The position numbers and the translations under genes are program-made. The notes beneath the pieces are model-generated. The model ran no database searches. It was not told the DNA's origin and saw only the letters and a program-made list of their open reading frames with translations. From a virus, in IMG/VR virus record IMGVR_UViG_3300006735_000215, positions 1 to 25,676 of that record: a DNA stretch of 25,676 nt; one strand, 5' to 3'. Positions 1-25,676 of the stretch are shown here, in pieces. Each line of letters starts with the position of its first letter. The stretch's first letter is position 1.

Positions 1-62
1 ATCCAATCACTTGCATAAAATCTAAATACAGGGGATTGTTCTTGTTGTGTTGATTTTCTCAT
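1..62 (-). CDS. Partial leftward gene, possible replication-initiator-like (DUF1376/YdaU-type) N-terminus
   Basis: Only the first 20 codons are inside the window and the frame stays open to the left edge. The start is ATG at 62-60. The visible peptide contains SPVFRFYASDW, which resembles the opening of the DUF1376/YdaU family of phage replication-associated proteins (typically P-x-F-x-F-Y-x-x-D-W). That family link is from memory and rests on about ten residues. No Shine-Dalgarno sequence precedes the ATG, and a promoter-like sequence at 98-70 would start transcription about at the ATG, so the message could be leaderless. It diverges from the rightward operon across the control region. Confidence 0.45.
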   Translation of the reverse strand, partial: MRKSTQQEQSPVFRFYASDW

Positions 63-69
63 GTTATTG

Positions 70-98
70 AGTTTAAGTTAAGTTTAATATTTTGTCAA
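70..98 (-). promoter_or_regulatory. Candidate leftward promoter (P_L)
   Basis: On the minus strand there is a perfect TTGACA at 98-93, a 17-base spacer and TAAACT (four of six consensus bases) at 75-70. Transcription would begin near 63, beside the ATG at 62. In such AT-rich DNA a -10 match is weak evidence; the perfect -35 and the position upstream of an ORF carry the case. Confidence 0.4.
71..87. promoter_or_regulatory. Candidate operator overlapping P_L
   Basis: The minus strand here reads TTAAACTTAACTTAAAC. A closely related element (TAACTTAACTTTAACTTAA) lies at 527-545 over the rightward promoter in the opposite orientation. Both consist of iterated AACTTAA-like units at the -10/+1 region of a promoter with a perfect TTGACA. 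They are candidates for binding by the helix-turn-helix protein encoded between them; binding is inferred, not shown. Confidence 0.35.
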
Positions 99-140
99 AT
101 AATTTTTAAATTTAGGTGTTAGTATTGCTGTTATCTTGAA

Positions 141-182
141 TGAATATGAATAAGAATATGTATATGAATATGAATAAGAATA
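141..182. repeat. 18-bp direct repeat, two copies 24 bp apart
   Basis: The sequence TGAATATGAATAAGAATA occurs exactly at 141-158 and again at 165-182. The block is almost pure A/T with no coding potential. It lies in the gene-free stretch from 63 to 262 between the leftward ORF and the regulator gene, just before the GCTAT repeats. It may be an origin-type or regulatory repeat, or simple low-complexity drift. Confidence 0.75.
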
Positions 183-230
183 GCTATAATTTGCTATAAC
201 AAAATAATAGCAAAGCTATGGCAATGCTAT
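183..230. repeat. Helically phased GCTAT repeats with an inverted repeat
   Basis: GCTAT occurs at 183-187, 193-197, 215-219 and 226-230, at spacings of 10, 22 and 11 bp, so all four lie on about the same face of the helix. The inverse ATAGC lies at 207-211. A perfect 8-bp inverted repeat, TTTGCTAT (190-197) and ATAGCAAA (207-214), encloses nine bases. This could be an iteron-like protein-binding cluster (operator or origin), or a hairpin ending the leftward regulator transcript; there is no clear U-tract for a terminator. Confidence 0.55.
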
Positions 231-262
231 ACCTCTACAATCCTTTGTGAGTAAGGGTTAGA

Positions 263-460
263 CTAGAATTTTAAATCTGGTCTAATATAATCTAATTGAA
301 AATCTCCAAAATTTGCAATTTGAAATGCTCTTAATGGTGGCACTACTTCCCATTTGGAAACTGCTGGGTGTGAGATGTTTAACATAATAGATAGATTTCT
401 CCCACCATACTTTGCTACAATCTCGTTTTTTCGTTCTATCGCTAATTCATATTTATTCAT
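263..460 (-). CDS. Cro/YdaS-like helix-turn-helix regulator
   Basis: This 65-residue protein has the form of a minimal Cro-type DNA-binding protein. The segment around residues 20-40 (LSIMLNISHPAVSKWEVVPP) fits a helix-turn-helix whose second helix carries the A-V-S-K-W signature, and the C-terminus ends in R-P-D-L, as in YdaS/Cro family proteins. It presumably binds operators in the flanking intergenic DNA and sets the balance between leftward and rightward transcription. It diverges from the ssDNA-binding gene at 561. The ATG at 460 has no Shine-Dalgarno sequence, and a promoter-like pair at 494-467 predicts a start at the ATG itself, suggesting a leaderless message as known for lambda cI from P_RM. 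Whether the phage is temperate cannot be decided from this gene alone. Confidence 0.75.
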   Translation of the reverse strand: MNKYELAIERKNEIVAKYGGRNLSIMLNISHPAVSKWEVVPPLRAFQIANFGDFQLDYIRPDLKF

Positions 461-466
461 AACTTA

Positions 467-494
467 ATTTTAATTAATTATTAACTAATGTCAA
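467..494 (-). promoter_or_regulatory. Candidate promoter of the regulator gene
   Basis: On the minus strand there is a perfect TTGACA at 494-489, a 16-base spacer and TAAAAT (five of six) at 472-467. The expected transcription start is about 460, the first base of the regulator ATG. An AACTTAA unit lies immediately after the -10 box at 461-467, so the regulator could repress itself. This is the best-matching promoter in the window. Confidence 0.5.
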
Positions 495-501
495 TAACTG
501 C

Positions 502-530
502 TTGACAATTTATTTTAACCATGTCATAAC
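502..530 (+). promoter_or_regulatory. Candidate rightward promoter (P_R)
   Basis: A perfect TTGACA at 502-507 is followed by 17 bases and CATAAC (four of six) at 525-530, giving a start near 537 and a leader of about 24 bases before the ATG at 561. Its -35 box is back to back with that of the regulator promoter, seven bases apart, forming the inverted repeat TGTCAA-N7-TTGACA at 489-507. Confidence 0.45.
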
Positions 531-545
531 TTAACTTTAACTTAA
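527..545. promoter_or_regulatory. Candidate operator overlapping P_R
   Basis: The sequence TAACTTAACTTTAACTTAA holds three AACTT-type units and overlaps the -10 box and start region of the rightward promoter. It matches, in inverse orientation, the element at 71-87 over the leftward promoter, and its AACTTAA unit recurs at 461-467. It is a candidate binding site for the Cro-like protein. Confidence 0.4.
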
Positions 546-560
546 TAGAAAGAGAAACCA

Positions 561-1163
561 ATGAGCTTAATAGCAAAAGACAACGAACAAAGTAACTACC
601 CACAAGTTCCGACAGGAGTACATAAAGCTAGATGTGTAAGAGTTATAGATTTAGGTACACAAAGACAAGATTATCAAGGAGATATATCTTGGAAGAAACA
701 AGCATTGATTGTTTGGGAAATTCCTGGTCATACAAATGATAACAAAGATCCACTTACATTGAGTAAATTTTACAATCTATCGTTGCATGAGAAGTCTAAT
801 CTTGCAAAAGATTTAACATCATGGAGAGGTAAAGCATTTACAGAAACAGAAAAAAAAGGGTTTGACATTGCTAAATTATTAACAGTACCTTGTATGCTTA
901 ATGTTGTAGAGGGTAACAATGGCAGACCGAAAGTATCTAATGTTATGAAGTTAGCTGATGGAGAAACTGTTGCCGATCAACATGAGGAAAGTGTTTCTTT
1001 TAGTATTGAGGAATACCACAAAGGCAAAATAGAAATATTTAACCAATTATCAGAGGGGATTAGAAATATCATACTAAAGTCAAAAGAATTAGAAGGTCTT
1101 GATAAAACAAATTCTACCGACTATGGTACAAGCGATATGAACCACGACACAGTACCATTTTAA
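561..1163 (+). CDS. Phage single-stranded DNA-binding protein, putative
   Basis: This is a 200-residue acidic protein at the head of the rightward operon. The start region (residues 1-35, including VPTGVHKARCVRVIDLGTQ) matches a type common in marine phages next to recombination genes, usually annotated as ssDNA-binding or DUF669-like; this assignment is from memory. The C-terminus is acidic and ends D-T-V-P-F, like the D-D-D-I-P-F tip by which bacterial SSB recruits partner enzymes. It would coat ssDNA during replication and recombination and hand it to the downstream nuclease. The start has only a weak AGAGAAA element upstream and lies about 24 bases after the predicted transcription start. 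Confidence 0.6.
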   Translation: MSLIAKDNEQSNYPQVPTGVHKARCVRVIDLGTQRQDYQGDISWKKQALIVWEIPGHTNDNKDPLTLSKFYNLSLHEKSNLAKDLTSWRGKAFTETEKKGFDIAKLLTVPCMLNVVEGNNGRPKVSNVMKLADGETVADQHEESVSFSIEEYHKGKIEIFNQLSEGIRNIILKSKELEGLDKTNSTDYGTSDMNHDTVPF

Positions 1164-1172
1164 GGAGGTATT

Positions 1173-1367
1173 ATGGATATTTTATTTGGAATATTATTTT
1201 TATTAAACATTGCAAACCCAGAAAACATTGAGTTTATGGAAAAAACAATTGACAATAATAACAAGTATGAATGTAAATTTGTATATAAAGGATTATCTAA
1301 ACCAATAGATAGACCTGCTATGACTTTGTATGGATATACTTTATTTAAACAAAAGTGTAATGATTAG
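1173..1367 (+). CDS. Small protein with hydrophobic N-terminus, unknown function
   Basis: I do not recognise this 64-residue protein. Residues 1-14 are strongly hydrophobic (MDILFGILFLLNIA), suggesting a short signal or membrane anchor, and the rest is polar with two cysteines (near residues 34 and 62). A strong Shine-Dalgarno sequence (AAGGAGG, about 1162-1168) precedes the ATG and overlaps the end of the upstream gene, so the reading frame is well supported. Its stop codon overlaps the next gene, whose ATG lies at 1360. An exported or inner-membrane protein expressed early might act on the host envelope; this is inference. Confidence 0.65.
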   Translation: MDILFGILFLLNIANPENIEFMEKTIDNNNKYECKFVYKGLSKPIDRPAMTLYGYTLFKQKCND

Positions 1368-1668
1368 TAAATCGTTTGTTCTTTTAATGTTAGTCTATAC
1401 TCCCAATGTAGGATTTCAAGAAGTTTATATAGGCAAAATACCTAATTGCCTAGTAGCTTCTGATGTTATTGAAAAAAAAGTTAAGAGAGATAACATACAT
1501 AATCAATCTGGATATATATGCATTACCCATAAAGCATGGGTTTCTCAGAATCGTTATTTAAAAAAACCTAATCCTAAACAAGAAAGATTAATAAAAGACA
1601 TACAAGAAAAATTACCAGAAATAAAAGCAAAACCTTTAGAATTGAGAAAAAAAAATGAGATTAACTAA
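1360..1668 (+). CDS. Small putative exported protein, unknown function
   Basis: An ATG at 1360 overlaps the stop of the preceding gene and gives 102 residues; an in-frame ATG at 1330 would add ten residues but lies deep in the previous gene, so the later start is preferred. The N-terminus (MISKSFVLLMLVYTP) looks like a signal peptide or membrane segment. The mature part is basic and contains two cysteines, near residues 29 and 53 (NCLVASD and YICITHKAW), which could form a disulfide outside the cytoplasm. The C-terminal 35 residues are lysine-rich and helical. The end overlaps the nuclease gene by 14 bases. No family is recognised. Confidence 0.6.
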   Translation: MISKSFVLLMLVYTPNVGFQEVYIGKIPNCLVASDVIEKKVKRDNIHNQSGYICITHKAWVSQNRYLKKPNPKQERLIKDIQEKLPEIKAKPLELRKKNEIN

Positions 1669-2578
1669 TTATGCAAACCTTCCCAAAGTAATTGAACGAG
1701 CAGTAGCTAACGATCCTTATGACTCACAAGGTTCAGATATATCTGCTACTCGTTTAATTGCACCACCAAGAATTGTAGCTTTACAAAAAAAACACGCAGA
1801 TGAAATAGAAGAAGATGTAGCTGATAGGATCTGGTCTTTGCTCGGTCAATCAGTTCATCACATTTTAGAACGATCTGTAAGAAAAGAAGATATATCAGAG
1901 CTGCGAGTATTTTATAAAGACAAACACATAACAAATGATTGGACTTTATCTGGTACATTTGATTATCTACAATCAGATGGATTATTAATTGACTTTAAAG
2001 TTACTTCTGCATGGTCAGCTTTAGAAGCTACAACTAAAGGTAAACCAGAATGGGAACAACAACTTAATATTTTAGATTATTTATGTAGTAAGAACCAAGA
2101 CAAACTTGGTAAGATTAAAGTAAAAAAATTATATATTATGGCAATTCTTAGAGATTGGTCTAAAAATAAAGCTCAAGAAGCTAATTCTGACTATCCAAAG
2201 AAACAAGTTGTCATCATACCCATTAAAAGGTGGAATAAAGACCAACAGGAACAATTTATAAAAGAACGCATAGAACTTCATCAAGAAGCTGAAATGGCTA
2301 CTGTGCCTCGTCTATGCACCCCTTTAGAGAGGTGGAGTAGACCAGATCAGTTTGCAGTTATGAAAGATGGTAGAAAATCTGCATTACGACTTTTATCTAC
2401 TATGAAAGAAGCTAAACAATATATTGTAGATAAAAATATGAAAGAAGGTAAAGGTTGCACAATCGTACATAGGATTGGTCAAGATGTAAGATGTGATAAC
2501 TATTGTAGTGTTAATAAGTTTTGTGATTATTATAAAATGACACAGAAGATGAAAAAAATGATGGTTTTAAGGAATTAG
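1655..2578 (+). CDS. Cas4/RecB-like PD-(D/E)XK exonuclease with likely Fe-S cluster
   Basis: This 307-residue protein shows the ordered motifs of a RecB-family nuclease: GQSVHHILE around residues 64-72, GTFDYL around 100-105 (Asp103), LIDFKVTS around 111-118 (Asp113 and Lys115), and EQQLNILDYL around 134-143. Four C-terminal cysteines at about 268, 280, 284 and 290 (C-x11-C-x3-C-x5-C) resemble the [4Fe-4S] site of Cas4/AddB-type nucleases, although here all four cluster at the C-terminus. It would resect DNA ends for recombination or replication, working with the upstream ssDNA-binding protein. The start overlaps the previous gene, and the stop lies within the ribosome-binding region of the next. 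Confidence 0.8.
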   Translation: MRLTNYANLPKVIERAVANDPYDSQGSDISATRLIAPPRIVALQKKHADEIEEDVADRIWSLLGQSVHHILERSVRKEDISELRVFYKDKHITNDWTLSGTFDYLQSDGLLIDFKVTSAWSALEATTKGKPEWEQQLNILDYLCSKNQDKLGKIKVKKLYIMAILRDWSKNKAQEANSDYPKKQVVIIPIKRWNKDQQEQFIKERIELHQEAEMATVPRLCTPLERWSRPDQFAVMKDGRKSALRLLSTMKEAKQYIVDKNMKEGKGCTIVHRIGQDVRCDNYCSVNKFCDYYKMTQKMKKMMVLRN

Positions 2579-2582
2579 CATT

Positions 2583-2741
2583 TTGAAATGTTGGCATTGC
2601 AATACAGAATTAATATGGGGTGGAGATCACGACATAGACCATGAAGATGAAGATTATTGTATGAGTACAAATTTATCATGTCCAGAATGTAATTCCTTTG
2701 TTATGGTTTATTTGCCAAAGGATAAAAATATTGAAAACTAG
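2583..2741 (+). CDS. Small zinc-ribbon protein with TTG start
   Basis: This 52-residue ORF starts with TTG at 2583, which is why an ATG-only gene finder would miss it. AAGGA at 2569-2573, nine bases upstream, supports the start. The protein has two knuckles, C-W-H-C at residues 3-6 and C-P-E-C at 33-36, separated by an acidic histidine/aspartate-rich loop (GGDHDIDHEDEDYC), so it should bind one zinc. Similar tiny zinc-ribbon proteins are common in marine phages but their role is not known. It overlaps the MazG-like gene by 11 bases, implying coupled translation. Confidence 0.75.
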   Translation: MKCWHCNTELIWGGDHDIDHEDEDYCMSTNLSCPECNSFVMVYLPKDKNIEN

Positions 2742-2922
2742 AGATCCATTAGTACAAAAATTATTAAATCGTATGGCAGAACGATCCGAAGAAGGTCTTG
2801 CAAAATATAAACATAGTATGGAAAATGCAAAAAAACCTTTACAAGAATGGATTGTAGATGCTCAAGAAGAAGCATGGGATTTTATTGTTTACTTAGAGAA
2901 GATAAGAAATCTAATAAAATAA
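2731..2922 (+). CDS. MazG-like small helical protein with TTG start
   Basis: The likely start is TTG at 2731, with AAGGA at 2718-2722 as ribosome-binding site, giving 63 residues; an earlier in-frame TTG at 2698 lacks such support. The protein holds RSEEGLAKY followed by EEAWDFIVYLEKI, the pattern of short phage proteins related to the all-alpha MazG/dUTPase-like pyrophosphohydrolases (R-x-x-x-G-x-x-K-Y, then E-E-x-x-D-x-x-x-Y-L). It is far shorter than a full MazG domain, so an active nucleotide pyrophosphatase is uncertain; a role with nucleotides or as a subunit is inferred. Its TAA overlaps the next ATG (TAATG). Confidence 0.65.
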   Translation: MKTRDPLVQKLLNRMAERSEEGLAKYKHSMENAKKPLQEWIVDAQEEAWDFIVYLEKIRNLIK

Positions 2923-3089
2923 TGCCTAGATCCAATAAACTTAAAGTTCCAACTGTTACCTACAATCTTATTATGCCTGTTACTATGAAAGATAATCTTA
3001 ATAAAAAAGCTCATGTGCAAAGTAAACAATTAGGAATACAAGTGTCTGTTGCCGATTTAATAAGAGAACAATTAAAAGATTATACTTGA
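2922..3089 (+). CDS. Small ribbon-helix-helix-like protein, putative
   Basis: The protein has 55 residues from the ATG at 2922, which overlaps the preceding stop. The frame is open upstream to 2847, but that extension lies inside the MazG-like gene and reads as non-protein-like sequence. A short beta-like strand (TVTYNLIMPVT) followed by two predicted helices (KDNLNKKAHVQSKQLG and SVADLIREQLKD) gives the outline of an Arc/CopG-type DNA-binding protein. If so it could regulate this operon. The family call is by shape only. Confidence 0.55.
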   Translation: MPRSNKLKVPTVTYNLIMPVTMKDNLNKKAHVQSKQLGIQVSVADLIREQLKDYT

Positions 3090-3113
3090 TATTTGTTTAA
3101 ATATTTATAAAAT
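3086..3113 (+). promoter_or_regulatory. Candidate internal promoter before the packaging/lysis genes
   Basis: TTGATA at 3086-3091, a 16-base spacer and TAAAAT at 3108-3113 give the same architecture as the regulator promoter at 494-467. The expected start is about 3120, directly before the ATG at 3121. It would allow terminase small subunit, holin and lysozyme to be expressed apart from the recombination genes. Chance matches are common at this base composition. Confidence 0.35.
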
Positions 3114-3120
3114 TGTACTT

Positions 3121-3237
3121 ATGTGGACTAACATTAAAAACAAAGCAGCAAAATTTATTGAAAGTTTTTCAGTTATTAGTATGTATGATTGGACAGTTTT
3201 AGTTTTGCTTATTATTATTTTATTAAACACATTATAA
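3121..3237 (+). CDS. Tiny single-span membrane protein, putative
   Basis: This 38-residue ORF fills the gap between the RHH-like gene and the terminase small subunit. The N-terminal half is amphipathic and basic (MWTNIKNKAAKFIESF), and residues 24-37 form a hydrophobic span (TVLVLLIIILLNTL). There is no Shine-Dalgarno sequence, but a promoter-like pair ends just upstream, so a leaderless message is possible. It stands two genes upstream of the holin and might be a lysis accessory such as an antiholin; nothing specific shows this. The next ATG follows one base after its stop. Confidence 0.5.
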   Translation: MWTNIKNKAAKFIESFSVISMYDWTVLVLLIIILLNTL

Positions 3238-3238
3238 T

Positions 3239-3631
3239 ATGGCTAAAAATTTATCAAAGATGCAATCTGATTTTATACATCATTTTAGTCAGACAGGCAA
3301 TGCAACTCAATCAGCAATTAAAGCAGGGTATAAAAAAACCAATGCTGATATTATGGGGTATCAATTAAAAGAACGATATAAAAAAGAAATACAAGAAGAA
3401 GTAAATAAACAATTATCTAGTTCTGTGCCTATGGCATTAAACAGAATTGTATCATTAATCAATACAGCTAAACAAGAATCTATCCAACTACAAGCTAGTA
3501 AAGATTTATTAGATAGGGCAGGGTATCAAGCTGTAAACTTACATCAAGACCTTACAAATGAAAAAAGCGACCATGATCTAAACCAAGAACTAAAAAACAT
3601 TCTTGATAATATAGGAGTGAAACCAAACTAA
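3239..3631 (+). CDS. Terminase small subunit
   Basis: This 130-residue protein begins with a helix-turn-helix region typical of the Terminase_2 family: residues 5-50 include QSDFIHHFSQTGNATQSAIK followed by AGYK, then a helix. The rest is helical, as expected for the oligomerisation region. It recognises phage DNA for packaging and loads the large subunit. Unusually, it lies on the opposite strand and about 20 kb from the large subunit (23408-24820), beside the lysis genes. It starts at ATG 3239, one base after the preceding stop, and is followed one base later by the holin. Confidence 0.75.
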   Translation: MAKNLSKMQSDFIHHFSQTGNATQSAIKAGYKKTNADIMGYQLKERYKKEIQEEVNKQLSSSVPMALNRIVSLINTAKQESIQLQASKDLLDRAGYQAVNLHQDLTNEKSDHDLNQELKNILDNIGVKPN

Positions 3632-3632
3632 C

Positions 3633-4028
3633 ATGATAGCTGAATCGGTTATAGGTGTAGCAGGTAAAATCTTAGACAAATTTGTAGAAGATAAAGACCT
3701 AAAAACAAAAATAGAAGGAGAGTTAAGAAAACAAACTCTTGCTATTTCTCAAGCACAAGCTAAAGCAAATGTAGAACAAGCAAAACATCCATCACTTTTT
3801 GTAAGTGGAGCTAGACCTGCTATTATGTGGGTATGTTGTTTGGGTATTGCATGGCAATATTTTATTGGTCCAATACTTACTTGGATCTTTGCTATTTGGA
3901 TGCCAGAAATGAAACCACCACAAATAGAATTAGAAGGATTACTAGGACTTACTATGTCCTTGCTCGGTCTTGGAGCAATGAGGTCATATGAGAAGACAAA
4001 AGGTGTTGCTAGAGATAATATGAAATGA
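3633..4028 (+). CDS. Holin, GTA 3TM-type
   Basis: The protein has 131 residues. An N-terminal amphipathic part with a charged coiled region (residues 10-55) is followed by SGARPAIMW and hydrophobic spans at about 63-81, 78-90 and 101-116. This fits the 'holin of three TMs' family known from gene transfer agents and many alphaproteobacterial phages, including the conserved R-P before the first span. It would form holes in the inner membrane to release the lysozyme encoded next. The AGGAG-like sequence ATAGGAGTG lies at 3610-3618 upstream. Its end overlaps the lysozyme start (ATGAAATGA), indicating coupling. Confidence 0.75.
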   Translation: MIAESVIGVAGKILDKFVEDKDLKTKIEGELRKQTLAISQAQAKANVEQAKHPSLFVSGARPAIMWVCCLGIAWQYFIGPILTWIFAIWMPEMKPPQIELEGLLGLTMSLLGLGAMRSYEKTKGVARDNMK

Positions 4029-4456
4029 CTTATGAAGAATTAAAAGACAGAATTAAATTACATGAAGGTTTTAGAAACTATGTGTATTTGGATTCATTAG
4101 GTAAAAGAACTGTTGGTTATGGTCATTTATGTAGAGATGATGAAGAATGGGATATAAAAAAAACATATAGTCAAGAAGAATTAGATTTGTGTTTTGAAAA
4201 TGATTTTAGTCATGCAGTAAACAATGCTTCTGATTTAATTGGAAATTTAAAATTAAAACCAGAAGCTAAAGAAGTTATTATAGAAATGGTATTTCAATTA
4301 GGTAAAACAGGAGTAAGTAAGTTTAAAAAAATGTGGACAGCATTTGGTAACTACGATTACAACGAAGCAGCTAATCAAATGTTAGATTCTAAATGGGCAA
4401 AACAAACTCCTGAAAGAGCTAAAGATTTGTCTGATGTTATTAAAAATTTATCCTAA
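4025..4456 (+). CDS. Endolysin, T4-type lysozyme (GH24)
   Basis: This 143-residue muramidase cleaves the glycan backbone of peptidoglycan at lysis. The catalytic triad of T4 lysozyme (Glu11, Asp20, Thr26) is matched exactly in spacing by Glu14 (KLHEGF), Asp23 (VYLDSLG) and Thr29 (KRTVGYGH). The length is near the family norm of 150-165 residues. No N-terminal signal or anchor is visible, so release should depend on the holin encoded immediately upstream, with which it overlaps by four bases. The last nine bases overlap the convergent gene on the minus strand; no clear terminator separates the two operons. Confidence 0.92.
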   Translation: MTYEELKDRIKLHEGFRNYVYLDSLGKRTVGYGHLCRDDEEWDIKKTYSQEELDLCFENDFSHAVNNASDLIGNLKLKPEAKEVIIEMVFQLGKTGVSKFKKMWTAFGNYDYNEAANQMLDSKWAKQTPERAKDLSDVIKNLS

Positions 4457-4921
4457 TATATAATTAATTTCTAATACTAATAAAATAAATCCGATAACAA
4501 TTGCTGTTATTATAATCATTATTTTTTTTGCTTCTTCTTTTTCTTTTATTTGTTGTTGTATGCGTTTTTTTTGCAATGCTCTTTGATGAGCTATTTCTTT
4601 TTGTAAATCCTCCCATTGTTGCAATCCATTGTGAGCATACAATAAAAAAACTTCTCTTAATTCTTCTTTCATTTGTTTTAATTCTTGTTTGCGTAAATGA
4701 GCAGCAATAGCATTTTGCTCTACACTAGAAAATTTACCAAACAATTTACCTGTTAATGTTCTGCCTTTTTGACTTGCAGCTACATCCATATGTGATTCTG
4801 CATTTGCCCATTTCATTATTGGACTAGCAAGATCGTGCAATCCTTTACCTACTTTTATACCTTGTTGAATTAATCCTGTTGCCGATTTAATTGCAGCAAA
4901 TGCTGTTAAAGGATCAATCAT
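4448..4921 (-). CDS. Coiled-coil protein with C-terminal membrane anchor, unknown
   Basis: This is a 157-residue protein and the last gene of the late operon. Residues 1-40 are weakly hydrophobic with glycine-rich helices (LIQQGIKVGKGLHDLASPIM), 65-133 form a highly charged glutamine/lysine/glutamate-rich helix likely to be a coiled coil, and 134-156 are a membrane span near the C-terminus. The layout (long coiled coil plus terminal anchor, next to other small membrane proteins and opposite the lysis genes) would suit a virion-associated or lysis-accessory protein, but I do not recognise the family. Its ATG overlaps the stop of the upstream gene. Confidence 0.65.
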   Translation of the reverse strand: MIDPLTAFAAIKSATGLIQQGIKVGKGLHDLASPIMKWANAESHMDVAASQKGRTLTGKLFGKFSSVEQNAIAAHLRKQELKQMKEELREVFLLYAHNGLQQWEDLQKEIAHQRALQKKRIQQQIKEKEEAKKIMIIITAIVIGFILLVLEINYILG

Positions 4922-5187
4922 GACTTTTTGTTTCTGTTAGCAAAATTTCTTGCTGCAGCTACACTCCCAAAACCCCATTTTTTTAATGCTAATGCTTTAC
5001 GAGTTGGTCTACCTTTTTCATCTTTCATTGGACCTTTCATTCCTGCAAATCGTGCTGCAAAACTAACTCGTCTTGGATTAGTTCCTTTTTTTACAGGAGG
5101 TTTTAAATTAGCACCTTCTTTTCTTTTAAAGTATTTTCTTCCTGCTTCTGTTAAACCACCCGTAGGACTTTTATGTTTTTTTCGCAT
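4918..5187 (-). CDS. Small basic phage protein, DUF6321-like
   Basis: This 89-residue, strongly basic protein has conserved-looking blocks: SPTGGLTEAGRKYF (7-20), GANLKPPV (25-32), NPRRVSFAARFAGMKGPM (37-54) and GRPTRKALALKKWGF (59-73). These blocks recall a family of uncharacterised marine phage proteins (DUF6321, by memory). The many Arg/Lys and invariant-looking Arg-Arg-x-Ser-Phe suggest nucleic-acid or capsid-interior binding, but no function is known. The ATG sits in TAATG with the upstream stop, with AAGGTG as a likely ribosome-binding site. Confidence 0.7.
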   Translation of the reverse strand: MRKKHKSPTGGLTEAGRKYFKRKEGANLKPPVKKGTNPRRVSFAARFAGMKGPMKDEKGRPTRKALALKKWGFGSVAAARNFANRNKKS

Positions 5188-5381
5188 TATAACACCTTTA
5201 AGAAAACTCCTGTCATTGCTGATAATATAGTTATAATTAATGTCATAATCAATAATTCTAATCTTTTAATTCTACTTTCTAAATTATCTAAACTTCTTTG
5301 TGTGCTAGTACGATACACAACGCACTCTCGTTCATGTGCTTCCATTTCTTTGGCAATGTCATGTATAGTTCTTCTGTCCAT
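5187..5381 (-). CDS. XhlA-like small membrane protein, possible second holin
   Basis: The protein has 64 residues. An N-terminal charged coiled coil (residues 1-40, with ESRIKRLE at 35-42) runs into one C-terminal span (about 43-62), the layout of hemolysin XhlA-like proteins, which pair with holins in some Gram-positive phages and occur widely in phage late operons. It may assist lysis or anchor a complex in the inner membrane. A full three-span holin is encoded elsewhere in the window (3633-4028, opposite strand), so this could be a second, late-expressed lysis component. Overlapping stop/start on the downstream side implies coupling. Confidence 0.6.
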   Translation of the reverse strand: MDRRTIHDIAKEMEAHERECVVYRTSTQRSLDNLESRIKRLELLIMTLIITILSAMTGVFLKVL

Positions 5382-5383
5382 TA

Positions 5384-5818
5384 TTAACTCGGTTGAGCTG
5401 GAAATGATACTGCATTAACTTCAGTTTCGGTTGTTAGATCTTTTGTTAAATCTCTTAATTTTTGCCTGTATGTTTTCCACTCTGTTTTCTTATCATCAGA
5501 AAGTTGGTTATCATTATTAACTGTCCATTCAGTCTTATCAAGTAGAGTGTTTCTTTTTTCTCTTAAAAGTTCTATAGCTGAATTAAAAAGTTGGGTAGCT
5601 GTATATCCTGTATAAGAAACAGTTGCATCATCTAAAGATGTACCTGTTACTTTTGTGTTTTCATTACCTGCATATTTAAGTTGATCGCCAAATAATGTAT
5701 ATTCTTCTGTTGTAAACTCTCTTGCAGTTGCATCATTATTATACATGGTTTGGTCAGTTGCATTGTCTGAATTTATTGCAATTAAACCTTCTGGTGTGAG
5801 TTTTACATATCCTTTCAT
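5384..5818 (-). CDS. Tail-fibre assembly chaperone-like protein
   Basis: This is a 144-residue protein immediately downstream of the tail fibre. The C-terminal 60 residues contain RNTLLDKTEW, then KTEWKTYRQKLRDLT and end in VSFPAQPS, matching the phage tail-assembly chaperone pattern (R-x-x-L-L-x-x-T-D/E-W, then W-x-x-Y-R-Q-x-L-R-D, then F-P-x-x-P). The N-terminal 70 residues are less typical and may contact the fibre tip. It probably helps fold or attach the fibre; being a virion component is also possible. AAGGAA precedes the ATG at a good distance. Confidence 0.7.
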   Translation of the reverse strand: MKGYVKLTPEGLIAINSDNATDQTMYNNDATAREFTTEEYTLFGDQLKYAGNENTKVTGTSLDDATVSYTGYTATQLFNSAIELLREKRNTLLDKTEWTVNNDNQLSDDKKTEWKTYRQKLRDLTKDLTTETEVNAVSFPAQPS

Positions 5819-5827
5819 AATTTTTCC

Positions 5828-8221
5828 TTATTGAAATGCTGTTAATGTTCCAGCAATACTATTCACATCTAATGTAACTGTTGTTGCACTTGGGATTAAA
5901 ACAGTACCAGGAACTGTTCTACTTGAAGTACCATCATTTGCTCCTATAAAAAAGAAATTACTACTATTCTCAGTTGCACCACCTGTTGATCCTGCTGTAA
6001 CTCTAAATTTTACTTCTGGCTTATTACCACTTGATCCATCAGCAACTAAAAACAAAGGAATATTTATTGTTAAACTTGTTATATTAAAAGTACCAGAACT
6101 TGTTGTACTTCCTTTTGATGATACTGTAGTAGCACCTGCTTTTATATGCGAGTAATCCATTCTTTTAAGAACACCTGCATCACTAACTAAAAATTCATCT
6201 GTGTCAGCAGGTTCTGCTGCAAGTTCAGTTTGACCACTAATTACATCAGCATTGAATTTAGCTGCTGTAACAGCATTAGCTTGTATCTCAGCAGTTGCTA
6301 TTCCTAAATCTTTAACAGTTACAGCACCACTACTTACCGAAAAATTATCACTATGAAATGAAGCTATACCTTTGTTACTTGTTGTTGCATCTTCTCCTGC
6401 AATCGTTACAGTATCAGTAGCTCCTCCTGTAGTAGTAATGCCTTCTCCTGCTGCAACAGTTAAGGTGTTACCATTTGTTATTGTTTGATCAGAGCCAGAT
6501 GTTCCTGCTAATGTAAATGAAGTCATATCTCCAGAACCATCTGCACCAGAATAAGAAAAATGCACACTTACTCCATCTGCATTAGAAAATGATCCAGAAC
6601 TTGTTAGATGTGTTACAGCTACTTTGGTGTAACCACTTGCGTCTGTTATAGCTCCTGTTACTTTGTATGTAGCATAAGTTGCAGGAGTTGATTCTTTAGT
6701 AACTGTAATTATACCTCTAGCTACTGAGTTTGATATATCATCCCATGATTGCACAAAAGTTGTAATATCTGCACCTGCATCATCTGCATCATCTACAAAT
6801 AAAACTGATACACTTGATAATGTTCCATTGTTAAAAGCAATCTTACCTGCACCTGGATCTGCATCACTTGTAGAATTACTAAAAGTCATAGATAGTTGTG
6901 AGTTTGCACCTAATGCACCAGTACTCCCAGTACTCCCAGTACTCCCTGTACTCCCTGTACTTCCAGTATCACCTTTACTTCCAGAAGCTGTAAAGTGTAC
7001 CGATAATTCATCTGCTGCACTAAAAGTATTATTAGAATTTAAATGAGCAACTGCTAGTTTTACATATCCACTTGCATCTGTGGAAGCTCCAGTTATCTTA
7101 AATCGTGCATAAGTAGACCTATCATTAATATCATAGATCATTATAATTCCTCTAATGGTACTTGTAGAATCATCCCATGTAAGAATGTCTGCTGATACTG
7201 TTACACCATCTGCATTAGCATCATCAATATAGATTTCTGTAACACTTGCATATGTTCCATTATTAAAAGCTATTTCTCCAGAACCAGGGTCTGCGTCTGA
7301 TGTTCCTGTATCAAATTTATAACGATAACCAGGAATTGCTCCATCTTCTCCACTTGCTACAAATGATAGAAATACTTTATCTTCATTAGCAAATGTTCCT
7401 GCACTATCAATATATACTAGACCAATTTTTGTATACCCACTTGCATCTGTTACTGCTCCTGTTACCTTAAATACCATCCAAGTATCTAATGTATTTGCCT
7501 TACTAATTCTTATTCTACCTCTATTTGTATCATTGCCTGTTACATCATCAAATGATTGTACCCATGCACTTACATCTGTTCCATTAAATTCAAGATCATC
7601 AACATAAGCAATTGTTGCCGAAGCTATTGTTGCATTGTTTAGTCGTAAAAAACCTGCTCCTGGATCAGAGTCCGTTGTTGTTGTTGAATATTGAAACATT
7701 GCACTATCACCACCAGCAGGTAGAAAATCTGCAACTGTGGTTAAATCTCCAGAAGAATCAAATCCTAATGTCTTACTGGCTCTTGATGTTGAACTATCTG
7801 TAAACTCAGATGATGTAATAGTATTAGTTCTACTAACTTTAAATGAACGATCTACTTCTTCTTGCAATTCTTGTATTGCTGCTAAATTTTTATCAAATGC
7901 TCCTTCTACACTATTTGCTGTAAAGGGATCATTTTCAACTAAATCTAATGTTTGTGTTTTTGTGGTAACTCGTCTAAGTACAACTGTTTCTGTAGCTGTC
8001 GGAATATTACCAGATGTAAAGACTACATTACCTCCTGTTGCAGTACCTGCTCCAGTTACTGTATAATGAGTAGTTAATGTCTTTACAGTTTCTACACCTG
8101 TAGATGCACGAATAATAACTTGCATATCGGCATCAGCAGATATTTTAAATGTATAGGCAAAGGTATCTTGAGAACCATCACCAGAATAACTATTTTTTAT
8201 CGTTGTTGTAGATATTGTCAT
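5828..8221 (-). CDS. Tail fibre with T7 gp17-like N-terminus and three repeated modules
   Basis: This is a 797-residue receptor-binding fibre. Residues 1-125 resemble the T7 gp17 N-terminal domain that attaches the fibre to the tail, including SGDGSQDTFAYTF, PTATETVVLRR and LVENDPFTANSVEGAFDK, followed by a short coiled coil (AAIQELQEEVDRSF). Three homologous modules follow, at about 175-298, 299-420 and 441-563; each has DADPG (DSDPG in the first), NN-x-T, (Y/F)(V/I)DD, WDD and TDASGY landmarks. A collagen-like stretch of G-x-x triplets lies between modules two and three (414-438). The C-terminal 230 residues probably carry the receptor-binding part. No strong Shine-Dalgarno sequence precedes the ATG. 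Confidence 0.85.
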   Translation of the reverse strand: MTISTTTIKNSYSGDGSQDTFAYTFKISADADMQVIIRASTGVETVKTLTTHYTVTGAGTATGGNVVFTSGNIPTATETVVLRRVTTKTQTLDLVENDPFTANSVEGAFDKNLAAIQELQEEVDRSFKVSRTNTITSSEFTDSSTSRASKTLGFDSSGDLTTVADFLPAGGDSAMFQYSTTTTDSDPGAGFLRLNNATIASATIAYVDDLEFNGTDVSAWVQSFDDVTGNDTNRGRIRISKANTLDTWMVFKVTGAVTDASGYTKIGLVYIDSAGTFANEDKVFLSFVASGEDGAIPGYRYKFDTGTSDADPGSGEIAFNNGTYASVTEIYIDDANADGVTVSADILTWDDSTSTIRGIIMIYDINDRSTYARFKITGASTDASGYVKLAVAHLNSNNTFSAADELSVHFTASGSKGDTGSTGSTGSTGSTGSTGALGANSQLSMTFSNSTSDADPGAGKIAFNNGTLSSVSVLFVDDADDAGADITTFVQSWDDISNSVARGIITVTKESTPATYATYKVTGAITDASGYTKVAVTHLTSSGSFSNADGVSVHFSYSGADGSGDMTSFTLAGTSGSDQTITNGNTLTVAAGEGITTTGGATDTVTIAGEDATTSNKGIASFHSDNFSVSSGAVTVKDLGIATAEIQANAVTAAKFNADVISGQTELAAEPADTDEFLVSDAGVLKRMDYSHIKAGATTVSSKGSTTSSGTFNITSLTINIPLFLVADGSSGNKPEVKFRVTAGSTGGATENSSNFFFIGANDGTSSRTVPGTVLIPSATTVTLDVNSIAGTLTAFQ
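6921..6965. repeat. 9-bp tandem repeat encoding Gly-Ser-Thr triplets
   Basis: Five near-identical units of GTACTCCCA/T, with one variant (GTACTTCCA), run head to tail inside the fibre gene and encode the S-T-G triplets of the collagen-like linker. Because the unit is nine bases, gain or loss by slippage keeps the frame and would only change linker length. Confidence 0.85.
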
Positions 8222-8249
8222 ATGAAATACTGTACCATTGTTTAAAAAA

Positions 8250-11200
8250 TTAATCTATATTTTTATCCACTTCTTTAACAAATTGATTTGCTCCATTTGC
8301 TATCTTAATCATTGCATCTAAAAGGTTATCTATATTATCTCTAACTTCATTAGGAGTTATATCAACACTATCTTTAGGTATTCTTTGTAATTTATATATT
8401 AAATCAGAAAAATTTTTTATTGTATCAGCAGAATTAGATAAATTTTGCAAAGCTTTTTCTCTTTCTGTTAATAAATCTTGTCCTTTTTGAAATTGTCCTG
8501 CCTTTTCTAATACCTTTGCAGAATCTAATTTTTGTTTTACTTCACTATAACTATCCCAAAAATCTGATAAAGGTTGTGCATTTGGGCTTAATTTTCTAAC
8601 TACAAACGATCTTACAACAGGCATATTTTCTAAATTTTTAACATAATTATCACTCCAAGGTTCTATAAAGTCATCTCCTACACCTGCTCTTTTTAATATT
8701 GCATTTGTTGCATCTAATACATATTTACCAAGACCTCCTGTCCATGATTTAATTGCATAATCTATTTGTATTGGACTACTAACATCATTTAAACCTGGAA
8801 TAAATCTTATACCTTGTCCAATTAATTTTGATAATTCAGATGTATATGTTGTTGTTTGTACTTCTGGTAACAAACCCTCTAAACTTCTAGGAACAATAGG
8901 TCTATCTTGAAAAAAACTTTTATTAGCTAAGAGTTCTATAGGCAATCTACCAACTTCTGGTTGTGGTAATAAATTAAATGCAAAACTTCCAGAATTTTCT
9001 AGTAATTCTTTACCTAGTTCTTCTACAGCTTTAGGATCTTTTTTTGCCATAAAATCTAACATTCGTTCTGGCAATGTTCCAAAAATAAATCCTAACTCCC
9101 ATAATTTTGGTATTCTATACACAATCTCATTTGCTGTGCCTTCGTTTGCAATAACAATATGATGTGTGTCTTTTACCCATTGTGGTAAATTTTTATATGT
9201 TTCGCTATCTTTGTTTGCAAACCATAAAAGAACACTTGGTATTGTTTGACCTATAACTAATGCTGATATAACTTTGCCTGGATTTTTTGCTACTCCTTTA
9301 ATAACTTGTTCATAACCTCTAAATCGTGCATTGTAAAATGCTGTAACTGCATTAACAGATTGCATTTTTAAACCTATTTTTTGAAAATCTAATGTAACTT
9401 CTCTAGCTGAAAATCCAGATTCTTCTAGTATTTCTCTTTGTGTTTTAGATAAATCTTTTTTTAGTTTTTTTTGTGTCATTCTAAATTCACTAATTCTAGC
9501 TGCACTTTCTGCAAAGTCAGACATTGCTCTTAATGATTCTAATGTATTTTTTGGATTTATATGATTTATAACTTTTCTTGAAGTTAATTCTTGTTTCATA
9601 AAATCTTCTCTAATATATTTTCTATCAAAACTTACAAGAGATGATTGCATAGCACCAGACTTAATAAAATCTTTATATAATTGTGTTTGTTTATTTTTTC
9701 CTTTAACAAGTCTAAAAACTCCCATAGCACCATGTATTAAAGGCAAATAATTATTTTTAGAAAATGCTGTAGCTGCAAGTTCTCCTCTAAAAAAATTTCG
9801 TGCCATAAATGTTGGATCTAATGTTGCTCCTGCTCTTAACACACGAGTAGGCAAACCAAGAATTTGCAATGCTGTTTGAAAAATTGGTTGGGGCACATCT
9901 CTCATAGCTTTTCTAAGTTCTAATCCAACTTCATAAACTTCTGTTTTGCCATCTCTTCTAACTGCTATTTGTGTATCTGTTAAACCTTGTCCTTGTTTTC
10001 TAAATATAGTAAAATCTTCTAACATTTTTTCGTTAATTAATGATGGATCATCTATTAATTTTTCTAATTCTTTTTTTTGTAACTTAAAACCTTTTGTAGG
10101 TGTATCTGCTTTTTGTATGCTTTCAACTTTATCATAACCAAATGATAAAAAAGTGTCATTTTTTTTTGCATTTTCTACATTTATTTGTTGTGTTAATTTT
10201 TCTTTTGTTTTAGCAAGATTGTCTATTGTTGTGTTTGTTTTTCTAACTGTTTCTACATCTATAAATTGTAATTTTTTATCAATTTCATTAATTTTTTCAT
10301 TTAATTTTGCAACATTATCATCAATATTTTTTACTTTACCTTCTATGTTTTTTTTAGTTTTCATAGCCATATCAACAAAATCTCTCATAACTGCATTTTT
10401 TTCTGCTAATGCAATAAATTGATAAGTATTGAGATATGCTGTTTCTATTGGATCATATACTTTTTTTTCACTACCTCTAAATTCTTTCATAGGATTTCTT
10501 AAAAAAGTTCCTACTTTAGAACTCGGTAGCTGCAAATCTAATTCTCTTGCAAATGGTACATAGTCTTTATTTAATTCTAAAGAAGTTTTATAAAATTCTT
10601 TACTAATTAACCCACTATCTTTCATATATTCAAATAATCGTTGATTATATTCTGAAAATTCTCTAAATGGTTTTTCAAATTTTGAATTATATTTATTAAC
10701 AATAATCTGAGCATCATTTACATCAAAACCTGTTTTTTTATTTTGGCTTTGTTTTTCTATAACTCTTTTGGCTATTGCGTATCTTTTAAAAGCATTGTAA
10801 TCTTTTTCATTTTTTACTATAGGTTCAAATATTTGTACTAATCCTTTCCCATTTTCTTTTAAAGTTTTGTAATCTAAAGTACCATATTTAATTGTATGTT
10901 CTCCCCTACCTATCATGCCAGGTTGTATTCTAAATCTTTCGTAAATATTTTCTGCTTCTTTTACATTTATTTTTTTTCCAGATAAGGCAACTTCTAATAT
11001 TGGATGTAATTTATCTGACACCTCTTGAATTAACCTGTTGTAGGGAGAAGAATCTACTTCTCTTTTTACTTTTCCAGATATAATTTTAGCATCAAAATTT
11101 TTTTCTGATTGTGTTATATCTTTTGTATCAGCTTTTTTTATGACTTTGATAGGTTCAAAAGGTTCAGCTAAATCATCTAATTGTTTTTTTAATGATTTAT

Positions 11201-12317
11201 ATTTTTCTATTTTTTGTTTATTTGCTAATGGATTATCAAGAAAATCTTTATCATTTCTTAAAACTTCTAATTCTTTTTTGGCTTGAGTAATAGTCGGTTG
11301 ATCTAATTGTTTTTCTTTTGTAAATGTTTTATGACTTTTACTTACTACTTCGGATAACATTATGGGATCTTCAAATATTTCTTTAGTAACTTCAGCAGGG
11401 TGTTTCAGAGTTTTTTTCATTCTGTTTCTCATCATTTGCCCACCTTTTTCTGCAATTCCAACTCCTTTAAATACAACTGCATTAGTTAATACATCATCTA
11501 AAGTAGGCATTTTTTGTTCTAAAGCTGCTCCTAAACCAGTAAAAGCAGTTAATCGTGTTGCAAACTTAGTAAAAAAATTTTTGGGTATATTAGTTACATC
11601 TAATATTTTTGTAGATGCTCCTGTTGCAATTAATAATGCTGACTCTTCTAATCCTTTACCTATTGCTTTACTTGCAGATAAAATTCCTAAAACATTTTCA
11701 TCTTTTTGTAAATCTTCTGGTAAAGATTGCAATAACCAATTATCCCAAAATTGTGAAAAATTTTGTACTTTTTCTTTATCTAATTGATCTAAAAAAATAC
11801 TTCTTATAGTTGCAGGTATTGCTAACCCTAAACCAACTCCAGTAGCAGGATTACCTGTAGCTAAAGTTGCTCCTGAAATACTTGTTGCATAAGCAGGTAG
11901 ATCTGCAACTAATGTTGTAAGTGATTCTATACCTGCTTCTAAAAAACCTGTATCTTCATCTACTTCAATTACTTCTTCATAAGGTATGCCTTTATCTGCT
12001 TGTTGTAATGCAAGATTATACAAACTATTTCCCATAGCTTTCTTCCAATTAATATCTAATCTTTCTCCTATTGCTCTTTCTTTTACATCTCCTATTGTAG
12101 TTTTAACATTATCCCAAAACGATTTATTTTGTTGTGTAACTTCTTCATCATTTTTTAAAGTGTTAGGATGAACCATACCTATTTCTTTAAAAATTTCTTC
12201 TTCTGAAAATCCAAAATCTTTCATTTCCTGAATTTGTTCTTTTTTATACTTATTAATTTCTAAATCAGAAAAACCAAACTCTTTCATTTCATTAGTATCT
12301 TCTAATAATGATGTCAT
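8250..12317 (-). CDS. Large internal virion (DNA ejection) protein, T7 gp16-equivalent
   Basis: At 1355 residues this is the largest gene. Its position after two smaller internal proteins and before the fibre, and its size, match gp16 of T7, which forms part of the trans-envelope DNA ejection channel. The central to C-terminal half, around residue 830 (RAGATLDPTFMARNFFRGE), resembles the large polyvalent-protein-associated domain LPD38; that link is from memory. The N-terminus has a duplicated motif (EMKEFGFSDLEI near 10-21 and EMKDFGFSEEEI near 31-42) and a glycine-rich hydrophobic stretch near 130-175. I see no lytic transglycosylase domain like that at the N-terminus of T7 gp16. Its ATG follows the upstream TAA directly. 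Confidence 0.8.
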   Translation of the reverse strand: MTSLLEDTNEMKEFGFSDLEINKYKKEQIQEMKDFGFSEEEIFKEIGMVHPNTLKNDEEVTQQNKSFWDNVKTTIGDVKERAIGERLDINWKKAMGNSLYNLALQQADKGIPYEEVIEVDEDTGFLEAGIESLTTLVADLPAYATSISGATLATGNPATGVGLGLAIPATIRSIFLDQLDKEKVQNFSQFWDNWLLQSLPEDLQKDENVLGILSASKAIGKGLEESALLIATGASTKILDVTNIPKNFFTKFATRLTAFTGLGAALEQKMPTLDDVLTNAVVFKGVGIAEKGGQMMRNRMKKTLKHPAEVTKEIFEDPIMLSEVVSKSHKTFTKEKQLDQPTITQAKKELEVLRNDKDFLDNPLANKQKIEKYKSLKKQLDDLAEPFEPIKVIKKADTKDITQSEKNFDAKIISGKVKREVDSSPYNRLIQEVSDKLHPILEVALSGKKINVKEAENIYERFRIQPGMIGRGEHTIKYGTLDYKTLKENGKGLVQIFEPIVKNEKDYNAFKRYAIAKRVIEKQSQNKKTGFDVNDAQIIVNKYNSKFEKPFREFSEYNQRLFEYMKDSGLISKEFYKTSLELNKDYVPFARELDLQLPSSKVGTFLRNPMKEFRGSEKKVYDPIETAYLNTYQFIALAEKNAVMRDFVDMAMKTKKNIEGKVKNIDDNVAKLNEKINEIDKKLQFIDVETVRKTNTTIDNLAKTKEKLTQQINVENAKKNDTFLSFGYDKVESIQKADTPTKGFKLQKKELEKLIDDPSLINEKMLEDFTIFRKQGQGLTDTQIAVRRDGKTEVYEVGLELRKAMRDVPQPIFQTALQILGLPTRVLRAGATLDPTFMARNFFRGELAATAFSKNNYLPLIHGAMGVFRLVKGKNKQTQLYKDFIKSGAMQSSLVSFDRKYIREDFMKQELTSRKVINHINPKNTLESLRAMSDFAESAARISEFRMTQKKLKKDLSKTQREILEESGFSAREVTLDFQKIGLKMQSVNAVTAFYNARFRGYEQVIKGVAKNPGKVISALVIGQTIPSVLLWFANKDSETYKNLPQWVKDTHHIVIANEGTANEIVYRIPKLWELGFIFGTLPERMLDFMAKKDPKAVEELGKELLENSGSFAFNLLPQPEVGRLPIELLANKSFFQDRPIVPRSLEGLLPEVQTTTYTSELSKLIGQGIRFIPGLNDVSSPIQIDYAIKSWTGGLGKYVLDATNAILKRAGVGDDFIEPWSDNYVKNLENMPVVRSFVVRKLSPNAQPLSDFWDSYSEVKQKLDSAKVLEKAGQFQKGQDLLTEREKALQNLSNSADTIKNFSDLIYKLQRIPKDSVDITPNEVRDNIDNLLDAMIKIANGANQFVKEVDKNID

Positions 12318-14021
12318 TTATTGTTTTGCCTGTTCTTGTTCTAATTTTTCTTTTTCTTTATATTCATCTAATTCCAAAACTTGCTTTCTGGTAAGGTTAT
12401 CATTAATTTTTTTTTGTTTAATTATTTTTTTTAATTCTTTTATTTTTTTGGAATAATCTATTTTTTCTGGTATTCCTGCTCCTTGTATTGCTTCCGTTGT
12501 TATGTCTTCAATAGTAGGATTATACCCACCTTGATTTGTAAATTTGCCTTCTTCTATGTATATATAATTTTTATTTTTTGGATCTAACAAATCTCTAAAA
12601 GGTATTTTATTAGAAATGCCTTCTTGAAATCTTTGTCGCATTAGTGCTTGAAAATTAGCTGCTCTTGTTTCTGCCTTATCATTTGGAAATTTGTTTGTTT
12701 TAGATCCCAATATTATCGGCAATCTTGAATCAATAAATAATTTAAATTGTGCTACTCTTTGTGGATTTGTTTTTACATCATCTATTAATTGATTTAATTG
12801 ACCACCTGGTAAAATATCTTTTCTGTTTAATAATCCTTCTCTCATCATATCAGCTAAAGATACTCTTCCTTTTCCAATTTTTAAAATATCTCTTGCTCTA
12901 AACTGTTCTATTATTGCAGGATTTGAAATAACTTTTTCTGATATAGTTCCTATTTTTCCATCTAAAATTAATCCTTCTACAAAATCTCTATTTAATCCTA
13001 TTTGTGGTGATAAAGGACCATCTCTAAATTCTTTTTCTAAATCTTGAATTATTGCTTGTTTTGTATCATCTCCTTCTTTTCCATAAAATTTTAAACCACC
13101 AATTTGAAATGCTTTTTCTAAAGGTGATATGTCTTTGTTATCTATGTTAGATGCTAATTTAAATGCTTTGGCATTTTCTATTTTAATAAAATTAGATGTA
13201 CTTGCATTAGCATCTGTTTGTCCTTTTTTTGCCCATGCTCTTAAATCTTTTCTTTGTGTTGTTGTTATCGTTTCACCAAAAATATCTTTATATTCTGGAT
13301 TGTTTAAATTTTGTATTATTCCTGTATAGTCTATTTCTGGTTCTCCAGTTATAGGATTTACACTTGATTGTTTTCCTAATGCTTTTTTCATAACTAATAA
13401 TTCTAAAGCATATTCTTCTTTCTCTTGGTCAAACGAACCTCCATATTTTTCTGCATTTTTTCTTGTTGTTCTTAATTCTTTTTTTTGTGTACCATGATAA
13501 TTTGTCCACATTCCAGGTCCTATTTTTCCATTTTCTATTATGTCTAATGTAGATTGCAATTTATCTTCGTGTGTAGATATTGTATCAAGTTGTAATCTTT
13601 TATTACTATTTTCATACAAATTTTTTTCAAATAATTGATAAGCACCAAATCTTAATTTATCGGTATATTTTAATGCTTCTGAATTATTTTTAAATTTTTC
13701 AGATATAAATTTATCTACAAATTTTATATTTTCTTCAGCTTTCATTTTTATTGTGGAAGGACTATAATCATAACCATCTTGAAACAGTTTATTGCTTCTC
13801 TTAAAAACTTCTCTATTTAATTCTGTTTCAGCATTTATTAAATCATTTTGTAATCTAATTTTTTGTTTTTCATTTTCTGCATCTAATATGGTTTGTCCTA
13901 AATTATTTATAGCATTTCCAATTGTCTGCCACCACAATCTGTTTCTTTCAGCTATTTGCAAAAAATTAGTAGATGGTAGTCTAGTTTGTGTTTGTTTACC
14001 TCTTGGTATTGTTATTGCCAT
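12318..14021 (-). CDS. Internal virion protein, T7 gp15-equivalent
   Basis: This is a 567-residue, highly charged, mostly helical protein. It starts with a short basic region (MAITIPRGKQTQTRLP), continues with long helices rich in Lys, Glu and Asn, and ends in a lysine/glutamate/glutamine-rich tail. Its place between a gp14-like and a gp16-like gene and its size suggest the middle component of the ejection core. Direct sequence similarity to T7 gp15 is not visible to me, so the assignment rests on synteny and length. AGGAAAAT precedes the ATG. Confidence 0.7.
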   Translation of the reverse strand: MAITIPRGKQTQTRLPSTNFLQIAERNRLWWQTIGNAINNLGQTILDAENEKQKIRLQNDLINAETELNREVFKRSNKLFQDGYDYSPSTIKMKAEENIKFVDKFISEKFKNNSEALKYTDKLRFGAYQLFEKNLYENSNKRLQLDTISTHEDKLQSTLDIIENGKIGPGMWTNYHGTQKKELRTTRKNAEKYGGSFDQEKEEYALELLVMKKALGKQSSVNPITGEPEIDYTGIIQNLNNPEYKDIFGETITTTQRKDLRAWAKKGQTDANASTSNFIKIENAKAFKLASNIDNKDISPLEKAFQIGGLKFYGKEGDDTKQAIIQDLEKEFRDGPLSPQIGLNRDFVEGLILDGKIGTISEKVISNPAIIEQFRARDILKIGKGRVSLADMMREGLLNRKDILPGGQLNQLIDDVKTNPQRVAQFKLFIDSRLPIILGSKTNKFPNDKAETRAANFQALMRQRFQEGISNKIPFRDLLDPKNKNYIYIEEGKFTNQGGYNPTIEDITTEAIQGAGIPEKIDYSKKIKELKKIIKQKKINDNLTRKQVLELDEYKEKEKLEQEQAKQ

Positions 14022-14030
14022 AATATTTTC

Positions 14031-14483
14031 CTAATCAAATAAAGATTTAGACCAATCTGTTTTGTATGATGTTGTTGCTATATTTGTAGCTCCTTGTGCA
14101 ATACTTGCTTTTCGTTTAAATGATTCTTCTGCTAATGCTCCTGCTTCTTGCATATTTAGTTTTTGTAAATTTGTAGTATATCCTTTTTCTAACCAAAATA
14201 AATTTTCATTCAAATCTTCCATTGCTTCATCATGTATTAGTAAAGATGAACCTGTGCCTATTGTGCCCCCTCCTGCACCTGCTGCAGCTCTTTGATAACT
14301 TAGTAATTCTGTTGCATCTTGATTAGCTCGTATTAATTCTTGTTTTTTTTGCAGATCCAGTTGGTAACGATCCCATGCTGCTGCAGCTTTTAATCTTTTG
14401 CTTTGTTGCTGACTGCCCATATATGATATTGCTGTACTTGCAACTTGTGTTGCTATTAATGCTGCTGCTAATTGCCATCCCAT
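14031..14483 (-). CDS. Internal virion protein, T7 gp14-equivalent
   Basis: This is a 150-residue protein. An N-terminal hydrophobic, Ala-rich segment (residues 3-22, then SYMGSQQQ) is followed by a glutamine/alanine-rich helix, a Gly-rich hinge (GAGGGTIGTGSS, about 69-80) and a second helical part. This is the usual shape of gp14-like proteins, which leave the virion first and form a pore in the outer membrane. It directly follows tail tube B, as in T7-like genomes, and precedes the gp15- and gp16-like genes. Confidence 0.75.
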   Translation of the reverse strand: MGWQLAAALIATQVASTAISYMGSQQQSKRLKAAAAWDRYQLDLQKKQELIRANQDATELLSYQRAAAGAGGGTIGTGSSLLIHDEAMEDLNENLFWLEKGYTTNLQKLNMQEAGALAEESFKRKASIAQGATNIATTSYKTDWSKSLFD

Positions 14484-14484
14484 T

Positions 14485-16974
14485 TTAATCTACCACCATT
14501 AAAGTTCCTGTTATTCCTAATACTGTCATAGGCAAAGGTTGTGTTTGTTGTACTACAATTTGCCCATCTCTATCCCATCCTAGATTAGTTACTCGTTTAT
14601 CTCCAGTAAATTCTGTAATACTTTCACCCATTGCATTTGCACTTGTTCTAAAAGGTATTTGATCTCCGTTAATAGTTGCTCCTACAGTTTTAAGTAATCG
14701 TACTATAATTTCATTATATCTTTTTTTTCTGCCTTGTGAAGTACCTGCTTGACTTCCTCCTTCTGGTCGCATTGTTTTTAATGTAGAAACATATCCAAGA
14801 CCAACTTCTATTGTCTTATCTGAAAATGTGCTTGGTAAACTTACTGTTACTGCTCCATTGGTTACAATTTGTGCAGGATATACTGCATCATCAATTAATA
14901 TCTGTACTTTCTGTCCTTCTAAATGATCTAATGCTGTAACCTTAGTAGATGCACCTGTTACTGTTCCAGATAATCCAGAATCCATATTTAAAGTTGGATC
15001 TTTGTATTCTACATATTTTACAGTAGATCCATCTACAATTCGTTCTACAATCATGTATACTTGATTTTCTGTTGTTTCTGCAATACTTGCAACACTTGTA
15101 ACTTTAGCATGAGCTTCACTTGTAACTGCAAGTCTTGTACTATCGGTGGTTGTTATCGTCAAAAACCCTGTAGATTGTGGATCAGTTTCTGTAATTGTAA
15201 CTACATTAGATGCAGGATTAGCTACTGTAAAATCTGCATGAGCATTGATTGCAGTAAATATATTATCAGCAGTTGTGTTATTATTTGTATTTGGTCTAAA
15301 TCCTAATGTTTCTGATGGCGAGGAACTTCCTGCTGTTTCTGATGTAAAAGTTACACTTGTTCCATCTGATTTTGTCAAGACTAAACGACTTCCTACAGTT
15401 ATATTATCATAGTCAGTAACAGTTACAGTACACGCAGTATTCCTACCCCCTATTACTGATCTATGCCAAGCAACAACTTCTTCTTCTCTTTGATAAGTCA
15501 TACCTAATAATTGACCATCTGTTCTTACAGCATAATAAATAGAACTCGGTTCTTGTGCATATTCTACATCTACAATACCACCTTCTGTTAAATGTTCTGA
15601 CAATATAGTCATGTCTGGTGCTGCATAAGCATCATTTTCAAAACGATAAGAAAACTCTCTTATCTTTCTTTGTTGTCTTTGCACAAATAAAATTGTACTT
15701 CCTATCTGTTGTGGTGGTGTTGTATGACTTCCATAACTCGTTTGTTGTTTAATGTTTACATTATCTGGTTTTAATGGCTCACCTGTTGGTCTACCTACTT
15801 GAAACTCACCACCTGCTGTACCAATAATTAAATCTCGTGCAGGTGCTAGGTATCGTATAACATTTACCTTATTAGCTGCTATAGTGTAAATGAATGAATT
15901 AGCTGCACTAGAATCTCCTACATCAAAATTATTGTATAATCCAGATTGTGATGCCCATATTGTTTGTGGAAAATCTGTACTCCCTCCATATATTAATCGT
16001 TGCTCAAAAAAACTTACAGCTCTAGGAAATCCAGTAGTATCTGAATATGCACCCAATGACCATGTTGTACTGCCATTTCCTGTTAAAGCAACTAATACTT
16101 CTACTGTTACAACAGTTGCACTTGTAAAAGCTGTTATCTTTCCATGACCATCTCCTACTTTAAATAATCTTCCTACATCTGTACTTGCAAATAAACTTGC
16201 ACTTGCTGTTAAAGTTCTTCCAGTTCCTACTGTTGTTGCACTTGATGTTAATGTAGTAGAAGTTGAATTTGCATCTAAGTATGGTCCTTTTTCAAAGGTT
16301 ACTTCAGCTAATGTCCAAGATGTATGCCCTGTTCTTGACAATGTAGAAGGTTCATGTAAGGGATGCGTAATATACATAACATCTGCTGATTGTGCAACTT
16401 GTAAATCAAATACTTGTGCAGAGGTATAATTAGTAGATATTTCATAAACTTTAGATGCTGTTCCACCACTACTATAGGTTGTATAATCAGTAGAGTTTAC
16501 TCCAGATAATTCAAATGTATTAGTAGTTTTATTAGCTACAGTAAATCTTCTACCATTTACCTCTGTCATTCCCACAACACTTGCAATCCAGACATGATCG
16601 CCATCCGAATATCCATGAGAACTACTGGTTACTACAGCAGGATTTGCTTTTGTTATTGCTGTTATATCTTTAGCTGTTTCTGTTATTTGACCATTATCTT
16701 TGTAAAATCGTATATATTGATTACCAAACTCCATAATATACGATTGCTCTACATTAAATTCAAAAGGTATTAATCGTGTTATATTTGCAGAGTTTTTTAC
16801 CTCTGCTACAAATCGTGTACCTGGTCTACGAGTTGCACCTCCTTGTGGAAATACTTGTAAATTTTCTAATGTTTCTACCCCATTAGAGTATTTTTTAAAA
16901 TCTACTTGACCTGCTAATTTAGGACTTAATTCTCCTGCTGTAAAATTAGTTTGAAAAGGATGAACTCTAGCCAT
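14485..16974 (-). CDS. Tail tubular protein B (T7 gp12-like nozzle)
   Basis: This 829-residue protein shows the conserved opening of gp12-like nozzle proteins: FTAGELSPKL at 11-20, then KYSNGVETLENLQVFPQGGA and RRPGTRFVAE up to about residue 62. Later landmarks include SFFEQRLIYGG and PEGGSQAGTSQGRKKR near the C-terminus. It forms the conical nozzle at the tip of the short tail and binds the fibres together with tube A. A Thr/Ser-rich insertion in the middle (roughly 510-640) is longer than in T7. Its ATG overlaps the stop of tube A by TAATG. Confidence 0.92.
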   Translation of the reverse strand: MARVHPFQTNFTAGELSPKLAGQVDFKKYSNGVETLENLQVFPQGGATRRPGTRFVAEVKNSANITRLIPFEFNVEQSYIMEFGNQYIRFYKDNGQITETAKDITAITKANPAVVTSSSHGYSDGDHVWIASVVGMTEVNGRRFTVANKTTNTFELSGVNSTDYTTYSSGGTASKVYEISTNYTSAQVFDLQVAQSADVMYITHPLHEPSTLSRTGHTSWTLAEVTFEKGPYLDANSTSTTLTSSATTVGTGRTLTASASLFASTDVGRLFKVGDGHGKITAFTSATVVTVEVLVALTGNGSTTWSLGAYSDTTGFPRAVSFFEQRLIYGGSTDFPQTIWASQSGLYNNFDVGDSSAANSFIYTIAANKVNVIRYLAPARDLIIGTAGGEFQVGRPTGEPLKPDNVNIKQQTSYGSHTTPPQQIGSTILFVQRQQRKIREFSYRFENDAYAAPDMTILSEHLTEGGIVDVEYAQEPSSIYYAVRTDGQLLGMTYQREEEVVAWHRSVIGGRNTACTVTVTDYDNITVGSRLVLTKSDGTSVTFTSETAGSSSPSETLGFRPNTNNNTTADNIFTAINAHADFTVANPASNVVTITETDPQSTGFLTITTTDSTRLAVTSEAHAKVTSVASIAETTENQVYMIVERIVDGSTVKYVEYKDPTLNMDSGLSGTVTGASTKVTALDHLEGQKVQILIDDAVYPAQIVTNGAVTVSLPSTFSDKTIEVGLGYVSTLKTMRPEGGSQAGTSQGRKKRYNEIIVRLLKTVGATINGDQIPFRTSANAMGESITEFTGDKRVTNLGWDRDGQIVVQQTQPLPMTVLGITGTLMVVD

Positions 16975-17558
16975 TATGAAAACTTACGGAAATCTGTGAA
17001 AGTATCGGATATAATATCATCTGTAAACCCTTCAGTAGAGTCAATACTTCTTGCTTCTGTAAGTTTAAGTTTATAAAGTCTTTCCATTTGGGTTTGTAAT
17101 GAAGTGCTGTTTGTAACAGGATAAGCTAACTCTGCTGCTAGTTTTGCAGTTAGAGTATCAACAAATATAGCATCAAATAAAGTTGTATCTGTTATTTTAG
17201 CAATATATAAAATATTTGCTGTGCCTTCATCTGTTAATAAAACTCTACCTTCACCTGCTAAATTTTCTATTTTAAATTTAAAATCATCAAACTCCATTTT
17301 AAGAACTCGTAAGCAAAATGGATCAGTTGGTAAAATAAATTGATGTGCAAATTCAAATGCAGGAGTTGTTGCTGATTTAGCAAGAGATGCTCGTGTTATA
17401 GAAAAATTAAACGCATGAGATCGTAATAAACTATCTCTTGCAGGTTCATATAATGCGTTGCAAAGTCTAGCTCTTTCCGTATCATCCGACAATGATGTTA
17501 TTGGACTATCACCTAATCTTCTTAATGCATTTGAACAAATTGAAACTTCAGTTGCCAT
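16974..17558 (-). CDS. Tail tubular protein A (T7 gp11-like gatekeeper/adaptor)
   Basis: This 194-residue protein has the family pattern at the start: ICSNALRRLGDSPITSLSDD at 7-26, then ERARLCNALYEPARDSLLRS at 28-47 and a conserved aromatic (FNFS). It links the portal to the nozzle and helps retain DNA. It is the first gene after a hairpin terminator at 17576-17602, so its level relative to the capsid genes may be set by readthrough. AAGGGC upstream of the ATG is a plausible ribosome-binding site. Confidence 0.92.
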   Translation of the reverse strand: MATEVSICSNALRRLGDSPITSLSDDTERARLCNALYEPARDSLLRSHAFNFSITRASLAKSATTPAFEFAHQFILPTDPFCLRVLKMEFDDFKFKIENLAGEGRVLLTDEGTANILYIAKITDTTLFDAIFVDTLTAKLAAELAYPVTNSTSLQTQMERLYKLKLTEARSIDSTEGFTDDIISDTFTDFRKFS

Positions 17559-17575
17559 AATGCCCTTAATATAGC

Positions 17576-17602
17576 AAAAAGGGTGCTATCTTTCAAGCAC
17601 CC
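17576..17602 (-). terminator. Rho-independent terminator between head and tail genes
   Basis: On the minus strand a perfect 7-bp stem, GGGTGCT and AGCACCC, closes an 8-base loop and is followed by five T residues (17580-17576). It lies nine bases after the stop of the putative decoration gene and before the tail tube A gene. The stem is unusually GC-rich for this genome. It probably terminates part of the transcripts after the highly expressed head genes. Confidence 0.8.
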
Positions 17603-17610
17603 ATTTAGCT

Positions 17611-18165
17611 TTAGTCTACTACATATGTTACCACTACAGAAATATCACCTGCAGCTTGTGTTGCTGCAACTGTTTCTATAGTTAATGCTATTCTCAATGG
17701 AACTTTAGGATCTGAACTTAATCCTGCATCTTCCCATATAAAATTAGCAATAGTATTTATGTTTCTTGCTTCAAATGCACACTCAACACCTGCTGTATTT
17801 GCAGCTTGTAAAGTTGTAATTGCACTTGCATAAGCATCTCTATCAATAACTGCTTCTGCAGCATAAGCTGTTGCAGAACCATCTGTATCTGTAAACTTAG
17901 TACCACCTGCATAAATACCAACATCTGTTGCTATTGCAGGAGATCCATTAGAATCAAGATCATCATTGTAGAGCATAATACTCGTTACTTTTGCATTAGA
18001 AGGTAATTCTGCCATAACGACAATATCATTGTCATCCAAATCACCAGTAGCACAAGCAACTGTATCAGCAAAGACTCTCATCTTTCCTTTTACATTTCCT
18101 GCTTCTAATGCAACAAATGGTGTAGCATCAAGAGCAGTTATTTCTATACTTTTTTTAGTACCCAT
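17611..18165 (-). CDS. Putative head decoration/virion protein
   Basis: This 184-residue, acidic, Ala/Thr/Val-rich protein is encoded directly after the major capsid protein. Composition and beta-rich pattern (repeated alternation such as ITALDATPFVALEAG and AELPSNAKVTSIML, ending VVVTYVVD) are those of a structural protein. Its ribosome-binding site, AGGAGGT, is the strongest of the late operon, suggesting a high copy number like the capsid. Position and expression fit a capsid decoration or head-fibre protein; no family is recognised with certainty. It sits before the terminator. Confidence 0.65.
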   Translation of the reverse strand: MGTKKSIEITALDATPFVALEAGNVKGKMRVFADTVACATGDLDDNDIVVMAELPSNAKVTSIMLYNDDLDSNGSPAIATDVGIYAGGTKFTDTDGSATAYAAEAVIDRDAYASAITTLQAANTAGVECAFEARNINTIANFIWEDAGLSSDPKVPLRIALTIETVAATQAAGDISVVVTYVVD

Positions 18166-18175
18166 GATTTACCTC

Positions 18176-19039
18176 CTATGACTCTGAACAAGCAATTTCT
18201 ACCATTTTTTCATCTTCAATGCGTGTTGCACCGATAGACATAGATAAAAATACTTGTGTAGCATAGTTCTTATCTGCTCTTTCAGATATCTTTGTTTGGA
18301 CATCTGCTCCTACAGCAAGACCTATAGCTGATTGACAAAAACCAAGCACTTGACGATTACTATCGCTGTCAAGCCCTAGTCGTTCTGTTCTAATGAAGTT
18401 AAACCCTAAAAATGTATCAACATCACCTTGAACCAATGCTTTTACAGAGTTAAAGTCAGCACTTGTTACAGATGTAATTCCTAACAAGTCTGCCAACTGC
18501 CCTGCTGTAACCAACATATATCTTGGCTCATCTGGATCTGTGTCATTTTTATCTAAAACTTCTTTAGCACTTAGTAGTTTTGCTAATGTTAATCCTGCAC
18601 TACCATGAGCAACTTTTTGTGCTGATGGTAAAGCAACTGTAGTTCCACCAGAAACACCACCTAAAGCATTTCCAGTAGCTGCAGCAATGATTGCATCATC
18701 CATTGCTCTACCCATTGCCCACGCACCTGCTAAAGCATACTCAGATTGTGGTGAGATTAACATTCTAACTTTATCTTCCTGGTCAATTAAGTCTGCCCAG
18801 TCGTAATCTTCAAGACTTACTTTTCTCCTAGAATGGGGTGTGTCCATTCGTGGTGTATCAGAATGTCTTGAAGTTCTTTTTTCGGCTGCTGAAGATCCAA
18901 TTCTTTCAAAAAAATGCGACTTTCCTGTAACTGTTTCAGTTCTAACTGCATCTCTTAGTCTTGAACCCTTTTGTTGAGCCAAATGAAAAACATTACTTTT
19001 GTACTGTTCTACAAAAGCTGTTGTAATTTGAACACTCAT
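18176..19039 (-). CDS. Major capsid protein
   Basis: This 287-residue protein matches the phage capsid type found in many podoviruses of marine bacteria (Phage_capsid_2-like, by memory). Landmarks are RKVSLEDYDWADLIDQEDK (about 72-90), AWAMGRAMDDAI (106-117) and GFNFIRTERLGLD near the C-terminal third. It follows the scaffold gene and shows the usual length and composition. The start chosen is the ATG at 19039, six bases after AAGGAG; a TTG directly before it (19042) is too close to the ribosome-binding site. A 140-base leader separates it from scaffold, the longest gap in the late operon. Confidence 0.88.
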   Translation of the reverse strand: MSVQITTAFVEQYKSNVFHLAQQKGSRLRDAVRTETVTGKSHFFERIGSSAAEKRTSRHSDTPRMDTPHSRRKVSLEDYDWADLIDQEDKVRMLISPQSEYALAGAWAMGRAMDDAIIAAATGNALGGVSGGTTVALPSAQKVAHGSAGLTLAKLLSAKEVLDKNDTDPDEPRYMLVTAGQLADLLGITSVTSADFNSVKALVQGDVDTFLGFNFIRTERLGLDSDSNRQVLGFCQSAIGLAVGADVQTKISERADKNYATQVFLSMSIGATRIEDEKMVEIACSES

Positions 19040-19060
19040 CAAATTCTCCTTATTAAATTA

Positions 19061-19089
19061 ATATTATTGTTTAATGCAGTTTTTATCCA
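19061..19089 (-). promoter_or_regulatory. Weak candidate promoter for the capsid gene
   Basis: The minus strand has TTGGAT at 19089-19084, 17 bases and TAATAT at 19066-19061, with a start expected near 19054, just upstream of the AAGGAG ribosome-binding site. It lies in the 140-base gap before the most highly needed late gene. Matches are only four of six for each box. Confidence 0.28.
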
Positions 19090-19107
19090 AAAATGGGAAA
19101 CCTCATT
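19090..19107. other. Small hairpin in the scaffold-capsid gap
   Basis: The plus strand reads AAATGGGAAACCTCATTT, able to form AAATG/CATTT and GG/CC pairs with one bulge. On the transcribed minus strand it is followed by TT only, so it is at best a weak terminator or an RNA processing site upstream of the capsid message. The rest of the 19043-19182 gap holds the capsid ribosome-binding site and the weak promoter candidate. Confidence 0.25.
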
Positions 19108-19182
19108 TAAAGTCTGCTAGACTAATCTATTACTTATCCTTTGCAGGGGTTTTAGATTACAATAACCTTAACATAGAAAATT

Positions 19183-20019
19183 TTATTTGCCAAATACTTT
19201 TTCATGTAATTGTCGCATATGTTCAACAGCTTGTAAATGCTCTCTATGTTTACCATCATGGTAAGGGTGTTCTGCGTTATCCATAATGTCTGTAATTTCT
19301 TGTTGAGCATCTAAAGGTGATGTCGCTAAATTATTGTTTTGCGTATTTTGTGCCATATCTTCGGTTACTTCTTTACCCAATCTTGCAAACATTTTAACAA
19401 CAGCAGGTATGTTTCCTGCTTCTCCATTCATAAGTTCTGTTATTTCTGGATCACCATATACTTGCAAAGCTCGTCTTGCATTACGAACTTGCATATCATA
19501 CTCATGACCCCATTCTTTTTTTAACAGTTCTTCTGTATTTTGTTTTTGTACTGCAATATCTGTTTGGTATCGTTGTGCTTGTGCATCAATATTTTTTACT
19601 TGAAAATCAATGAGTTGTTTTACCTGCTCATTATTCAATCCAATGTTATGTGCAACATTTTTAAACTGATTTATTTGATCTTCTCCAATATATTCTACAT
19701 GGGTTTCTGGAACAGCAACTTCATATTTGTCTGCTGACTCTGGTCTGCCTAATTTATTATAGACCTCCATTTGTTCTTCTGGAGTTTTGGGTATCGGAAT
19801 ACGATTTCCCATTTGTTTTTGTTGATGTACTACTGTTTTTGCTAATGATTCTACATCTTTAAAATTTTTTAATGTAGGATCGTTTTTTAAATCTTCTGAT
19901 AGTGTTGATTTCCAATCTTGATTATCACTTTCAGAAGGTCCTAATACAGTTTCTTGTGCCACAGATTGTGGTGTAGTTTCTGGTGTAGGATTAGCTTCCG
20001 TTGTGGTCTGTTCTTCCAT
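19183..20019 (-). CDS. Capsid scaffolding protein
   Basis: This is a 278-residue acidic, helical protein. The start is a Thr/Pro/Glu-rich disordered region (1-35), followed by LKNFKDVESLAKTVVHQQKQ (about 50-69) and IPKTPEEQMEVYNKLGRPES (about 76-95), a combination typical of podovirus scaffold proteins. The C-terminal part is basic and histidine-rich (HPYHDGKHREHLQAVEHMRQ), as expected for the end that binds capsid. It would guide procapsid assembly and leave before DNA packaging. Its start overlaps the Bbp19-like gene by 29 bases and has AAGGAG ten bases upstream. Confidence 0.85.
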   Translation of the reverse strand: MEEQTTTEANPTPETTPQSVAQETVLGPSESDNQDWKSTLSEDLKNDPTLKNFKDVESLAKTVVHQQKQMGNRIPIPKTPEEQMEVYNKLGRPESADKYEVAVPETHVEYIGEDQINQFKNVAHNIGLNNEQVKQLIDFQVKNIDAQAQRYQTDIAVQKQNTEELLKKEWGHEYDMQVRNARRALQVYGDPEITELMNGEAGNIPAVVKMFARLGKEVTEDMAQNTQNNNLATSPLDAQQEITDIMDNAEHPYHDGKHREHLQAVEHMRQLHEKVFGK

Positions 20020-20215
20020 CTTCTTTATGCTCCTTTATTAAGTTGTTAATACGAAGTATAACACTTCGCTGTCCTTCCTTATAAGCTGTTTCGTAAGGAT
20101 CTTTGTTATAAGAAATTCTATGGTAATACGCAGATTCAAGATCTGCTAATACTTCTTGCCCTTCATTAGATGCAAAAGTAATTCTATAAAAATTTTGTAA
20201 ATCTTTTAATTCCAT
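19991..20215 (-). CDS. Bbp19-like small phage protein
   Basis: This 74-residue protein has FYRITFASNEGQEVLADL at 9-26 and DPYETAYKEGQRSVIL at 39-54, matching the Bbp19-like family (F-x-x-T-F-x-x-x-x-G-x-x-V-L-x-D-L and D-P-x-x-x-A-x-x-E-G-Q-R-S-V). Such proteins are encoded between portal and scaffold in many podoviruses and have no assigned role. Synteny here is the same. The ATG follows the upstream stop by one base and the end overlaps scaffold, so expression should be coupled. Confidence 0.75.
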   Translation of the reverse strand: MELKDLQNFYRITFASNEGQEVLADLESAYYHRISYNKDPYETAYKEGQRSVILRINNLIKEHKEDGRTDHNGS

Positions 20216-20216
20216 T

Positions 20217-20417
20217 TTATTTTTTTCTTTGACTTGCTATTAATCGTGTTAGCATACTTGTAAATGCCATTCTTCTTAAATTTTTATTAATTTTTCTTTT
20301 TTGTTTTGCTGTTTCGGTGTTTGGCAATTTATTTTTTACATTAAAATCATATTCTTCATCTGAAACTTCTACTAATGATGTTGAAGGTAAACCCTTATTT
20401 TGTGGCATATTACCCAT
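20217..20417 (-). CDS. Small basic protein between portal and Bbp19-like gene
   Basis: This 66-residue protein of unknown function has an N-terminal half with an acidic patch (VEVSDEEYDF) and a C-terminal half with a basic helix (TAKQKRKINKNLRRM), ending RKK. Its ATG overlaps the portal stop (TAATG), so it is translated with the portal. A head-assembly accessory is plausible by position only. Confidence 0.65.
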   Translation of the reverse strand: MGNMPQNKGLPSTSLVEVSDEEYDFNVKNKLPNTETAKQKRKINKNLRRMAFTSMLTRLIASQRKK

Positions 20418-22081
20418 TATTCAATAAATCCTTCTTCTCTTGCCCTATCTTCTGCTTTTTCAAAACCTTCTTGTGTTTCTGGATTGCCCATTTCTTTCAT
20501 TGCTTTACTTTGTGTTAGTGCCATTTCTGCTTGTTGTTGTTGTATCATCATTTGTTGTTGTGCTTGTTGTTGCATCATTCTTTGTTGTCTTATTTCTCCA
20601 ACTTCATCAACCCCTCGCATAATTGTTTTTGGTACTCCTAATAATTTACTTCTCATTCTAACTGCTTCATCATGATTTATATTATCCATAATTGTAGGAT
20701 CTATCTGTCCGACTTGCATAGCCAGTTGATACAATCTATCTATAGCAACCGATTCTTCCATTCTTTGTGATCGTGCTAATGGTCCTACATATTCTACATC
20801 TACTTTTCTACCTTCAATAATTTCTGGTGCAGGTAAAAATGCATTGTTTCTTAACATAATACCAAACACTCTTTCAATTAATGGATTTAAAAATTCACTT
20901 TGAAATCTACCTAATGTTGGTCCAAGCAATCTTTGCATCAATTCATATCGGACTTGCACTTCTGTTGCTGTCATTTGTGGACCTTGTTGTAATTGTAACT
21001 GATCTGAATAATATGCTTGTCGTATTGCAGTTCTTAATTGGTTTTCTTTCATATCTGTTATTTGCCAGTTTGTGCCTATTTGTAAAGGTTTTACAGATCC
21101 ATCACTTCTAACAACAGTTAAACCACCTGGAGTTACTCTAACTCTACCTATTACTCCATCATCTGTTACAAGTAATGGTGGGTCAATTGCTTTTGCCCAT
21201 GCCTTTAATCCTATTTCTACTGCTTTGTTTAATGTTTTAATATCTGGCAATGCATTGTAACTTGGACTTCTTCCAAATACTTCTCCTGTTGCTTTTGACC
21301 ATCTTGGCACTAAATATGGAAACTCATTATAACCACCTGTTCTTACAACCATTTGGTCATCTTCACAAACATGACAAGAATGAAAAGGTAGCTTTGTTCC
21401 TTTTTCTCCTGTACCTCTTTCATAATCTTCTGTGGGCTCTACTGCATGAATAAAGAAAAATTCTTTATCTGGTTTTTTTTCAACAGCTTCTAATACCTTC
21501 TCTCCAAGATTATCTTCTCCGAACTCTTGGATTGCTTGTCGTGCTGTTAATTTATACCTTCTATATAAAGTGTCTACTTTACCATTAATGCTTTCTCTAA
21601 TATAAAACTCTGAAATATGTAAGGTATTAAAATGTATAGCATCTATATCAAACCCTTTTTTACCTTCTTCTACAAATATTGCTCCAGTACCTATAGAACA
21701 TAAATCAAGATATAATTCATGGACTTCTGTGTTAAAATTGGTTTCGTTAAACAAATCATACATTTTTTGTGCAGAATCTTCTAACCATAACTGCACATCT
21801 CTATCTCTGTTAAGTGAATCTTCTCTTAATTTTAAATGAAACCATTGTAAGGATGGTGAGGTAAGTGTGCCATGTAAACTTGCAGCCAATAAATTATTAG
21901 CTGTAATTGCTGTAGAATCAAATAATACTTCGGTTCGTGCTTCACCTTGAGATCGCACAAATGTTATATCTGCTTTTCTTGGCATTACATAATCTAAAAT
22001 AGTTTGCCAATGATCTTCCCATGTTTGCCTTTCGCCTTCCATGGTAGACATTCTTTTTTTTATGTAATTATAATTTGCCAT
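20417..22081 (-). CDS. Portal protein (T7 gp8-like head-tail connector)
   Basis: This 554-residue protein forms the dodecameric portal through which DNA is packaged and ejected. Family landmarks are RQTWEDHWQTILDYVMPRK at 18-36, DSTAITANNLLAASLHGTLT at 55-74 and PSYNALPDIKTLNKAVEIGL near 275, as in head-to-tail connecting proteins of T7-like phages (about 500-560 residues). The C-terminus carries a Gln/Met-rich stretch (RMMQQQAQQQMMIQQQQ) before an acidic tail. It overlaps the upstream small gene by TAATG. Confidence 0.92.
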   Translation of the reverse strand: MANYNYIKKRMSTMEGERQTWEDHWQTILDYVMPRKADITFVRSQGEARTEVLFDSTAITANNLLAASLHGTLTSPSLQWFHLKLREDSLNRDRDVQLWLEDSAQKMYDLFNETNFNTEVHELYLDLCSIGTGAIFVEEGKKGFDIDAIHFNTLHISEFYIRESINGKVDTLYRRYKLTARQAIQEFGEDNLGEKVLEAVEKKPDKEFFFIHAVEPTEDYERGTGEKGTKLPFHSCHVCEDDQMVVRTGGYNEFPYLVPRWSKATGEVFGRSPSYNALPDIKTLNKAVEIGLKAWAKAIDPPLLVTDDGVIGRVRVTPGGLTVVRSDGSVKPLQIGTNWQITDMKENQLRTAIRQAYYSDQLQLQQGPQMTATEVQVRYELMQRLLGPTLGRFQSEFLNPLIERVFGIMLRNNAFLPAPEIIEGRKVDVEYVGPLARSQRMEESVAIDRLYQLAMQVGQIDPTIMDNINHDEAVRMRSKLLGVPKTIMRGVDEVGEIRQQRMMQQQAQQQMMIQQQQAEMALTQSKAMKEMGNPETQEGFEKAEDRAREEGFIE

Positions 22082-22284
22082 TAACCACCAAGTATTGTTT
22101 TAGAAGTTGGTGCATCATCTGTTACACCTTGACCACCTGTAAGTAATGTACCCATCCTACCTTGACTTTTTGTTCTTACCATTGCTTGTCTTTCTGCTTC
22201 TAGTTTTGCTTCTGACTCGGCAACTTTATCATCTACTACTGGATCAGTAGGGGGTGGCATTTGTGGCATTGCTTTACCTCCCAT
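22081..22284 (-). CDS. Small protein with C-terminal TSKTILGG tag
   Basis: This 67-residue protein lies directly upstream of the portal gene. It has a Pro-rich start (MPQMPPPTDP), a helix of about 25 charged residues and the tail GTLLTGGQGVTDDAPTSKTI-LGG. Short proteins with this tail are frequent just before portal genes in podoviruses; no function is assigned. The same ending, TS-x-TILG, recurs in the gene at 22725-22943, on the other side of the acetyltransferase. AAAGGAGAATATT before the ATG is a strong ribosome-binding site, so a new translation block begins here. Confidence 0.7.
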   Translation of the reverse strand: MGGKAMPQMPPPTDPVVDDKVAESEAKLEAERQAMVRTKSQGRMGTLLTGGQGVTDDAPTSKTILGG

Positions 22285-22295
22285 AATATTCTCCT

Positions 22296-22724
22296 TTATA
22301 TATATTTACATTCATCTCTTAATAACCCATATACTATACCATCAAAGTATTGCATACCTTTTTTTATAACTTTTCTAATTGTGCCTTCTTTTACAAACCC
22401 TGCTGACTCAATTAATTTTTTACATCTTTCATTTTCTGGTGTTGTCATAGCTGTTATCCTAACACACTTACACTTAATAAAACAATACTCAAATACTTCT
22501 TTTGCAAATGACCTTCTCATAGCTTTCGGATCATCTAATGCAAGATGCATCCAAATGTTATGTCCGTCATAATGTGAAAAGATTGCTCCTCCTATTATTT
22601 TATTTTCATCTAGGTATGCAATAAACGAAAACCCATCATTTAAACTATGATGAATATTTGCTCGTGGACTTACAAAATCTAAAACTTGTTTTCTTAATTT
22701 ATTGTCAGATGAAGAAGTAATCAT
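22296..22724 (-). CDS. GNAT-family N-acetyltransferase
   Basis: This is a 142-residue protein with the GNAT order of elements: a strand pair with KIIGGAIFSHYDGHNIWMHL (about 42-61), a helix (RRSFAKEVFEYCF, 70-82) following the CoA-binding region, then RITAMTTPENERCKKLIESA (89-108) and GFVKEGTIRK (109-118), the last typical of RimJ/RimL-like members (N-x-x-x-x-x-x-E-x-x-G-F-x-x-E-G). The usual R/Q-x-x-G-x-G/A pyrophosphate loop appears degenerate (DDPKAMRRSF). The substrate is unknown; phage GNATs occur beside the portal and terminase genes in marine podoviruses. It starts directly after the TAG of the Pro-rich gene. Confidence 0.75.
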   Translation of the reverse strand: MITSSSDNKLRKQVLDFVSPRANIHHSLNDGFSFIAYLDENKIIGGAIFSHYDGHNIWMHLALDDPKAMRRSFAKEVFEYCFIKCKCVRITAMTTPENERCKKLIESAGFVKEGTIRKVIKKGMQYFDGIVYGLLRDECKYI

Positions 22725-22943
22725 CTAACTACCTAAAATAGTTCTGCTCGTTCCTGATTCTTCCATTTGACTCATTACTGATCCTTGACCATATCCTGCT
22801 CCTCCTAATTTACCTGCAGCTTTTCTTCTTTTTGTTTCTTTTTGAGCTTCGGTTTCTTTTGGCTCTGCTTTTGGTGCAGGTGGTGGTGGTGGAGGTGGTG
22901 CTTTTGGTTTAGGTGGTGAAAACACTCGTGCTACAAATCCCAT
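22725..22943 (-). CDS. Proline-rich small protein with C-terminal TSRTILGS tag
   Basis: This 72-residue protein has a hydrophobic start (MGFVARVF), a run of prolines (residues 10-23), a charged Lys/Glu helix (27-45) and a Gly-rich tail ending GTSRTILGS. The tail is nearly the same as that of the protein at 22081-22284 (TSKTILGG), so the two may be paralogues or share a binding partner such as the portal or capsid. Its ATG overlaps the stop of the tiny gene upstream (TAATG). Confidence 0.65.
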   Translation of the reverse strand: MGFVARVFSPPKPKAPPPPPPPAPKAEPKETEAQKETKRRKAAGKLGGAGYGQGSVMSQMEESGTSRTILGS

Positions 22944-23086
22944 TATGCTTTCCTTTTCTTTTTTTTAGGAAACCCTGCTTTCATATTTGCATATGCTTTA
23001 GGGGTAATAGTTGATTTTTTTTTTGAACTAGATATTCCTAATTTTTTTCTTCTATTAATATTTGCATACAATCCAGGTTTTGCCAT
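22943..23086 (-). CDS. Tiny lysine-rich protein (47 aa)
   Basis: This ORF has ATG at 23086 and TAA at 22943-22945. The protein starts MAKPGLYANINRRKKLG and repeats the idea later (TPKAYANMKAGF), ending in a basic run (PKKKKRKA). The opening K-x-G-L-Y-A-N-I resembles tiny proteins common between terminase and portal in marine phages. It is one of four such genes in a row, each linked by overlapping or near-overlapping stop and start codons; here the stop overlaps the start of the Pro-rich gene. Function unknown. Confidence 0.65.
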   Translation of the reverse strand: MAKPGLYANINRRKKLGISSSKKKSTITPKAYANMKAGFPKKKKRKA

Positions 23087-23087
23087 A

Positions 23088-23201
23088 TTATGCTCTCTTT
23101 CTTTTTTTTAATTTTTTAAAATCTGCACCAGTAATTTTATTACGAGGAGATGCAGTTCTTGCAATTTTCATTTGTTTTGCAGATAACTTTTTTCCAGGCA
23201 T
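23088..23201 (-). CDS. Tiny lysine-rich protein (37 aa)
   Basis: This ORF has ATG at 23201 and TAA at 23088-23090. The sequence MPGKKLSAKQMKIARTAS, then PRNKITGADFKKLKK, ending RKRA, is organised like a small folded helix-turn-helix hairpin with a basic tail rather than random low complexity. The ATG overlaps the stop of the preceding gene (TAATG), and the next ATG follows its stop after one base. Similar short proteins occur at this place in other marine phages (from memory). Function unknown. Confidence 0.65.
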   Translation of the reverse strand: MPGKKLSAKQMKIARTASPRNKITGADFKKLKKRKRA

Positions 23202-23308
23202 TATTTCTTTCCTTTCAACATTTTTTCTAATGTTGCAGCTTGTGCTGCATGAGATTTAGATGCTTTTTTTAATCCAGATATTACTTTTCGTACTGTTGTT
23301 TTGTTCAT
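23201..23308 (-). CDS. Tiny lysine-rich protein (35 aa)
   Basis: This ORF has ATG at 23308 and TAA at 23201-23203. The protein begins MNKTTVRKVISGLKKASK, continues with HAAQAATLEKML and ends KGKK. It reads as one amphipathic helix with regularly placed lysines, a possible DNA- or membrane-binding peptide. Its ATG overlaps the TGA of the gene upstream (ATGA) and its stop overlaps the ATG downstream, so it should be translated only as part of the chain. Confidence 0.65.
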   Translation of the reverse strand: MNKTTVRKVISGLKKASKSHAAQAATLEKMLKGKK

Positions 23309-23394
23309 TTCTTTTTCTTCATTGGTTTTTTCATTTTCATTTTTTTAGCAGGTCTACCTACTTTTGATCCGTATGTTCCTTTACCCATTGGCAT
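23305..23394 (-). CDS. Tiny lysine-rich protein (29 aa)
   Basis: This ORF has ATG at 23394 and TGA at 23305-23307. It begins MPMGKGTYGSKVGRPAKK; its second half is almost only Lys, Met and Pro. The start has AGGAGA six bases upstream, making this the entry point for ribosomes into the chain of tiny genes, and it follows the terminase stop by 13 bases. K-G-T-Y-G-S-K-x-G-R-P is a recurrent motif in tiny proteins of marine phages. Function unknown. Confidence 0.65.
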   Translation of the reverse strand: MPMGKGTYGSKVGRPAKKMKMKKPMKKKK

Positions 23395-23407
23395 AATTAC
23401 TCTCCTT

Positions 23408-24820
23408 TTAAAATAAGTTAAATTCAGAGTCAGATTCTATTTGCATAGGTTCAGTATTTCGCACCCTTGCTTTTCGTAATGACATAACTGCATAACGCAA
23501 TGCAGAAATTACATCATCATTCATAGGAACTATTTTACCTTCTTTTCTATGATACATTCTTAACTCCTCCATGAGCTTACCTTGATTTTCAAAAATTTTC
23601 AATCTTTTTGTTTGAAATCGTGTAAGCATCTCCATTACCCCTGCTTCTACACTATTACCCCCACTTCCTTCTTTCATTCCTGTTTGGGGTGGATTAGTAA
23701 AATGTTCTCGTAATAAATTAACTCCTTCTTCTCTATATTGCACAGCTAGACTTTTACCACTTCCTTTATCTGCTTGTCTGCCATCCATAGGATATACAAC
23801 TGGAATCCAAAATCCTCTGGACTTTATTGCTGATGCATGAACAGGTACAGTTTCTTGTCGCATAGCATAACTATCATACACATATACAATATCACTATCT
23901 CTATCCCATGCCACCCATACACACGCAGTTGGATGATCCCACCCAAAATCTATAGCACATATGCGTGGAAAATAATCTGGTATTTCAAAATGCTCACATA
24001 CAATATCATCTTCTGCAATCGGAAAAACAAGACCAGACCCCAATTGTGGTATTCCCATCTCTCTCATTTTTCTTTCATGGGGTGGTAATGCTGAAAGTAT
24101 TTGATTCCGAATATCTTTTGTCATATGAGGTGCATCATCCCATGTTGCTTGTATTAACTCTTGACCTGTTTTTAAATTATTAACAAACTGTGCTACTGTT
24201 TCTGTCATGCCTTGCTCTGGAGTAAAAGTCATATAAACAATTCCTCCTTTATCAGCAGTACGAGTTAATGCTTGAGAGTAAATACTTTGTGGGGGTTCTT
24301 CATCTAACCAAATAACATCTAAGGATTCACCCATCCATTTTTCTTTACCCATTTCATATGCCTTAAAACCAATACGAGAATATCCACCACTTGTATGTTT
24401 TATGACTACCGAGTTAAACGCATTAGGCACTCCAGGTTTTCTTACAGTTTCTCCAATGAGTTTTAAAGGAATACTTCCCATACCTTTTGCACTCGGATCA
24501 TCTGGTTGTCCACATAATTCTTTTTGACATACATCTCGTGTGGTTTCATTTGATACTCCTCCCACCCAACATCTAACAGGTCTATAAAATTTTTTACCTG
24601 TCCACCATTCTGGATAGAGTCCTGTACAATGATATGCCATTTCCATTGCACCACTAAATGATTTACCCACCCTATTTCCTGCCATTAATAATCGTTGGGA
24701 TGCTAAACTTCCATGAAATTTTTTTTGATACTCATAAGGATTGTAACTATTCATTAAATTTGTTTTTTGACGAAACTCTAATTCTTTAGCAATCTCAACT
24801 GCTCGTGCTAAATTGCTCAT
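23408..24820 (-). CDS. Terminase large subunit
   Basis: This 470-residue packaging motor has both domains. The ATPase part carries a Walker A-type loop GNRVGKS (48-54), Walker B VIWLDEE (169-175) and the coupling motif TFTP (198-201). The nuclease part begins with AIDFGWDHPTA (Asp291 likely metal ligand) and ends with NDDVISALRYA near 440, where a further Asp belongs to the RNase H-like site. It cuts concatemers and pumps DNA through the portal. Its small-subunit partner lies on the other strand at 3239-3631. Its ATG overlaps the stop of the upstream gene (TAATG). Confidence 0.93.
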   Translation of the reverse strand: MSNLARAVEIAKELEFRQKTNLMNSYNPYEYQKKFHGSLASQRLLMAGNRVGKSFSGAMEMAYHCTGLYPEWWTGKKFYRPVRCWVGGVSNETTRDVCQKELCGQPDDPSAKGMGSIPLKLIGETVRKPGVPNAFNSVVIKHTSGGYSRIGFKAYEMGKEKWMGESLDVIWLDEEPPQSIYSQALTRTADKGGIVYMTFTPEQGMTETVAQFVNNLKTGQELIQATWDDAPHMTKDIRNQILSALPPHERKMREMGIPQLGSGLVFPIAEDDIVCEHFEIPDYFPRICAIDFGWDHPTACVWVAWDRDSDIVYVYDSYAMRQETVPVHASAIKSRGFWIPVVYPMDGRQADKGSGKSLAVQYREEGVNLLREHFTNPPQTGMKEGSGGNSVEAGVMEMLTRFQTKRLKIFENQGKLMEELRMYHRKEGKIVPMNDDVISALRYAVMSLRKARVRNTEPMQIESDSEFNLF

Positions 24821-25005
24821 TACTTTTTAGATATATGATTAAAGAGTTCATCTACTAAATCACTTTTATGAAATCGTCTATCTAATTCAAGACCATACTT
24901 CCGACCCAAAGTTTCTAATTCTTTTTTTGTCATAATTTGTAAATGCGTTCTTTTTAAAATTTTTTTTGGTTTTGGTTTAAATAAGTTTTTAATAAAATTT
25001 AACAT
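24820..25005 (-). CDS. Small basic protein upstream of terminase
   Basis: This 61-residue protein has an amphipathic basic start (MLNFIKNLFKPKPKKILK) followed by a helix-turn-helix-like part, MTKKELETLGRKYGLELDRR and KSDLVDELFNHI, which resembles SAP/Rho-N-type helical hairpins (K-x-E-L-x-x-x-G, then K-x-x-L-V-x-x-L). DNA binding is plausible. AAAGGAGA before the ATG gives a strong start, and the stop overlaps the terminase ATG, so it probably sets terminase translation. Confidence 0.65.
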   Translation of the reverse strand: MLNFIKNLFKPKPKKILKRTHLQIMTKKELETLGRKYGLELDRRFHKSDLVDELFNHISKK

Positions 25006-25019
25006 AGAATCTCCTTTGG

Positions 25020-25220
25020 TTAGTCGTAATATTTATGATAGATAGATTTTAAAAATCGTTTTGTAAATGCCTTAATAAAACTTTTTAAATAATATTTACC
25101 AATGCGTATTGGAATTAATAACGGAGTCATCAAGACATCAAACAAGAGCAATAATGCATCTACACTAAAATCAATTGCATTATCAGCATTAGAAAATCGT
25201 TGTTTTAACTTTTGAAACAT
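25020..25220 (-). CDS. Small membrane-associated protein, unknown
   Basis: This 66-residue protein has a polar start, then a hydrophobic segment (ALLLLFDVLMTPLLIPI, about 22-38) and a basic aromatic-rich end (KSFIKAFTKRFLKSIYHKYY). It is probably bound to the inner membrane with the basic end in the cytoplasm. No clear Shine-Dalgarno sequence precedes the ATG. It stands in a run of small genes before the terminase; no family is recognised. Confidence 0.55.
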   Translation of the reverse strand: MFQKLKQRFSNADNAIDFSVDALLLLFDVLMTPLLIPIRIGKYYLKSFIKAFTKRFLKSIYHKYYD

Positions 25221-25228
25221 TTTTATAA

Positions 25229-25342
25229 CTAAAAATTAAAACCATAGAAATGTATATGCTGCAACATATCAAATGTTATCTCACCTAAATGTAAAATAAT
25301 TTCAAATATTATTAATACTAAAATCCATTTATTAATTGTCAT
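25229..25342 (-). CDS. Tiny membrane protein (37 aa), putative
   Basis: An ATG at 25342, inside the end of the resolvase-like gene (11-base overlap), opens a frame of 37 residues ending at 25229. It starts MTINKWILVLIIFEIILHLG, a clear hydrophobic helix with one internal glutamate, and ends with an aromatic tail (HIHFYGFNF). It fills the otherwise empty 111-base gap between two genes, and short single-span proteins of this kind are frequent in phages. There is only a weak AGAAG element upstream. Confidence 0.5.
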   Translation of the reverse strand: MTINKWILVLIIFEIILHLGEITFDMLQHIHFYGFNF

Positions 25343-25640
25343 TATCTTCTTTCACTTTAAAAAAATCATCACTATGAACCATGACCCAAAAACCTGGTCT
25401 ACCTTTTTCGCATAATGCAATCACAGGTGTTTTCTTTTCCTTCTTAGCCATCTCATTAGTTTCATCCCACAAAGTAATTGCTGTATGCTTCTTACGCAAC
25501 TTGCACTCTACAAACAAAGTATCATGGATAACATCAGCTCGGGTGATCTTGCCATTGCCACCACTCAAAGGTGTCCTCTGACCACCAAAATACTTAGCTA
25601 CCTGTCTTTCCCTCTGTTTCCATGCCTTATCCATAACCAT
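25332..25640 (-). CDS. Holliday-junction-resolvase-like PD-(D/E)XK nuclease
   Basis: This 102-residue protein has the compact Hjc-like order: an N-terminal helix with Glu11 (KQRERQVAKYFGG), a Ser/Gly loop (PLSGGNGKITRAD), Asp36, the strand LFVECKL with Glu45 and Lys47 forming E-x-K, and a C-terminal strand pair. It probably cuts branched DNA before packaging or during recombination, and its place at the head of the packaging genes fits debranching. Two in-frame ATGs (25640 and 25634) are possible; the second lies at better distance from AGGG. Confidence 0.75.
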   Translation of the reverse strand: MVMDKAWKQRERQVAKYFGGQRTPLSGGNGKITRADVIHDTLFVECKLRKKHTAITLWDETNEMAKKEKKTPVIALCEKGRPGFWVMVHSDDFFKVKEDNDN

Positions 25641-25676
25641 ACCCTAGCATACACTTAACCTAACTACAAGCTATTA
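25641..25676. other. Upstream edge of the late operon
   Basis: These 36 bases lie upstream of the first minus-strand gene seen. The minus strand contains GTTAGGTTAAG, loosely similar to the AACTT-type units of the control region (inverse orientation), but no convincing promoter is complete within the window. Confidence 0.3.

Follow-up and report, generated by a model that had tools for sequence, protein, structure and literature searches.

Genomic Context of the Lysine-Rich Cassette

The window analyzed here is an entire IMG/VR virus record of 25,676 bases with a GC content of 32%. Its minus strand carries, in order, a Holliday-junction-resolvase-like gene and the genes for the terminase, the portal (Head-tail_con, E = 1.5e-141), a scaffold-like protein, the major head protein, tail proteins, and a DUF6321 protein, and holin and lysozyme-like genes are found on the plus strand at 3633–4456. 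The nearest isolate in the phage collection is the Pelagibacter phage EXVC032P Baldr, with a terminase identity of 80%. As anticipated in the original prediction, the terminase is followed by a head-to-tail chain of four tiny basic ORFs of 29, 35, 37, and 47 residues on the minus strand, designated F1–F4. The chain does lie between the terminase and the portal, as was also claimed, but a 72-residue ORF (F5), a GNAT gene, and a 67-residue ORF intervene before the portal is reached. The features of the region and the DUF6321 gene are as follows.

23408..24820, minus strand: terminase large subunit, the 5′ boundary of the cassette (PF03237, E = 2e-26; PF17289, E = 2e-18)
23402..23409, minus strand: strong Shine-Dalgarno stretch AAAAGGAG ahead of F1, overlapping the terminase stop codon (anti-SD duplex, −8.0 kcal/mol)
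23305..23394, minus strand: F1, 29 residues, MPMGKGTYGSKVGRPAKK..., with an AT-hook-like GRP core and a lysine tail (pN/pS 0.19 over 8 distinct alleles)
23201..23308, minus strand: F2, 35 residues, ...KKASKSHAAQA..., of the SHAxQA family (pN/pS 0.30)
23088..23201, minus strand: F3, 37 residues, KQMKIARTASPRNKITGADFKKL, a predicted helix-loop-helix (AlphaFold2; pN/pS 0.37)
22943..23086, minus strand: F4, 47 residues, GLYANINRRKK...AYANMKAGFPKKKK, with two short predicted helices (phrog_25774, E = 3.4e-22)
22725..22943, minus strand: F5, 72 residues, proline-rich, with the C terminus TSRTILGS, bounding the cassette on its 3′ side and shared with the sister clade
22296–22724: GNAT acetyltransferase gene, downstream of the lysine-rich cassette and F5
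4918..5187, minus strand: DUF6321 protein, 89 residues, net charge +23 (PF19846, E = 8.7e-27)

The net charges of F1–F4 are +12, +9, +13, and +16, respectively, whereas the larger genes of the window range from −44 to +11, and acidic residues are nearly absent from all four. F5 belongs to a cluster (cluster 0) with 72 members across the window and 80 loci, and has a pN/pS of 0.59. The DUF6321 protein is located at the opposite end of the late-gene block, near the lysis genes. A scan for promoters and terminators yielded hits at or below chance (13 versus 22 and 0 versus 2.6, respectively), a result that is compatible with a single operon but says no more than that. Immediately preceding the terminase, a 61-residue basic ORF (24820–25005, net charge +9) gives a weak match to phrog_8608, a prohead protease inhibitor.

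Translation Signals and Coding Potential

The junctions within the chain read ATGA, TAATG, and TAATATG, exactly as first described. The accompanying proposal, that the four ORFs start from a single good ribosome-binding site, does not hold. The anti-SD energies are −8.0, −0.3, −4.9, and −3.4 kcal/mol for F1–F4 and −4.9 kcal/mol for the next gene, such that sites of their own are present at F3, F4, and the next gene and clearly lacking only at F2, which depends on coupling; these energies exclude single-site coupling as a distinctive feature. The lysine-coding ends of the ORFs provide part of the purine stretches of these sites. Equal coupled production, which had been proposed for the peptides, is less necessary because local ribosome-binding sites exist. 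Coupling also extends past the four, with a TAATG junction between F4 and F5, abutting F5 and GNAT genes, and one base shared by the 67-residue ORF and the portal. Among the 86 junctions counted in the window plus 23 relatives, 59 are overlaps of −4 or −1; overlapping starts are thus the rule in this operon and nothing special to the four. Nor do all four ORFs fall below gene-calling limits, as had been thought: F2–F4 span 108–144 nucleotides including the stop codon, and homologues of F4 are annotated in isolates. The default minimum gene length of Prodigal is 90 nucleotides.

ORFs of this kind could in principle arise by chance in AT-rich DNA, with the lysines following from poly-A-rich sequence; AAA is indeed the dominant lysine codon, and the genome has a GC content of only 32%. 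Among random short ORFs, only 2% reach 0.25 net charge per residue. However, 2 Mb of random sequence generated under a Markov-1 model with the dinucleotide composition of the window did not contain a single run of four coupled ORFs 25–60 residues long. The reading frames are kept in relatives, the conservation that had been put forward as a check, with pN/pS values of 0.19 for F1, 0.30 for F2, 0.37 for F3, and 0.25 for F4, compared with 0.15 for the terminase. These values, summed over pairs of distinct alleles from relatives with terminases 86–100% identical, are indications of constraint rather than precise rates, given small counts, non-independent pairs, and pS near saturation. Hundreds of relatives in other contigs, moreover, keep residues other than lysine, including GLYANIN, PRNKITGADF, and GTYGS..GRP. 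A chance origin, which is ruled out by pN/pS and the random-sequence null, is left with a vanishingly small probability, and on the evidence of these alignments F1–F4 are real genes under purifying selection.

The Four Families

The GRP core of F1 is present in all 33 of its GTYG...GRP relatives, with the canonical RGRP in nine and KGRP in three. Similar to AT-hook peptides, these relatives keep GTYG and the invariant GRP core in basic surroundings. In contrast to such peptides, F1 of the window reads KVGRP rather than the canonical (K/R)GRP, and the Pfam AT-hook model is unmatched: searches with two F1 relatives returned no family at E values up to 10. Window F1 has no significant match in Pfam (none at E values up to 1), PHROG, or NCBIfam. 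F2, with a hydrophobic moment of 0.54, is likely to form an amphipathic helix.

The AlphaFold2 model of F3 places helices at residues 8–16 and 25–36 (pLDDT 78, pTM 0.44), and that of F4 has a pLDDT of 81 and a pTM of 0.34; at these low pTM values, how the helices are arranged relative to each other is uncertain in both. Over 60 F3 sequences, Gln10, Ala14, Ile23, Thr24, and Asp27 are invariant. At least 388 relatives of F3 are found in viral contigs, compared with four among 84,980 prokaryote genomes. One of these four (L262) may itself be a phage contig because another basic ORF directly follows F3. The predicted helix-loop-helix topology of F3 resembles that of EF-hand and dockerin proteins (PF00404 and PF00036), from which F3 differs in that its loop, ASPRNKITGADF, lacks the acidic calcium ligands except the last. 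With these ligands missing, a calcium-binding EF-hand is ruled out for F3. Alignment to three mini EF-hand relatives (hhalign, 73%, P = 3e-5; hmmsearch, E = 0.013), which are found beside F4 in L101 and in similar cassettes in L123 and L141, is suggestive of a kinship between the sequences of F3 and the EF-hand.

F4 is a near full-length member of PHROG 25774, a phage protein of unknown function, with residues 6–44 of 47 aligning to positions 3–41 of the 42 in the profile. Its homologues of 42–48 residues are annotated in isolates (e.g. Syn5 gp59 and HTVC019P gp30), and the family is found in 38 phage records and, by alignment scan, in at least 575 loci of viral contigs. The isolates considered here have F4 alone or with a DUF6321 relative, whereas the window has a run of four. 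Invariant over 62 F4 sequences are Leu6, Asn9, Asn11, Gly17, Ser19, Ser25, Thr26, Tyr32, Asn34, Met35, Gly38, and Phe39. Residue 20 of window F4 (23027–23029) is a serine, and an arginine occupies this position in the near-identical L002–L004 and in >90% of relatives. In L091, L093, L099, L102, L110, and others, F4 occurs as a fusion with an EF-hand/dockerin-like loop; counts for the patterns combining F3 with an EF-hand overlap, as one pattern matches part of the other. Directly after F4 in L101 (4144–4257), in the usual place of F3, lies a basic protein of 37 residues whose EF-hand-like loop, DANKDGKISKVDF, is intact; this mini EF-hand protein matches Dockerin_1 (E = 8.7e-6).

Turnover of the Cassette among Close Relatives

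In the 26 closest relatives, the slot between the terminase and the 72-residue proline-rich ORF is occupied by one to six basic ORFs, the combination of which changes as listed below. F10 is DUF5872-like, F12 contains HFKDLS, and F16 contains KVYPSAYAN.

F1-F2-F3-F4: window, L002–L004, L010, L012, L016, L017, L025
F1-F3-F4: L013, L015
F1-F2-F3-F12-F16-F10: L005, L009, L027
sets with F12 and F4: L006, L008, L026
sets of F1/F2 with F16 and F10: L007, L018–L020
single member of 20–24 residues: L022; L011 and L014 (both with a second GNAT gene)

The net charge of the cassette spans +9 to +87, a range that rules out a conserved total charge as a design rule. F2 and F3 co-occur in 34 of the 38 distinct cassettes having F2, and F1 is accompanied by F2 in 20 of 34, by F3 in 20 of 34, and by F4 in 17 of 34. 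F2 of the window differs from that of L010, L016, L017, and L025 at four to five of ~23 synonymous sites. These differences are few relative to the terminases, in which 144 of 306 synonymous sites differ between the window and L010, which suggests from sequence divergence that single ORFs may be exchanged.

In a sister clade that comprises L028–L081 and Baldr, the slot is empty, and an ORF of the 72-residue type as a rule directly follows the terminase. F4 is instead located just before the portal in Baldr, a layout shared by L034, L039, L041, and L044, and beside DUF6321 in G010, G011, and G013; in other records of this clade it was not found.

A Wider Pool of Basic Mini-Proteins

Judged by sequence and gene neighborhood, F1–F4 are members of a shared pool of virus-restricted families of basic mini-proteins that are exchanged among aquatic, mainly marine, phages. 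Members of these families turn up again in Pelagibacter, Methylophilales, and Synechococcus phages, close to genes for the terminase, portal, capsid, tail, and lysis. F4 is placed directly before terL in Syn5 and S-TIP28, between the scaffold and major capsid genes in HTVC019P and HTVC119P, and just before the portal in MEP301 as in Baldr, with a DUF6321 relative in between in MEP301. Relatives of the DUF6321 protein of the window adjoin F4 in HTVC119P, MEP301, S-TIP28, G010, G011, and G013, and by this measure the window protein is another member of the pool. ORFs of the F2 type adjoin F3 in contigs reached only via F3 (L164–L166 and L182–L184), and F1 recurs in L185, L214, and L218, also found through F3. 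The larger neighbors of F3 are mostly endolysin or tail lysozyme, terminase, and portal genes, with some integrases; those of F4 are mostly tail fiber, portal, major head, holin, and GroES genes. Exceptions to late-gene placement are Greip and HTVC034P, in which F4 or F3 lies beside peptidase M15 genes with a convergent DnaA-like gene adjoining. A small basic ORF adjoins F3 at 68 of 73 loci and F4 at 54 of 79, compared with 279 of 984 for large ORFs, a null that is inflated by the cassettes themselves and by chance ORFs, such that the enrichment is rough.

The DUF6321 (PF19846) and DUF5872 (PF19197) proteins are similarly small, very basic, and virus-associated, and they neighbor or replace F1–F4 in related cassettes. 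They are separate sequence families, however, the models of which F1–F4 do not match. For the alga virus CpV-BQ1, PMC12085832 lists a DUF5872 protein. The F2 and F3 families are known mainly from metagenomic contigs, because searches of annotated phages gave two records for F3 and none for F2-like sequences. Small basic phage proteins of unknown function are in themselves ordinary; what is unusual is a constrained and swappable set, three of the four members of which have no significant family model. The F3 and F4 families have hundreds of relatives in viral contigs, yet F1–F3 lack a significant model in the libraries searched. Phage late-operon genes of <50 residues can thus be constrained and exchanged.

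Possible Functions of the Peptides

Nucleic acid binding is the most economical reading of F1–F4 because of their charge, few acidic residues, late-gene placement, the F1 core, and the predicted helices, and we consider it probable. The original prediction called the peptides histone-like, which is an analogy only, as known DNA-binding proteins were matched neither in sequence nor in fold. Searches of Pfam and NCBIfam gave no significant match for F1–F4, comparison of F3 and F4 with PDB sequences returned chance-level fragments, and Foldseek gave no significant match for either. Literature searches on virion proteomics of F4-bearing phages and on lysine-rich phage proteins yielded nothing usable; engineering of T7-like cyanophages is reported in PMC8776855. 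DNA binding as such is supported indirectly by the GRP core of F1, the predicted helix-loop-helix of F3, and the scarcity of acidic residues, as read from sequence and models. The lysine-rich tails may be generic.

On balance, we mildly favor a cassette of four accessory late genes drawn from the exchanged pool, the products of which would bind phage nucleic acid around packaging. The cassette would be translated, from its own or coupled starts, with the late operon in which it sits between terL and the portal-side genes. Its products would bind nucleic acid, above all the AT-rich DNA of the phage itself, F1 in the minor groove through its AT-hook-like GRP core and F2–F4 through short basic helices. 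Acting late, the peptides would help to condense, neutralize, or protect the DNA of the phage as it is packaged or beforehand, and could possibly enter the head. The analysis shows that the genes are real, under purifying selection, part of the pool, subject to cassette turnover, and set among late genes; nucleic acid binding is what we infer, and a packaging or virion role only weakly so; a role in the head or in packaging is tentative, falling short of an even chance. Of the original prediction, real coding, several distinct basic families, and the late-gene setting are borne out. An essential packaging role is weakened by the empty slot of the sister clade, the charge range of +9 to +87, and the presence of the families in the lysis block elsewhere. 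Because the cassette is dispensable and its families can also sit by lysis genes, a strict packaging role is disfavored; these features also count against the favored reading as a whole, as do the occurrence of F3 and F4 near DnaA-like genes, the variable cassette charge, and the noncanonical F1 core that the Pfam AT-hook model leaves unmatched.

Basic internal proteins are thought to neutralize head DNA in some phages, and many copies of each peptide could be packaged with the DNA as counter-ions inside the head. Very high charge and few acidic residues are in keeping with this, as is the fact that several unrelated lineages have these genes placed amid those for the terminase, portal, scaffold, and capsid, but the peptides are non-essential in close relatives and the cassette charge varies, and we regard it as somewhat unlikely. 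The internal proteins of T4 and the like are also small, basic, and thought to sit with phage DNA; no similarity of sequence or fold between them and F1–F4 was found. Basic clamps on acidic surfaces of the scaffold, portal, or terminase during head assembly would suit the net charges of the window scaffold (−19), portal (−17), and capsid (−7) and the placement of F4, in HTVC019P and HTVC119P, between the genes for scaffold and capsid; with the slot empty in the sister clade, this is rather improbable.

Host DNA, RNA polymerase, or a defense protein could also be the target. In anti-defense islands, small accessory genes are typically replaced rapidly and combined in varying ways, and such turnover is seen here. 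The late setting and the constrained, not diversifying, sequences point the other way and render host takeover or anti-defense improbable, and the takeover of the host nucleoid offered in the original prediction is disfavored in that the families occur mostly among late genes. Little probability, finally, is given to cationic lysis or membrane-active helpers, co-expressed with the endolysin and disturbing the envelope. An endolysin-like gene is often found close to F3 (phrog_7 is matched by 11 of 74 flanking proteins), the window DUF6321 protein is near the lysis genes, and the hydrophobic moment of F2 is high (0.54), but F1, F3, and F4 appear to have no membrane segment because all of their 18-residue stretches have negative mean hydrophobicity, and the window cassette is far from the lysis genes.

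If the preferred reading of DNA binding is correct, a modular set of peptides for handling DNA late in infection would be present in many ocean phages. A bolder and unlikely extension is that marine phages, perhaps with DUF5872-carrying giant algal viruses, share swappable mini-chromatin peptides that coat and condense AT-rich phage DNA and enter the head, in a mixture that is specific to each phage and drawn from the common pool.

The GNAT gene downstream of the cassette is retained even in relatives that lack the cassette, and acetylation of the peptide lysines by GNAT is for this reason only an idea. In L011 and L014, a second GNAT gene is found inside the cassette slot itself. The two small ORFs that flank the first GNAT gene (22725–22943 and 22081–22284) end in a common C-terminal motif, TSRTILGS and TSKTILGG, respectively, which recurs across relatives. 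The second of these ORFs matches phrog_831, and the two may be paralogues that share one partner.
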